NCBI GenBank assembly: GCA_902624095.1
Contig: CACNWB010000002.1
Span: forward strand, 56,153-120,152
Length of the DNA: 64,000 nt
Reading direction: 5' to 3'
From: an uncultured PS1 clade bacterium
Lineage (GTDB): Bacteria; Pseudomonadota; Alphaproteobacteria; RS24
The position numbers and the translations under genes were made by a program. Shown piece after piece: positions 1 through 64,000 of the stretch (its first letter is position 1; each line of letters begins with the position of its first letter). Below the pieces are notes generated by a model. The model made no database searches, was not told the origin of the DNA, and saw only the letters and a list, made by a program, of their open reading frames with translations.

Positions 1-1605
1 CAAATCGTGCAGCGGCACAATTTTGGGCACAACGGACTCGACCAGATTGGGGTTCGTTTGCGACAGATTGTCGAGTAATGACTGTACGTCGTCCTGACCA
101 ATCAATTCGCCAGCATATTTATAGACAAGCGAACTTAGATGCGTTGCAATCACAGCTTCGGGCGCCACGACAACATAATTATTGGCCTCGGCTTCGGCTT
201 CCTGCTCATTACGGATCCAGATAGCATCCATGCCGAATGTCGGGTCTTTGACTGGCTGGCCGTCAAGCTGGACATGTGAGTTTTCACCCGGTATTGCGAG
301 TTTGCGATTGGGGAAGGTTTCGTCTTCGCCGACAATCGTTTGCCCGATACGAATGCGATATTGGTTAGCCTTCAGGGAAAGGTCGTCGCGAATACGTACC
401 GGCGGTACTACAAACCCAAGGGTTTTAGAAACCTGTTTGCGGATGCTGGTGATGCGGTTGACCAGAGGCCCGCCGGCATCCTCATCAACCATTTCGACAA
501 GGCCGTAGCCGATCTGAACCGAAATCGGCGCATTGTCGGTTACATCTGAAAGCTCTATTTTATCGGGCGCTTTTTCTTCTACCTCTTCTTCGGTCTCAAC
601 TGGTTGCGATTCTGTTTTCTGCTCCGACAAGTGTACAAAAAAGGCCGCCGACGCCGCGATGAGGGCAGCGACTAAAAACAGAAAATTCGGCATGCCGGGC
701 ATAAATCCAATAAGCAAAAGCACGCCGGCAACGGGTACCCAGGCACTCGAAATGCTGACCTGACGCCCGATATGGGCCGCCATATTCTGAGTGGAAGAAA
801 CGCGCGTGACAATAATCGCTGTTGCGATGGCAAGCAGGAGCGACGGAATTTGGGCGACCAGCCCGTCACCGATCGAAAGCAGAAGATAAATCTCGGCAGC
901 TTGCCCAATCCCCATTTCGTGTTGGCTTAGACCAATAGTCAGCCCGCCTATAATATTAATAGCCAAAATCAGCAGGGCGGCAATTGCGTCACCTTTAACA
1001 AATTTGGAGGCTCCGTCCATGGCACCGTAAAAATCGGCCTCATTGGAAATTTCCTCGCGGCGCTTGGCCGCCTCTTCGGTACTTAGAACACCGGCATTTA
1101 AATCGGCGTCAATGGCCATCTGCTTGCCGGGCATGGCATCCAATGTAAAACGCGCCGAAACTTCGGAAACACGGCCGGCACCGCGCGTGATCACCACCAG
1201 ATTGATAATAATAAGAATGATAAAGACAAAAATACCCACGGCGAAATTGCCGGAAATAACAAACTCGCCAAACGCCTCAATAACCTGACCTGCCGCGTCC
1301 GTGCCTTCGTGACCGCGGCTTAACACAACGCGGGTGGAGGCCACGTTCAGCCCCAGTCGCAAAACCGTGGCAATCAGCAAAAGCGAGGGAAAGCTAGAGA
1401 AATCAAGTGGGCGAAACGTGTTTATCGCAACCATAAGGATAAGAAGCGACACCAAAATATTGCCGACGAAGAAAATATCGAGCAAAAACGCAGGAAGTGG
1501 CAGAACCATCATGGCGATCAGGGCAAGGATACTGATTGGCAAAACCGTGCTGGTCAAAACAGCCCGCATATCCGTCAGGCCTAGTCGTGATAATGTCATT
1601 TCCAT
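1..1605 (-). CDS. flhA: Flagellar biosynthesis protein FlhA (partial; C-terminus beyond window start)
   Basis: Manual reverse-strand translation starting MEMTLSRLGLTDMRAVLTSTVLPISILALIAMMVLPLPAFLLDIFF...; FlhA/FHIPEP-like (ITRGAGRVSEVSARFTLDAMPGKQMAIDADLNAG). Open to the window edge, so absent from the ORF track. Confidence 0.95.
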   Translation of the reverse strand, partial: MEMTLSRLGLTDMRAVLTSTVLPISILALIAMMVLPLPAFLLDIFFVGNILVSLLILMVAINTFRPLDFSSFPSLLLIATVLRLGLNVASTRVVLSRGHEGTDAAGQVIEAFGEFVISGNFAVGIFVFIILIIINLVVITRGAGRVSEVSARFTLDAMPGKQMAIDADLNAGVLSTEEAAKRREEISNEADFYGAMDGASKFVKGDAIAALLILAINIIGGLTIGLSQHEMGIGQAAEIYLLLSIGDGLVAQIPSLLLAIATAIIVTRVSSTQNMAAHIGRQVSISSAWVPVAGVLLLIGFMPGMPNFLFLVAALIAASAAFFVHLSEQKTESQPVETEEEVEEKAPDKIELSDVTDNAPISVQIGYGLVEMVDEDAGGPLVNRITSIRKQVSKTLGFVVPPVRIRDDLSLKANQYRIRIGQTIVGEDETFPNRKLAIPGENSHVQLDGQPVKDPTFGMDAIWIRNEQEAEAEANNYVVVAPEAVIATHLSSLVYKYAGELIGQDDVQSLLDNLSQTNPNLVESVVPKIVPLHDL

Positions 1606-1758
1606 GACAAATTCCTCGTGTCAAACTTCCGTTTCTTTTCCTGCCATCTGCGACCACACTCGGCTTAATCGCCCGTTAAACTATTGAAAGACCAAACAAA
1701 CTCCTTCAATTACGCCGGGCTGCCAGTTTCGCGACCATGCATGGCAATGTTCAAATAG

Positions 1759-1773
1759 GCAAAAACCGTGCCA
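1759..1773 (-). promoter_or_regulatory. sigma54 -24/-12 promoter (TGGCACGGTTTTTGC) for flhA
   Basis: Reverse strand TGGCACG-N4-TTGC; GG-N10-GC spacing; about 155 nt upstream of flhA ATG. Confidence 0.8.
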
Positions 1774-1865
1774 TTTGCGCTTTGTTGCGCGTAAATGTAT
1801 GAGATAAAAGAAGAAATTTTCTAATTCTATGTGTCTCGCGCTTTAAACAGCGGTAATGGCCGGCT

Positions 1866-1880
1866 TGGCATGATTTGTGC
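1866..1880 (+). promoter_or_regulatory. sigma54-like promoter (TGGCATGATTTGTGC) for the flgP/flgT-like operon
   Basis: GG-N10-GC spacing; upstream of ATG 1926. Confidence 0.65.
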
Positions 1881-1925
1881 AAACCCGTTCATGATGGTTT
1901 TATTCTGCATGCACTGGAGAGAAAC

Positions 1926-2393
1926 ATGTTCAAAGCCTGCTCGCCTTTCATAATCAGCGCCTTTTTGGCCGTAAGCCTCGCCGCGTGTTCGGATTATCGA
2001 ATTGCCTTAGTTCCCGCAGAGGAACCGGCTCCGGTAATGTCCCAAGCCAGTGTCGAGAAAATCCCTACAATCACAGCAATCGGTTATGCCGTTGTGTCGA
2101 GCCAGCCCGGTAAATCGGTGGCGCAGCGACGCCTGATGGCCATTCGTGCCGCTCGCATGGCGGCCATGCGTGAACTTGCCGAGCAAATTCATGGACTAAA
2201 AGTCAACGGCAATACGACCGTTGTTGACCTGATGGTAAATAACGACACGTTTCGTGGTGTTGTGAGCGGTGTTATTCGCGGTGCCCGCACGGTTCGTATT
2301 AATCCGACTGGTGAGGACACATACGAAATTGTGCTTGAAATTGACCGCAGCACAATTTCACAGCTGATGCATTCCGCAACCCGGTCGAGCTGA
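1926..2393 (+). CDS. LPP20-family lipoprotein, FlgP-like
   Basis: Lipobox (VSLAACSD), LPP20-like core (AQRRLMAIRAARMAAMRELAEQIHGLKV); adjacent to FlgT-like gene and flgA/flgM. Confidence 0.75.
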   Translation: MFKACSPFIISAFLAVSLAACSDYRIALVPAEEPAPVMSQASVEKIPTITAIGYAVVSSQPGKSVAQRRLMAIRAARMAAMRELAEQIHGLKVNGNTTVVDLMVNNDTFRGVVSGVIRGARTVRINPTGEDTYEIVLEIDRSTISQLMHSATRSS

Positions 2394-2423
2394 TCGGCTT
2401 TGGGTTAGGAATCCGGATTTGCT

Positions 2424-3590
2424 ATGCGTCGCGTGTTTACCAGTAAATTGCTGAAGGGTGCTTTGGTGCTCTGGATGTCAGTATTTATGGCATCGACCGG
2501 CTCCGCTGAGGTTGGCGCTCCAATGGCAGGGCAGGCATCAGTGCATGAAGTGACGGGGCAGGCAGCCGTCACCGCTGAGGTAACACCCGACCGCGCACGG
2601 CGGCTTGCGCTGGAAGATGCGCTGTATTTGGCCGCGCTGCAGGGTGGCGTGGCTATAGACGGGTTTAGCGCGATCGATGCCAGTACGGCGTTGAGCGAGG
2701 AAACGGTTTTGCGCCCGACCGCCGATATTCTGGATTACACAATTATCGAAGAAAAACAGATGGATAACTTAAGCCAAGTGACCATTCGCGCGGTCACGGG
2801 GCTGGCTAACCCAGCAGCTTGCGAGGCCGGTATGAAACGTCACTTCATGGTTTTCAAGCCCCGCATTTATACCTCTCCGGCGGCGCCGGCATGGGCCGAG
2901 CGACAGGGCGACAGGCTGATACAGCATGTGGTTAAGAGCCTGTCGGCACGCGAAAATGCTTCTTATGAGCTTGCAACCGATACTGAATTTGACGCCACTC
3001 GCCGCCAGCGCACAGAACAGTCATTTGACTATTATGTGCTGACAGAAGCGCCCGCTATTGCCACGGGCGATTATGCGCTGCAAGTTTCGCTGAAAATAGA
3101 TACCGTGACAGCCGACACGAATGGCGGGCTTGTGCAGGAAGAAGCCGTGCACGCACTATTGCGGGTCGATGTCTACACCGGACAGGGCTTTGAGCCGGTT
3201 TTCAGCACTCGGACCCATGCAATTGTGCATGCCGAACGAGATTATTTTTTCAACACTCTCAATCAGGTTTTGCAAGCACCGCGACCAGTATTTGACGCGG
3301 ATATTGCCTTACGCTTTGCTAATTTCGTGGACGCCGAACTTGGGCAATTTCTATGCCGGACGCTGCACGCGAAAGTGACGCTGGCTGGCGGTCGTGCCCT
3401 TGTATCGTTGGGACGGCGCCACGGCCTCGTCAAATCGCATTTGGCTGTCCTGAACAAGCCTAATGCGCCGTTCCGCGTGCTGAGTATCGCAGAATTGATG
3501 GACGCCGAGGCTGTTCTTTCACCCCTTGATCCCGAGACTGATCTGTCGTCAATTGACGGTCAGTCTGTTCGCTTTTTGGAGGCAAAATAA
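2424..3590 (+). CDS. Flagellar assembly protein FlgT-like (H-ring component)
   Basis: Signal peptide; N-terminal VTGQAAVTAEVTPDRARRLALEDALYLAALQGG resembling the FlgT N-terminal domain; synteny with flgP-like and flgA. Confidence 0.65.
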   Translation: MRRVFTSKLLKGALVLWMSVFMASTGSAEVGAPMAGQASVHEVTGQAAVTAEVTPDRARRLALEDALYLAALQGGVAIDGFSAIDASTALSEETVLRPTADILDYTIIEEKQMDNLSQVTIRAVTGLANPAACEAGMKRHFMVFKPRIYTSPAAPAWAERQGDRLIQHVVKSLSARENASYELATDTEFDATRRQRTEQSFDYYVLTEAPAIATGDYALQVSLKIDTVTADTNGGLVQEEAVHALLRVDVYTGQGFEPVFSTRTHAIVHAERDYFFNTLNQVLQAPRPVFDADIALRFANFVDAELGQFLCRTLHAKVTLAGGRALVSLGRRHGLVKSHLAVLNKPNAPFRVLSIAELMDAEAVLSPLDPETDLSSIDGQSVRFLEAK

Positions 3591-4033
3591 TGTTATCGCG
3601 TGTTTTTCTGCTTAATTGTTTGGCCTTTGCAGCCATTTCTGCTCCCGCATTGGCTGGTCCTTTTCCTTTGGTTGTGCTGGAAAACGATCAGAGGCAATTG
3701 GGCGAGAAATCAGAGAACTCGGCGTCAAAATTTGCCGATGATCCCGATCATGCAGAGCGCCATAAGGTCAAAAAGGGCGATTCACTGTTCAAAATTATCA
3801 ATAAATATTACGCAGATGCTGGGCTGGACAGAAATTTTCTGGAACTTGCCATTGTCAAAGCCAATCGCGGGGCATTTGTTCGCAATAACCCAAATTTTTT
3901 ATATGCCGGACGCGTTTTGCACCTGCCATCAGTCAACCAGATCAAATCCATGGTCATGCACCCCTATGGCACTGGTGCTTTGCGGGCGCAACAGCCAGAA
4001 TCTACCGGTCATATTTTCTTCCTAGGGCACTAA
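3590..4033 (+). CDS. Secreted LysM/FimV-like domain protein
   Basis: Signal peptide plus HKVKKGDSLFKIINKYY...NPNFLYAGRVLHLP (LysM-like). Confidence 0.6.
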   Translation: MLSRVFLLNCLAFAAISAPALAGPFPLVVLENDQRQLGEKSENSASKFADDPDHAERHKVKKGDSLFKIINKYYADAGLDRNFLELAIVKANRGAFVRNNPNFLYAGRVLHLPSVNQIKSMVMHPYGTGALRAQQPESTGHIFFLGH

Positions 4034-4780
4034 ATGAAGCGATTTAGCGTCATTTTGCTGCTTTTTTCCCCTAACATGCAGCTTTTTGCGGCCGAAACCG
4101 CACTGGAACGCATTAATGGCGCACAAATTCGCGTCGTGATTCAGGCAGAGCTGGCCGAATATGGTTTTTTTGTCGAGCCATCAGTAAAGCCAGATCGCCT
4201 GTTTCGCGCATGCAGGGGCGATTTTGAGGTCAAAAAAGCCTTCGGCGGTTGGCAGACCGTGCGTGTGATTTGCAAGCAGGAAAATCCTTGGGATATCTAT
4301 GTGCGCACCGGCCTTCAGCCGAAAACGCCGGCAAAAGCAGATGACAGCCCGGAAAAAAGCCCTGAAAAGAAACAAAAATCGGATAATCTTGGCCTGATGC
4401 AGCGGGTTATCATTGTGCGTCCGGTTTCGCGCGGGAATTTTCTGACACGCGAAGATCTGGGGTTACAAACATTGTCGCGCAGTGGCGGCACTGGTTTTAC
4501 CGATATTGATGAACTTGTCGGGCGGAGGGCGAAAAAATCACTGCGCGGGGGCCTTGTTTTGCATGAGCGCCATTTAGAGCCTGATTGGATGGTTCAGGCC
4601 AAGCAAACTGTGTCAGTTGTCAATAATTCTGGCGGAATTCAGGTGACAACGGCCGGAATTGCAATGGAAAACGGGCGTCTTGGGGATTTGGTGAAGGTAA
4701 AAAACCTGTCCTCAAACAGTGTTTTGCACGGATTTGTGGCGGGCGCGAAAAAAATATCGATCGGCACTAAAATAAATTAA
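4034..4780 (+). CDS. flgA: Flagellar P-ring assembly chaperone FlgA
   Basis: C-terminal SAF/FlgA domain (RVIIVRPVSRGNFLTREDL...VVNNSGGIQVTTAGIAMENGRLGDLVKVKNLSSNSVLHG). Confidence 0.85.
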   Translation: MKRFSVILLLFSPNMQLFAAETALERINGAQIRVVIQAELAEYGFFVEPSVKPDRLFRACRGDFEVKKAFGGWQTVRVICKQENPWDIYVRTGLQPKTPAKADDSPEKSPEKKQKSDNLGLMQRVIIVRPVSRGNFLTREDLGLQTLSRSGGTGFTDIDELVGRRAKKSLRGGLVLHERHLEPDWMVQAKQTVSVVNNSGGIQVTTAGIAMENGRLGDLVKVKNLSSNSVLHGFVAGAKKISIGTKIN

Positions 4781-4817
4781 ACTCAAGTCGTTTAACCTTA
4801 TGTAGGAGTATATCAAC

Positions 4818-5117
4818 ATGGTTGACTCGATTAAAAATAGTTTTAGTCGCGTGGATCCCCACCAAAAGGGACGCACTGCAGACGTTTCGGCCGGTACCGC
4901 CAAGGGCGTTGTCGCTAAAGCTTCTGCGCCTGCGGCCTCTGGCGGTACAACCATTGATGTGAAACAATCAGTCGTTGTAGAAATGGCTAAAGCGCCGCCT
5001 ATAGATGAAAAAGCGGTGCAGCGAATCAAAGAGGCCATTTCGCGTGGCGATTACCCCATCAATTTGGAGAGGGTCTCCGACGCGCTCATGGACGCTTATC
5101 GGGAGTTGAAAGACTAA
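4818..5117 (+). CDS. flgM: Anti-sigma28 factor FlgM
   Basis: C-terminal FlgM motif (AVQRIKEAISRGDYPINLERVSDALMDAYREL); follows flgA. Confidence 0.85.
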   Translation: MVDSIKNSFSRVDPHQKGRTADVSAGTAKGVVAKASAPAASGGTTIDVKQSVVVEMAKAPPIDEKAVQRIKEAISRGDYPINLERVSDALMDAYRELKD

Positions 5118-5140
5118 CGACAATATACCAATCTATTGTT

Positions 5141-5446
5141 ATGACGTCTCCGTCCACGATTGATTCCATGCTAAAGGATCTTGATGAGATCCTTTCCCGA
5201 GCACATGCCTGCCTTTCCGACCCCGTCAAGCTCGCTGAGCCGTTGGCAAACCTTGAAAATTTTTTGAATAATAGGTTTGCCGAGATGAAAACTGCTATTG
5301 CCGAAGACGGTATGAACGGCGATCAGCGCTTGCATTTGGCCTCCTGTATGGACAGATTAGTTGATCTGCAAGCCAAAACTCAGGCACGCCTGGAATGGTT
5401 TGATACGTTGGGTTCGGATTTGGCCGAAATGGTGGAGCGCGGTTGA
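5141..5446 (+). CDS. Small helical protein in the FlgN position (FlgN-like chaperone candidate)
   Basis: 101 aa helical ORF directly after flgM; call rests mainly on synteny. Confidence 0.45.
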   Translation: MTSPSTIDSMLKDLDEILSRAHACLSDPVKLAEPLANLENFLNNRFAEMKTAIAEDGMNGDQRLHLASCMDRLVDLQAKTQARLEWFDTLGSDLAEMVERG

Positions 5447-5458
5447 TACAGGAGTAGG

Positions 5459-5911
5459 GTGTTGGACGTACAAAATTTCATCGATTTTTTCTTATCAGCC
5501 GCGGCACTGCCGTTTCTGGCATTGCTCGCCATGATGATCATTGCCTTTGCCGCCATTATCATTTTCTGGCTTCAGAGCCGCCGTCTGAAAGTGGTGCTGG
5601 AAGATATGTACGCCCGCCACCAACAGCTTGTAAAATTGGTCAGCGATGCGCGTTCAACCTCCGGATCTCCGGCTGATAGTGATAGCATAAATGCGCTGTC
5701 TGCCATGCTGATAGAGCAGGGCAAAGCCATTGCGACGCTGCAGGCGGAAATTGTGCGTCTTGCCGATGGCGTCAACCAACAGGAACAAATATCGCGTGCC
5801 ATTGAAATGGCGCGCCAGGGAGCCAAACGGGCTGGGCTCGTTGAGGCAACTGGTATTTCTGCTGAACAGGCCGATGCCATCGTCAAATTCCACGGTAAAA
5901 ACACTAGCTAG
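5459..5911 (+). CDS. DUF2802-like membrane-anchored protein
   Basis: N-terminal TM helix, coiled coil, C-terminal AIEMARQGAKRAGLVEATGISAEQADAIVKFHGK; GTG start. Confidence 0.6.
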   Translation: MLDVQNFIDFFLSAAALPFLALLAMMIIAFAAIIIFWLQSRRLKVVLEDMYARHQQLVKLVSDARSTSGSPADSDSINALSAMLIEQGKAIATLQAEIVRLADGVNQQEQISRAIEMARQGAKRAGLVEATGISAEQADAIVKFHGKNTS

Positions 5912-5928
5912 CGGGCGGCCAGTTTTGG

Positions 5929-6267
5929 CTACATTGAAAAGACGGATTTCTTGCAAGTCAAAGTGGCGAAGCGGGCGCCTAACAGCGCCTCGATTTCACC
6001 GGTTTCACGATTGACTCTGATTTCATCGTCTTCGACTTTGAGTTCCAGCCGATCTTTTTCCCTGAACACAATCTCAAGAGCTTGGGGCCCCTGCTCGGTG
6101 AAGAGCGTGGCAGTAGTTGTGCCGCGCTGGGTTTCAAGTTCGATGCTTTGAAGTCCCAAACGATTGAATTCACAAGTATATTTTTCGGTTCTGAAACGGA
6201 CAAAATCTTCACAGGCGCTTAGAAAGCTGAAAGACACAAAAACTAAACCAAGCAGGTTAGGTTTCAT
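5929..6267 (-). CDS. Uncharacterised small lipoprotein
   Basis: MKPNLLGLVFVSFSFLSACEDF (signal plus lipobox); start overlaps the stop of the upstream acidic-repeat gene. Confidence 0.6.
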   Translation of the reverse strand: MKPNLLGLVFVSFSFLSACEDFVRFRTEKYTCEFNRLGLQSIELETQRGTTTATLFTEQGPQALEIVFREKDRLELKVEDDEIRVNRETGEIEALLGARFATLTCKKSVFSM

Positions 6268-7459
6268 CGGCCTTTTCGGTTTCGTCACTTGCCTCATTTC
6301 CGTCATTTTCACCACTTTCGCCATTTTTATTGTCCGACACGGCTGATTCCTCGGCACTGTCGGAGGCCAGCGCTTCGTCAATTTCCTTAAACGCCTCGGC
6401 GGTTTCCGCGATGGCTGTTGCCAGCACATGATCCTCGGTATCAAGTAATTCAACATCTGCTTCATTACTCGCTTGTTCACTTGCTTCGTCAATTGGTTCC
6501 GGAATGTCGCCCGCGCTCTCCACGGCCGCCCGAGTTTCCGCATTTGGTTCGACATCCGCTTCCGTTTCTGCTGCTACGGTTTCATCGGCCGCTTCCGCTT
6601 CGACATCCGCTTCATCAGTGGCATTTTTTGATTCCGGCATTTCTTCTGCTACCGTCTCATCAGTCGATTCTGCTGCCACGGTTTCATCAGCTACTTCTTC
6701 TGCTTCCGGAATCTCATCTGCTACTTCTTTTGCTTCCGAAATCTCATCTGCTATTTCTTCTGCCACGGTTTCATCAGCTACTTCTTCTGCTTCCGGAATC
6801 TCATCTGCTACGGTGTCATCAGTTGCTTCCGCTGCTTCGGCTTCGATCTCCTTGCCCGTTTCTTCCTGAATATCTTCATCCGCATCGGACTGCTGGGCGC
6901 TTTCAGGGGCGGCGTCTTCTTCCGATACCGTATCATCTTCCGATACTGCGTCTTCCTCCGATACCGTATCATCTTCCGATACTGCGTCTTCCTCCGATAA
7001 TTCGGGGTCTGCGGCCTCGCGCAACTCGGCATGGCCGGCATCAATCAGGCGTTGGGCATCGGCCGCCGAAACATCAACGATAATGCCTTCGGGAAGCCGC
7101 ATGTCGTTGACTTCGCAATTCTCCAGCACCCGCACGCGAGCCCAGCTTCTGCCTGCGGTATCATCATCCGCCACATCCAGTTCGCCAAGAGGTTCGGATG
7201 CTGGCACAAATTCGACTGTTTCTTCAAAATCTATTATGCGTTTGCGCAATAAATACACCCGAGCGGCCAATGCTCCGAGGCGCTTTGTCTCGTCTTCCTC
7301 AGTTTCCAAAAGTTTTTGGACAAATTCTTTGAGTTCGGCAAATGGCTTGTCTTCAAAATGGTCGATAATTTTGTCGCGCGCGGCCTCAATCTCAGGCGCC
7401 AGGCGCCGTAGGCCAGTTCGCGCGTCACGCGCGTGCTGCGGAAGTTCGACCTCATCCAT
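6257..7459 (-). CDS. Acidic Glu/Ala/Asp-rich repeat protein, uncharacterised, divergent from flgB
   Basis: ORF from MDEVELPQHARDARTGL with RBS GGAGAAAAA; about 130 aa ordered N-terminus, then repetitive VSEDDTVSEEDA / EIPEAEEVADETVA segments; sigma54 box upstream. Confidence 0.75.
   Translation of the reverse strand: MDEVELPQHARDARTGLRRLAPEIEAARDKIIDHFEDKPFAELKEFVQKLLETEEDETKRLGALAARVYLLRKRIIDFEETVEFVPASEPLGELDVADDDTAGRSWARVRVLENCEVNDMRLPEGIIVDVSAADAQRLIDAGHAELREAADPELSEEDAVSEDDTVSEEDAVSEDDTVSEEDAAPESAQQSDADEDIQEETGKEIEAEAAEATDDTVADEIPEAEEVADETVAEEIADEISEAKEVADEIPEAEEVADETVAAESTDETVAEEMPESKNATDEADVEAEAADETVAAETEADVEPNAETRAAVESAGDIPEPIDEASEQASNEADVELLDTEDHVLATAIAETAEAFKEIDEALASDSAEESAVSDNKNGESGENDGNEASDETEKADET
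6640..6830. repeat. Degenerate tandem repeats encoding EIPEAEEVADETVAEEIADE
   Basis: Repeated gcttccggaatctcatctgctac / cttctgccacggtttcatcagctac blocks. Confidence 0.8.
6912..6999. repeat. 36-bp tandem repeat (about 2.4 copies) inside the acidic-repeat gene
   Basis: gcgtcttc(t/c)tccgataccgtatcatcttccgatact at 6912-6947 and 6948-6983, partial at 6984-6999. Confidence 0.9.
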
Positions 7460-7482
7460 TTTTTTTTCTCCAACTAACGATT

Positions 7483-7497
7483 TGGCACCCAATTTGC
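7483..7497 (+). promoter_or_regulatory. sigma54 promoter (TGGCACCCAATTTGC) for flgB operon
   Basis: Consensus -24/-12 with GG-N10-GC; 58 nt upstream of flgB ATG (7555). Confidence 0.85.
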
Positions 7498-7510
7498 AAT
7501 TTCAGTACCA
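7496..7510 (-). promoter_or_regulatory. sigma54 promoter (TGGTACTGAAATTGC) for acidic-repeat gene, sharing the TTGCAA -12 element with the flgB promoter
   Basis: Reverse-strand GG-N10-GC; GC at 7496-7497 is shared with the forward promoter; about 37 nt upstream of ATG 7459. Confidence 0.7.
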
Positions 7511-7554
7511 AGTGAACTGTCCCAGCGGGACGTTAGCACAATTTGGAAAGATAT

Positions 7555-7938
7555 ATGAGTTCGTTTGTCGACAGTTTAAAATTTTACGCTGACACGCTAG
7601 CCCTCCGGTCGCGGCGGGGCAATGTATTGGCGACGAATATTGCCAATGCCGCCACGCCACATTTCAAGGCGCGCGATGTGAATTTTGATGCTGAAATGCG
7701 GAAAATCTCCAAAACAAATGTTCTGGACACAACACATAGTAAACATATCCCCGTGCCTGGTTTGCGCGAAGGCGAGCTGGCCTACCGCCAGTCAGTCAAC
7801 CCGTCGCTAGACGGCAATACTGTGGAAATGGTTGTCGAGCAAACCGAGTTTTCCGAAAACGCTGTTCGGTACCAAACCTCGCTTGCATTCATCAATGGTC
7901 GCATTGCCGGTCTTATGTCAGCGATTAGGGGTGAATGA
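7555..7938 (+). CDS. flgB: Flagellar proximal rod protein FlgB
   Basis: MSSFVDSLKFYADTLALRSRRGNVLATNIANAATPHFKARDVNF. Confidence 0.92.
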   Translation: MSSFVDSLKFYADTLALRSRRGNVLATNIANAATPHFKARDVNFDAEMRKISKTNVLDTTHSKHIPVPGLREGELAYRQSVNPSLDGNTVEMVVEQTEFSENAVRYQTSLAFINGRIAGLMSAIRGE

Positions 7939-8363
7939 TGAATCAGTCATCGCAAGTTAAGAATATTTTCGATATCGCCCAGCGCGCCATGAACGCGCAA
8001 ATGACGCGGATGAACACTATTGCTAGTAATCTGGCCAATGCAAATACGGTCGCCAGTTCCGAAGAAGAGGCTTTTAGGCCTATGCGTCCGGTATTTGAAA
8101 CCAAATTCTCTGCGAATTTTAACAAAGATGGTTTAGCGACGACCGATGTCGCCAAAATTGTCGGATTGGAACGCCGCGCGGAACAAAAATATGATCCCGA
8201 TCATCCTAAGGCTGACGAACAAGGTTTTGTCTATGCTTCAGCTGTTCTGCCGGAGGAAGAAATGGTCGATATGCTGGAGGCTAGCCGCCAGTACCAGAAC
8301 AATGTCGAAGTTGTAACAACATTGCGTGCCCTGATGGTGCGCACACTTTCAATGGGTAAGTAA
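7935..8363 (+). CDS. flgC: Flagellar proximal rod protein FlgC
   Basis: IAQRAMNAQMTRMNTIASNLANANTVASSEEEAFRPMRPVFE and C-terminal rod motif. Confidence 0.92.
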   Translation: MMNQSSQVKNIFDIAQRAMNAQMTRMNTIASNLANANTVASSEEEAFRPMRPVFETKFSANFNKDGLATTDVAKIVGLERRAEQKYDPDHPKADEQGFVYASAVLPEEEMVDMLEASRQYQNNVEVVTTLRALMVRTLSMGK

Positions 8364-8377
8364 GTCCGGAGTAAATA

Positions 8378-9070
8378 ATGTCCACGATTGATCAAAACTC
8401 ACAAAACTCACTTTCGGCCATTCTCGACAAGCTCGGCGTCAACAGGGCTGACGAGAAAAAGCAGGGTGCCAAAAATACCCTTGGTCAGGAAGATTTCCTG
8501 AAATTAATGACCACGCAATTGCAGAACCAAGACCCGTTTGCGCCCATGGAAAACGGCGATTTTATTGCACAGATGGCCCAGTTTTCGACCGTCACCGGCA
8601 TAACGGATATGGGAGAGACACTTAAGGGACTCTCCTCCCAGCTTTCCGAGTTCCGCCTTGCCACGGCGACTAACTTATTGGGCAGTTCTGTTTTGATCCC
8701 GGGGAATACCGCACGCCCGAATGAAAATGGTGAGATTCACGGCGTTGTCGACCTGCCATCGGCTTCAACTGCGACCAGCATTACGATTTCGGAAATTAAT
8801 GGTGAGGTAATCGACACAATCGAATTGGGTCCCCAGGCCAGCGGGCTTGTTGGTTTCACCTGGAACAATGTTCCCCAAAATATCATCGATGAAAACGCTG
8901 CCGTCCGACTAGACGCTTATGCAGACACCAGCAACGGTCGCGAGGCTGTTTCATCATCAGTCTTCGCTGAAGTGCTTGCCGCTTCGGCGGGCGGCGCTAG
9001 TGGCGTTCGCCTTGATGTTCGCGATTACGGCGAAATTGATGCCGCAGAAGTCGTTAAATTTCGCAAATAA
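8378..9070 (+). CDS. flgD: Hook capping/assembly protein FlgD
   Basis: [41 protein letters not shown]. Confidence 0.93.
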
Positions 9071-9107
9071 ATTTCGGTCAAATCAAATTTTTTCACGGAG
9101 ATAGACC

Positions 9108-12100
9108 ATGTCGTTTTATACAGCTTTGACAGGATTGAACGGTTCGCAGGCGGATATTTCAGCCACGTCGAACAATATCGCCAACGTCGGTACCACTGGT
9201 TTTAAACGAAGCCGCGCCGAGTTTGGTGATATTTTCGCAACCTCGCCGTTGCAAAACTCATCCTCATCGATTGGTTCGGGTACAATCCTAAAAGGCATCA
9301 AGCAGCAATTTACCCAAGGTAATATTGTGTCTTCGCTCAACGCACTTGACTTGGCTATTTCCGGACAGGGCTTTTTTGCGCTAAAGCCCTCGCTGACGTC
9401 AAACCAGACGGTCTATACACGAAACGGTTCACTAAACGTGAACAATGACCGGTACGTTGTTGATTCAGCTGGTCAATTCCTAAGCGTCTATCCAGTCAAC
9501 GACGACGGATCTGTTACTGCAAAGGACTTGTTGAGTGCTGTGCCTTTGCAACTACCTGTGACATCTGGTGACCCTCGCGCAACCAGTAATATTGAACTTG
9601 GTGTGAACGTTCCTGCCGCCGCAACCGTAGTGACTGAGCAACCTCAATTTACCGATGGATATGAGTTTAATCCCGATGACCCAACAACTTTTACGAATTC
9701 AACATCGATAACAATCTTTGATGACCTTGGTAATCCAACAATCGCAACAATCTATTTTATCAAGACCCAGAATGCTTCGGCGTCTGACCCTACTAACAAA
9801 TTTGATACGCGACTTGTCATAAATGACACCGTAATAGGCCCAGACCTCGTAAATGCTGTTGATGATAGTGGCCGGCAAATTTTTATAGATCGGTTCGGAA
9901 CGCAAACTATCTCTGTTCCAGACGACAACTACTTCTTGGAAGGAAAGGGATCGGCGCTATATAAGGCTGACTCACTTCAAACCAAAGTGAACTCGCAGCC
10001 TGCAAGCCTAAAGGGTGAACAGGCTGGATTTGATTTTGGTGAAGAGGGCGATAAGCTGGTTGAGATTGTTACCGACCCCATGCAATTTAACTCTACCAAA
10101 GAAGCGGGCAACGTCGAAGGTAATGTATTTTGGGGCAAAGATTTTCTGCTAGTAAATATTGATGATGGTGACCAGCCAGTCAGCATTGATATCCGACCAG
10201 GCAAATATAATGCTGTGCAGCTCGCGAACGAGGTAGAGCGGGCAATCAATGAAGCCTATGGCGATGATAAAAAAATCCAGATTGTGCAAAACGTGGACGA
10301 CACGCTCACTCTTGACCTAATCAAGCTAGATGCGGATGGCGTGTCCACTGGGTTGACCAACAAAATTTCCGTCGATCTACTCGTAGATAGTTTTGTGTCC
10401 CAGCAAATACCAGGTATGGATATAAATGGAGCATCCCCAGATTTTACCCTTGAGCAATTTTTGGCTCATTCGCAGGCTAGGCTTAATGAGGCCCTTAATA
10501 GCCACGTAATCGCCACAAATGCCGGAACAGGAGCTGAAACAAGCCAGAACTCAGAGGTTGGGGTGGGTAATAATTTATTTGCTCGGACTTCGGGCGCCGC
10601 TATGGACGGTATCCTGGATAAGACGCAGATTGTGGAATTCGAATATCGGAGCATGGATGCCACATCAACCGCCATTACCACGCAAGACAAATTTCTTGTG
10701 CACTCCTATTATGGTCGTCGTCCCGAATTAAGCGTTTACAATGAGCGTGTTCAGACTGCCGTCAACGCGAACGGTAATACCGTAGAGTATGATGCAGCCC
10801 AGAATACTCTTACTATTCAGCTGACCTCGGGCGGAGCAGCGAATTTTGTAAGTGGTGAAACAATTCGACTTGGTGGCGTCTTCGCTAATGCTTCAGGCGA
10901 AACATTACTGAATGGTAGAGAATTGACTATCTTTTCGGTGGATACAACCAACCATTTAATCAAGGTTGATACAACTGGGCTGTCTCTTCCAGATACCAAC
11001 TTTAACGAGACGAACAGTACAGTTTTCGCGCTAAGAGATAAAGCCTCAGATGTTGAAGCGTTTTTTGAAGGCGCAACAAACGTATATGAAGGATCTGACG
11101 TCAATTTTAATAGTAAAAAAATTATATTGCGAGAAAAAGGCGCGGCCAACTTGCATCCATACACAAACACCCAACTAGAGGACGCCAGCAGACAAATCAC
11201 TATAACGGAGACAGTCAACGGCGACTCCACAGCCATTACAACCAATGCCATGCCTGATAATGGAGGGGAAAGTCAGGTGGTGGGAGTAGGTGATACTATT
11301 CAAATAAGCTTCGGCCATAATGAAGCAAATTATACATTTAGAATCGCCGGAGCAGGAACAGTCAATGTGACAGTTGCAGGTCAAACAACGCAACCGTTTA
11401 CAACTGCGATTGATAATGCACTAGCTGCAATCAATGCTGACGCAAATTTAACAGCCACGAGAGTGGGTGAAAAAATCCAAATCGTCGTCGCAAATGCCAC
11501 TGCGACAATCTCAAATGTGCAATCAACAACAACAACAGAAAAAGGTATTTTTGAAGTTACAGGCGCTACATTATCTCTTACGGATTCTGGTGGTGCCGCC
11601 ATAGACGCACTTGAAAAGCTTGGGCTCGAAACCGTCACTAACACCGACGCGACTTCTACAAAAACTGTTTGGGTCGATGAACTGCAGCCTCCAATCAAGG
11701 TTGGTTACGACGAAATTAATCAGCGACTTACATTCAAAGTAGACAGAACCGTTTTAGGGACTGGTACAAATAGTAATTTTAACTCGTTTAAAGTTTCTGG
11801 AGCGTCAACTGCTGAACAGACTAATAACCTGGGTATTCCGGCTTCCGATGACGCGACGGAAACTTTAATAAGGGGTGGCGAAGTATTCTTTGGAGAGCCA
11901 TTTGTAGCAGACGGCGAAGAGATCCAGCTAAACGACAAACGGTATGGTGCTGATGTTCAATACAATAGTGATACAAAGACATTTACTTTCTCCAGCGGCT
12001 CTACCGGTGAAGCAATTGAAGCGAATGGTGCTATTGGTGTAACCGCGACACAAAAAAGTTCGAATATCCAAGTCGGGCGTTATTCCATAAGCGCCACGGA

Positions 12101-13244
12101 TGGATCAGTCATTAACAACGCTGTCGCTCTCGCCAGCCGCTCATTAGGACAGGGCGAAAACGCCCTAATGGGCGTCGGTTTAACGAAGACAGATGCGATT
12201 TTTGCAGCTGGCACAGGGTTGCAGGCTTTGCCGGCTATTTCGATTGGTGCTACCGCCAAAGAGCCTTTGACTGAAGTCTTTCGGCTTACAAATGTGGCCA
12301 ATGAAAATGTTTTCAATGTATCCGTGAATGGTATTAACGGTGTTATTGAAATTCCGACCGGCAATTATGTTGGATCCACGTTGGCGACAGCTCTTCAGGA
12401 GCGTATTAACCAAATCAGAGATCCTGAAACGGGCAATACAGTTGGAGGCGTGACGGTAAAATATGATGCTAATTCGAATAACTTTACCTTCACAACGGGA
12501 ACGCGAGGAGATGAATCAACTATCAAAGTTAAGGGAACCGCAAGATTAGGACTGGATGATGTTCCGCTTGGTGTGGGATCTGTTCCTCAAATTTTCAACT
12601 TAACCCAAGCTACCAACGCCCAAGGTGTTGCATTGTTTGTTAATGAAAATGGTCAAGTGGTGGAAAGTCCGCCGGCCAATCTGGTGGAAGGATATTTCCC
12701 TCTTTATATTGATGAGGGAGAGCTGACCTTCGATAAAAGTGGTCAATTAGTATCGCCAAAAAACCTGGTTCACTACGAAAAGCAGGAAGAAGGATTCTCG
12801 ATCGACCTAAATATTGATTTTTCGAAATCGACACAGTTCGCGCAGCCTTTCTCCGTGGTCTCGGTTGATCAGGACGGCTTTACTTCCGGGCGTCTTGACG
12901 GTCTGGAAATTGATGCTTCCGGTACAATCCGTGCCAATTACACCAATGGTCAGAACAATCCGTTAGGTAAAATCGTGGTTGCCAACTTCAACAACCAAAA
13001 TGGTTTGAAACAGATCGGTAACGCAACCTATGTGGAAACAGCTGTTTCTGGTGCGCCGCAGGTAGGTGAAGCGGGTTCTGAAGGTTTCGGCAATATTCTT
13101 TCGGGTTCGCTCGAACGCTCTAATGTGGATATCACCGAGGAGCTCGTGAATTTGATTACTGCCCAGCGTAACTTCCAGGCGTCTGCCAAGGCTATCGAAA
13201 CGACCACTTCGCTGACTCAGACAATAATTAATATCCGTATGTAG
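9108..13244 (+). CDS. flgE: Flagellar hook protein FlgE, unusually long (1378 aa)
   Basis: N-term MSFYTALTGLNGSQADISATSNNIANVGTTGFKRSRAEFGDIF; C-term LERSNVDITEELVNLITAQRNFQASAKAIETTTSLTQTIINIRM; large central insertion. Confidence 0.93.
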   Translation: MSFYTALTGLNGSQADISATSNNIANVGTTGFKRSRAEFGDIFATSPLQNSSSSIGSGTILKGIKQQFTQGNIVSSLNALDLAISGQGFFALKPSLTSNQTVYTRNGSLNVNNDRYVVDSAGQFLSVYPVNDDGSVTAKDLLSAVPLQLPVTSGDPRATSNIELGVNVPAAATVVTEQPQFTDGYEFNPDDPTTFTNSTSITIFDDLGNPTIATIYFIKTQNASASDPTNKFDTRLVINDTVIGPDLVNAVDDSGRQIFIDRFGTQTISVPDDNYFLEGKGSALYKADSLQTKVNSQPASLKGEQAGFDFGEEGDKLVEIVTDPMQFNSTKEAGNVEGNVFWGKDFLLVNIDDGDQPVSIDIRPGKYNAVQLANEVERAINEAYGDDKKIQIVQNVDDTLTLDLIKLDADGVSTGLTNKISVDLLVDSFVSQQIPGMDINGASPDFTLEQFLAHSQARLNEALNSHVIATNAGTGAETSQNSEVGVGNNLFARTSGAAMDGILDKTQIVEFEYRSMDATSTAITTQDKFLVHSYYGRRPELSVYNERVQTAVNANGNTVEYDAAQNTLTIQLTSGGAANFVSGETIRLGGVFANASGETLLNGRELTIFSVDTTNHLIKVDTTGLSLPDTNFNETNSTVFALRDKASDVEAFFEGATNVYEGSDVNFNSKKIILREKGAANLHPYTNTQLEDASRQITITETVNGDSTAITTNAMPDNGGESQVVGVGDTIQISFGHNEANYTFRIAGAGTVNVTVAGQTTQPFTTAIDNALAAINADANLTATRVGEKIQIVVANATATISNVQSTTTTEKGIFEVTGATLSLTDSGGAAIDALEKLGLETVTNTDATSTKTVWVDELQPPIKVGYDEINQRLTFKVDRTVLGTGTNSNFNSFKVSGASTAEQTNNLGIPASDDATETLIRGGEVFFGEPFVADGEEIQLNDKRYGADVQYNSDTKTFTFSSGSTGEAIEANGAIGVTATQKSSNIQVGRYSISATDGSVINNAVALASRSLGQGENALMGVGLTKTDAIFAAGTGLQALPAISIGATAKEPLTEVFRLTNVANENVFNVSVNGINGVIEIPTGNYVGSTLATALQERINQIRDPETGNTVGGVTVKYDANSNNFTFTTGTRGDESTIKVKGTARLGLDDVPLGVGSVPQIFNLTQATNAQGVALFVNENGQVVESPPANLVEGYFPLYIDEGELTFDKSGQLVSPKNLVHYEKQEEGFSIDLNIDFSKSTQFAQPFSVVSVDQDGFTSGRLDGLEIDASGTIRANYTNGQNNPLGKIVVANFNNQNGLKQIGNATYVETAVSGAPQVGEAGSEGFGNILSGSLERSNVDITEELVNLITAQRNFQASAKAIETTTSLTQTIINIRM

Positions 13245-13270
13245 AATTTTATTTTTAGAATTGAAAAACA

Positions 13271-14026
13271 ATGGATAAACTCATCCACACTGCTTTGACG
13301 AGTATGCGCCTTTCAAATCATGGCGATACACTGCAATCTAGCAATTTGGCAAATGCTTCTGTGCCTGGATTTCGCCGGGATCTTCAAGCGGCCCAAGAGG
13401 TTCGGCTTTTGGCCGGTGAAGATCATCTCCGAAGCCGTGCCTTTACTATTCGAGATACGAAAAATGTATTTTCAGAAGAGCAGGGTGAAATTAGGTTTAC
13501 TGGCCTGACTACGGATGTTGCGATTAATGGTCAAGGCTACTTTATTATCCAAGATGGAGAGAGAGCTCCTCATCTATCTCGTCGGGGTGATTTGCGCATT
13601 AATGCTGAAAATCAGTTGTCAGATGGCGTCGGCGCTCTGATGCTAGACAATAATTTGCAGCCAATAGTGCTGCCACCGTTCCAGGATATATCTATTGGCG
13701 AGGATGGGCGAATAACCATCACTCCAATTGGCGCTGAGCCCGGAGATACCATCGTGGTGGGCTTTCTAGGAACTACCTTGGCCCAAGACGTCCCTCTTGA
13801 AAAATCGCTAGATGGAGCCATTCGACAGCCAGACGGAACAATTCCGCCTGCTGATCAGCAGGCGCAGATTCTTAGTGGCTCACTTGAAACTAGCAACGTC
13901 AATTCAGTCGAAGAGCTTGTTGAAAACATCAGGCGTCAACGCGAATATGAATTGAATGTTAAGCTAATTTCCATAGCACGAGATTTAGACGAAGCTGGAG
14001 CTTCGTTAATGCGTATGCCGAACTAA
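13271..14026 (+). CDS. flgF: Flagellar proximal rod protein FlgF
   Basis: Rod-protein N-term (LRLSNHGDTLQSSNLANASVPGFRRDL), C-term ETSNVNSVEELVENIRRQREYELNVK. Confidence 0.88.
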   Translation: MDKLIHTALTSMRLSNHGDTLQSSNLANASVPGFRRDLQAAQEVRLLAGEDHLRSRAFTIRDTKNVFSEEQGEIRFTGLTTDVAINGQGYFIIQDGERAPHLSRRGDLRINAENQLSDGVGALMLDNNLQPIVLPPFQDISIGEDGRITITPIGAEPGDTIVVGFLGTTLAQDVPLEKSLDGAIRQPDGTIPPADQQAQILSGSLETSNVNSVEELVENIRRQREYELNVKLISIARDLDEAGASLMRMPN

Positions 14027-14040
14027 GTGAAAGAAGTGTT

Positions 14041-14055
14041 TGGCACGTCGATTGC
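14041..14055 (+). promoter_or_regulatory. sigma54 promoter (TGGCACGTCGATTGC) for flgGHIJKL
   Basis: TGGCACG-N4-TTGC; 37 nt upstream of flgG ATG. Confidence 0.85.
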
Positions 14056-14091
14056 TTATACAGACATAGAGTTCTTATTTAGGAGTTTGAA

Positions 14092-14880
14092 ATGTCTGTA
14101 AACGCAATGCACGTAGCAAAAAGTGGCCTCAATGCTCAGCAAGTGCGCATGCAAGTAATTGCTAACAATTTATCAAATGTGAATACAGCTGGTTTTAAAC
14201 GTGACCGAGCAAATTTCGAGTCTCTGTTGTATCAAGTCCGGCGACTGAGTGGCGATCAAACTTCTGAAGACACCGAATTGTCTTCATCTTATGCCGTCGG
14301 TACTGGTGTTCGCATTGTTAATACGGAAAAAATGCACTCTCAGGGCAGTCTTATGATGACTGAAAATGCTCTTGACCTAGCAATTGAAGGTTCAGGCTTT
14401 TTCCAAGTTCTATTGCCCGACGGACGCATCGCTTATACCAGGAACGGCTCGTTCACAAGAAGCAATGAAGGTATTTTGACTACGGCAAGCGGTTATGTTG
14501 TGCAGCCAGAGATCCAAATTCCTGAGGGAGCTACCAATATTAATGTTTCGGGCAATGGTGTTGTAAGTGTAACTGTGGCTGGAAACGCTGCAGCCGAAGA
14601 GGTGGGTCAGCTCACACTAGCTGATTTTGCCAATCGTCGTGGTTTGCAGCCAATAGGTGAAAATTTTTTAACGGAGACAGAAGCTAGCGGTGAGGCTTTG
14701 ATTTCCAACCCGCAAGAAGAAGGGGTAGGAAAACTTGTTCAAGGGGCACTAGAGGCGTCCAATGTGAATGTTGTTCAGGAGCTGGTCGAAATGATTGAAA
14801 CCCAGCGTGCCTATGAAGTGAGCTCGAAGGCTATCACCTCTGTAGACGAGATGTTGCGCTTTATTGCCAATAATCTTTAG
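14092..14880 (+). CDS. flgG: Flagellar distal rod protein FlgG
   Basis: MHVAKSGLNAQQVRMQVIANNLSNVNTAGFKRDRANFE; C-term ASNVNVVQELVEMIETQRAYEVSSKAITSVDEML. Confidence 0.95.
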   Translation: MSVNAMHVAKSGLNAQQVRMQVIANNLSNVNTAGFKRDRANFESLLYQVRRLSGDQTSEDTELSSSYAVGTGVRIVNTEKMHSQGSLMMTENALDLAIEGSGFFQVLLPDGRIAYTRNGSFTRSNEGILTTASGYVVQPEIQIPEGATNINVSGNGVVSVTVAGNAAAEEVGQLTLADFANRRGLQPIGENFLTETEASGEALISNPQEEGVGKLVQGALEASNVNVVQELVEMIETQRAYEVSSKAITSVDEMLRFIANNL

Positions 14881-14902
14881 TCAATTTTTGAGGGTTACTG
14901 AA

Positions 14903-15577
14903 ATGGTTATCTCGCTTCGTGCTGTATCGCTTCCCATCATTCTTGCTGTGTCTTTGTCGGCTTGTTCAACCTATGTTGAAAATAGGACCTCGGAAAGCTT
15001 TGTGCCGCGCTATGATGAGATTATGCCGGCTCAGGCTGCACCGCGTGCTAACGGTTCAATCTATAAAGCAAGCGCAAAAACTGGTCTTTTTACTACTGAT
15101 CAGCGCGCAAGATCGATAGGTGACATTCTCACAGTAGTGTTCGCCGAGGGCTATGCCGCTCAGAAAGCACAGAGTATGTCGGCAAATAAGTCAAACGCGA
15201 TGAATGTGACTGCTATGCCATTTGATTCCAACTCGCTGGGGCCGAAACTTGGGGCCGGGGCAACGTCGGCTTTTGCTGGAGATGGTGCGGCTACACAATC
15301 GAACTCCTTTACAGGGATGCTTTCAGTCAGCGTTATCCGTGTTTTTGAAAATGGCAATTTGGAAGTGGCGGGACAAAAACGTCTAACGCTTAACAATGGT
15401 AATGAATATGTGCGGGCACGCGGCATCATTCGGCCGGAAGATATCTCCGCAGGCAATCTTATCTCGTCGACGAAATTGGCGGATGCCGAAATCACTTATA
15501 CAGGTGCAGGCGACGTTGCCGATACTGGTCGCACCGGATGGGCGAGCAAATTAATCATGATGGCATTGCCATTTTAG
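14903..15577 (+). CDS. flgH: Flagellar L-ring protein FlgH
   Basis: Lipobox (AVSLSACST); FlgH core [30 protein letters not shown]-term [16 protein letters not shown]. Confidence 0.93.
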
Positions 15578-15587
15578 GGAGTGTTTT

Positions 15588-16730
15588 ATGCCCCAAGGAT
15601 CAAAATTTATTGGCATGATTGCCCTTGTCCTCGCCGCTGTAATTGGTGTTAGCGAAACGGCACGTGCTGATAGGCTTAAAGACCTAGCTAGTGTTGCGGG
15701 GGTCCGAGCGAACCAGCTTGTGGGCTATGGCATTGTGGTTGGTTTAAGCGGAACGGGCGATGGAAACACTCAGCTTACGCTGCAAACTATTCAGTCAATG
15801 GTTGCCCAGTTTGGTCAGTCGACTGATCTGGCAGGCATTAAGGGCAAAAATGCTGCTGCCGTTATGGTCACGGGTGACCTGCCGCCTTTTATGAAGCCTG
15901 GGCAGACAATGGATGTCACGGTTTCCACTCTTGGTGAGGCGAAATCTCTCCGAGGTGGAACTTTGCTTATGACGCCTTTACTGGGAGCCGACGGGCAGAC
16001 TTATGCAATTGCACAAGGAAACTTGTTAGTGGGTGGCTTGGGTGTTGAAGGAGGCGACGGCTCGAGTGTTATCGTCAATGTCCCTACTGTCGGACGTATT
16101 CCCCGAGGTGCAAGCGTAGAGCGAATGGTAGATACGTCGTTCTTAAACAACCCATATTTGGTTCTAAACCTGAACCAGGGCGATTTCAGCACAGCCTATC
16201 GCGTGTCTGAAGCTATAAATGCATTTTTGGATGACACCAGCATCGCCACCCCCATTGATGGAACGTCGGTGCGGGTGAAAGCACCTGAAGAGCCCGCACA
16301 AAAAGTTGCTTTTATGAGCCTTATTGAAAATATTGAAGTTGATCCGGCTAGGCCTTCGGCAAAGGTGGTCGTTAATTCTCGCACGGGCACTATCGTGATC
16401 GGTGGCGATGTCCGTGTCACTCCTGCAGCTGTCTCGCATGGATCTCTGACAGTGCGCATTGATGAAGACAAAAAAGTTACGCCTACAACGACCGCCGTCG
16501 TTAACGAAAATCAGGCAGTTGTGGCGCCCGGTGCGCCAGTTGTTGAAGACGATACCGACATTATGATCGATCAACCCGATGCTCAAGCATTTGTGTTTGA
16601 TCCAGGTGTGGATCTTTCCAGCATCGTCGACACAATGAATGGAGTTGGCGCAACTCCTGCAGATTTAGTGGCCATTTTGGAGGCACTGAGACAGGCTGGC
16701 GCGCTGCGCGCGGAGCTGGTTGTCATATAG
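15588..16730 (+). CDS. flgI: Flagellar P-ring protein FlgI
   Basis: [50 protein letters not shown]-term [22 protein letters not shown]. Confidence 0.96.
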
Positions 16731-16740
16731 AGAGCCGTCG

Positions 16741-17070
16741 ATGAATCCAATCAGCAAAAATATAGGACTGCCGCTCAATCAGTTTTTCGATGTGGCTGAA
16801 CCCGGAGGCCGAGGGCTTGATGAGGGGGATCTAGATGAGCTGCGTCGTGCAGCTGATTCATTTGAAGCAATTTTCGTGGCACAATTTATAAAAACAGCCC
16901 GAGCCTCGAAACTTGCCAATGATGTGTTTGGCAATCAGGCGTCTGAAACATACCAGTCCATGCTGGATGACCAATATGCAAGAAAATTAGCATCCTCAGC
17001 TAATCTTGGAATTGCCGAAGCCCTTGTAACCCAGCTTAGCGGATCATTAGCAAAATCTGGAGTACGGTAG
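16741..17070 (+). CDS. flgJ: Rod-binding protein FlgJ, rod-binding domain only (no muramidase domain)
   Basis: ADSFEAIFVAQFIKTARASKLANDVFGNQASETYQSMLDDQYARKLA; 109 aa. Confidence 0.85.
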   Translation: MNPISKNIGLPLNQFFDVAEPGGRGLDEGDLDELRRAADSFEAIFVAQFIKTARASKLANDVFGNQASETYQSMLDDQYARKLASSANLGIAEALVTQLSGSLAKSGVR

Positions 17071-20000
17071 ATGGCAAGTCTGTTTGATATCGCTAATAGT
17101 GGGCTACAATCCTACAGAAAAGCTCTTTCGGTTACTGGGCAAAATATCGGTAACATTAACACTGAGGGATTTAAGCGTCGCGAAGCAAACCTCGAGGAGG
17201 TAACGTCTGGCACAGGCGGGGTTCAGAGCTCCGGAAGTCAGGTAGGTTTGGGCGTCCGAGTTGAATCTATTAGGCGTTCATTCGATACTTATCTCCAAAC
17301 AAGAGTCCGGACATCACTTGCTCAATTTGAAAATACGGACACTTTTGTTGGAAGTCTTAAAGAAATAGAAAATATGCTTCTGCCCGGAGACGCAGGACTA
17401 GGCAATTTTTTGGGTAATTTTTTTGCTTCTCTGCAAGCTGTTGCCTCTTCTCCGGCGGATAATGCGCCGCGTGTTGTTGCGACGGAAGACGGCAAGGCGC
17501 TCGCAAATGCCTTCCGGCAAACCCATCAAATGCTAACCGATGTTAAAACAGGGATTCTGCAAGAGGCTAAGCAGGAAGCGGCCTTATTGAATGAATTGTC
17601 TATTCAAGCTGCTAAAAACAACGCTCAAATACTTTCCACTGGACAGGGTTCGTCCAGTAATTTTTTGCTCGATACAAGAGATAGAGTTATCGACGAAATA
17701 AGTCGTCTTGCTGAAATTACAGCGGATTTAGGTTCGCGTGGGGAAGCACTAGTGCGGCTTGGCCCCAGTGGTGTCGGTCTTGAATTGGTTTCCGAGAGCA
17801 ACTCAAAATCCCTAGAAGTTTTCAGCGATGATCGCACGTTGGGTTTTTCAATAGATGGCACGCCGACAAGTCAGATTGTAAATGGCAAACTTAAGGGACT
17901 GCAGGTCGGTTATGCTTTGGCAGCAGAAATAATTTCCGAATTGGACCAATTGGCTTTTAATTTCGTGAAAGCGGTAAATGCTCAACACAGAGAGGGCATA
18001 GATATTGACGGAGCTGAAGGTATCGATATGTTCGGTTCAGCAGGCTTTGAAGTTAGCAAAGGCAGAACAAACACTGGCGTGTATTCAGTTGAAACAACTG
18101 TCACAGACATAAACCTTGCCCAGTCTGCAGATATCAGCTTTTCATTTTCCAAGGAACAAAACTCTTGGATTGCAAGAGATGCTTCATCGAACCAAATTGG
18201 AAGTGGCCGAGACATTATTCTGTTACCCGGATTGCAGGTTCAGGTAATCGGCAGCCCTGATAATAATGATGATTTTTTGCTCAGTCCGGCGTCTAATTAC
18301 GCCAAAAACCTAAGCTTTCTTCTAACTAGCGGCGATCAGATTGCAGCGGCAGCCAAAAATTTAGTTTCTTCCGATGTGGCTAACACGGGAGATGCCTCAA
18401 TTCAAGCAACAAGGCTCCTGACAAATTCCCCCTCCGATATGCCGAGTATATCAGAAGTTATGCGGAATTCGGCGTCTGTAGTAACGGGAACAACTTTCTT
18501 GAGAGACGGGAGCGTTTTTTCAGTTCCTTCCAATGTCGACAATATTTCCCTGACAAGTTTTGATTCGCAAGAACAACTGCAGTTCTCTCTTTCAAACGCC
18601 GAATTACAATCGGCATCCCAGTTGAGCTTTTCAATTGTTCAGCCAAATGGCACAACTGTAGATCACCAGTTTGACATAAGATATGCTAGCGTGTTTCCAG
18701 GATCTGCCGGACGGTGGACAGATGCTAGTGAAATTGGAAAATACCTAAACCTTGGCACTCTAAAAAATGCTAGCAATCAAAGTCTCAAGGATTTGGGCAT
18801 TTTTGTTGCTGCATCAGGCGCCCAAATAACAATGGCGTTGTCAGCCGGTCAGTTTTCTTCCGCCACTAATAAGGAAGGGAAAATTAGTTCTGGTTCTGCT
18901 AATGTTCTGGGCACAAAGAAATCTGCGAGCTCAAGCTCCAATATTCAGATTTTCACTCGCGAAGGGCGCCATATTGCGGGCACGACACTCTCCGGATCGG
19001 AGATTGCCTCCTTGTTGGTGAAGGAAAATGGATTTTCTTCCGCGGCTCGATACCGGGCGGACTACCTGAATTCGGCAACACACTCCTATCGTGGTATAAA
19101 ACTGGATCGTTCGATTTCTGGCGGTGAGAAACGGATAGTGTTTGGCAGTAATGGTACTGCGGCAAGCGCTACGGGAGCAGTTGGTTCTGTGCCCGCGAGT
19201 TCGGCGGCCGCTCATACTTTAACACTTAATACGGTAAGTCATTCCACGGATCTGAGCATTTCAACGGGCAGCTCAGCAGAACTGGTAGCTTCACAAATAA
19301 ACGCTATTGCCAAAGATAATGGAGTGATGGCCCACGCCTCGACGAGGGTAGAGTTCTTTGCCCCCAGCACCTCTGGCACCGCAACTTTTTCAATAGAGTC
19401 TGTGAACCAAAAACCGGTTAACGTTTCAGCGCAAATTTCGAACACTGATCTGACTGATTTTGCTCAAAAAATTAATGAATTGTCTGGTCAAACAGGCGTT
19501 AAAGCCTCGCTTTCTGCCGACCGTCTGCGTGTGGTGCTTGAGAGTGAGACTGGCAAAGATATCATTCTTTCTGGTTTTTCATTCGCGGGAACTATGAGCA
19601 GCCGGGTTGTGGACCAAAGGACTAAAAGTTTAACTTCGACCATTACACTAGGGCAAGGCAACAACGACAGCGCCCGTTATTCAGGCGCAATTGAATTATT
19701 GTCTCAGGGTGCCTTTTCAATAACTAAAACAGGAAGCGCAACTGTAAATGCAAGCAATTCTGAACTTGCGTCCGGGCTGATTAAAGAAACGCTGTCTCAA
19801 ACTGGAGAAAAATCGGCTCTATTTTTTGATGCGGACCAAGCTGGAGCAGGAAATCAAGCTGGCGCTTCGGGCTTCAAGGCTTCTGTAGCATCGGGCCAAT
19901 TTAATGTCTCGCTTCCAAGTACCGGATCGGGTCAGGCTTTTGCGGCTTCGGTTGCCCTCAAAAATTTGTCAGAAGTTTCGCCAAGTAGTATCGCGTCTGA

Positions 20001-21360
20001 GATTGCTAACCAGTTGAGAGGTTCCTCACCGACGACGGCTCTTTCCGGGGTAACTGCTCTAACCGTTCTGCCTGAAGATAAAAGTTCGGTCAAAGTTTCA
20101 TTCGAAGGCAAGATCTATACACTTGAAGTTGCTTACAAGAATGCGTCCATCAAAACAAATCCCGATATTAGAGTGACTGGGGGTGAGGCCGGCCGCATCG
20201 AGGCTTACTTCGACGCAAATAACAGACTGCAGATTGTTGCTCCAGATGGCAGCGTTAACGGTTCTCAGATAACGGTTCCCGCAAACAGCATTATCGCTGG
20301 AAATGGAGATCGCGCAACCGAGTTTGGTTTAATCTCTTCAAGTGCCGAACCTACGACTGTTTTAAGCGGTCGCAGCGTGTCTTTGCCGACTTCAACTCAA
20401 AATCTGGCTGTGACCGTCGGTGGCAGTGCAGTGAATGTAAGATTAACCCACAGTTCGGGGACATTCACGCTTTCCAGTGCTGATACATCTAAATTAACCG
20501 CTACCTTTGCGAGCACAGGCGGGGCCACAAGCACCAGTGCCAACGACAGAATTTTGCTGAAATCTAACCTCGCGGCACCAGCAATTTCTGTGCCTGAAGC
20601 CGCTGCTTCGGAAGGCCTTGGTTTTAAAGTTTCAGATTATGTAGTCACTTTGAACTCGGACATGTTAGACATCACGCGAACCGATGGCGAGGCTTTGACG
20701 ATCACACGATCTGCCACTTCGCCGGCCGCTGAGAAAATTAGTCTGTCTAATTTGCCCAATGAAGAGCTGATTGTCATGCTAACTGGAAACGGCGCCAGAC
20801 TTTTGTCAGCGTCTTTTGACGAGCTGCCAGTAACTGGCGCAGACCCAATCGAAAATTTTACGGTTCAGTTAATGAATAGCGAAGCTCGAACTATTGAAGT
20901 TTTTGACAAAGATACAGGTCATTCAATTGCTAACCGCGTCCTTGACGAAAATGATCAAACACATGTCGTCGGGTACGAAATAGGTTTGACAGGCCGAGGC
21001 AGCGATGGGGATCGGTATCATATTGAAGAAAATATCGGAGCAGTAGGCGATGGCCGAAATGCGCTAGCGCTTGCCGCGCTCCAGCGGACAACAGTAGGAA
21101 AACCATCCAGTTCCGGCTTTCAGCAAATATTTAATGACACCGTTACTAGGGTTGGAGCAAGCCTTCGAGCAAATGAAACCTCTCTTGAGGCCGCCGAGGC
21201 TATTATGGAAGCCAGTGTAGATGCAGAAGCAGCATATTCCGGTATTAATCTGGATACGGAAGCTGCCCGTTTAATTGAGCAACAACAAGCTTATCAAGCT
21301 TCGGCACGGATTTTGCAGACAGCCAGGGAGCTATTCCAAACACTCATGGATGTGGTCTGA
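17071..21360 (+). CDS. flgK: Hook-filament junction protein FlgK, unusually long (1429 aa)
   Basis: N-term MASLFDIANSGLQSYRKALSVTGQNIGNINTEGFKRREANLEEV; C-term SGINLDTEAARLIEQQQAYQASARILQTARELFQTLMDVV. Confidence 0.93.
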   Translation: MASLFDIANSGLQSYRKALSVTGQNIGNINTEGFKRREANLEEVTSGTGGVQSSGSQVGLGVRVESIRRSFDTYLQTRVRTSLAQFENTDTFVGSLKEIENMLLPGDAGLGNFLGNFFASLQAVASSPADNAPRVVATEDGKALANAFRQTHQMLTDVKTGILQEAKQEAALLNELSIQAAKNNAQILSTGQGSSSNFLLDTRDRVIDEISRLAEITADLGSRGEALVRLGPSGVGLELVSESNSKSLEVFSDDRTLGFSIDGTPTSQIVNGKLKGLQVGYALAAEIISELDQLAFNFVKAVNAQHREGIDIDGAEGIDMFGSAGFEVSKGRTNTGVYSVETTVTDINLAQSADISFSFSKEQNSWIARDASSNQIGSGRDIILLPGLQVQVIGSPDNNDDFLLSPASNYAKNLSFLLTSGDQIAAAAKNLVSSDVANTGDASIQATRLLTNSPSDMPSISEVMRNSASVVTGTTFLRDGSVFSVPSNVDNISLTSFDSQEQLQFSLSNAELQSASQLSFSIVQPNGTTVDHQFDIRYASVFPGSAGRWTDASEIGKYLNLGTLKNASNQSLKDLGIFVAASGAQITMALSAGQFSSATNKEGKISSGSANVLGTKKSASSSSNIQIFTREGRHIAGTTLSGSEIASLLVKENGFSSAARYRADYLNSATHSYRGIKLDRSISGGEKRIVFGSNGTAASATGAVGSVPASSAAAHTLTLNTVSHSTDLSISTGSSAELVASQINAIAKDNGVMAHASTRVEFFAPSTSGTATFSIESVNQKPVNVSAQISNTDLTDFAQKINELSGQTGVKASLSADRLRVVLESETGKDIILSGFSFAGTMSSRVVDQRTKSLTSTITLGQGNNDSARYSGAIELLSQGAFSITKTGSATVNASNSELASGLIKETLSQTGEKSALFFDADQAGAGNQAGASGFKASVASGQFNVSLPSTGSGQAFAASVALKNLSEVSPSSIASEIANQLRGSSPTTALSGVTALTVLPEDKSSVKVSFEGKIYTLEVAYKNASIKTNPDIRVTGGEAGRIEAYFDANNRLQIVAPDGSVNGSQITVPANSIIAGNGDRATEFGLISSSAEPTTVLSGRSVSLPTSTQNLAVTVGGSAVNVRLTHSSGTFTLSSADTSKLTATFASTGGATSTSANDRILLKSNLAAPAISVPEAAASEGLGFKVSDYVVTLNSDMLDITRTDGEALTITRSATSPAAEKISLSNLPNEELIVMLTGNGARLLSASFDELPVTGADPIENFTVQLMNSEARTIEVFDKDTGHSIANRVLDENDQTHVVGYEIGLTGRGSDGDRYHIEENIGAVGDGRNALALAALQRTTVGKPSSSGFQQIFNDTVTRVGASLRANETSLEAAEAIMEASVDAEAAYSGINLDTEAARLIEQQQAYQASARILQTARELFQTLMDVV

Positions 21361-21368
21361 GGTAAGTC

Positions 21369-22652
21369 ATGGAAATTTCGACTAAACTCTTTAATCAAAG
21401 AGCAGTTCAGCAATTCTCTCGAATGAATGAGGATATTCAAAATCTCCAGAATAGAGTTGCGACAGGAAAAAATATTTTACGCGCCTCGGATGATCCTATT
21501 GCCGCAGTCAACCTTTCTGTTGCTAAAGAGCAGAAGGAACTGATCGAGAGGTTTGAGAAAAACGCTGCCTCCGCCCGTCAGACCCTCGATTTAACGGACG
21601 GCGCATTGCAGCAAGCCGTGAATGTGGTGACAAGAATAACCGAGTTGGCCATTCAGGCAGGCAACGATACATATGGTGTTCAGGATCGCAAGGCGATAGA
21701 GACGGAAGTGGATGAACTGACCAATGTCCTTGTTTCAATAGCCAACACTCGTGACTCATCTGGGCAAAGCATATTCGGGGGTTTCAAAACCGACATCGAC
21801 GCATTCAAAGTGCATCTTGATGGAAATATCACCTATCAGGGCGATACTGGACAACGTTCATTGCAGCTCTCTGAAAATATGCCTGTTACGACTTCTCTCG
21901 ACGGCGCTAATGCATTCATGAGAGTGGAAACAGCCAAAGGCAGCCTGAGCGTGTTCGATATGCTCAAAAGTGCCAAAAGTGCAATCTCTTCAGCTGCATC
22001 AGCTCATAAACAGGCAACGTCCACTGGCTCAGCTCTTGTTGAATTTACCCTCCCGCGAGACCCCATCGGTTGGAAGTTCAGTATTACCGGGTCAAAGGGC
22101 ACAGCCGAAATATCTGCGGATATATCAACTGGAAACATTGCGGCATTGTCGGCTGCCATCAATACTCAAACCAGTTCGACTGGTGTGGCAGCTGCGGTAG
22201 ACACTAACGGTGCTCTTAAACTCACTGAAAACTTTAATGGTGAGATTAAAATGTCTCATGTCGAGATCAGTGGTGTAAATTTCGCTGAAGAGGAAGTTGA
22301 GTACTTCGCGAATTTCACAAGTTACGACGGCACTGGTGAAATTGTTGGCGAGGTTCGAAAGCTGACGGATATGGACCAAATTGTTGGTACTTCTGTCAAT
22401 AATTTGAACGCCACCCTGAACCATATTAGCTCGCAAATGGCCTTTGTAGGTGCGCAGATCAATAAAGTGGACAGCCAAAGTCAGGTGTTATCAGAGCGTA
22501 AAATCACGGTTGATGAGAAAATATCAGAAATCGGTGACGCTGATTTAACCGAGCTGGTAACGCAGCTTAAATCGTTGATATTAAATAGAGATGCTGCTCA
22601 GCAAGCATTTGTGAAAATTGGGCAACAGAGCCTCTTTGATTATCTAAGATAG
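21369..22652 (+). CDS. flgL: Hook-filament junction protein FlgL
   Basis: MEISTKLFNQRAVQQFSRMNEDIQNLQNRVATGKNILRASDDPIAAVNLS; C-term LILNRDAAQQAFVKIGQQSLFDYLR. Confidence 0.93.
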   Translation: MEISTKLFNQRAVQQFSRMNEDIQNLQNRVATGKNILRASDDPIAAVNLSVAKEQKELIERFEKNAASARQTLDLTDGALQQAVNVVTRITELAIQAGNDTYGVQDRKAIETEVDELTNVLVSIANTRDSSGQSIFGGFKTDIDAFKVHLDGNITYQGDTGQRSLQLSENMPVTTSLDGANAFMRVETAKGSLSVFDMLKSAKSAISSAASAHKQATSTGSALVEFTLPRDPIGWKFSITGSKGTAEISADISTGNIAALSAAINTQTSSTGVAAAVDTNGALKLTENFNGEIKMSHVEISGVNFAEEEVEYFANFTSYDGTGEIVGEVRKLTDMDQIVGTSVNNLNATLNHISSQMAFVGAQINKVDSQSQVLSERKITVDEKISEIGDADLTELVTQLKSLILNRDAAQQAFVKIGQQSLFDYLR

Positions 22653-22679
22653 TTGAAATAGTGAAGGGGGTCAGGTCTT

Positions 22680-22694
22680 TGGCACGCGATTTGC
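22680..22694 (+). promoter_or_regulatory. sigma54 promoter (TGGCACGCGATTTGC) for flagellin 1
   Basis: TGGCACG-N4-TTGC; 34 nt upstream of ATG 22728. Confidence 0.88.
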
Positions 22695-22727
22695 AGTGTT
22701 CAAGCAAGACTAGACCGAGGAAGGACT

Positions 22728-24842
22728 ATGACGAAAATCGACACGAATATTGCGGCTTTGAAATCGCTACATCATTTGACTCGCAATGAGAATGATTATT
22801 CCAAGGCGGTTGAACGCCTTTCGTCGGGTAAACGCATTAATAACGCTGGTGACGATGCTGCTGGAGCATCCATTGTTAACCGAATGACAGCTCAAATCTC
22901 GGGTATGAAAATGGCAATGCGCAATGCTGCTGATGCTATTTCGATGTCGCAAGTGGCTGAAGGCGCAATGGATGAGGTTTCGGATATCCTGCAGCGCATG
23001 CGCGAATTAGGTGTTCAGGCAGCAAACGGAACATACTCGGGAGCGGACCGTGTAGCCCTTAACCAAGAAATTAATCAGTTAAAAAATGAACTTCTAAGAA
23101 TCTCAGAGACTACATCTTTCAATACGACTAAGTTGCTCAACGGCACATTTCAGGACACGCAATTCGAAATTGGTTTTGATGAGACGCCGCAACATACACA
23201 CACTTTAACAATCAAAGACATGTCTCCCTCGGCTTTGGGGATGTGGGAAATTAATTCTCAGCTCGAGAAGACTGTTTCTCTGTCTTCAGTTGCAGGTAAC
23301 TCGGCTGCTGCCATTATAACCACTTCGGCTGATCATGATTTTGCGGCTGGGGATATCGTGGCCTATGAAAAAGGCTCTTCGCCGATCCCAGGACTTATCC
23401 CCGGCAGAAATTATAAAGTCGCCACAGCAAATCTTGCTGCCACTACTTTTTCCCTAACTGAGTTAGATGGCACCGCTATTACTTATGGACAGCTCACAGC
23501 GGCCGGATATGGTGCTGGAACGGGTGCTAAATTCCACCTATCAACTTTGGCAGGAGCCCCTAATGTTGCGGAAACGGGAGGCGCAGCTGCGGGTTCAAAC
23601 GTTTTGGCCGCTGAGAACCTTACAATCTATGGTCATGTCGGAACGGAAACAGCAAATATTACAGTCGGTTCTACAGGCAGGGATATTGCAGCTGCGGTGA
23701 ATAATATTACCAGTTCGACAGGCGTGACGGCATCTGCTCAGACCAATGCGCGTCTGACATTCACGCCCAACGACACGAGCTCTGATTATAAAATAGTTTC
23801 ATTCGACTTGTTTGGAATGAATACCCAAGCAATCAATGTTACTGCTTCCATTAAAATAGGTAGTGCGGATGGACTTAACATCGCTGATCTGTCGGATTTG
23901 AGAGATAAAATCAGCGGTATTTCGGGAAATACTGACATCACGGCGACACTGTCGGTTGACGGAACACATATCGATTTGTTCTCCCCCGACGGCTACGACA
24001 TTGTGATCGATAATTTTGATTTTCCAATGGATAGTTCGCCCGACCAAACCACCGCTACTGTTGCCAATGGTGGAGCAAATACTAGCGACACCATTACTGC
24101 CACCGCCCATGGATTTAAGGTCGGGGATGTGGTTCGGCTAACAAGCATACATAATTCCGAGAGCACTCTTGCTGGTTTGTCCTTGGACACTGATTATTTC
24201 ATCAAAACGAGTACCGTTAATACCTTCACTCTTGCTACAGGAAGTCACACCGGTACGACAGTAAACGTTACAGCTGCAAACTCCAACCCGTTAACGTTTA
24301 CTAAGGCATTGAAAACTATGAATGTCCAAACAATGGACGGAGACAAAAATCTCAAAGGTTTTGCCGTGCAGCTTACCGATAAAGATTTGGGAAGCGATGA
24401 AACGCCTAATCTCGCAGATAACATGAGAATAACCGGCGAGGTCACGTTTAGATCTCCGGAAGTCTTCACAATTGTTCCTGCAGATGACGAAAGTATTTTC
24501 AGAGATCAACCCCAGTCTGCAAGTCTGACTAAGATATCGGAAATGAATGTACTTACCATCCGCTCTGCACAAAATATGTTGGCCGCTATTGATGGAGCCC
24601 TGTTATCCGTAGATGCCGAAAGAGGCAAGTTAGGGGCAACAATGAATAGGATGGAACACACCATCGACAACTTGTCCAATATTGTCATGAACACGCAGCA
24701 ATCGAAGGGCAGAATTTCTGATGCTGATATGGCAGCTGAGTCTGTCAATCTTTCGAAATCGCAAATTTTGCAGCAAGCCGCTACAGCCATGCTTGCGCAG
24801 GCTAATCAGTCGATGCAAAGCGTACTGGATTTATTGCGTTAA
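22728..24842 (+). CDS. Flagellin 1 (704 aa, large central insertion)
   Basis: Flagellin D0/D1 N-term (SSGKRINNAGDDAAGASIVNRMTAQISGMKMAMRNAADAISM) and C-term (ILQQAATAMLAQANQSMQSVLDLLR). Confidence 0.95.
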   Translation: MTKIDTNIAALKSLHHLTRNENDYSKAVERLSSGKRINNAGDDAAGASIVNRMTAQISGMKMAMRNAADAISMSQVAEGAMDEVSDILQRMRELGVQAANGTYSGADRVALNQEINQLKNELLRISETTSFNTTKLLNGTFQDTQFEIGFDETPQHTHTLTIKDMSPSALGMWEINSQLEKTVSLSSVAGNSAAAIITTSADHDFAAGDIVAYEKGSSPIPGLIPGRNYKVATANLAATTFSLTELDGTAITYGQLTAAGYGAGTGAKFHLSTLAGAPNVAETGGAAAGSNVLAAENLTIYGHVGTETANITVGSTGRDIAAAVNNITSSTGVTASAQTNARLTFTPNDTSSDYKIVSFDLFGMNTQAINVTASIKIGSADGLNIADLSDLRDKISGISGNTDITATLSVDGTHIDLFSPDGYDIVIDNFDFPMDSSPDQTTATVANGGANTSDTITATAHGFKVGDVVRLTSIHNSESTLAGLSLDTDYFIKTSTVNTFTLATGSHTGTTVNVTAANSNPLTFTKALKTMNVQTMDGDKNLKGFAVQLTDKDLGSDETPNLADNMRITGEVTFRSPEVFTIVPADDESIFRDQPQSASLTKISEMNVLTIRSAQNMLAAIDGALLSVDAERGKLGATMNRMEHTIDNLSNIVMNTQQSKGRISDADMAAESVNLSKSQILQQAATAMLAQANQSMQSVLDLLR

Positions 24843-24869
24843 TACTCCTCCCTCACCTTACGCAATAAA

Positions 24870-24897
24870 GAAAGCCCCCCGAAATCGGGGGGCTTTC
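24870..24897. terminator. Intrinsic terminator, probably bidirectional, between convergent flagellin genes
   Basis: GAAAGCCCCCCG-AAAT-CGGGGGGCTTTC, perfect 12-bp stem with T/A-rich flanks. Confidence 0.93.
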
Positions 24898-24933
24898 CAT
24901 TTTACGAGACTTTCACTTGTATAGTTTAAGTGA

Positions 24934-27018
24934 TTAGCCTTGCAGCAGAGCCAGCAGACCTTGCCTAGAAGCGTTGGCCTGGGCAAGCATTGCAGTGGCA
25001 GCTTGCTGGAGGATCTGTGCCTTAGTCAGTTTCGAAGTTTCTGAAGCGAAGTCAGCATCTACGATGCGGCCTCTAGAAGCATCGAGGTTGGTTTGGTACG
25101 TAGTCAGGTTGCTGATGGCACTATCAAGACGATTTTCAACAGCACCAAATCCAGCACGGAAGGTTGAGACCGTATCGATAGCAGTGTCAATAGCAGCTAG
25201 AGCCGCAGTTGCATTTGCCACCGATCCAACACTGAGACCCTCTGAAGTAGTATCTACTGCTTCAGACTGAGCCTGCAGACCCAACGTTGCCAGGCCAGTG
25301 TGTGTGTCTTGCTCACCATCTTCAATTGCAATGGTTCCACCATCATTTGATGTTAGTGTCAAAGCACCGAAAACTACATAATCACCCGTGGCTTCGGCTG
25401 TTACCGAGACGCCGTTTATGTCAGTAACTGCAGTAACAAAGCCTGTTGCAGTTCCAGAATTGGCATCGATGGTAAGGCCAGACTCAGAGGTGAGGACCAC
25501 TGCGCCTGTAGTAGCATCAGCTGTGGCAACAATGTCGACTGCGCCGCCGATTGTGCTGTTAATGGTACTAACAACATCCGCACTGTTCACAGCAGATGCA
25601 AGGTTAACAGTGATGTCGTTAACACTAAAATCTGACAGTTGTGCGTTAGTGACGCCAGCAAGGTCAATGGTAAGGTTTGCAACTGTTCTGGCTGATGCTG
25701 TCACGCCGGCACTAGCAGCGTTGATAGCCTCAGCTTTATGCAGAGCGGATGCGGAAGTAGAAGCGCCAATGGCAACTCCATTAACTTTGACATTCATTGC
25801 TGCTGTTAAGGCAGTGCTTGTTACTACTGCGCCTCTGACAACGCTGCCGGTAGTTTGGTTGAAACCAAGGGCATTGACGTCACCGATTGTTCCAGGGGCA
25901 GCCGTAGCATTGGCACCGTAGCCATTTACATGCGATCCGGCTTCGATAGACACAGCTGTACCATCTGCATTGGCAAGCTGGACAAAACCACCATACACAT
26001 CATTAGCATGACCAATATTTCCGATGTCTGCGCCAGCCAGGTTAATGTTGTCACCACTGGTGTTCGAGAACACAATGAACCCATTACTGTTAATAGTAGC
26101 AGTAACCCGTGTGGTATTATTTACCTCTGCGACGAAGGCTTCTTTAGTATCTTGAGCGGCAATTGCCACACCATTAACCGTTATTGTACCGCCGGCGGTA
26201 AACGAAGAGCTCGTTCCAACTACTTCGTTGAATGCGGTAGCAACCGCCCCGTGAACACCAGAATTCTTATTAATCATCGCGGCAATTACAGCTGCGTTAC
26301 GGCCTGCTGAGCCATTTGCGGCTGGTGAAGCCAAAGCAGCTTCCAAGTCGTGGGCAATGCCGTTCAGTGCATCCGTTGTCCCAGTATCTTCTGCTTCCGA
26401 AAACGCATTTTTGCCATTAATCCTGACGTCAGCTGCCGCGAAGTCTGTGCCCGCAGTGATAGCTGTGACGCGCTCTGAAGTCAGAACACGTGCGCTTGAA
26501 GATGATCCGATTCCAAGAGAACTGACATCTGTTTTCTGCAGAGCAATCTCAAGGGAGTCTCCCTTATCAATTCCAATCTGCATTGTAACAGAGTTATTCG
26601 TACCATTTAGCAAATTTACTTGATTGAAATTTGTTTTGGCAGAAATGGCGTCGATTTCAGCTGCTAGAGCGTCGACTTCAGCCTGAATTTGAGCCCGATC
26701 AGTCGCATTCAGCGTGCTATTACCAGCTTGGACGCTCAGTTCACGCATGCGCTGCAAGATATTCTCGACTTCGCCGAGAGCTCCTTCAGCTGTCTGCGTC
26801 AAAGAGATTGCGTCGTTTGCATTCCGAATAGCTACACCCAAGCTACGAGTTTGAGCTTCAAATTTTGAAGCAATAGCTGAGCCGGCAGCATCGTCAGCTG
26901 CAGAATTAATGCGTAAGCCTGTAGACAAGCGATTCATAGCAGAATTCAAGTCCTGCATTGAGTCATCCATGCCTCTTTGAGCGACCAGCGCACCAACATT
27001 AGTGTGGATTGATGTCAT
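24934..27018 (-). CDS. Flagellin 2 (694 aa, large central insertion)
   Basis: N-term MTSIHTNVGALVAQRGMDDSMQDLNSAMNRLSTGLRINSAADDAAGSAIASKFEAQ; C-term ILQQAATAMLAQANASRQGLLALLQG. Confidence 0.95.
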   Translation of the reverse strand: MTSIHTNVGALVAQRGMDDSMQDLNSAMNRLSTGLRINSAADDAAGSAIASKFEAQTRSLGVAIRNANDAISLTQTAEGALGEVENILQRMRELSVQAGNSTLNATDRAQIQAEVDALAAEIDAISAKTNFNQVNLLNGTNNSVTMQIGIDKGDSLEIALQKTDVSSLGIGSSSSARVLTSERVTAITAGTDFAAADVRINGKNAFSEAEDTGTTDALNGIAHDLEAALASPAANGSAGRNAAVIAAMINKNSGVHGAVATAFNEVVGTSSSFTAGGTITVNGVAIAAQDTKEAFVAEVNNTTRVTATINSNGFIVFSNTSGDNINLAGADIGNIGHANDVYGGFVQLANADGTAVSIEAGSHVNGYGANATAAPGTIGDVNALGFNQTTGSVVRGAVVTSTALTAAMNVKVNGVAIGASTSASALHKAEAINAASAGVTASARTVANLTIDLAGVTNAQLSDFSVNDITVNLASAVNSADVVSTINSTIGGAVDIVATADATTGAVVLTSESGLTIDANSGTATGFVTAVTDINGVSVTAEATGDYVVFGALTLTSNDGGTIAIEDGEQDTHTGLATLGLQAQSEAVDTTSEGLSVGSVANATAALAAIDTAIDTVSTFRAGFGAVENRLDSAISNLTTYQTNLDASRGRIVDADFASETSKLTKAQILQQAATAMLAQANASRQGLLALLQG

Positions 27019-27064
27019 AATAATTTCCCCAAAAAAGCGCGATATTGCGCGTTAAACAACGGAA

Positions 27065-27079
27065 GCAATATCGCTTCCA
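27065..27079 (-). promoter_or_regulatory. sigma54-like promoter (TGGAAGCGATATTGC) for flagellin 2
   Basis: Reverse-strand GG-N10-GC; 47 nt upstream of ATG; weak -24, good -12. Confidence 0.6.
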
Positions 27080-27152
27080 AGATTTAGAAACGACATGTGG
27101 GGAGTTTGTTTAGAAAAAAATTTGTTATTTTTGGCAGCAAGGGAGCTTGTGC

Positions 27153-28796
27153 TTAGCTGTCTTTGTTGAAGGCATCCATCATATTGGTCAAAAATTCGCC
27201 TGTATTGTTCATACTGGTCACCAACGCCTCCATCGCGGAGAACTGTTTAGTGTAGCGTGTGCGAATTTCTTCCATTCGTTCATCTAACTTCGCGCTGTCA
27301 AGGTTGAGATCAGTAACTTCTGTTGTTATCTGCGTCTTTCTGTTCGAGAGGTCACCAGCGGATTTAATGGTTTCGTCGATATAATCCGAGAGAGTGTCAA
27401 TCAGGCTCTTGCCTATAAATATATTAGCGGTGGCAACATTTTGGCTAGGCGTCACTGAAACGCCGAGTAAATCGCCAGATGTTGGCGCGTACACAGTATT
27501 TCCATCGCTATTTGTGCTGGTAGTGAGCGTTGTGCCCCCTAAGGTAGCGACGCTTGAACTACTATTGAATGTCCATGCATAGGTGCCAGGCGTTATATCT
27601 GCCGAAGCACTTTTCGTAACTGACAGAAAGTCTGAGTCCGACGTGGCGGTTGAATTGAAAATAGCGTCGAAAGTGGTGGCATCTGTTGCAAGCGCATTCT
27701 CAAAAGATGATTTGGTTAAGGTCAAAGTGCCATCAAGATTGGTGCGGACGCCAAGATTTGAGAGATAAAGAGATGAGGTGCCAAAACCCGTTAGTGCCCC
27801 ATTCGTAAGGGATCTAAGTCTTTTGACAACTGCAGCTGCTACCGGGTCATTGTTCAGTGGTCCAGCCTCAGTCGTGGCTGAACCGGTTTTGGTAAGTTCG
27901 TTCAACTTCGTGCGCGACGAATTTAGACTATCTATAAAAGACTGCATCTGATTGTAGGCGGTTGTTGTATCGAGGGCGCCGCTTACTCTAAAAGTTGAAG
28001 AGGTTGTGGTTGTTAAGTCGAGTGTGTAGCCTTCGAATAAGTCGGCAATCGAGTTGCTTTCGCGCGCTATTGAAATACCGTCAACGGTCAGAGTAGCGTT
28101 AGAAGCCGCCACGGTCTGGTGGTTGTTGTTGTCACTAGTGGTATCTAGAGCGGTAATTGTCGAACCGGCGCTTGTAGGTGTAACGGTTAAGCGCAACGCA
28201 TTATCGGCACCCGTTTCGGAACGCACTAGAAGCGAATAAGAATTCTCGGCTTTTTTTACAATGCTCGCCGACACACCGCTAAGAGCATTAAGGCTAGAGG
28301 CTATTCCAGCCAGTGTTTTATTTGTGTCGGCGATAGTAGCAGTTACTGCCGATACGCTAGTGTCACGAGTAAATGATGTGGCATTTTCGTTCCATGTGCC
28401 AAAATCTATTGAGATAGATCCAGTTGCCAGTTCCTGTGTCGGTGAAGTGTAACCCGAAAACTCCAGGGTTTGTGAGGTTGCCAGAGTGGTTACCTGAACA
28501 TCCGAAGTAAACGCAGTTGCCAAGGAGGTATCACTTACTGAAATGGTGTTACCGGAGCTGGTACTCGTTGCTGTGTATTTAGATGTTCCAGCAAACCCAG
28601 AAATGTTTGTTTTGAGGTTGCCTAGCTCTGAAGATAGGGTGGCTAGAGCCGAAATGGCTGTTGTGCGCTTATCTATTTTGTTTTGCAGAAGGTCTTTTTG
28701 AGGTGCAGTTTCGGCTTGGACAAGGCTATCCACGATCTGAGTAATATTCAGCCCAGATCCTTTTGAATTTAATGCGCTAAGATAGTCGACACTCAT
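27153..28796 (-). CDS. fliD: Filament cap protein FliD
   Basis: N-term LNSKGSGLNITQIVDSLVQAETAPQKDLLQNKIDKRTTAISAL; C-term MEEIRTRYTKQFSAMEALVTSMNNTGEFLTNMMDAF. Confidence 0.93.
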   Translation of the reverse strand: MSVDYLSALNSKGSGLNITQIVDSLVQAETAPQKDLLQNKIDKRTTAISALATLSSELGNLKTNISGFAGTSKYTATSTSSGNTISVSDTSLATAFTSDVQVTTLATSQTLEFSGYTSPTQELATGSISIDFGTWNENATSFTRDTSVSAVTATIADTNKTLAGIASSLNALSGVSASIVKKAENSYSLLVRSETGADNALRLTVTPTSAGSTITALDTTSDNNNHQTVAASNATLTVDGISIARESNSIADLFEGYTLDLTTTTSSTFRVSGALDTTTAYNQMQSFIDSLNSSRTKLNELTKTGSATTEAGPLNNDPVAAAVVKRLRSLTNGALTGFGTSSLYLSNLGVRTNLDGTLTLTKSSFENALATDATTFDAIFNSTATSDSDFLSVTKSASADITPGTYAWTFNSSSSVATLGGTTLTTSTNSDGNTVYAPTSGDLLGVSVTPSQNVATANIFIGKSLIDTLSDYIDETIKSAGDLSNRKTQITTEVTDLNLDSAKLDERMEEIRTRYTKQFSAMEALVTSMNNTGEFLTNMMDAFNKDS

Positions 28797-28839
28797 CTAG
28801 CCACCCGAACACCTTCCAACATATCAACGTCACAAACCT

Positions 28840-28854
28840 GCAAAATTTATGCCA
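28840..28854 (-). promoter_or_regulatory. sigma54 promoter (TGGCATAAATTTTGC) for fliD
   Basis: Reverse-strand GG-N10-GC; 44 nt upstream of ATG. Confidence 0.8.
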
Positions 28855-28949
28855 AATCCCGAGATTTTCCGCTGTTTTAAAATGTATGCCAACCGCTAAA
28901 TATTGGCGCCACAAGACGTTAACGAGGCTATCAAACAAAGGATATCGTA

Positions 28950-29321
28950 ATGTTTTATGAGCAGGCCAAGCGCTCCTATGAGCTTCACGAAACCAGTTTC
29001 GTGGAAAATATTGAAAATAATCATGAAATAGTACGATTAATTCTTAAAGAATTACAAAAACATTTAATAATTATCACTTCGTGCGAGAAAATTGATCTAA
29101 GTAACCAGGCGCGTCACTATGCAAAGGCTCACACAGCGCTACATTTGCTCCTTTCCAGCCTCGATCCAGAAAAAGGCGAAGAAATATCCAACAATCTGGC
29201 AGGGCTTTACTTATATGTTCAGCAGCAATTAATCGAAGGACGCGACCAAGACGGGTTTAAAGGCGATATTAACATTGTCGGGATTGTCACGGATTTGCTT
29301 GAAGCATGGGAACAAATGTAG
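28950..29321 (+). CDS. fliS: Flagellin export chaperone FliS (copy 1)
   Basis: FliS-like helical protein (HYAKAHTALHLLLSSLDPEKGEEISNNLAGLYLYVQQQLIEG). Confidence 0.8.
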   Translation: MFYEQAKRSYELHETSFVENIENNHEIVRLILKELQKHLIIITSCEKIDLSNQARHYAKAHTALHLLLSSLDPEKGEEISNNLAGLYLYVQQQLIEGRDQDGFKGDINIVGIVTDLLEAWEQM

Positions 29322-29420
29322 GAACGTAAAAATAATTTTATGGTTTCAAAGTTTTCTATGTTTCCTAGCTGATAAAAAAGAGTTATTTTGAGGCTGGAAT
29401 TTTTGGGAAAAGGCTGATCC

Positions 29421-29906
29421 ATGGGTTTTTGTCCTCAGTGGGTATTTGATGTTTGCAGCGCTCGAGCGGCGCAGGAATTCATTTCTCTGGATTTGGATCT
29501 AGAAACCTATGCCAAGAAATATGAAAAGGGCCTCAGTGAGCATTATGAGGTAGTAAGCTATTCTTTAGTTTATGAGGCAGCTGAAGAAATGCTTCGTTTC
29601 CTAGATGAAATTGAAGAAGAAGCTGCCTCTGAGTGCCTCCATAGCTTTATTTTTAGTCGAACTAAATTTGAGTCCAAAGGCAAGGTCAGAAAGCTAAAAT
29701 CGCTTTTGTCTAGCGCTCTCGACCCGGAAAGGGACCTAAATTTTTACCCAAATGTTACCACCAAGAATTTTCGAGGTTTTGTTTTTAGTTTGCGCTCTAA
29801 AAATGAGTTTTTTGCTCCTGACGGTTGGAATATATCCGATGAGGAACATATCGAGTGGCTGGCAGAACTTATAAACCAAGAACTTTCATTGTTTAACTCG
29901 ATCTGA
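29421..29906 (+). CDS. Hypothetical protein between fliS and ClC channel
   Basis: 161 aa ORF with consistent reading frame; no family recognised. Confidence 0.55.
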   Translation: MGFCPQWVFDVCSARAAQEFISLDLDLETYAKKYEKGLSEHYEVVSYSLVYEAAEEMLRFLDEIEEEAASECLHSFIFSRTKFESKGKVRKLKSLLSSALDPERDLNFYPNVTTKNFRGFVFSLRSKNEFFAPDGWNISDEEHIEWLAELINQELSLFNSI

Positions 29907-29998
29907 CCGTTAAAAATTTAAAACTCTGCAGCTATTTAATTCCAAAATATCCAAAGATTTTGTGGTGTATAGGTAAATAAACCGCCATTATCGAAAGC

Positions 29999-31705
29999 AT
30001 GAAAAGCCTTCTGATTGATTTGCTTCGAAGTATTGGTCTGGGCGTCGTTTTCGGCAGCATTATGGCTGTCGTCTCGAGCGGGTTCGTCCTCGGTGTTTTG
30101 TATTTCACTGGGTTAAGAGGCCGCATGGATTTCATGCAGAGCGAAATTTATGGAATTTCCCTCAACCCCATTGTTATTCTTTGGCTTTTGCTAGCTGCTA
30201 GTTTAGTTGTCATGACGCGTCGCTTAGCTAATATAGATGCCTGGCAAACGCCCGCAGATAGCATTTATGCCGCACACCTTCCAGACAGCCTGCTCGATCA
30301 TAAAAAAGGCTTTGCCTCAACCCTTGCGGCTTTTATTTCGGCAAGCGGAGGTGCGTCTGTTGGCCAATATGGGCCACTAGTGCATTTTGGTGGCGTGATG
30401 GGCAGCCTTTTCCGCCGCGTGACAGGTGGCATTTTTTCAATGGATGTTTTTATCGGTTGCGGGGTTGCTGGAGCCATTTCCGCTGGTTTCGGTGCGCCGA
30501 TAGCCGGCATTGTTTTTGCCCATGAAGCTATTATCAAGCACTTCTCGCTCCGAGCCATTGCGCCGATTGCCATATCAAGCATAACGGCATCCGCAATGGG
30601 TCAATATCTGTTCGGTTCGCGCCAGCTCTTTCAACTTAGTTTTGCCCCGCCTGAGCTTATTTCATCTCTGCCGTTTTTAATCGGCTGCGGGATTGTTTTT
30701 GGGCTGGTAGCCGTGCTTTTCATGGTATCGGTTCGCTTCTTCGTCTCGATCGGCAAAAAATCCGGCTTATCAATCACGACGCTGACCTTTTCTGCGGCTC
30801 TGGTTTGCGGCAGCGTGGGTATGGTTTTCCCTCAAATCCTCGGTCTGGGGACGGAAACGATAAATGATGTGTTTGCGCAAGAACAAACTTACACGTTTTT
30901 GTTTATTTTGCTTTTTGCCAAAATAGCAATGACGGCTGTGTGTCTGGGATGGGGGCTTTTTGGGGGGGTGTTCTCGCCAGCGCTTCTTATAGGCGCTACC
31001 AGCGGCATGATCAGTGGAAAATTACTGGCTGGTGTCGGTTTTGTCGGTCTTATTCCAGTGTTGTCTGTGGGTGGGCTAGCAGCTGTGAGCGCATCAATTA
31101 TTGGCGCGCCGATGTCTGCCGTTCTTATCGTGTTCGAATTGAGCGGCTCTTATGAGTTTTCTGTGGCGGCGATGATTTGCGTTGTCATGTCGACGCTGGT
31201 TTCCTATCTTTTGTTCGGCCACTCCTATTTCACACGTCAACTAATGGACCGGCAAATTGACATCACGATGGGGCGCGGGCATTTGCGCATGACTGAATTG
31301 CCTGTGACAAAATATGTGCGCCCTTCCGATTACCTTGCCGTGGACGGCACAAGCAGCGTCGATACGGCGATATCTAATATGGTCACTGCTCAGGTTTCGG
31401 AAGCCTATATAATAGGCAAGGCAAATACCTTCATTGGAAAAGTTTTGTTGTTTAAGCTGATGGCAGCGCAACAGGCAGGAGATACTAACACTGTTGCTCT
31501 TGCTAAAATGGTCGAGCCCAACCCGCTGGTTTTGGACAAAGAAAGCTCCGTTGCTTCCGCTATTGAGACCGCCAGCGACTTTGTCGGGGAAAGCATACCG
31601 GTGGTTGACATGTCAACGCAAAAACTAGAGGGCGTAATTACGGAGGCGGATCTTTTGCAAGCTTATCTTGAATTACAAAATGATGCCCGCGTCATCGAAA
31701 ATTAG
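29999..31705 (+). CDS. ClC-family chloride channel/transporter with C-terminal CBS domains
   Basis: ClC-like motifs (GGASVGQYGPLVHFGG, GAPIAGIVFAHE, GWGLFGGVFSPALLIGA) and C-terminal CBS-like region. Confidence 0.9.
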   Translation: MKSLLIDLLRSIGLGVVFGSIMAVVSSGFVLGVLYFTGLRGRMDFMQSEIYGISLNPIVILWLLLAASLVVMTRRLANIDAWQTPADSIYAAHLPDSLLDHKKGFASTLAAFISASGGASVGQYGPLVHFGGVMGSLFRRVTGGIFSMDVFIGCGVAGAISAGFGAPIAGIVFAHEAIIKHFSLRAIAPIAISSITASAMGQYLFGSRQLFQLSFAPPELISSLPFLIGCGIVFGLVAVLFMVSVRFFVSIGKKSGLSITTLTFSAALVCGSVGMVFPQILGLGTETINDVFAQEQTYTFLFILLFAKIAMTAVCLGWGLFGGVFSPALLIGATSGMISGKLLAGVGFVGLIPVLSVGGLAAVSASIIGAPMSAVLIVFELSGSYEFSVAAMICVVMSTLVSYLLFGHSYFTRQLMDRQIDITMGRGHLRMTELPVTKYVRPSDYLAVDGTSSVDTAISNMVTAQVSEAYIIGKANTFIGKVLLFKLMAAQQAGDTNTVALAKMVEPNPLVLDKESSVASAIETASDFVGESIPVVDMSTQKLEGVITEADLLQAYLELQNDARVIEN

Positions 31706-32097
31706 GCTAGCAAATCAACTTGACCGCTGAAGCGAGGCATATCTGCCTGCATTGATGAAGTTAAAGCCAAACGAACAGCGGCAACATTGTGCTGGAAGGT
31801 AGGCAAAAATCCGGCACGCATTGCCAAATTGGTTTCCGTTAACACCGTTGAGGGAGCTTGGCGCGGATGCGCACGCAGGGCACGCGGTGCATCTGCATCG
31901 GCTCGGACAGGCAACTGGGCTTGCGTCGGCCGCGATACATGCATCGGGCTTACCGGTGCAATGCCTGCAGCGGTTTGCTGGAGAGTTGGCACGGGGTTTG
32001 CAAATGAGTTTAACGCGACGTGCTGTGCCGCCGCTGCAGTTCCTGTCGGAACGGGAGCAACGCGAAACGGCGTGTCGGTGGACGTAAAAATTGCCAT
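31702..32097 (-). CDS. Uncharacterised Pro/Ala-rich protein in the flagellar locus
   Basis: ORF convergent with ClC gene; C-term TNLAMRAGFLPTFQHNVAAVRLALTSSMQADMPRFSGQVDLLA; start uncertain because a sigma54-like box overlaps it. Confidence 0.5.
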   Translation of the reverse strand: MAIFTSTDTPFRVAPVPTGTAAAAQHVALNSFANPVPTLQQTAAGIAPVSPMHVSRPTQAQLPVRADADAPRALRAHPRQAPSTVLTETNLAMRAGFLPTFQHNVAAVRLALTSSMQADMPRFSGQVDLLA

Positions 32098-32099
32098 GG

Positions 32100-32114
32100 G
32101 CAAATTTTATGCCA
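32100..32114 (-). promoter_or_regulatory. sigma54-like box (TGGCATAAAATTTGC on minus); weaker plus-strand match GGGCAAATTTTATGC at the same place
   Basis: GG-N10-GC readable on both strands, between the 31702-32097 ORF and the second fliS. Confidence 0.5.
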
Positions 32115-32161
32115 AAACGGTCCGGTAAACAAGCCGGAGCGGGTTCGTAGGAGAAAAATTT

Positions 32162-32566
32162 ATGACAGGCAATGCGCGCGTCAAAGCCGCCTATCAGGAA
32201 ACCCAAGCTGAAAGCAGCCTTTATGCTGGCAATGCCGAAGAAGCGACGCTGGTGGTTTTGGGCGAATTGATAAAATCCATGCGGGTATTTGCCGAGAATG
32301 CCAACCCGCGCGACGGCAAGCCTGAAATTCGGACGCATCATTTCTCGCGGGCCCTTACAATTATCTATGCGCTGCAATCTGGCCTTGATCTGGAAAAGGG
32401 AGGTGCGCTGGCCGGAAAACTGTTCCAGGTGTACGAATATGCGCGTCAGGCACTCATCAAGGATTTGCGTTCCGCGCGCGACGACATGGTTTCATCGGCC
32501 TGCGGAGCTCTGGATGAGGTTCATGCTTCCTGGCAAACGGCCTATGGTGAAGGGCTCAATAGATGA
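32162..32566 (+). CDS. Second FliS-like protein
   Basis: AAYQETQAESSLYAGNAEEATLVVLGELIKSMR...HFSRALTIIYALQSGLDLEKGGALAGKLFQVYEYARQALIKD. Confidence 0.8.
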   Translation: MTGNARVKAAYQETQAESSLYAGNAEEATLVVLGELIKSMRVFAENANPRDGKPEIRTHHFSRALTIIYALQSGLDLEKGGALAGKLFQVYEYARQALIKDLRSARDDMVSSACGALDEVHASWQTAYGEGLNR

Positions 32567-32844
32567 GCGCCTTCCGCAAATCTTACGCCGCAGAGACTGG
32601 GGCGCTTGAGGACGCACTGACAGCGGGCGATTTTGACACGGCACTGGCATGCGACAAGCGGCGACAGGACCTTTTGCGCGCCGCAATTGCTGAAATTCCT
32701 GAAAATGATAAGGAATTGAAACAGTTTCTCGCCGATGCCGAAGCGCATAATGCCGCAATGATAACACGCCTCGAAGACGGTCTTAAACGTGGGCGCCGCG
32801 CGCTCTCGCAGTCGCAAAAAGCCGTAAAGGCCTACACCCGATAG
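32563..32844 (+). CDS. FliT-like small helical protein
   Basis: 93 aa helical ORF, start overlaps fliS2 stop (ATGA); FliT position. Confidence 0.5.
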   Translation: MSAFRKSYAAETGALEDALTAGDFDTALACDKRRQDLLRAAIAEIPENDKELKQFLADAEAHNAAMITRLEDGLKRGRRALSQSQKAVKAYTR

Positions 32845-32847
32845 GGT

Positions 32848-33927
32848 TTACTTGTCGGTCGGCTTTTCGATCATCAGTTTTTTCATTTTTTCTATTAAAG
32901 TTGTTCGGCGCAGGTTCAAGGCTTCGGCGGCGCCGCTAATAGTGCCATTCGTCTTTGTCAATGCCGCCTCAATAAGCACCACCTCAACATCGCGCAAATG
33001 GCGGCGCAGATCTATCGCATCAAAATAGGCAAACCACTCCCTATAATGGCTCGGGTGCGGCAGCGGGCTCTGACTGTCAAGGTCGGTATCGCCGGAAATG
33101 CCTTCCAGGTCTTGCGAGGCGGTCCAAAGCGCGTCTTGCTCTTCACTACGGCTGGGCACCCGTAGGCGCAAAAGATTATTGCGAACATCTTTGCCGGTTA
33201 CCGTTTTGCCCGGAAACAAAAGCACGGCGCGTTCGACAATATTGCGCAATTCGCGCACATTTCCTGGCCAATTGTAACGTGACATTTCGGACAGCGCGCT
33301 GTCGTCAAATTTCGGCATGTCCTGTTCGGCATCGGCTTCGATTTGCGTGAGCATGGTTTTGACAAGAAGCGGCACATCAACACTGCGCTCGGCCAGGCTC
33401 GGCACCTGAATGGGAAAAACATTAATGCGATAGAACAAATCCGCACGGAAACGCCCGTCATCGACATAGGCATCCAAATTCTGGTGAGTGGCGCAAACCA
33501 GCCGAAAATCCACTGGAATGTCTTCATTTCCGCCAACGCGCTGAATTGTGCGGTTTTCCAGCGCGCGCAGAAGCTTTGACTGGAGATTGAGGTTCATGTC
33601 GCCTATCTCGTCGAGAAACAATGTGCCACCATTCGCCATTTCAAAACGACCCTCACGAGCCTGATCGGCACCTGTAAATGCGCCTTTTTCATGACCGAAT
33701 AGTTCGGATTCCAGCAATTCTGCTGGAATTGCCGCACAATTTACCGAAACCAAGCGCCCATTGCGATGCGATGCAGCGTGAATGGCATTTGCAACCACAT
33801 CCTTGCCAGTGCCAGTTTCGCCCTGTATCAAAACCGAGCTGGCCGATGGCGCTACAATACCGATCAGATTTTTAAGTTCCTTGATAGGTGCCGATTGTCC
33901 GGCGATCAATTCGTCAATTGCTTGCAT
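32848..33927 (-). CDS. sigma54-dependent activator, FleQ/FlrA-like AAA+ plus Fis-type HTH, no receiver domain
   Basis: Walker [27 protein letters not shown]-term HTH (GAAEALNLRRTTLIEKMKKL); AAA+ begins within about 20 aa of start. Confidence 0.88.
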   Translation of the reverse strand: MQAIDELIAGQSAPIKELKNLIGIVAPSASSVLIQGETGTGKDVVANAIHAASHRNGRLVSVNCAAIPAELLESELFGHEKGAFTGADQAREGRFEMANGGTLFLDEIGDMNLNLQSKLLRALENRTIQRVGGNEDIPVDFRLVCATHQNLDAYVDDGRFRADLFYRINVFPIQVPSLAERSVDVPLLVKTMLTQIEADAEQDMPKFDDSALSEMSRYNWPGNVRELRNIVERAVLLFPGKTVTGKDVRNNLLRLRVPSRSEEQDALWTASQDLEGISGDTDLDSQSPLPHPSHYREWFAYFDAIDLRRHLRDVEVVLIEAALTKTNGTISGAAEALNLRRTTLIEKMKKLMIEKPTDK

Positions 33928-34089
33928 ATTTTCAAAAACCGATCCCCAAAACACCCTGTCAACAATTCGGCAAACATTCCCACGCGCGTGTCATGTTTTT
34001 GAACCCATTGACTAACACTATGCGGGAAACCGCCCATAAATACCCCAAAAAAATTTAAATTAACTAAAATTTTACGCTTTTTAAGAGTT

Positions 34090-34104
34090 TGGCCTGCTTC
34101 TTGC
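34090..34104 (+). promoter_or_regulatory. sigma54-like promoter (TGGCCTGCTTCTTGC) for second activator/fliE/fliF operon
   Basis: GG-N10-GC; 34 nt upstream of ATG 34138. Confidence 0.65.
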
Positions 34105-34137
34105 CTATGTCCACCTACAACGCAAAAGGAGCACTGC

Positions 34138-35310
34138 ATGGGTGAGATTTGTATTCATAGTTTCGGATTGGACATCGCGCCGCGTTTGGCCCAAGCTCTG
34201 GGCGCGCGCATGGCAAAAACGACGCTCGTCAAAAGCGCCGATGCACCGGCGGGCGAGGCTGGGCAGACCTGCGATGCGCTGGTCATATCGAAATCGCTGG
34301 TCGAAAAGCTGGGTGGCACGGAAGCCCTGCTCGAATTTGCGCGCAAAGCAAAGGCGCGCAAAATACTCATCATTCACGAAGATGCCGATGCTCCCAAAAT
34401 CATATGCGGCACAGGCGGGCGTGTTTGGAATATGGCTCTGAGCGGCGTGAATGAAGAAGCTGACGGCGAGTTTGGCGTGCAAATGGCCGCCACGCTTGTG
34501 AGCGAGGCGCACAATGTGGCCGTGTCGGATGATGCCAGTTCCAATTTGCTGACCATGGCGCGTCGCGTGGCCGATACGGATGTCACGGTTTTCATCAATG
34601 GCCCCACGGGCACGGGCAAGGAAGTGCTGGCGCGCTTCGTTCACAATTATTCTTCGCGCAGCGAACAGCCTTTTGTGGCTGTCAATTGCGCGGCCATTCC
34701 AGAAAACATGCTGGAAGCCATTTTGTTTGGCCATGAAAAGGGCGCGTTTACCGGCGCCTCATCGGCCAATAAGGGTATTTTCCGAGCTTCGGATGGCGGC
34801 ACGCTTCTGCTAGATGAAATTTCTGAGATGCCAATGTCGCTACAGGCGAAATTGCTGCGTGTGTTGCAGGAAAAGGCCGTCACGCCGATCGGGGCGCACC
34901 AGGATATCCCCGTAGACGTGCGTGTGGTGGCAACCTCAAACCGCGACATGATGGATGAAATCCGCGACGGCAAGTTTCGTGAAGACCTCTATTATCGCCT
35001 GAATGTGTTTCCGCTGGCAACGCTGCATCTTTCGGCACGCCGTGCCGACATCATCCCCATCGCCACAGTGCTTTTAAAACGCCATTGCGAAAATAAAGAC
35101 CAAATACCTTGGCTGACGCCCGAGGCCTTGCAAGTGCTTATGGGTTATGACTGGCCCGGCAATGTGCGCGAATTGGAAAATGTTCTCCAGCGCGCGCTTG
35201 TCTTGTGTGAAGGCAGTGTAATTAACGCCACCGACATTGTCACCGATTTGGGTAGCGTGAATATGGTGGCCCAGCCAACCAATTTAAAACTAGAGCAAAC
35301 CGGGTCCTAA
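34138..35310 (+). CDS. sigma54-dependent activator, FlbD/FlgR-like; no recognisable C-terminal HTH
   Basis: Walker [26 protein letters not shown]; ends about 30-35 aa after [15 protein letters not shown]; operon with fliE/fliF. Confidence 0.88.
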
Positions 35311-35317
35311 GGAGTAG

Positions 35318-35635
35318 ATGATGAGCACGATCAAACCGACAACATCGCAAGCGGTCTCGATGCGCCAGCAGGTGCTGGACAATGCCGCGGCAGCTTTGGG
35401 TAAGGAAAACGAAGGGCCGAGTTTCAGCGAACGTATGGGTGGCGCGGTACGCGAAGTTGCCAACTCCCAAAACGCCAGTGCCGCACTTACCCGCGCTTAT
35501 GAGATGGGCGAAGTGCAGGATCTGTCGAAAGTTATGGTTTCGCAACAGGTTTCATCGCTGGGCTTTCAGATGGTTCTGAATGTGCGGAACAAAATGTTGA
35601 GTGCCTACAAGGATATTATGAACATGCCGGTCTGA
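35318..35635 (+). CDS. fliE: Flagellar hook-basal body complex protein FliE
   Basis: SFSERMGGAVREVANSQNASAALTRAYEMGEVQDLSKVMVSQQVSSLGFQMVLNVRNKMLSAYKDIMNMPV. Confidence 0.93.
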   Translation: MMSTIKPTTSQAVSMRQQVLDNAAAALGKENEGPSFSERMGGAVREVANSQNASAALTRAYEMGEVQDLSKVMVSQQVSSLGFQMVLNVRNKMLSAYKDIMNMPV

Positions 35636-35684
35636 CGCGAATGTGACCGCTTGGAAAACAAGATTTTAGGGATAGGAAATTAAA

Positions 35685-37406
35685 ATGTCTGAAACAGTAG
35701 ATATGAGAAGCGGCGAGAACGCTGTTGTGACGGCTGAGGGTGGTGCCCGAAACATGCTCTCCACCGTGCGCAAGTTTTTTGACGAACCGAGCGTGCAGCG
35801 CTCGATCCCGACGGCGGCGGCAGCGCTGGTGGTGTTTTTTGGTTTGATGGCCTATCTGTTTTTGCAACAGCCTGAGCGGACAACGCTTTATGCGTCACTT
35901 CCCGAAAATGAGAAGGCGCGTATTGTTGATGCGCTTAAAAACGCGAGTGTTGATGTGGCGTTGGATCCGAGTTCAGGTGAAGTGCTGGTGCCAACCAATG
36001 ATTTTCACCGGTCGCGCATTTTACTGGCGGCGCAGGGTCTTCCGGCGTCGATGCCGGATGGCTATAAACAGCTTGAGGACATGCCGATGGGCACCAGCAG
36101 GTCGGTTGAAAATATGCGTCTCAAACAGTCCCAGGAAATTGAGCTGGCACGCTCCATCACCGAGATCGACTCCATTGTCTCGACGCGCGTGCATTTGGCG
36201 ATCCCTGAAAAATCGGTTTTTGTCCGGAGCAATCCGGAACCGACCGCCTCTGTCATGGTGCAGATGGCAAATGGGCGCGTACTGGGCCGCCAGCAGGTCG
36301 ACGCCATTGTGCATCTTGTATCCTCATCCGTGCCGGGCATGCCCAAGCAAAATGTCACCATTATTGACCAGAATGGAAGCTTGCTGTCACAAGGCAATTC
36401 CGATGTGGCAGGGCGTTTGAGCGACAGTGAGCTTGAATATCGCATGCGTCTGGAAAATATTTACCGTATGCGCATAGTGTCATTGGTCACGCCGATTGTC
36501 GGTGCCGGCAATGTCAACGCGCAGGTCAATCTCGATATTGATTTCACCCGAAGTGAACTAACGGAGGAAAAAGTTGACCCGCAGGGCAATGCATTGCGCA
36601 GTGAACAGCTTTCATCTGACGAAACCACCGAACGACGCGCACGGGGCATTCCAGGCGCCGTTGCTAATACGCCGCCGTCAGAAACAGAGCTGGCGGATAT
36701 TCAGGAACAACAAGAAGGGGGTGATGGCCCGTCTACACGGACGAAATCTACCAATGAAGTTCGCAATTACGAGGTGAGCCGCGTTATTTCTACAACCCAA
36801 AACCCTTCTAATCAGATTGCGCGTGTCTTTGCATCTGTTCTCGTGAGTGATCAGGAAATCGTAAACCCCGAAACGGGCTTAGCGGAAACCCAGCCTCTGC
36901 CGCAGGAAAAGCTGGATGAAATCCGCGAGTTAGTAAGAAATGCTATTGGCATTGACGATGAACGTGGTGATAATCTTACTGTGTCGAGCGCGCCATTTGT
37001 CGGTGCGGTCGCAGGAGAGCGTGTTGAGTGGTATGAGCAGCCCTGGTTCGAGGACGTATCCCAGCAAATTTTTACCATTCTAACACTGGCGATTGTAGCG
37101 CTTGGCGTAATCCGTCCGCTTCTGAACCGCATTCTGGTTCCGGTAAGCGCCGGTGAACCTGGCTTAATGGTTGTCGGAGAGCCACAGGATGAAAGTGAGT
37201 CAGTTGAAGTGAGTGAAGGCGAGTCGCTAGAAGACATCAAAGCCAAATTGAAGCCGAAGAAACAGAGCATTTCGGCTGACATGTTGGACACAGCCAATTC
37301 TTATGACGATAAAGTGGCAGTTATCCGACTTATTGTCGGCGAAGAGTCCGGCCGAGTGTCTAACGTCTTTAGGGCCATGATGCGGTCTGAAACAACCAAT
37401 GAGTAA
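35685..37406 (+). CDS. fliF: MS-ring protein FliF
   Basis: ERTTLYASLPENEKARIVDALKN...STRVHLAIPEKSVFVR...DDNLTVSSAPF-like C-terminal region. Confidence 0.96.
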   Translation: MSETVDMRSGENAVVTAEGGARNMLSTVRKFFDEPSVQRSIPTAAAALVVFFGLMAYLFLQQPERTTLYASLPENEKARIVDALKNASVDVALDPSSGEVLVPTNDFHRSRILLAAQGLPASMPDGYKQLEDMPMGTSRSVENMRLKQSQEIELARSITEIDSIVSTRVHLAIPEKSVFVRSNPEPTASVMVQMANGRVLGRQQVDAIVHLVSSSVPGMPKQNVTIIDQNGSLLSQGNSDVAGRLSDSELEYRMRLENIYRMRIVSLVTPIVGAGNVNAQVNLDIDFTRSELTEEKVDPQGNALRSEQLSSDETTERRARGIPGAVANTPPSETELADIQEQQEGGDGPSTRTKSTNEVRNYEVSRVISTTQNPSNQIARVFASVLVSDQEIVNPETGLAETQPLPQEKLDEIRELVRNAIGIDDERGDNLTVSSAPFVGAVAGERVEWYEQPWFEDVSQQIFTILTLAIVALGVIRPLLNRILVPVSAGEPGLMVVGEPQDESESVEVSEGESLEDIKAKLKPKKQSISADMLDTANSYDDKVAVIRLIVGEESGRVSNVFRAMMRSETTNE

Positions 37407-37438
37407 GCGGCGCATAATTAGCGTTAAGGAGCAAAATC

Positions 37439-38482
37439 ATGGCTGATACACAGGCAACAGACGGCGAAGAAAACACCAACCCTTTTGAAGCGCTTACGGG
37501 CACTCAGAAGTCGGCAATTTTAATGATGCTATTGGGGGAAGAAGAAGCGTCTGAAATCATTCGCAATCTTTCACCAAAGGAAGTCCAGCATCTGGGCAGT
37601 GCCATGTACTCGGTGCAGGGGCTGGATCAGGAAACCGTCAACAAGGTTCTCGACGAATTTCTTGAGATTATCAAGGAGCAAACAAGCCTTGGCTTGGGCT
37701 CGGACAGCTATATCAGAAATGTGATGACCAAGGCGTTGGGTAATGACAAAGCCCAGTCAGTTCTGGGTCGCATCACACCGATGAGCAGCAATCGACCGAT
37801 CGAAATTCTGGATTGGATGGATGCGCGCGCAATTGCCGAAATGGTGCTGGACGAACATCCACAAATCATTTCCTTGATTGTTTCATACCTTGAGCCATCT
37901 GTTGGTGCCGACGTGATGAATATGCTGCCGGTTGATTTGCAAGCCGATGTCATTCGGCGTGTTGCCACGCTCGAAACGGTTCAGCCGGACGCCTTGCGCG
38001 AATTGGAAGTGGTAATGCAGCAAAAATTTGCTGCCAATACCAGTCTCCGCGCCTCGCAAGTTGGCGGCGTAAAAGCTGCTGCTGCGCTAATGAACTTTAC
38101 CCAGCAGGACACTGAACAACGCATCATGAAAGTGCTTGGAAAGGATGACAAGGATCTGATGCAGGCGATTCAGGAAAATATGTTCTTGTTTGAAAACTTG
38201 ATCGAATCTGACGACCGGTCTCTGCAAACCCTGCTACGCAGTGTCGAGACGGAAGACATTGTGGTGGCTATGAAAGGAGCCGATGAGGCTCTGCGCGATA
38301 AGCTGTTCGCCTGCATGTCCAGCCGTGCCGCTGCCAATATTATGGATGAGATGGAAGCCCTTGGCCCGGTACGCTTGACGGAAGTTCAGGATGCGCAAAA
38401 AGCCATTATTAATGTCGCCCGCCGCCTGTCGGATGAAGGCGCCATTGTGCTGGCTGGACGCGGCGGCGATGATTTTGTCTGA
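37439..38482 (+). CDS. fliG: Flagellar motor switch protein FliG
   Basis: LTGTQKSAILMMLLGEEEASEIIRNLSPKEVQHLGSAM...EHPQIISLIVSYLEP. Confidence 0.96.
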   Translation: MADTQATDGEENTNPFEALTGTQKSAILMMLLGEEEASEIIRNLSPKEVQHLGSAMYSVQGLDQETVNKVLDEFLEIIKEQTSLGLGSDSYIRNVMTKALGNDKAQSVLGRITPMSSNRPIEILDWMDARAIAEMVLDEHPQIISLIVSYLEPSVGADVMNMLPVDLQADVIRRVATLETVQPDALRELEVVMQQKFAANTSLRASQVGGVKAAAALMNFTQQDTEQRIMKVLGKDDKDLMQAIQENMFLFENLIESDDRSLQTLLRSVETEDIVVAMKGADEALRDKLFACMSSRAAANIMDEMEALGPVRLTEVQDAQKAIINVARRLSDEGAIVLAGRGGDDFV

Positions 38483-38501
38483 TCCGCACAGGCCGTGATA
38501 C

Positions 38502-39581
38502 ATGAGTGATACGATGAACGAAACGCATATTCACGATCCGCGCCCACTTGCGCGCAGCGAGATCGAAAGCGTGCTTCAGATGTCGCGCGAAACGGCTTAT
38601 GTGCCGAGTAAAGGCAGGCCGGGCATAAAGGATAAGAGTTTCGTGAAACGTCCGTTGGTCGATATCGCGCAGGCGGCTGACGCCCCGGTGACGCTCGACA
38701 TATCGGAAGTATCAAACATGTCGCCAACACCGACAATACCGGAAGAAGCCGAGAGCGAGAAAAATCCGGGACCAGAAAGTAAACCGAAACCCGCAAATTT
38801 TGATTCGGGTGCTGACGAAAGCATCGCAATACCTGAGCGCGCAGCCGCCGGCGACACAGACTTGGCATCGGGTGAAACACCTGCCAGTGGTGAAGACATC
38901 GAGGCCACTGCCGAAGGTGAAAAAAATACCCCATCGCCCGCCTTTGAACCGACGTCGGTTGCGCAAGCCGAAATACCCATTGATGCCGAAATTCAAGATC
39001 GTATTGATGAAGCCTATGCGCGAGGTCTTTCTGAAGGCGACAGCCAAGCGCGTCAACGGCTGGAAGATGGTTGTCAACGTCTTGAAATACTCGCGAGCGG
39101 TCTGATGGGGCAAGATGCGCTTGATACGAAAGAACTTGGACGGCATATCGAAGAAACGGTAATGCGTCTGGCGAGTCTGCGCGCTGGTTATGCGATTAAG
39201 GATTTGCCGGGCCCTTTTGCGGAGATTGTTGAGCAGCTTGTCCAACGCATCTCAAAAGAGGCCGATGGTGGCACATTGCATCTCAACCCGTCAGACCTCG
39301 CTGTCGTTCAGCCGCTTCTGGAGAACCGCGACAGCTTCGGTCAAATCGGCTTCAAGGCGGATGATTCCATTATGCCGGGCGATATTCGCGTGTCGGTCGG
39401 TTCGGCCGGGGCCGAAGACAGGCTCAGCAGACGCGCCGGCCTTAGCGCGGAAGATGGGGGCGAAGGAACGGAGTTTTACGAGGTTGGACGCCTCATGCGC
39501 AGTTTGCTGGATGAAACACCAAACGATACTCCGAACAATGCGCCCAACGATACGCCGGAGACAGACGGAGAACCGCTATGA
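38502..39581 (+). CDS. fliH: Flagellar assembly protein FliH-like
   Basis: Between fliG and fliI; C-term (LVQRISKEADGGTLHLNPSDLAVVQPLLENRDSFGQIGFKADDSIMPGDIRVS) typical of FliH; acidic low-complexity N-terminal half. Confidence 0.8.
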   Translation: MSDTMNETHIHDPRPLARSEIESVLQMSRETAYVPSKGRPGIKDKSFVKRPLVDIAQAADAPVTLDISEVSNMSPTPTIPEEAESEKNPGPESKPKPANFDSGADESIAIPERAAAGDTDLASGETPASGEDIEATAEGEKNTPSPAFEPTSVAQAEIPIDAEIQDRIDEAYARGLSEGDSQARQRLEDGCQRLEILASGLMGQDALDTKELGRHIEETVMRLASLRAGYAIKDLPGPFAEIVEQLVQRISKEADGGTLHLNPSDLAVVQPLLENRDSFGQIGFKADDSIMPGDIRVSVGSAGAEDRLSRRAGLSAEDGGEGTEFYEVGRLMRSLLDETPNDTPNNAPNDTPETDGEPL

Positions 39582-40906
39582 CTGCGTTAAACGCATCACT
39601 GGGTGGACGCCTTGACGCAATGCAACTTGCGAGGCCTGTCGAACTGACCGGTCGGGTCAACCGTCATGACGGACATTTGTTGGCCTGCGACGGGTTTCCG
39701 GTGAGCGTGGGGGCAGTTTGCGCGATTGAAACCGATACCGGCACACCGGCCCTCGCGGAAATTATCGGCTTCGATAGCGGGCAAAACCTGATGTCACTTT
39801 ATGATATCAATGCGCGCGTGCGTCTTGGCGCGCGGGTAAGCCTACGCGATGAGGGCAGGGACATCCAAGTCGGTCCCGAAGTGCTGGGACGTGTTGTGGA
39901 TGCACTGGGCCGCCCCCTGGATAATCGACCTCTGCCGCCAATGGCCGATCGCTGGCCGCTGAGCGGCAAGGAAATTAATCCTTTGGCGCGCGACCCGGTT
40001 GCAAGTCCACTGGATGTGGGCGTGCGCGTCATCAATAGTTGCCTGACGGTTGGGCGCGGCCAACGCCTCGGCATTATTGCCGGCTCCGGTGTCGGTAAAT
40101 CCGTGCTTTTGAGCATGATGAGCCGGTTTACCGAGGCCGATATAGTCGTTGTCGGCTTGATTGGCGAGCGTGGCCGCGAGGTCGGCAATTTTGTTCAAAT
40201 GGTCATGACGCCCGAAGCGCGGAGCAAAACGGTTATTGTTGCCGTGCCCGCCGACCGTTCACCACTTTTGCGGATTCGCGGTGCCGAACGTGCAACGTCG
40301 ATTGCCGAATATTTCCGCGATCAGGGCAAAAATGTTTTGCTAATTATGGACTCGTTGACCCGCGTGGCGCATGCGCGCCGTGAGATCGGTTTGGCATTGG
40401 GTGAACAACCAACCTCCAAAGGCTATCCGCCATCAGTGATTTCCATGATCCCGCAGCTTGTTGAACGCTCTGGTACCGGTGTGTCGGGTGCTGGCTCAAT
40501 CACGTCCTTTTACACGGTTTTGGCTGATGGCGACGATACCAATGACCCAGTGGTCGACGCTGCGCGCGCGATTTTAGACGGGCATATTGTACTATCGCGC
40601 GAACAGGCCCAGTTGGGCATTTATCCAGCAGTTGATTTGCCGGCCTCAATCAGCCGTGTGGCGGCTGATATTTCCGGCGACGCGCATACCGCCGCCGTTC
40701 GCCAGTTTCGCCGCCTTGTGTCACTTTATCAGGAAAACCGCGATTTGGTGATGATGGGCGGCTATGTTCAGGGGCAGGATGCCGACCTTGATGAGGCACT
40801 GCAAATGTGGCCGCAACTCGTTGAACATATTATGCAGCCGGAAACGCAAAAGGCCGATTTTGAGAGCAGCAGAAACGCTCTTCTGGCTTTGTTGGGAGGC
40901 AATTGA
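39578..40906 (+). CDS. fliI: Flagellum-specific ATPase FliI
   Basis: Walker A GSGVGKSVLLSMMSRF, LIMDSLTRVAHARREIGLALGEQPTSKGYPPSV. Confidence 0.97.
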   Translation: MTALNASLGGRLDAMQLARPVELTGRVNRHDGHLLACDGFPVSVGAVCAIETDTGTPALAEIIGFDSGQNLMSLYDINARVRLGARVSLRDEGRDIQVGPEVLGRVVDALGRPLDNRPLPPMADRWPLSGKEINPLARDPVASPLDVGVRVINSCLTVGRGQRLGIIAGSGVGKSVLLSMMSRFTEADIVVVGLIGERGREVGNFVQMVMTPEARSKTVIVAVPADRSPLLRIRGAERATSIAEYFRDQGKNVLLIMDSLTRVAHARREIGLALGEQPTSKGYPPSVISMIPQLVERSGTGVSGAGSITSFYTVLADGDDTNDPVVDAARAILDGHIVLSREQAQLGIYPAVDLPASISRVAADISGDAHTAAVRQFRRLVSLYQENRDLVMMGGYVQGQDADLDEALQMWPQLVEHIMQPETQKADFESSRNALLALLGGN

Positions 40907-40915
40907 GCTTAAATT

Positions 40916-41341
40916 ATGACGCCTCCTCGCGAAAAAATTTTCGAAAAAGTCGCCCTTAAACAGCGTCTGGATGTCATGCGAAAGTCCCGCAGTCTGGCTG
41001 TTTTGCGCGAGGAACTGCAAAAAACCGAGAGCTTGTGCGAGCAGCTTGAAGGTATTTTGAAAGATATTATGGCGCACACCGGCGAACAGAGCGTTGCCAA
41101 CTTGCGCGCCGATAGCTGGTACCGATCTAATGTGCTGGAACAGTTAAAAACGCTGGAAAACCGCGGTCAATTCTTGCGTACCGAAATTCACGATGCCAAT
41201 AGGGAACTCGCCAAAGCGCGCCGCAAAGAGACCCGCGCCCATGATGCGGCAAAAATTCAAAAACGCTTGCGATTGGAAAAAGCCGAGCGAAAGCGGGAAT
41301 CTGAGTTACCCTTGCGTAACCGCCGCGGCGTGATACTTTAA
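40916..41341 (+). CDS. fliJ: FliJ-like coiled-coil protein
   Basis: Coiled-coil protein directly after fliI. Confidence 0.65.
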   Translation: MTPPREKIFEKVALKQRLDVMRKSRSLAVLREELQKTESLCEQLEGILKDIMAHTGEQSVANLRADSWYRSNVLEQLKTLENRGQFLRTEIHDANRELAKARRKETRAHDAAKIQKRLRLEKAERKRESELPLRNRRGVIL

Positions 41342-41353
41342 AAATGCGCAGTC

Positions 41354-41368
41354 TGGCACCGATTTTGC
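41354..41368 (+). promoter_or_regulatory. sigma54 promoter (TGGCACCGATTTTGC) for fliKLMN
   Basis: Consensus -24/-12 with GG-N10-GC; 46 nt upstream of fliK ATG. Confidence 0.85.
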
Positions 41369-41413
41369 ATAGAAAAAGTCGGATGTATGTAACGTGAGTA
41401 AGTAGGTCAGGCA

Positions 41414-42856
41414 ATGACGGAAATCGGGCCAAAAACACAGACACCGGCGCTCATCGGCGACGCTGACACTCGCGCGGCAAATGATCCGTTCGCCTTTTTG
41501 TCGGTGGGCGGTTTTGAGAATTTATTAGATTCTGAAATGATCGCCGCAATGATGGGCGGTGTATCATTGGAGGCCTCTGATGTGTCTTTTGGCGAGGATA
41601 TGGGCGCAGGCGACGACGAAGAAACGCCGCTCGCCGCCGCTCAGGCCTTGTTGGCACTGGCTGGAATACATTTGCGCCCCGGCGTAACGCTGACCGCAGC
41701 TGATCCTAAAAAAGCGGCTCAATTTCTGAAAAAAGCCGAAATTCTGGCGATGCGGGCAATGAAAATGGGTGTCGGAGAAAATACGACGGCGCAAAGGTCA
41801 GAGCAGGCGGTTTCCGAGCCGGTCAAAGCACTTTCTTCCAATTTTGCCAGGGCTGATGTGCCTGTTGACGGTGGAAGTGCGGCAACAGGCAAAGTGGTTG
41901 CGGGGATACTCGATAAAAATGTTAATCCGCTGGCGACTGGCAAGCTGCCGACACCGAATAAGACTGGGGGCACAGAAATTTACACGACAGCCAACGCCAA
42001 AACAAATACTGGAATTGACCCTGCGGCCAACGCCAAATTAAATATTGAAATTGACCCTTCAGCTCAAAAAAATAGTGGCAACGACAAGGGCAATAATAGC
42101 AGGGCTGGCGGATATCGGGCACCGGCCACCACTATCAAATTCGTTGATGCCGCAACGGCTCAAGTTGGCGCGACCGCAAATACGGGCTTGAGTTCGGGTG
42201 CTGCAGCTGATACCGAAATGTTTACGGCAAGCGGCCTGCTGGCGGTGCAGATGCGCGCCAAAGGCGAGGTACAAGCCATAGAAACAATGCGGAGTTCAGG
42301 TGTTACTGCGTCTGTATCCGGAGAAGCACCTATGTCTTCGGAAAACGGTTTCACTGGTGGGCGGGAAAATGGCGCGGGCGGCACCGCCAGCACGCAAACT
42401 CCTCTGGCAGGCGGACGAAACACGGCATTGCACCTTGATATGCTTACTAAAGATTGGAACGAAAAATTAGCGCAAACCCTTGAACAGCGCATTTCCGGCG
42501 GCGGCAAGGAAATTGATTTCGTGCTCACACCGAAATCTCTGGGCCGCTTGCGCGTTTCCATGTTGATGATTGAAGGCCAGTTAAGCCTAGCAATTAAAAC
42601 GGATACGGCGATGGCGGCGGCCATGCTTGGCGACGCCGAGAGCCAGCTCGTGCAAATGCTCGAGGCGCGCGATTTGCGCGTTACCAGCTTTGCGGCATCA
42701 ACTTTCGGTCAACCGGGACGACAAAATGACAGTGCTTCGCAAGGACATACGTTTTCCAATGACGAGGGCCGACGCGAAAATGAAGATGATATTGACGCGG
42801 TCGAGCAAGTTTCCGCATTAACGGCCGATGATGACGGCATAAATGTAACGGCTTAG
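41414..42856 (+). CDS. fliK: Hook-length control protein FliK
   Basis: C-terminal Flg_hook domain (ISGGGKEIDFVLTPKSLGRLRVSMLMIEGQLSLAIKTDTAMAAAMLGDAESQLVQMLEARDLRVTSF). Confidence 0.85.
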   Translation: MTEIGPKTQTPALIGDADTRAANDPFAFLSVGGFENLLDSEMIAAMMGGVSLEASDVSFGEDMGAGDDEETPLAAAQALLALAGIHLRPGVTLTAADPKKAAQFLKKAEILAMRAMKMGVGENTTAQRSEQAVSEPVKALSSNFARADVPVDGGSAATGKVVAGILDKNVNPLATGKLPTPNKTGGTEIYTTANAKTNTGIDPAANAKLNIEIDPSAQKNSGNDKGNNSRAGGYRAPATTIKFVDAATAQVGATANTGLSSGAAADTEMFTASGLLAVQMRAKGEVQAIETMRSSGVTASVSGEAPMSSENGFTGGRENGAGGTASTQTPLAGGRNTALHLDMLTKDWNEKLAQTLEQRISGGGKEIDFVLTPKSLGRLRVSMLMIEGQLSLAIKTDTAMAAAMLGDAESQLVQMLEARDLRVTSFAASTFGQPGRQNDSASQGHTFSNDEGRRENEDDIDAVEQVSALTADDDGINVTA

Positions 42857-42894
42857 TAATTTTGAGAAGTTTGAATATTTCGTGAGGTATTGAG

Positions 42895-43506
42895 ATGGCT
42901 GATGAAGACAATCAAGGATCGAGCAGACGCACTTTGCTGCTGATTATCGGCGGCGTCGTTGGCGGGGTTGTGCTGGTTGGTTTGGGACTGGGGGTCGGAT
43001 ATATGATCTTTGGTGGCACGCCCAGCAACCCCTCTGCCGAGGTTGAGCAGATTATCGAACGTAGCAATCCACAGGCACAACAGGCCGAGAAACCGGAAAC
43101 AGCAGAAGAGCTTGCCGCAGAAGGTGAAGAGGGCGAAGAGGGCGTTGGTCCCAAGAAAATGCCACGTCTGTCGCCGGACGAACCAGTTTTTTTGACAACC
43201 TATTACGAGTTTCCGGGCAATCTGACGACAAATTTGCGCGGGTCACGCAAATTCATCCAGCTCGGTATCGCCGTTTCCACCCAATATGATGATACCGTGA
43301 TGGAAAATGTCGACGCACACCAGCTCGCGTTGCGTTCGGAAATCCTCACTGCAATGAGTGCGTTCAGCGAAGAAGCGGTTGACGGAATTCAGGGGCGCAC
43401 AAATCTGTCCATTGCTATTCGTGATGCCCTCAATACCAAGCTCGAGCAATTGGAGGGCTTTGGCGGGATTGAAGGCGTTCATTTTTCCAATTTCGTTATT
43501 CAGTAA
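42895..43506 (+). CDS. fliL: Flagellar basal body-associated protein FliL
   Basis: N-terminal TM; LRGSRKFIQLGIAVSTQYDDTVMENVDAHQLALRSEILTAMS...IRDALNTKLEQLEGFGGIEGVHFSNFVIQ. Confidence 0.9.
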   Translation: MADEDNQGSSRRTLLLIIGGVVGGVVLVGLGLGVGYMIFGGTPSNPSAEVEQIIERSNPQAQQAEKPETAEELAAEGEEGEEGVGPKKMPRLSPDEPVFLTTYYEFPGNLTTNLRGSRKFIQLGIAVSTQYDDTVMENVDAHQLALRSEILTAMSAFSEEAVDGIQGRTNLSIAIRDALNTKLEQLEGFGGIEGVHFSNFVIQ

Positions 43507-43521
43507 AAGCAGGTTTTAAAC

Positions 43522-44505
43522 GTGTCCTCCCGCAAACTTTCCAGCGACGAAGTCAACGCCCTTATTGAGGGTTTGAATTCTGAGACGACCTCGCAAACCT
43601 CGGCAGCCGATCTTTCGGATGCCGACAATGTGCGTCCGTTCACACTGGGTTCCGACGATCTGACAGTGCTCGGGGACTATTATGCATTGCGGATGATCAA
43701 TGAACGTTTTGCCCGCAACTCGCGGTCGATTTTCCTGCCTATGCTCCGACTACAGCCGCGCATCTCCTCTTTTCCGCCTGAGGTCAAGACGTTTGACGAA
43801 TATTGCAGCGGACTGGAAGGCTTTATGAGCCTGACAACCATGCGTATGGAGGAATTGCGCGGAACGCTGATGCTGGTGTTGGAACCCAATTTCATTGCCA
43901 CCATGACAAATTCCTATTATGGCGGGCCTGCCGAGCCACCAAATTCCAAACGCACAGAATTTACCGACACCGAGACACGGCTGATCGAATTAGTCACCTC
44001 GGGGCTAGCTTCGGTGCTGCAAAACTCCTGGCGCGACCTGATGCCCGTCACGCTGACAGAGATGGGCCGAGAGGTTAACCCGCAATTTGCCGCTTTTGTC
44101 GACGGGTCTGATCTGGTGATTGTGTGTTCTTTTGTCGTTCAGTTGCCTGATCTAGACCCGGTGAACTTTGACATTGTCTATCCGCTGCAAACATTGCGTC
44201 CGATAGCCTCGCAATTGCGCTCGCGCACACAGACGGACTCGTCGGAAGAGGATTTGGGCTGGCGCGGGCGCATGGAACGTGCGGTGCTCAATGTGCCCCT
44301 TGGGCTCGAAGCACGCCTTGCCGAGCCAAGTGTGACCATGACCCAGCTTATTTTTATGAAGCCGGGCGATGTGATACCGATCCAGCTCAATGAAGCGGTG
44401 GAGATATGTCTAGAAGGCCAACCTTTCTATTTGGGCGAAATGGGCGAGGTTGCCGGCCAGTCGGCGATAAATCTGATGAAACGAGCGGAAACGAAATCCG
44501 AATAA
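43522..44505 (+). CDS. fliM: Flagellar motor switch protein FliM
   Basis: LSSDEVNALIEGLNSE N-term; SpoA-like C-term; between fliL and fliN. Confidence 0.93.
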   Translation: MSSRKLSSDEVNALIEGLNSETTSQTSAADLSDADNVRPFTLGSDDLTVLGDYYALRMINERFARNSRSIFLPMLRLQPRISSFPPEVKTFDEYCSGLEGFMSLTTMRMEELRGTLMLVLEPNFIATMTNSYYGGPAEPPNSKRTEFTDTETRLIELVTSGLASVLQNSWRDLMPVTLTEMGREVNPQFAAFVDGSDLVIVCSFVVQLPDLDPVNFDIVYPLQTLRPIASQLRSRTQTDSSEEDLGWRGRMERAVLNVPLGLEARLAEPSVTMTQLIFMKPGDVIPIQLNEAVEICLEGQPFYLGEMGEVAGQSAINLMKRAETKSE

Positions 44506-44520
44506 GGACGGAGAGTTGAT

Positions 44521-44898
44521 ATGTCTGAAACTGACGAAACGCAAACACCGGATGAGGCTGAAGCCGTCGAAACTGCGGCGGAAACGCCACCGGAAACGCC
44601 ACCGGCTGTGGAGCCTGCCCGCGAGGGTGAGCGCGCGGGTTTTGAGAACCTGCGCGTGCTGGAAAATATTGAGGTTGAACTGACTGTGGTTGTCGGCTCT
44701 GCCGAAATGAAAATTCGTGACCTGTTGCGCCTGAACGAAGGTTCGGTAATAGAGCTCGATCGATTGGCTGGAGATCCACTTGATATTCTTGCCAATGGCA
44801 CCATTATCGCCAAGGGTGAAGTGGTTATGGTCGGCGAGCGCTTTGGCATTCGTTTCTCGGAAATTGTCGACCCTGAAAAACGGGTTGAAAACATCTAA
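44521..44898 (+). CDS. fliN: Flagellar motor switch protein FliN
   Basis: ENIEVELTVVVGSAEMKIRDLLRLNEGSVIELDRLAGDPLDILANGTIIAKGEVVMVGERFGIRFSEIV. Confidence 0.96.
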   Translation: MSETDETQTPDEAEAVETAAETPPETPPAVEPAREGERAGFENLRVLENIEVELTVVVGSAEMKIRDLLRLNEGSVIELDRLAGDPLDILANGTIIAKGEVVMVGERFGIRFSEIVDPEKRVENI

Positions 44899-44918
44899 TT
44901 CAAATTGACGGGCTGCGG

Positions 44919-44936
44919 GCGTCAAGCTATTGACGC
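44919..44936 (+). terminator. Candidate terminator hairpin after fliN
   Basis: GCGTCAA-GCTA-TTGACGC followed by TTCGGCCTTT. Confidence 0.5.
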
Positions 44937-45027
44937 TTCGGCCTTTCTAGCTGTTTGCGGCGTTTTTTTGATTTAAAAATATAATAAAAACAGTACCTTA
45001 TAATTATTTCTGTTTGTAAGTGAGGGT

Positions 45028-45042
45028 TGGCACGCTGTTTGC
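45028..45042 (+). promoter_or_regulatory. sigma54 promoter (TGGCACGCTGTTTGC) for fliOPQR-flhB
   Basis: TGGCACG-N4-TTGC; 45 nt upstream of fliO. Confidence 0.88.
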
Positions 45043-45086
45043 CTTTGTCAAGGGCAGGGCATGAACCTGCTTGAGAGGAGACAGCA

Positions 45087-45455
45087 ATGACCAGTGAAGC
45101 CTTGCCGATTGGCCAGATTGTCACCGTTTTGATTTTTCTGGCTAGCCTTCTGGTGGCCTTGTATTTCGTGCGCCGTCACGGGACGGGCCTGCGCCAGCAT
45201 CTTACGGCTGCGCGGCGGGCGCAAATAGTCAGCGAATTGTCCCTAGGTCAGCGAGAACGCCTGCGTATCGTTCAGATCGACCATCGCGAATATGTGATTA
45301 TTTCAGGTCACAGCGGAACGCCGGCCTTTTTTGCCTTGCCCGCTTATGGTGCGCACACTCAATCCCCTGTCGAAAACGGGGATGAACTACCAAAATCTCT
45401 GCGCGCTTTCGTGCCGACCCAAAAGACAAACGTCAAGCAAGGGGCCGAGCAATGA
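45087..45455 (+). CDS. fliO: Flagellar biosynthesis protein FliO
   Basis: N-terminal TM, IVSELSLGQRERLRIVQIDHREYVII; precedes fliP. Confidence 0.8.
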   Translation: MTSEALPIGQIVTVLIFLASLLVALYFVRRHGTGLRQHLTAARRAQIVSELSLGQRERLRIVQIDHREYVIISGHSGTPAFFALPAYGAHTQSPVENGDELPKSLRAFVPTQKTNVKQGAEQ

Positions 45456-46225
45456 ATAAACCCGTCCTACAATTACTATTTTCTCTTCTCGCAGGATTGG
45501 TGTTTGTGGTCGTGCTGGGCGGCGGCGCAATGGCACAGGACGCTACAGGTCTGCCGGCGTTGAACATGATCACCCAACCAGATGGCACCACGACCTATTC
45601 GCTGTCACTTCAAATTCTAGCACTGATGACAGCAGTTTCCCTGTTGCCGTCGCTGGTACTCGGTATGACGTCGTTTACACGCATCATCATTGTGCTGTCG
45701 ATATTGCGTCAAGCCATGGGAACCCAGCAAACCCCACCCAATCAGGTGTTGATTGCTATCGCCTTGTTTTTGTCGCTGTTTATCATGACCCCTACGTTGA
45801 CGGCCGTTTACGACGAGGCCGTGAACCCCTACGTCGACCAGAAAATTGCTGCGGAAGAGGCCATGTCGACCGGCAGCACGATTATGAAATCCTTCATGAT
45901 CCGCAATACGCGGGAAAAGGATTTGGTGATGTTTTCTGAAATGGCCGGGCAGGGTGATTTCGAAGACAATGCCGATGTGCCGATGACGATTGTGTTGCCG
46001 GCCTTCATAACCTCGGAGCTGAAATCGGCGTTCCAGATCGGCTTTCTGCTGTTTTTGCCCTTTCTGGTCATTGATATGGTTATCGCTTCAATTCTGATGT
46101 CGCTCGGAATGATGATGCTGAGCCCTATGTTGGTCGCATTGCCCTTCAAATTACTGCTTTTTGTTCTCGTTGATGGCTGGTCGATGACCGTCGGCTCGCT
46201 GGTTGCGACCTATGCTTCCGGTTAA
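45452..46225 (+). CDS. fliP: Flagellar export protein FliP
   Basis: SLLPSLVLGMTSFTRIIIVLSILRQAMGTQQTPPNQVLIAIALFL. Confidence 0.97.
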   Translation: MNKPVLQLLFSLLAGLVFVVVLGGGAMAQDATGLPALNMITQPDGTTTYSLSLQILALMTAVSLLPSLVLGMTSFTRIIIVLSILRQAMGTQQTPPNQVLIAIALFLSLFIMTPTLTAVYDEAVNPYVDQKIAAEEAMSTGSTIMKSFMIRNTREKDLVMFSEMAGQGDFEDNADVPMTIVLPAFITSELKSAFQIGFLLFLPFLVIDMVIASILMSLGMMMLSPMLVALPFKLLLFVLVDGWSMTVGSLVATYASG

Positions 46226-46248
46226 CCAGGAATTTACGGAGATATTCT

Positions 46249-46515
46249 ATGGATTTTGATTCAAATGTCGGATTTTTACGTCAGGCCTTCTGGCAGATTA
46301 TCATGGCCGCTGGTCCCATTTTGGGGATTGCGCTGGCTGTGGGTCTCATCATCGGCATTATTCAGGCGGCGACCTCGATTAATGAAATGACGCTAAGCTT
46401 CGTGCCAAAACTAGTAATTGTGGTGGCGTCACTGGCGCTATTGTCAAATTTTATCATGTTGCAACTCACCGATTACTTCGCCTTCGTTTTCGATCAAATC
46501 ACACGCATCGGTTAG
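46249..46515 (+). CDS. fliQ: Flagellar export protein FliQ
   Basis: LRQAFWQIIMAAGPILGIALAVGLIIGIIQAATSINEMTLSFVPKL. Confidence 0.96.
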   Translation: MDFDSNVGFLRQAFWQIIMAAGPILGIALAVGLIIGIIQAATSINEMTLSFVPKLVIVVASLALLSNFIMLQLTDYFAFVFDQITRIG

Positions 46516-46524
46516 GCGTTGCAC

Positions 46525-47346
46525 ATGCAGGGCTTACTGGTTGAAAATGCATCCGGACTGCCGGGCATCGACATCAATATGATGATCGAATATCTGGTGT
46601 TGCATATGGTTGCGGCACTCAGAATTGGCGCGTTTTTGATAGCCTCACCGTTTTTCGGCGCACGATATGTACTTTTGCCAATCCGTATATTGTTTACCAT
46701 GGTGCTGGCGGTCATACTGGTGCCAAATATAGATATTCCCGACAGCCAACTCATCGGAACCGCAACCGGTGTCTTGATTATCTTCAAAGAAATCTGCATC
46801 GGCCTAGCGGCTGGGTTGATTATGACCATTTGGTTTTCAGCCGCCGCGCTTGCGGGTGAAAAAATTGCTTCGACCGCGGGGCTTGGTTTTGCTGCGCAAA
46901 TGGACCCAGCCTCAGGCGCACAGACGCCCGTGGTCAGTCAAATTTTGAATTTGCTTCTAATTGTATTGTTACTATCACTCGATGCGCATTTGCTTGTGAT
47001 TTCAATCATTTTGAAGTCTTACGAAATTTCCCCAATCGCTTATTCGCCCGATTTGAGCGTGCTTGTTGCATCGGGTATTGAGGCGGCAGGCATGATGTTT
47101 TTTGCCGCCGCAATGATCATGCTACCGGTGATTACGCTGCTTTTGATGATTAACCTCACCATCGGTGTTGTGACTCGGTCGGCGCCCACATTGAACCTGT
47201 TTTCGTTCGGTTTTCCAATATCGATGCTGGGCGTTTTCTTTATCTTGTATATTTCGACGGATGTTTTGGGATACGCCTTTAACGATCTAATAGAGGCGGC
47301 CATAGACAGCATCGAGCGCAGCATTGCGGGGATTGCCTATGGCTGA
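46525..47346 (+). CDS. fliR: Flagellar export protein FliR
   Basis: FliR-like multi-TM protein after fliQ (AGEKIASTAGLGFAAQMDPASGAQTPVVSQILNLLLIVL). Confidence 0.95.
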   Translation: MQGLLVENASGLPGIDINMMIEYLVLHMVAALRIGAFLIASPFFGARYVLLPIRILFTMVLAVILVPNIDIPDSQLIGTATGVLIIFKEICIGLAAGLIMTIWFSAAALAGEKIASTAGLGFAAQMDPASGAQTPVVSQILNLLLIVLLLSLDAHLLVISIILKSYEISPIAYSPDLSVLVASGIEAAGMMFFAAAMIMLPVITLLLMINLTIGVVTRSAPTLNLFSFGFPISMLGVFFILYISTDVLGYAFNDLIEAAIDSIERSIAGIAYG

Positions 47347-48490
47347 AGAAAGTCAGGACGGTCAGGAGAAAACCGAAGAGCCTTCTCAGCGGAAGCTGGA
47401 GAAGGCGCGCGAAGACGGTAAGGTCGTTACCTCAAAAGAAATGTTTGTGTTCACCAGCCTCGTAGCAGGGCTGATTACCGCGCTGTCGATTGTGGCCTTT
47501 GGCCGCCAGCCGCTGACGAATTGGGGTGGCCTTTTCATGCTTGATGCCACGACACATATAGACAGCCTCATTCTTGCTCATATGGATTATGCCCTGTGGT
47601 TTTTGATCCACGGCACTATCATATTCGGCCTGCCGATAATGATAGTGACCATTCTGACGCAGTTCGGTGTTGGCGGCATTATTTTTGCGCCTAAAGCACT
47701 TGCCTTTAAAGGCTCGCGCATCAACCCGCTATCAGGCCTTAAACGCATGTTTTCCCTTAAGGCGCTAGTCGAACTTGGTAAATCTATCCTGAAAGTGGCT
47801 TTCCTGTTCGGTATTGGCTTTGTGGTCATTGTGTATTTCATGCCTGGAATTATCTGGTTTCCCAATGGCACAATGGCCAATGCACTAAATATGATGACCT
47901 CGCTCATTCCGTCCTTAATTGGCGGTTTGCTAATTGGTCTTTTCATTATCGCCTTATTGGATTACGCCTGGCAACGTTATGACTTCATGAAGCAGATGCG
48001 GATGAGCCGTCAAGATCAAAAGGAAGAGTTTAAACAGACCGATGGGTCGCCGGAGGTGAAAGCCAAAATTCGCCGCATGCAAATGGAAGCCTCGGCCAAT
48101 GCCAGCAAACAACGCGAGGCCTTAGCCCAAGTCGGGGAAGCGACCGCGGTAATTACCAACCCGACGCATTTTGCGGTAGCGTTGAAATATGAAGTGGGTA
48201 GTCGCGGCGCGCCCACTGTGTTGGCCATGGGGCGCGGTATTATGGCCGAGCAGATCATCGAGCGCGCGAATAGTGCCCATGTTACCGTGTTCCAAAGCCC
48301 GTTGCTGGCGCGAGCGCTCTTCTTCACCAGCGAGATTGGTGGGGAAATCTCAGAAGCCTTGTATAATGCGGTTGCTGTGGTGCTGGCCTATATTTACCGT
48401 GTTGATCAAGGAGATGTTGCAGAGCGTCCGAGCATCGATGTGCCGCGCGATCTGAGATTCTCCGAAAATGGTCAATTGCTTGAGGAGTAA
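47339..48490 (+). CDS. flhB: Flagellar export switch protein FlhB
   Basis: EKTEEPSQRKLEKAREDGKVVTSKE; NPTH autocleavage site (VITNPTHFAVALKYE). Confidence 0.97.
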   Translation: MAEESQDGQEKTEEPSQRKLEKAREDGKVVTSKEMFVFTSLVAGLITALSIVAFGRQPLTNWGGLFMLDATTHIDSLILAHMDYALWFLIHGTIIFGLPIMIVTILTQFGVGGIIFAPKALAFKGSRINPLSGLKRMFSLKALVELGKSILKVAFLFGIGFVVIVYFMPGIIWFPNGTMANALNMMTSLIPSLIGGLLIGLFIIALLDYAWQRYDFMKQMRMSRQDQKEEFKQTDGSPEVKAKIRRMQMEASANASKQREALAQVGEATAVITNPTHFAVALKYEVGSRGAPTVLAMGRGIMAEQIIERANSAHVTVFQSPLLARALFFTSEIGGEISEALYNAVAVVLAYIYRVDQGDVAERPSIDVPRDLRFSENGQLLEE

Positions 48491-48495
48491 TTTAT

Positions 48496-48717
48496 ATGTC
48501 GGCTCGACGCAGTCATGGGTCATTGGGTGATCTGATTAGCACATTGGTGTTTTCTAGCATGGCGCTTTTGGCTTTTTTAACCGGTTTTGGTGCGCTAGAG
48601 GCCGGTGAAACCTGGCGCGCGGCGGGTATCTGGTTTACCGGATTTTTGTGCTTTTTGGGCGCGTGCCGTTATCCGCTGGCGCGGCTTTTTGATGCAATGG
48701 CTGAGCGCCACTCATGA
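48496..48717 (+). CDS. Small membrane protein, uncharacterised
   Basis: 73 aa with two predicted TM segments; directly downstream of flhB. Confidence 0.5.
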   Translation: MSARRSHGSLGDLISTLVFSSMALLAFLTGFGALEAGETWRAAGIWFTGFLCFLGACRYPLARLFDAMAERHS

Positions 48718-48935
48718 CCCATGCCGACCCGCGATTGACATGCTATAAATGCCAGTTCCTGCGTGTCACCCACGACGTCAGACGGCCCTGGGGATGCCGT
48801 AAATTCGGCTTTAAATCACCGAATTTGCCTGGCCAGGTGGTGTTTTCATCGACTGGCACGAAATGTGCAAACTATATACAACGCGAACAGGTTCGAATCG
48901 AAAATGAACCAAAAGACAAGGGGATACTCGCATGA
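48714..48935 (+). CDS. Small Cys-rich, putative zinc-binding protein
   Basis: LTCYKCQFLRVTHDVRRPWGCRKFGFKSP...GTKCANY (C-x2-C...C...C); overlaps neighbours by 4 nt on both sides. Confidence 0.6.
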   Translation: MTHADPRLTCYKCQFLRVTHDVRRPWGCRKFGFKSPNLPGQVVFSSTGTKCANYIQREQVRIENEPKDKGILA

Positions 48936-49681
48936 GTGCTGATCTGGTTATGGTGCAGGAAAGCGTCAAACTGGCGCTGGATGCCGCAGATGCTGCTGCC
49001 GATGTGACGGCGGAATACAACAAGGTAAAGAAGGAAAACAAAAAATTTCTGGGACGGGTGAAATCGATCCACCGTATGTCGGGCCTTATTGCCATTATTG
49101 CCGCCGTTGTGACAATCGGCGCATTGGCTCTGACACTGATGATACACTTTCGGTCAATGTCATCGCTTGAACTTTTGTCGGGCACCAATCGCGAGGCTGT
49201 GATTGTTTTTGCCGAAAATGTAGACAGTATGAACCAGTCGATTGGCAAGCTGGAAATGACCCTGCAAAAGCAGGATGACCTTGTGGCGTTGAACCAGCAA
49301 TTGTTGGGCGAAATTCAAACCTTGCGCACCAGCAGTCAGGAACCGCTGAAAGCCATTGAAGAACGTTTACAGTCTTCAATGAAAGAACAGCAAAAGGCAA
49401 ATGGCAAGCTGGCTTCCTCAATTTCCAGTTTTTCCGGCAGGCTGACCGCGATGCAGAAGGAAACCGCCAAAGAGATTAAGAAATCTGCGAGTTCGATTAA
49501 CGCTCTTGCGACCAAAACCGATAATAAAGACAACAAAACACTTGCTGAACTAAATAAAAAGCTGGCAAAAATGGATAAGCTTCAACAAGAACTGGCGCAG
49601 CAATTGGACCTTCTGGTTCGCGAAAATTCAGCCATGCGAAAGCTACTTGCTAACGGGCAACGCCAAATCAAGTTCCCGTAA
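48932..49681 (+). CDS. Membrane-anchored coiled-coil protein, uncharacterised
   Basis: Single TM (LIAIIAAVVTIGALALTLMIHF) followed by a long coiled coil. Confidence 0.6.
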   Translation: MSADLVMVQESVKLALDAADAAADVTAEYNKVKKENKKFLGRVKSIHRMSGLIAIIAAVVTIGALALTLMIHFRSMSSLELLSGTNREAVIVFAENVDSMNQSIGKLEMTLQKQDDLVALNQQLLGEIQTLRTSSQEPLKAIEERLQSSMKEQQKANGKLASSISSFSGRLTAMQKETAKEIKKSASSINALATKTDNKDNKTLAELNKKLAKMDKLQQELAQQLDLLVRENSAMRKLLANGQRQIKFP

Positions 49682-49701
49682 GCGACGTGGAGAGTGTGCT
49701 C

Positions 49702-50505
49702 ATGCAGAGCTCGGAATATGAAGGCGAGCAATTAATCGACGACATGCGGACGGTTAGTGTAGAGGCGAACAAATCTTCTGCGCGTGCGTCCAGTCTTCTG
49801 CGCCTCAGTGGGTTGGGCAGGCTCTCGCGCGCCAATGGTTTACGTCTGAAAAATGGCGATGTCATCGTGGCTATTAATGGCGAGATATTTAACGGCAATG
49901 AAAACGACTTCAATGAGGCGCTGACGCTGGAAGATGTTGACGCGCGCACGTTGGTTACGATTAGCCGCGGCACGGTTCTGTTCGACGTGTTGACCGCCGG
50001 CCCGCTGGGTGGTGAATACGAGTTTGCCGAGCCGGAACTGGCAAATGATATTACACAAGCCTTTCAAACCTATCAGGTTGACGCCATTGACCGCTATGAA
50101 CCCTTTGAAGTGATGCGCAAGATAAATCGAGAATGTCTCGTTTTTTCGGCTGTTCCGATCCAGCTACCTTATGTTTTTCCTGCTGTGTGGCTGTTACAGA
50201 ACCGTATTTGGGAACCGATGTTTGCCGTAATCGCGGCTTATGCCCTGGCGATTGTGGTGCATCCCTTACTATTTGCACTAATTTATGTTCTGACCTGCGT
50301 TTATTTTGGTCGCGGGCAGGTTGGCATTTTGCGCAGCTATGGGCTTTTCCACGAGCACACGCTTTGGTTGTGTGTTGCTGCACGGTCAATTGAACAGGCG
50401 CAGGCAATTTGCCGACAGATTGATCCGCGCTGCAAGTTCAGGTTCAGCCATGTTGGTCCGCCTGCACCACCGGAAGCTAACGACGAAGACGAAGCTTCAA
50501 ACTAG
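49702..50505 (+). CDS. PDZ-like domain membrane protein, uncharacterised
   Basis: LRLKNGDVIVAINGEIFNGNENDFNEAL (PDZ-like) followed by hydrophobic segments; SD GGAGAG before ATG 49702. Confidence 0.55.
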   Translation: MQSSEYEGEQLIDDMRTVSVEANKSSARASSLLRLSGLGRLSRANGLRLKNGDVIVAINGEIFNGNENDFNEALTLEDVDARTLVTISRGTVLFDVLTAGPLGGEYEFAEPELANDITQAFQTYQVDAIDRYEPFEVMRKINRECLVFSAVPIQLPYVFPAVWLLQNRIWEPMFAVIAAYALAIVVHPLLFALIYVLTCVYFGRGQVGILRSYGLFHEHTLWLCVAARSIEQAQAICRQIDPRCKFRFSHVGPPAPPEANDEDEASN

Positions 50506-51650
50506 TAATTTATTTCGATTTCGATACGGCGGTTTTTACCGCGGCCGTCGGCTGACGCGTTGTCTGCAACAGGGCGGCTGTCGCCAAAACTTACAGCCTG
50601 CATGCGCGTGCTGTCCACACTTCCGTCATTTTGTAGCGACTGCACAACGCTGGAGGCGCGTGCGGCGGCCAGATCCCAGTTGTCGCGATATTGCGACCCG
50701 AAGATTAGCGGCACGTTGTCGGTGTGGCCGGACACATTGATGCGGCTCTTGCCTTGTTCGTTGAGTTTGCCAATTCGTTGCATAATCTCCCGCGCTTGCG
50801 GTGTTAGATTTGCAGAACCGGACCGGAATGCGCCTGCAGAACCGACTGTAACAATCACTCGGTCTTCTTCACGCTCTACCGCGACTAAACCCTGGCCGAT
50901 TTCCTGCTTCAGGGCGACTGTCAGTTTGTCTTCAGCGATCTGAGCACGGCGTGATTGTTCTTCGGGCGAACCTTGATTGGCATCCTCGCCCTCGGATTCT
51001 TTCTTTTGAAGGCGCTGCAATTCGTCTGTCAACTGTGTCAGCTTCTGTTCGAGGCCACCAAACAAAACCTCTTGATCGGATTTTCCAGCTTGTTTTTTTG
51101 CCTTGTCAACGGCATCAAGCGTTTTCTTCAGCAGTTCTGGCAATTGGTCGTCCACTTTTTGTTCGGCAAAATTTACCACCAGTTTTTCGCCCATCGTTTC
51201 AACCTGAATGTCGCCCTTGGCAATCGCTTGTTCAAGAGCTTCCATAATTTCCTGAGCCTTGCCGTCGCCTTCATCGGCATCTTTTGTTTTGGTTTGGAGC
51301 TCAAGTTTGGGCTGATTAACTTGCGTTGTCTGTTGGGTCATTTCATTGGTAACAGAGGGTGCCGGTGAGGGGCTGAAGGACATTGAGATGATTGTTGTTC
51401 CCATAGGCTGCTCGACGATCGGGACTTCGCGTTGAATACCGAACGCATTGTTCAAAGAGCCTGTAATTTGCTTGAATTTCGGCACGTTAAACTCGGCAAA
51501 AGACAGAATGAGCACGAAAAAGCACATCAGAAGAATGGCCATGTCAGCAAAGGTACCCATCCAGGCAGGTAGACCCGCGGGAGGACATTTCGGACACTCC
51601 TCTTCAGGTTCCTCTATCTCTTCATCGATTTCATTCTTTGCACTAGACAT
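50502..51650 (-). CDS. Flagellar stator protein MotB/PomB (PomB-like N-terminus)
   Basis: CPPAGLPAWMGTFADMAILLMCFFVLILSFAEFNVPKFKQITGSLNNAFG; OmpA-like C-term. Confidence 0.92.
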   Translation of the reverse strand: MSSAKNEIDEEIEEPEEECPKCPPAGLPAWMGTFADMAILLMCFFVLILSFAEFNVPKFKQITGSLNNAFGIQREVPIVEQPMGTTIISMSFSPSPAPSVTNEMTQQTTQVNQPKLELQTKTKDADEGDGKAQEIMEALEQAIAKGDIQVETMGEKLVVNFAEQKVDDQLPELLKKTLDAVDKAKKQAGKSDQEVLFGGLEQKLTQLTDELQRLQKKESEGEDANQGSPEEQSRRAQIAEDKLTVALKQEIGQGLVAVEREEDRVIVTVGSAGAFRSGSANLTPQAREIMQRIGKLNEQGKSRINVSGHTDNVPLIFGSQYRDNWDLAAARASSVVQSLQNDGSVDSTRMQAVSFGDSRPVADNASADGRGKNRRIEIEINY

Positions 51651-51683
51651 CTCATTTCCCTGCTATCAGACCCACGTTAACTG

Positions 51684-52448
51684 TTAGGCAGCTTCCAGCA
51701 TTTTTTCCTGTGCTTTGGCTGGCAGGTTTGCGACCATCTGGTCCTGAATGTTGCGCGGGCTCTCGCCGCGGGCAATGCTACGAAGTCCAGAAAGTACCAT
51801 TTCCCGGTAGACGACTTCGTATTCGGTGAAGCCTTCGAGCTTGGTCAACATTGGTTGGAACATTAGATTGGCCAGCAATGCCCCGTAAAGCGTCGTCAAC
51901 AGAGCAATCGCCATCGCTGGACCGATTGATTTTGGATCAGCCATATTACCCAGCATGAAAACAAGGCCGATTAGCGTGCCAACCATGCCCATGGCTGGTG
52001 CAATGTCCACGTAAGACTTGATTACGTTTTGGCGCGCTTCATGGCGAAGCTTCATAGCTTTTATTTCTTGGTTCATTTGGTCGGCCAGCTTGGTTTCGTC
52101 CGCACCGTCGACAAGCATTTGCATGCCTTTTGAAAAGAATTTATCGGGCACTTCCTGGCCTTCAAGCGCCATCATGCCATCTTTTCGGGCGATTGCTGCC
52201 AATTCGACCATACGCTCGATTAATTCTTCATTTTTTTTAATTGGAGGCATGAAAACTTTCAGCATTGCACCGTGGCCAGCCCCCCAAGCGCCAATAGGAT
52301 GAGAGTATAACACCGCGAAAAGTGTGCCCCCAAAAACCGTTGTCATTGATGCAGGGTCAATAAATGGTTCAATGCCCCCGCCACTAATCATAGTGTAGGC
52401 AACCATGCCCATAGCACCGAGAAAACCTAGAATTGAAGCTATATCCAT
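51684..52448 (-). CDS. Flagellar stator protein MotA/PomA
   Basis: MDIASILGFLGAMG...VDIAPAMGMVGTLIGLVFMLGNMADPKSIGPAMAIALLTTLYGALLANL. Confidence 0.93.
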   Translation of the reverse strand: MDIASILGFLGAMGMVAYTMISGGGIEPFIDPASMTTVFGGTLFAVLYSHPIGAWGAGHGAMLKVFMPPIKKNEELIERMVELAAIARKDGMMALEGQEVPDKFFSKGMQMLVDGADETKLADQMNQEIKAMKLRHEARQNVIKSYVDIAPAMGMVGTLIGLVFMLGNMADPKSIGPAMAIALLTTLYGALLANLMFQPMLTKLEGFTEYEVVYREMVLSGLRSIARGESPRNIQDQMVANLPAKAQEKMLEAA

Positions 52449-52489
52449 TGTTAAACTCTCTTAAACTCGCGCATCCTTAAGACTGTTAA

Positions 52490-52504
52490 GCAATTCGTGT
52501 ACCA
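52490..52504 (-). promoter_or_regulatory. sigma54 promoter (TGGTACACGAATTGC) for stator genes
   Basis: Reverse-strand GG-N10-GC; 42 nt upstream of pomA-like ATG. Confidence 0.78.
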
Positions 52505-52568
52505 AACTCTTTAGTAAAATAATTCTTACTTTGAATTTCTTCTATTAACAATGAAATTACCGTAATAT

Positions 52569-52583
52569 TGGCAGAGGAATTGC
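52569..52583 (+). promoter_or_regulatory. sigma54 promoter (TGGCAGAGGAATTGC) for DUF1566-like protein
   Basis: GG-N10-GC; 40 nt upstream of ATG 52623. Confidence 0.75.
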
Positions 52584-52622
52584 ACACGCTAAATAATCTG
52601 ACACTGCTTGAGGAAATGGATT

Positions 52623-53132
52623 ATGCAAAAGCCTTTAAAATCTCAATACAATAAACCTGGTGTCACCCTTTTTGCCGCCGTCTTGGGGGTGTTTGTGTTG
52701 GCGCATGAGGTTTCGGCCGACGAGCAGGTGTTCGTCGAACGCGACATGTTTGTGCTGGATCTGGTGCAAAATATTGAATGGCTACGCTGCAGTCTAGGTC
52801 AAGTCTGGGATGGCAACACCTGTGCGGGCGAGGTCATGAAACTTAATCATGATGAAATTCAGCAGGCCATCATGCAAGCCAATGAGCAATTGGGGGAAGG
52901 TTGGCGACTGCCGACGTCTGGGGAATTGAAGAATATTGTTTGTAAAGCCTGTTCACCGCCAAAAATCGATCTGGACTTGTTTCCAGCTACATCGGCTGAG
53001 CCTTACTGGACAGGTGAGGCCAATCCGCATCGCAAACCAAACATATATTCAATTAACTTTTACACCGGCCATAGATACGGGAATTTTTTTCCCTATCAGC
53101 GCTTGGCGGTGCGCCTTGTGCGTGACCGCTAG
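52623..53132 (+). CDS. Secreted DUF1566-like (Lcl C-terminal-like) protein
   Basis: Signal peptide; CSLGQVWDGNTCAGEVMKLNHDE...GEGWRLPTSGELKNIVC...YWTGE...RLAVRLVRDR. Confidence 0.7.
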   Translation: MQKPLKSQYNKPGVTLFAAVLGVFVLAHEVSADEQVFVERDMFVLDLVQNIEWLRCSLGQVWDGNTCAGEVMKLNHDEIQQAIMQANEQLGEGWRLPTSGELKNIVCKACSPPKIDLDLFPATSAEPYWTGEANPHRKPNIYSINFYTGHRYGNFFPYQRLAVRLVRDR

Positions 53133-53380
53133 TCCGCCTTTGCTTTGTTTGCGCCGCCCTCGCGGCGCCAAAGCCATATTTTTACGCTCGCCATTAATGC
53201 GCCACCCAACACAATCGCTACACTCGCGCGCTCAGGGGTGAACATGCCCAAAAACTTGGTGTTTTCGCCAGCAATAACGGCAAGAAGGACAATGGCAATC
53301 GCAGTTGCGACGAAATAGCGGATGAGCAAACATTGGCGGCACACCTCTGTTTTTGCGTTTTGGCTTCTTTTCGCTTTCAT
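53129..53380 (-). CDS. Small membrane protein, uncharacterised
   Basis: 83 aa, two hydrophobic segments; convergent with the DUF1566-like gene. Confidence 0.45.
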   Translation of the reverse strand: MKAKRSQNAKTEVCRQCLLIRYFVATAIAIVLLAVIAGENTKFLGMFTPERASVAIVLGGALMASVKIWLWRREGGANKAKAD

Positions 53381-53543
53381 GGTCGTCTCATCTGGCCTTT
53401 GTCAATTGCATTTATCGCAATTCAATTTCCATACCAAACCACAAAAAATGTACAAAAACACCGTCTAAATTTTGACAACAAAATATTTTTTAAAATCATT
53501 AGATTTTTAAGTAACAGAAATTAAACACTATTTCTCAATTATT

Positions 53544-53565
53544 TTTGACATTTGCATTAGTCAAA
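53544..53565. promoter_or_regulatory. Inverted repeat TTTGAC-N10-GTCAAA upstream of rpoN, possible operator
   Basis: Symmetric half-sites in AT-rich intergenic region. Confidence 0.3.
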
Positions 53566-53630
53566 TTGTTATTTTTGTCATTGCCAAAAACACGCTCACA
53601 GTGCGCCCGTACACAAAAAGGGAGTGTGTC

Positions 53631-55133
53631 ATGCAACTGAGCCAATCGATCCGTCTCAAGCAAAAGCAGTCCATGGTAATGACGCCAAGACTGCAACAAG
53701 CCATTCGAATGTTGCAGATGAATAATCTGGATCTGACCAGCTATCTGGAAGATCAGGCGCTCGAAAACCCATTTCTTGAAGTTGCGGCCAATAGCGCTGA
53801 GGGCGAGGAAACAGGCGGCAATGAAGCGTTTGATGCCGCCGCGCCGGATACTGTACGGGCGGAAGCCGCCAGCACCATTGATACAGATATGAAAGCCGGT
53901 GCCAGCCCACAAGATGACCCTGCAGGGCAGCAAGATTTTGACAATCGCTTTGATTACAGCCCCGCCGACGGGCCGCGGGGCTGCCAAAACCCACAAGGTG
54001 GCGACCAAGACTGGGACTTGATCGCATCAACCATTGCCGATCGGCCGCCCTCTTTGTTCGAGCATGTTGGACGACAGATCGACATGGCTTTTGATGAACC
54101 CAAGCAACGCATGATTGCCCATATTCTTACCGGCGCGCTGTTACCAAGTGGCTGGATGGGCAAGCAGGTCGATGACATTGCCGAAGAAAATGACCTATCG
54201 CGCGATGATGTTGCGCGAGTTTTAACCCGCATGCAGAAATTTGAGCCGACTGGCATTTTCGCCATGGGGCTAACTGATTGTCTGCGCCTGCAGGCGCGCG
54301 AGGCCGGTGTACTTGACGCGCCTTTTGAAGTTTTGCTGGATAATTTGGAATTGCTGGCGCAGGGCAAGATCGACCAGCTAGCGCGCCGATGCAAAGCCTC
54401 GCCTGAAGACGTGCGGAAGATGTTGCGCCGCATTCGTCAGTTCGACCCGAAACCAGCCGAAACTTTTTTCGGCGAAGTGGAAATTGTAAACGCGCCCGAC
54501 CTAATCGCCTATCTTGGTCCCGACGGATGGGTCGTTGAACTAAACAAATCGACCTTGCCGGGAATTACGATTGACGAAAATTATGCAGCGCGGCTGAAAA
54601 AACGGGTTGCCGAGCAAGCCGAACAGAAATTTACCATGCAGGCGCTTTCCTCGGCACGCTGGCTGAAGCGGGCTATGCAACAACGCAATGAGACCACATT
54701 GGCAATAGCCGCCGAAATCGTCCGCCAACAGACACCATTTCTAGAAAAAGGGGCAAATCACCTAAAGCCGCTTTTGCTGCGCGATGTGGCCAAGGCCGTG
54801 GGCATGCATGAAAGCACGGTAAGCCGTGTGACAACTGGACTGATGATTGCCACGCCGCGCGGCAGTGTGACATTGAAATCGTTTTTCAGTGTATCGCTGG
54901 CTTCTGAGGACAGTGAAGCCGGTACATCAGCGGCTTCTGTGCGTCATTTGATAAGTGAAATAATTGCTAAAGAGGAGCCGTGCGATCCCTTCAGTGATGA
55001 TGAAATCGTAAGGCGCATCAATGCCGGCGGCGTTGCCGTTGCGCGTCGCACGGTTGCCAAATATCGCCAGATTTTGAAAATTCCGTCTTCGGCAGAGCGT
55101 CGCCGTCGCGCGCGTCTGAACGCATCTGTCTAA
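53631..55133 (+). CDS. rpoN: RNA polymerase sigma54 factor RpoN
   Basis: MQLSQSIRLKQKQSMVMTPRLQQAIRMLQ; RpoN box ARRTVAKYRQ near C-terminus. Confidence 0.97.
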   Translation: MQLSQSIRLKQKQSMVMTPRLQQAIRMLQMNNLDLTSYLEDQALENPFLEVAANSAEGEETGGNEAFDAAAPDTVRAEAASTIDTDMKAGASPQDDPAGQQDFDNRFDYSPADGPRGCQNPQGGDQDWDLIASTIADRPPSLFEHVGRQIDMAFDEPKQRMIAHILTGALLPSGWMGKQVDDIAEENDLSRDDVARVLTRMQKFEPTGIFAMGLTDCLRLQAREAGVLDAPFEVLLDNLELLAQGKIDQLARRCKASPEDVRKMLRRIRQFDPKPAETFFGEVEIVNAPDLIAYLGPDGWVVELNKSTLPGITIDENYAARLKKRVAEQAEQKFTMQALSSARWLKRAMQQRNETTLAIAAEIVRQQTPFLEKGANHLKPLLLRDVAKAVGMHESTVSRVTTGLMIATPRGSVTLKSFFSVSLASEDSEAGTSAASVRHLISEIIAKEEPCDPFSDDEIVRRINAGGVAVARRTVAKYRQILKIPSSAERRRRARLNASV

Positions 55134-55207
55134 ACTGCCTAGTATTATCAGGCCCAATAAAAGCGAGCCTGCTTGAGAACAATCCCCTTATGGAAAAACC
55201 TGTCTTT

Positions 55208-55396
55208 TTAAGCCTTTTTGCCGGGCTTATTGGGCGGACCGATAAAATCATCGGGCAACGGGCTGTCGGCCTCTTCTGTGCGTGTCACAGGCAGATAGTG
55301 ATCGATTGTTTGCGTGTATTCTTGAACAGGTTTGTCGGCTTCGTCAAAAAACACGAAACGCACGCCCATATTTTCATTGGCAAGAATTTTGTCCAT
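55208..55396 (-). CDS. Small uncharacterised protein (62 aa) downstream of rpoN, with its own sigma54 box
   Basis: ORF MDKILANENMGVRFVFFDEADKPVQEYTQTIDHYLPVTR... preceded by RBS (GGAGATTTGAC) and a sigma54 box. Confidence 0.55.
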   Translation of the reverse strand: MDKILANENMGVRFVFFDEADKPVQEYTQTIDHYLPVTRTEEADSPLPDDFIGPPNKPGKKA

Positions 55397-55427
55397 GTCA
55401 AATCTCCGTTACTCTAGAGTAAGACAT

Positions 55428-55442
55428 GCATTTTATGTGCCA
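55428..55442 (-). promoter_or_regulatory. sigma54 promoter (TGGCACATAAAATGC) for the 62-aa ORF
   Basis: Reverse-strand GG-N10-GC; 32 nt upstream of ATG. Confidence 0.65.
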
Positions 55443-55452
55443 AAACGGCCTG

Positions 55453-55788
55453 TTAACTAGCTTCGGACATGATAGTTTGCAAAAGATCGCGATGGGCGGG
55501 TGGCATATCAGCAATGCGGTGCAATACCAAAGCCGAACTGAAAACTCGAATATCTGTTGGTCCCTCAACTTGCGCCATGGCGGGCCAAGGCAAACCTGAG
55601 AGCACTTCGGGAATACCGAACAAATCGCCTTGGTGATAGCGATGCAAAATTCGGCCTTCGGTCGTCAGAATGTTAATCTGCCCGCGTTCAAGCAAATAAA
55701 TATGCCGGGTCTGCTGACCGGCGCGGAAAAGAATTTCGCCATCAATCATGCGGTAGGTTTCGTTGTGGCTGTGGTCAAAAATGTTCAT
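55453..55788 (-). CDS. Stand-alone cNMP-binding-like domain protein
   Basis: GEILFRAGQQTRHIYLLERGQINILTTEGRILHRYHQGDLFGIPEVLSGLPWPAMAQVEGPTDIRVFSSALVLHRI; no HTH. Confidence 0.75.
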   Translation of the reverse strand: MNIFDHSHNETYRMIDGEILFRAGQQTRHIYLLERGQINILTTEGRILHRYHQGDLFGIPEVLSGLPWPAMAQVEGPTDIRVFSSALVLHRIADMPPAHRDLLQTIMSEAS

Positions 55789-56150
55789 GCTGCATCAACG
55801 CCCTCCGCACCAACACCTTGGCGCCGCATAATGTCTCCTGCGAGGCTGCGCGATAGCGGCCATGTCAGCCGATCTTCTGCAGCTAGTGTTTTCTGCACAA
55901 GCTGGCGCGGACAGCATATTACCGCGCAAGGTGTCGCAGCGATAATGTGGCTGCGATAGTTCTCAAGCGCAAAAAGCTCGAGCGGCAGCAACAAGGTGTT
56001 AGGCCCGAAAGTTCTGCCTGTGCGAGCGTTTTTAGCCGTACCGCGCTCAATAATGAATGCGAGATCCGCAGTTTGCTCAGGCAAGATAATCGCGTCTCCG
56101 CTGGCGGTAATTCGCCGCGGAATGTCATGGAGGAGTTTGCGATTGATCAC
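55785..56150 (-). CDS. Second cNMP-binding-like domain protein, overlapping tandem
   Basis: DLAFIIERGTAKNARTGRTFGPNTLLLPLELFALENYRSHIIAATPCAVICCPRQLV; 4-nt overlap with the downstream gene. Confidence 0.6.
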   Translation of the reverse strand: MINRKLLHDIPRRITASGDAIILPEQTADLAFIIERGTAKNARTGRTFGPNTLLLPLELFALENYRSHIIAATPCAVICCPRQLVQKTLAAEDRLTWPLSRSLAGDIMRRQGVGAEGVDAA

Positions 56151-56158
56151 TGTACGCC

Positions 56159-56464
56159 CTATCCGAGGTGTAGATCGTCGGCAATCTCGACCGTTGCGAT
56201 GCAGCGATTAAAAAAATCCATAGCTTCGGCGCGCCCGTGTAACCTATAGATACGCATGGCGGCATAACGCCCGGCGGCAAAAGCCACAGCTTCGGGGTCG
56301 CAATGGCGGGCGGTTACAGCATCCAGCAGGCTTTCCACGCCGTCGCGCAATGCTTCCAAGCGGGCCACTTCTTCGCCGGACAATTCCCGACCGTCGTAGT
56401 CATTCTCAATCGCGTCAGCCAGCATGCGCTGGCGATAATTTTCAAGGTCTATAATTTTGTCCAT
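56159..56464 (-). CDS. Hypothetical helical protein
   Basis: MDKIIDLENYRQRMLADAIENDYDG...; same strand as the cNMP-binding-like pair. Confidence 0.55.
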   Translation of the reverse strand: MDKIIDLENYRQRMLADAIENDYDGRELSGEEVARLEALRDGVESLLDAVTARHCDPEAVAFAAGRYAAMRIYRLHGRAEAMDFFNRCIATVEIADDLHLG

Positions 56465-56703
56465 TTTTTCATCTCTCTCGCCACGCGTTGCGCGCAAAAA
56501 CGCACATCAGCCAAATATAATAACGACAATGGGGCGCATGCCTTTACGCTGGAAATCCGCTTTTCTTGATGGTGCAGTGGGTAAATTTCGGAAATCAATA
56601 TTGTGTTCGACGACGGCAGGTTTTATTTTGCAAAGCCTTGCGCATGTGCTAGTGAACACGCGTTCTGAAGCCTTCTTGTGTTTTAATGTGGTTTCATGTC
56701 TCG

Positions 56704-56780
56704 GGCGGAGTAGCTCAGCTGGTTAGAGCAGCGGAATCATAATCCGCGTGTCGGGGGTTCAAGTCCCTCCTCCGCTACCA
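56704..56780 (+). tRNA. tRNA-Met (CAU anticodon)
   Basis: Cloverleaf readable: GGCGGAG acceptor, anticodon stem GCGGA-ATCATAA-TCCGC, T-arm GGGGGTTCAAGTCCCTC, encoded CCA. Confidence 0.93.
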
Positions 56781-56790
56781 TTTTTCATTT

Positions 56791-57000
56791 TTAAATCATT
56801 TTATCTGAATAGGCCTCGTGTTTGGTTTTGCGCCCAATTACCCGCTTGCGCCACTGTCGAAAGCTTGAAGGTTTCATATTGAGCCTCATCAGTTTAATCA
56901 CCTCACTCTCTGACACGCCGAATTGGCGTTCAATCGCTTCGAAGGTGCTCTTGTCGTCCCATGCCAGCGCAATAATTTCTGATATTTGAGCTTCATTCAT
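56791..57000 (-). CDS. DUF2805/TIGR03643 family protein
   Basis: MNEAQISEIIALAWDDKSTFEAIERQFGVSESEVIKLMRLNMKPSSFRQWRKRVIGRKTKH. Confidence 0.85.
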   Translation of the reverse strand: MNEAQISEIIALAWDDKSTFEAIERQFGVSESEVIKLMRLNMKPSSFRQWRKRVIGRKTKHEAYSDKMI

Positions 57001-57168
57001 GAGTTTGACTTAAAATTTATTCGAGGTTTGTCCAGAATTTCTAAATAACCGCGCGCGCAGAAATACCTTGTCTATTGAGAAAAGAACAGAGACTGGTTTT
57101 GCATCTCCAAAATATTGTCCTTCTAGCTCTTTTGTGCCTATCCTTAATTCTAAATTGGGGAGGAAGTC

Positions 57169-57969
57169 TTGAAATCAATCGAAGGGCGAGTAGCAATTGT
57201 GACTGGCGCTGCTAGGGGAATAGGCCTGGCAACGGCTAAAAAGTTAAGTGACGCCGGTGCGAGAGTTGTCATTAATGATCTAGATGAAGCCGAGGCAATC
57301 AGTGCTGGGGAACAAATCAAAGGCGCAGAAGTCTTTTGTGCGGATCTAACTGAGCGGGATAGTGGCGATAGACTAGTAGATTTTGCTGTAGATCGTTTGG
57401 GAGGGATCGATATTTTGGTAAATAATGCCGGATATATCTGGCACAGCGCTATTCACAACATGACAGATGACCAGTGGGACGCAATGTTGGATATTCATGT
57501 AAGTGCTCAATTCCGAATTTTACGCGCCTATGGCAAGTGGTTGAGAGCTAATGCGGATAGAAATTCGCATTTCAGAAAGGTTGTAAATATTTCTTCCACA
57601 ATGGGTTTGCATGGCGGAGCAACCCAGTTGGCTTATTCGGCTGGCAAGGCGGCAGTGGTGGGGCTCACTAAAACCCTGGCAAAAGAATGGGGAAGGTTTA
57701 ATGTAACCGTTAATGCCGTTGCTTTTGGTGCTATAGAAACAAGGCTCACTAGCCCGTACGAAACTGAGCCAAACATCGCTATTGTGAAAGGTGAAGAACG
57801 TAAAGTGGGCCTGAGCCTTCAGCAAATTGAAGAGAATAAAAATGCGTCTCCGCTTGGAAAAATAGGTAGTCCCGAGGACGCTGCAAACGCAATTTACCTA
57901 ATGTGCATTCCGGAGTCTGATTGGATTACTGGGGAGGTGCTACTCGCTAGCGGCGGAGTGCGGTCTTAG
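57169..57969 (+). CDS. SDR-family oxidoreductase
   Basis: VTGAARGIGLATAK, NNAG, S...YSAGKAAVVGLTK; TTG start. Confidence 0.9.
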   Translation: MKSIEGRVAIVTGAARGIGLATAKKLSDAGARVVINDLDEAEAISAGEQIKGAEVFCADLTERDSGDRLVDFAVDRLGGIDILVNNAGYIWHSAIHNMTDDQWDAMLDIHVSAQFRILRAYGKWLRANADRNSHFRKVVNISSTMGLHGGATQLAYSAGKAAVVGLTKTLAKEWGRFNVTVNAVAFGAIETRLTSPYETEPNIAIVKGEERKVGLSLQQIEENKNASPLGKIGSPEDAANAIYLMCIPESDWITGEVLLASGGVRS

Positions 57970-59057
57970 TTCGAATCCATTTCAAAAATATTTATTTGAG
58001 TTTTTCCGTCTTGTACTGAAACATTCGCAAATTCTGCGTTCGCACCACGCCGTCCAAACAAAGAGTTCCCGATAAACCAAACACCAACGATTTTTTTAGG
58101 CATTTCACCACCCACAGAAGTGGAGTAATCGGTATAAATATTTCTCTTATGCTGGTGCCATTCACCAAGTCCATCTTGTCCACTTTGTACAACTATGTGG
58201 GTCTCTACCTTATCCCATCCGGCTAGAGGGCATCTGTAAAATGTTTCTGGAGCCAACGAGTGGCTCCAATACCAGGTGATGTCCTGCCCATTATCAAATT
58301 CAATTGCGATGCTCATATAATCGTGCGTTGGCAAAGTGGTCTCGGGGGCAATGGCAGGAAGCTTTCTGTAAAGCCACGAAAAATCTATCTCAGTCGTTTT
58401 TGTTAGAGGAATATCGAGTTCCTTTTTAATAATGCCACCGTCGTCGTTTGTTTTTACAAATACACCTGGGCCTCTGGACGTTTGTTTGCTTCCGAAAATA
58501 TTGCTCGCGCCTAGGTACCAAAGATGATCGAACCCTGCCGGCAGAGACTTTACGAGCTCAGAATTTCTTTCGGCCTTTGCGAGACTTTGCGCAAATGCCG
58601 TCTTGTCCAGCTGGCCCTCATTTAATTTGGCGGCAGAAATTTTGAAATCTAAATCAGTCTTAGGCATCATTTCATATGAAGAATTTAGCTTTCCTTTTTG
58701 GTTGCCTAAAACAACATTTGGCGGATTAAGAAATGCTACGTGGAGAAGGCCGTCATCATTAGCAATAATGATTTCATCGTTGAACGTTAACTGAAATACC
58801 TCTCCGTTATCGCCAAACCTCACCCATATAAGATGGCGAGCCTCCATTGGAGCTTCGAGGCCAATGTCTAATGATCCTTCAGCGGAAACTAGTATTTTGT
58901 CGCCCTTCGCTGCCTCTAGGCCAGTGCTAATCCAGCCTTCGTGGCTGGACTTTAGCTGCACTTTAACATTCGCAAGTGCCCCAGAGAGGCTAAAAATACA
59001 TAGGGCTAGTGCAAGAGAACTATTTATCAGGAAACTTTTTATCGACCCACTTATTGC
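57966..59057 (-). CDS. Secreted uncharacterised protein (possibly DUF3047-like C-terminal half)
   Basis: Signal peptide; C-terminal SIAIEFDNGQDITWYWSHSL...VGVWFIGNSLFGRRGANAEFANVSV. Confidence 0.55.
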   Translation of the reverse strand, partial: AISGSIKSFLINSSLALALCIFSLSGALANVKVQLKSSHEGWISTGLEAAKGDKILVSAEGSLDIGLEAPMEARHLIWVRFGDNGEVFQLTFNDEIIIANDDGLLHVAFLNPPNVVLGNQKGKLNSSYEMMPKTDLDFKISAAKLNEGQLDKTAFAQSLAKAERNSELVKSLPAGFDHLWYLGASNIFGSKQTSRGPGVFVKTNDDGGIIKKELDIPLTKTTEIDFSWLYRKLPAIAPETTLPTHDYMSIAIEFDNGQDITWYWSHSLAPETFYRCPLAGWDKVETHIVVQSGQDGLGEWHQHKRNIYTDYSTSVGGEMPKKIVGVWFIGNSLFGRRGANAEFANVSVQDGKTQINIFEMDSN

Positions 59058-59161
59058 TGAACAAAACATAACTACGACCTCCAAAATGCACTTTGTCTAA
59101 TATACCTACAACCGGGTGGATTAAGCCGCGACATTTTGAACGAGATGACAGACAAGAAATT

Positions 59162-59938
59162 CTATTTTCTCGAAACGAGTAACTGCCATATTTTTTGGAC
59201 CAACTGTGATGATAAAAATGGCAACGAAGCTCGGTATATTATGCCTGGTGTAATTTCCATTCTGCCTGCTTTGGATGCTTTTTCGGCGGACATAACTATG
59301 AAACCGGGTTCGGACCACAATATTCCTGGTACTTTTTTCTGCAGATGATCCAGGCCGGCCCGTCTGTGGATATCAGTTCTTACATATCCTGGATGTACAG
59401 TTGTCACACACACGTTGAACTTTTTGGTTTCTAAATAGGCGCTTCTTCCATACGCACTTATCGACGATTTTGCGGCTGCGTAAACGGCAGACTTTGGCAT
59501 GGGCACATATGCTGCAATCGAACTTATAATGACAAACCTGCCTTCTCTATTGGACTTCATTATTGGGAGGACTGCTTCCGCAAGATCAATAACTCCTCCG
59601 CATAGCAAGTAGTAAAGCTTTTCTCTATCTGAGGCGCTTGTATCGCCAATATTTGCGGCCAATGTCTGGCCAGCGTTAGCAATTACAACTTCTGCGACCT
59701 TTGCTGCATGCAAGACCTTTCTCACTCCTTGTTTTGTTGACAAATCAGCGCACAGATATTTGTGATTTCCTTCATGCGGTTTGGGCATTTGTCGAATGGC
59801 TTTTTTTAAAGCATCTTCGTTGCGGCCAATAGCAATGATATTATAACCGTCATGTGCGAGCCGACTGGCATATGCCTTTCCAATGCCGGAGGAGGCACCG
59901 GTTATCAACGCATATCGGTTTGAATTTTTGTTTTCCAT
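59162..59938 (-). CDS. SDR-family oxidoreductase
   Basis: ALITGASSGIGKAYASRLAHDGYNIIAIGRN, ANAGQ, YAAAKSSISAYG. Confidence 0.9.
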   Translation of the reverse strand: MENKNSNRYALITGASSGIGKAYASRLAHDGYNIIAIGRNEDALKKAIRQMPKPHEGNHKYLCADLSTKQGVRKVLHAAKVAEVVIANAGQTLAANIGDTSASDREKLYYLLCGGVIDLAEAVLPIMKSNREGRFVIISSIAAYVPMPKSAVYAAAKSSISAYGRSAYLETKKFNVCVTTVHPGYVRTDIHRRAGLDHLQKKVPGILWSEPGFIVMSAEKASKAGRMEITPGIIYRASLPFLSSQLVQKIWQLLVSRK

Positions 59939-60043
59939 GGGCAGCCTTTAGAAATCGGGTTTCGGGTGATTCTCCTTACTTTACAGCTTACAAATCTAAA
60001 GGCACACTCACGTTACTAAAACTTTAGCTTTCAGGAGTCTGTC

Positions 60044-60757
60044 ATGATCAGAAATATTATTTGCTCTGCACTATTGGTGTTTATGCCGTTTTCGGCTCTA
60101 GCTCAATCTGTGTGGGTAGACTATTCGTTAGTTTTAAAGCCCGGAACCCAAATTGGAACTGCCAAAGCTGTGTCTGAGTACCTTGGAAGCAACGATAAAT
60201 TTGAGGGACTGGCAATATTCAACGCTGAAGTTATAAATGGTGCTAATCCTCAGACGCACAATCTGGCTATCATTTATGAAGACCAGGAAAGTTGGGATAG
60301 ATCACTTTCAGCGCTGACTGGATCCACTGAGAGAGAAAAATTTCTAAGAACGATGCGCGCAAATGGTGAAGTCATTGGCGAAACTGCTTATCTTCACGTT
60401 GCAGGCTGGGGTCAGCCTGGAAACGAAGGCACGCAGTATATAGGTTTTGCCATGAATGTCTCAAACCCGAAACGATATGTGGAACTATTGGCGGAATATG
60501 CCGACCAGCCAGGCAATGCTACTGAGATTGCCAGCATAGACCTCTACCAAGTTTTAGCTGGCGCGCCCAGTGGCGTAACCCATGTTGTCGTTATTTCTGC
60601 TGAAAAAAGATATCAATTCATGGAGCGTTACAACTCACCAGAGTTTGCAAAGTATCTGCGCAAATTTGCCTCGGTAAGAGAAGTGCTTGGGGTAAATTAT
60701 GCTGACAATATTAGCTTTTCAGGTGGCCTGAGTATAGGAACACTGAGAAAAGAATAA
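60044..60757 (+). CDS. Secreted uncharacterised protein
   Basis: Signal peptide MIRNIICSALLVFMPFSALAQS; consistent ORF. Confidence 0.6.
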   Translation: MIRNIICSALLVFMPFSALAQSVWVDYSLVLKPGTQIGTAKAVSEYLGSNDKFEGLAIFNAEVINGANPQTHNLAIIYEDQESWDRSLSALTGSTEREKFLRTMRANGEVIGETAYLHVAGWGQPGNEGTQYIGFAMNVSNPKRYVELLAEYADQPGNATEIASIDLYQVLAGAPSGVTHVVVISAEKRYQFMERYNSPEFAKYLRKFASVREVLGVNYADNISFSGGLSIGTLRKE

Positions 60758-60879
60758 TTGAATTTTGTGTGCGATAAAATATCGTGAAAAGTACCTTTAT
60801 CTGCTTACAAACATGCCATGATTTTTCCTGACTCATGCAAATGCGGTTTTAATGTCATGGGTGTGAAGGGAAGGGCATT

Positions 60880-61683
60880 ATGGCGTTAATAGACGTGAAT
60901 GGAACACAGATACATTATATTGATGAGGGGCCGCGCGATGCGCCGGCGATTATTTTCAGCAATTCCATGTTTTTTGACGTGACTATGTTCGAAAAACAGG
61001 CCACGGCTTTTGCTGATAATTATCGCATTGTGCGCTATGACCATCGTGGGCAGGGCGGTAGCGCCAAAGAGCCTCGCAACGCATTGGATATGGACACGCT
61101 GACAGACGATACGGCGGCTTTAATCGAAGCACTGGACTTGAAAAAATGCTGCTTTGTCGGCAATTCGATGGGCGGTTTTATCGGCTTGCGTCTGGCGGCG
61201 CGCCGCCCTGACCTGATTGCATCGGCGGTAATTATGGGTTCATCAGCCGATGCCGAGGTGAGCGTAGAAGCCATGGAAGCGGTGACGGAAGCTATTGAGC
61301 AAAACGGCGTCGCACCGGTTGTTGAAGATGTTTTATATTTCATGTTGGGCGACACAACCCTGAACAATCCCGACCGCGCACCCATCCGTGAGCGGGTCGC
61401 AAATATGCTTAAAAGCCGGACCCCTGATTATGCGAATTCTGTTTGGAACATTGCTCACAGAAAATCTGTGACAGACGAGTTGGCAAATATCAGCGTGCCG
61501 GTTCTGGTAGTCGCTGGCGATGAAGACCACACCTATCCGCCGGATCATTCGCAGCGCATAGTCGATGGCATTGCCGACGCAAAATATGAGCTGATGACCC
61601 AAACGGGCCATGTGCATGCCGTGGAACGCCCTGATGCCGTTAACGCCTTATTGAAAACACACCTGGCCGAAACCGGTTTTTAA
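60880..61683 (+). CDS. Alpha/beta hydrolase (3-oxoadipate enol-lactonase-like)
   Basis: GNSMGG nucleophile elbow, YDHRGQGGS, VPVLVVAGDEDHTYPPDHSQ, GHVHAVE. Confidence 0.88.
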   Translation: MALIDVNGTQIHYIDEGPRDAPAIIFSNSMFFDVTMFEKQATAFADNYRIVRYDHRGQGGSAKEPRNALDMDTLTDDTAALIEALDLKKCCFVGNSMGGFIGLRLAARRPDLIASAVIMGSSADAEVSVEAMEAVTEAIEQNGVAPVVEDVLYFMLGDTTLNNPDRAPIRERVANMLKSRTPDYANSVWNIAHRKSVTDELANISVPVLVVAGDEDHTYPPDHSQRIVDGIADAKYELMTQTGHVHAVERPDAVNALLKTHLAETGF

Positions 61684-61695
61684 TGTCGATGGCAC

Positions 61696-62242
61696 ATGAT
61701 TGCTCCTACGTCGCGCCTGAATTATGAACCGATTGCATTGCACCACGTACAGCTTTTTCATCGCCTCAATTCTGACCCGCAGGGAATACGCTATTTTCCG
61801 GCAGTGCTGGGTGCAGCCCCGACCGATGCGTTGATTGCGCGTATTGCCGAGCATCGCGCGCGTCTTGGGTTTGGGCAGGAGGCCGCCTTTTTGTCGGCAA
61901 CAAGCACATTTGCCGGATTTATTGGTTTGTTGTGTGCTGAATTTGACGCGCTGTTCACGCTGGCCGATGAATTTGGTTGGCTTCTGGCGCCTGAATTTTG
62001 GAGATAGGGGCTGACGCCGTAACGAGTGCGGGCTGCCATGACATTGGGTTTTAAGGAACCACGGCTCGGTGATATTGCGTCTCTCACGGCAGGTGTGAAG
62101 GCGCCATACATTCGAATGATGGAAAAAAATCGGTATGCGCCGCTATCTTCAGAATGATTTCAAGCACCCGTCCTTGGCTGATAACGACTGCTTGCGCGCT
62201 TACGTGCTTTATCGCATAAGGGCCCAAGAATTGCTCTCGTAG
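61696..62242 (+). pseudogene. Decayed GNAT (RimJ/RimL-like) acetyltransferase
   Basis: Same-frame readthrough of TAG and TAA gives ...EFWR*GLTP*RVRAAMTLGFKEPRLGDIASLTAGVKAPYIRMMEK; frameshift at an A7 run (gaaaaaaatc) then IGMRRYLQNDFKHPSLADNDCLRAYVLYRI. Confidence 0.82.
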
Positions 62243-62261
62243 GAGCATGGAGGAGCACATA

Positions 62262-62489
62262 ATGACCACGATAGAACGCCTTAAATGGGGCAGCACTTTC
62301 TGTGTTTTGAGCGGCATTTTGCTGACCAATTTGAATATATACCCCCTAAATATTGCGCTGCACGGCACAGGGGCTATTGGCTGGACAGTAGCGGGCTATT
62401 TGGCAAAAGACCGTGCCATTTTGACGAATTTCGGCCTGCAATTGCCGTTGTTCACGCTAGGCATTTCAAAAGTTGCCTTTGGGTTTTAG
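62262..62489 (+). CDS. Small membrane protein
   Basis: GGAGGAGC RBS before ATG 62262; two hydrophobic segments. Confidence 0.55.
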   Translation: MTTIERLKWGSTFCVLSGILLTNLNIYPLNIALHGTGAIGWTVAGYLAKDRAILTNFGLQLPLFTLGISKVAFGF

Positions 62490-62565
62490 TTGATACTGGC
62501 AATAACGTAGCCCGGTTGACACGCGCGCGATCATGGCTAATTTGGCACAACATATCAGGTGAAAC

Positions 62566-63228
62566 ATGACCGAAACTAGGCCTTTTCCGCCCGCCTTGGC
62601 ACAAGCCTATCGGAACTGGAAACAAAACAGTTTTCCTGTGCAAGCGGAGGCGTTCTCAAAACTTGCCCGCGACGGGCAAGCGCCAGATTTCATGGTAATT
62701 TCCTGCTGTGATAGCCGCGTGCTGCCGACAGATATTTTTTGTGCGGGGCCGGGCGATATGTTTGTCCACCGCAACATTGCAAATTTGGTGCCGCCCTATG
62801 CGACGCCGTGCAAAGACAGTTGTAACGATACGCATGGCACATCGGCGGCGCTTGAATATGGCGTGCGTGCACTAAAAGTTTCTCATGTGCTGGTGCTGGG
62901 GCACACGCAATGCGGTGGTGTGCAGGGGTGCCACGATATGTGCAAGTCTGGGAAAACCGGGGTGGAATTTGACCTGCCGCTGGTTGGTGCGTGGCTTGAA
63001 CTGATGCGGCCTGTTTATGACCAGATGGCGGACAAATATGAGACGATTGATCTGGACGAGATGGGGCGGCGCAGTGTGGTTCACTCGCTCAATAATTTGT
63101 TAACATTTTCGTTTATCGCGGAGGAGGTGGCGACCGGCGTCTTATCATTACACGGCGCGTGGCATGATTTCCGAACCGGCACATTGCTAATCTACAATCC
63201 GGATACCGATAGTTTCGAAAAAGCCTGA
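62566..63228 (+). CDS. Beta-class carbonic anhydrase
   Basis: SCCDSRVLPTDIFCAGPGDMFVHRNIANLVPPY...HVLVLGHTQCGGVQGC. Confidence 0.95.
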   Translation: MTETRPFPPALAQAYRNWKQNSFPVQAEAFSKLARDGQAPDFMVISCCDSRVLPTDIFCAGPGDMFVHRNIANLVPPYATPCKDSCNDTHGTSAALEYGVRALKVSHVLVLGHTQCGGVQGCHDMCKSGKTGVEFDLPLVGAWLELMRPVYDQMADKYETIDLDEMGRRSVVHSLNNLLTFSFIAEEVATGVLSLHGAWHDFRTGTLLIYNPDTDSFEKA

Positions 63229-63250
63229 GCCCAGAAAAAAGGGGGGCCCA

Positions 63251-63271
63251 AAAATAGACCTCTGCTATTTT
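63251..63271 (+). terminator. Weak terminator-like hairpin after the carbonic anhydrase
   Basis: AAAATAG-ACCTCTG-CTATTTT followed by CTTATTTTT. Confidence 0.35.
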
Positions 63272-63367
63272 CTTATTTTTACCTTATTAGACGCTGTCGT
63301 GTTCGCGCAGCTTAATCATAGGCCCGTCCAGAGAGGCACAAAAATATGGAAGCAGAACTGGAGGATT

Positions 63368-64000
63368 CTAACGTTCAGATGGCCAAAGCCATGCAGCCCC
63401 GCGCACGCCGCTGGCGTCGCCGTGCATGTTTGGCACAAGGCGAGTATTGATTACATCTGAAAAAATATAATCTGCCCAGAGTTCCGGCACGCGGGTATAA
63501 AGCAAATCAATATTCGAGAGCCCGCCGCCCAGCACAATCACATCAGGATCGACAAGGTTAATCACCGCGCCGAGCGCCCGCGCAAGACGGTCGGCGAGGC
63601 GTTCAATGCTGGCCTTGGCCTCCTGTGTTTCTTGCGCGGCAATCTCAATGGCGGTGCGTTTTTCGCCGGTGGTTTCATAATGGTCGCGGGCAAGCCCGGT
63701 GCCCGAAAGCCAAACTTCGTTGCAGCCACTGCGCCCGCAATAGCATGGTGGTCCGGGCACTTCATCGGCGCGCGGTGCCGCCAGCGGATTATGCCCCCAT
63801 TCCCCGCCAATGCCATTTGTGCCGACCTGCAATTGCCCGCCGATAACCAGGCCACCGCCACAGCCCGTTCCCAAAATAACGCCAAAAACCGCGTGCGCGC
63901 CTGCGCCTGCGCCGTCATGGGCTTCCGACAGAGCAAAGCAATTGGCATCATTGGCAAGGCGCACTTCCCGCCCCAGCCGGTTTTGAATGTCTTCGCGAAA
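63368..64000 (-). CDS. ROK-family sugar kinase (partial, N-terminus beyond window end)
   Basis: GVILGTGCGGGLVIGGQLQVGTNGIGGEWGHNPL and Cys-rich CYCGRSGCNEVWLSG. Confidence 0.92.
   Translation of the reverse strand, partial: FREDIQNRLGREVRLANDANCFALSEAHDGAGAGAHAVFGVILGTGCGGGLVIGGQLQVGTNGIGGEWGHNPLAAPRADEVPGPPCYCGRSGCNEVWLSGTGLARDHYETTGEKRTAIEIAAQETQEAKASIERLADRLARALGAVINLVDPDVIVLGGGLSNIDLLYTRVPELWADYIFSDVINTRLVPNMHGDASGVRGAAWLWPSER

Follow-up and report, generated by a model that had tools for sequence, protein, structure and literature searches.

A 28-bp block (TGGCACCCAATTTGCAATTTCAGTACCA) between flgB and a divergently oriented gene pair, here termed A1 and A2, is very likely a conserved bidirectional σ54 promoter that is biased toward flgB. 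The block appears to be the σ54 counterpart of the recently described σ70 bidirectional promoters, and its arrangement suggests that two flagellar operons may compete for one polymerase seat. Its geometry, its conservation, the σ54-like preferences of both arms and the link to the divergent gene can be seen directly in the sequence. A first-pass annotation of the window (the whole 64-kb stretch of DNA analysed here) had proposed two divergent σ54 promoters sharing one −12 element. Support for this reading comes from its deep conservation, from the exact spacing and from σ54-like preferences of the minus arm, and further from flgB loci that lack the divergent gene and from loci with a relocated minus site. 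The features concerned are listed in Table 1.

Table 1. Promoter elements, flanking genes and σ54 machinery in the window
Feature	Position	Strand	Remarks
Interlocked (bidirectional) σ54 promoter, predicted	7483..7510	both	28 bp
σ54 promoter toward flgB, predicted	7483..7498	+	TGGCACCCAATTTGCA; start predicted at 7509
σ54 promoter toward the divergent A1-A2 pair, predicted	7495..7510	-	TGGTACTGAAATTGCA; start predicted at 7484
Common palindromic −12 element TTGCAA	7494..7499	both	
flgB, first gene of rod/hook operon	7555..7938	+	flgC, flgD, flgE and later flagellar genes follow
A1, divergent gene	6257..7459	-	ATG 7459-7457; no Pfam family above cut-off
A2, small putative lipoprotein (MKPNLLGLVFVSFSFLSAC...)	5929..6267	-	start overlaps A1 end
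FleQ-like activator	32848..33954	-	AAA+ σ54 activation domain and HTH_8; no receiver domain found
FleT-like activator	34138..35310	+	AAA+ without DNA-binding HTH; own σ54-like site at 34090; then fliF
rpoN in flagellar cluster	53601..55133	+	

The criterion applied for a σ54 site, GG-N10-GC within TGGCAC-N5-TTGC, identified one site on each strand. On the plus strand, GG at 7484-7485 is followed by GC at 7496-7497 with a spacing of N10, and on the minus strand GG at 7509-7508 is followed by GC at 7497-7496 with the same spacing. The coordinates thus confirmed two details of the first-pass annotation, namely that GG-N10-GC is exact on both strands and that a single GC inside TTGCAA is common to both sites. 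The transcription starts that it had expected were also obtained when we computed them from the geometry. Each predicted start therefore lies inside the −24 element of the opposite promoter, and a conserved CCA is situated at the predicted plus start (7508-7510). Compared with the consensus TGGCACGNNNNTTGCA, the plus site matches at 11 and the minus site at 10 of 12 positions. As expected of a bidirectional promoter, a symmetric core element is common to both directions and is flanked by one arm on each side. The block occurs only once in the genome according to pattern searches, on which all genome-wide statements made here are based.

To follow the block through evolution, we used loci from FlgB searches, which covered close relatives, the order of G035 and 80 named loci in genome_contigs, most of them from marine Alphaproteobacteria, with SAR116-type and Rhodobacteraceae-type organisms among them. 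Almost every flgB locus that we inspected was preceded by a plus σ54 site. Of those with such a site, 99 were non-redundant, and in 79 of the 99 the CC of the minus −24 element stood at exactly N10 after the plus GC, a proportion that is not an unbiased frequency because the loci were partly picked as best FlgB matches of this group. The next most common offset, 5, had CC 26 times, and no remaining offset had it more than 7 times. At other σ54-like sites of the same loci, CC at N10 occurred in only 1 of 32 cases. Conservation of the minus −24 GG, the lack of which the first-pass annotation had named as a refutation, was thus borne out. Cultured strains with the interlock include IMCC14465, Thalassococcus halodurans and Donghicola mangrovi.

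Representatives less than 80% identical over 80 bp comprised 43 interlocked and 12 non-interlocked loci. As interlocking is defined by CC at N10, the mirrored GG/CC pair found in 43/43 representatives defines the group and its CC is invariant by construction. The same holds for TGGCA and TTGC, as the search was anchored on them. TTGCAA as a whole was invariant in all 43 interlocked representatives. Its second A is not fixed by construction and was present in 43/43 interlocked versus 6/12 non-interlocked representatives (Fisher 3e-5, relatedness ignored). Likewise not fixed by construction, a pyrimidine at position 6 and a purine at position 7 of the minus arm were found in 43/43 versus 3/12 (Fisher 3e-8, relatedness ignored). 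A few bases past the block on the flgB side, the information content was mostly 0.1-0.4 bits per column. The interlock state needs about 4 changes on a FlgB+FlgC tree of 98 rows, versus 18.5 with shuffled labels. Most simply, interlocking is ancestral in this sample and was later lost in places, on a tree whose root is not fixed. Judged from these sequences, the interlock is retained through deep divergence, yet not obligatory. The strictly symmetric strong/strong pattern TGGCRY-N5-TTGCAA-N5-RYGCCA had no match in 398 Pseudomonadota genomes, and the strong form is thus not common elsewhere. A relaxed pattern matched in 33 of 386 Alphaproteobacteria genomes, and where matches outside the flgB region were inspected, none had a convincing divergent gene pair.

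Where the contig extends far enough, A1 lies upstream of most interlocked flgB genes, and many interlocked loci proved to carry A2 behind A1. The divergent ORF of some Rhodobacteraceae-type loci could be recognised as A1-like by eye alone, being too diverged for the profile. A control in which the gene is absent was provided by the sphingomonad-like family f13. Its 32 flgB loci without an A1 match carry a strong plus σ54 site in 31 cases, and none of them is interlocked. Of these loci, 4 have GCAA and 6 have CC at N10, and no locus has both. In the evenly drawn Rhodobacteraceae-type family f22, this type of flgB was present in 12 of 219 genomes and interlocked in 9 of the 12, with minus arms matching the consensus at up to 11 of 12 positions. 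The sphingomonad-like and Rhodobacteraceae-type identities of f13 and f22 are deduced from FlgB type and sampling.

A1 without interlock was kept in the SAR116-core clade and in three further loci (L037, L085 and L169). As several clades keep A1 in this way, the coupling is dispensable. SAR116-core, the largest loss clade, has kept a shorter A1, and no A2 was detected there. Upstream of flgB, six SAR116-core loci (L072, L073, L075, L076, L092 and L099) are devoid of a minus arm. The same six loci have in common an ACGAC-containing stretch just upstream of the divergent gene, which may be a different promoter. Roseovarius, Loktanella and L210, all without interlock, carry a complete minus σ54 site (TGGTCCNNTCCTTGCA) nearby that has its own −12 TTGC. 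In L089, L093, L060 and L210, likewise not interlocked, the complete minus site is located downstream of the plus promoter, and the predicted minus transcript would thus run through the flgB promoter.

The two arms differ in strength. In 36 of the 43 representatives the plus arm outscores the minus arm, and it scores lower in one. The consensus CA after TGG is missing from the minus −24 element in most representatives; the minus promoter could thus be weak. The two positions of this CA are mirrored on the minus arm in only 2/43 and 1/43 representatives, compared with a chance expectation of a quarter (relatedness uncorrected), a deficit suggesting that the preference for flgB is itself maintained. 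From the shared C of the −12 element to the A1 start, the minus leader measures about 33 nt in the representatives, usually with a purine-rich Shine-Dalgarno-like run; in the present genome, the A1 ATG lies 37 nt beyond the shared C.

Several other explanations for the block were considered. It is scarcely credible that the interlock is a meaningless product of chance. The −12 consensus often reads TTGCAA, a mirrored −24 element arises easily, and a TGG at the right place is all that the second arm requires. Nevertheless, no interlocked pair in any of 200 simulated 64-kb windows (first-order Markov) reached (11,10) or higher. A summed score of 20, seen in one simulation, was the maximum among them, versus 21 observed, and none of the other strong σ54-like sites of the window is interlocked. 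The concentration of 79/99 loci at one offset and the 0/32 interlocked loci where the divergent gene is absent speak against chance as well, and a chance origin is refuted by conservation. Equally hard to maintain is a constraint on the start site or leader, by which the conserved CCA would serve the flgB promoter and merely mimic a minus −24 element. Its position at the predicted plus start fits such a role. However, other σ54-like sites of these loci almost never have the CCA, genomes lacking A1 have no interlock CCA at their flgB promoters, and the CCA is conserved together with the second A of TTGCAA, a base that the plus promoter can do without. These comparisons already largely refute a start-site constraint on flgB.

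The block might also be an operator, its dyad TGG-N8-TTGCAA-N8-CCA binding a dimeric regulator of the flgB promoter while the minus strand is not a promoter at all. In essentially all representatives, the outer and central elements are indeed symmetric. Beyond the promoter core, however, the symmetry of a dimeric-repressor operator was not found, as mirroring was limited to 1-3 of 43 representatives at dyad positions 3, 4, 6 and 7 (besides the two CA positions mentioned above, 3/43 and 2/43). Moreover, both arms have kept σ54 spacing, the minus arm of Roseovarius, Loktanella and L210 lies elsewhere and has a −12 of its own, and the dyad is absent where the divergent gene is absent even though the plus promoter stays. 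An operator is thus quite improbable. We also regard it as unlikely that only the plus promoter fires and that the minus arm is a non-productive seat, which parks polymerase the wrong way and lowers flgB expression while A1-A2 is transcribed from a promoter elsewhere. The systematically weaker minus arm would be in line with this, and RpoN holoenzyme has been proposed to act as a repressor at some sites in E. coli (PMC8743547). Yet the minus arm tracks the divergent gene and not flgB, and the short A1 leader implies that any other promoter must overlap the block or sit in the flgB leader.

In the bidirectional promoter that we favour, TTGCAA would be read by σ54 holoenzyme in either direction, the left −24 TGG being used for flgB and the right −24 TGG for the A1-A2 operon. 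Both arms are presumably active promoters, and since the sites overlap and melting would begin at the same place in both, only one holoenzyme would be bound at any moment. The overlap is sound reason to expect that two holoenzymes are unable to occupy the block together. Strict mutual exclusivity of expression is one possible outcome among others. A biased splitter that mostly favours flgB would agree with the data as well, and the outcome may be alternation, a fixed ratio or mere compactness. The σ54 closed complex forms before activation and is stable, and every round of transcription needs an ATP-driven activator. The FleQ/FleT-like pair would activate both directions. Owing to the stability of closed complexes before activation, how strongly one −24 arm binds relative to the other could set a split biased toward flgB, and one site would thus apportion polymerase to the rod/hook operon and to its partner. 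More tentatively, the block might be a maintained orientation switch. One stable closed complex, with its orientation set before activation, would then pick either the rod/hook or the A1-A2 mRNA, resulting in a fixed ratio or in cell-to-cell alternation.

Bidirectional σ70 promoters that share a −10 element are known (Warman 2021, cited in PMC12825309; Warman 2026, PMC12825309). In these systems, opposing polymerases cannot bind at once, and activating one direction can repress the other (PMC12825309). Like them, the block uses one pseudo-symmetric core element for both directions. Unlike them, it depends on σ54, has TTGCAA at −12 as the common element together with two −24 arms, and would need an ATP-driven activator. 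Compared with weak σ70 promoters, long-lived σ54 closed complexes are expected here, which makes competition at the binding step more plausible; such competition would be stronger with σ54 than with σ70. As σ54 separates binding from opening, the block lends itself to a clean test of whether the ratio of two operons is set by competition for a common core element. In the open-licence literature, we found no description of a σ54 promoter pair with a common −12 element, nor of a bidirectional promoter that several alphaproteobacterial families retain at the same orthologous position. The retention of the block at one such position makes function and selection arguable from evolution.

Divergent but separate σ54 promoters drive flaN/flbG in Caulobacter. 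In Desulfovibrio, the divergent orp1/orp2 promoters are also separate, with IHF sites between them (PMC3897727). Both cases resemble the present locus in that two divergent operons depend on σ54 and one activator system, whereas the promoters here, unlike those of orp, overlap and have a common −12 element.

The genome encodes σ54 as well as AAA+ activators: a second rpoN gene lies about 6.8 kb before the window, in addition to the one in the flagellar cluster, and the FleQ/FleT-like pair is present. In Vibrio, the flgB promoter is bound directly by RpoN and is thus a direct RpoN target (PMC9817140). The Fla1 flagellum of Rhodobacter sphaeroides is regulated by RpoN2, FleQ and FleT (PMC7277832). 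Similarly, an rpoN gene in the flagellar cluster is accompanied here by a FleQ-like activator with an HTH and a FleT-like one near fli genes, the latter having its own σ54-like site and being followed by fliF, an arrangement that resembles Fla1-type wiring. No interlocked promoter came up in the consulted passages of the Fla1 review, and R. sphaeroides itself is outside the locus sample. The two activator genes are divergent, and the domains are split between them, as if their products were obliged to act as a hetero-oligomer.

In abundant marine bacteria, A1-A2 may be a partner of the rod/hook operon that has gone unrecognised. The A1 protein has a conserved N-terminal region of ~150 amino acids, comprising a helical domain and a small beta domain, followed by a long acidic repeat tail. 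Comparison of A1 and A2 with Pfam and NCBIfam gave no family above cut-off, and sequence searches revealed no relative of solved structure. An AlphaFold model of the A1 N-terminal region (6953-7459; m3e9a5b2a95ee, pLDDT 80.6) shows the helical domain and the small beta domain. In Foldseek searches, GINS replication subunits were recurrent but weak matches (best E 4.9e-3), and 3anw_B matched locally (rmsd 1.8 over 47 columns). The resemblance of the model to GINS subunits is no more than weak. Many A1 family members had a weak match to the phage-type DUF7210. Further left of A1/A2 are LPP20-type, FlgT, FlgA and FlgM genes. On the opposite side, two ORFs (9108-13244 and 17071-21360) code for unusually long flagellar proteins of hook type and hook-associated type (1378 and 1429 aa). 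The flgB leader contains inverted repeats at 7519-7531 (GTCCCAGCGGGAC), with GCATGTTTTCATGC found in relatives (L014, downstream of its promoter), which are a possible hairpin or activator site.
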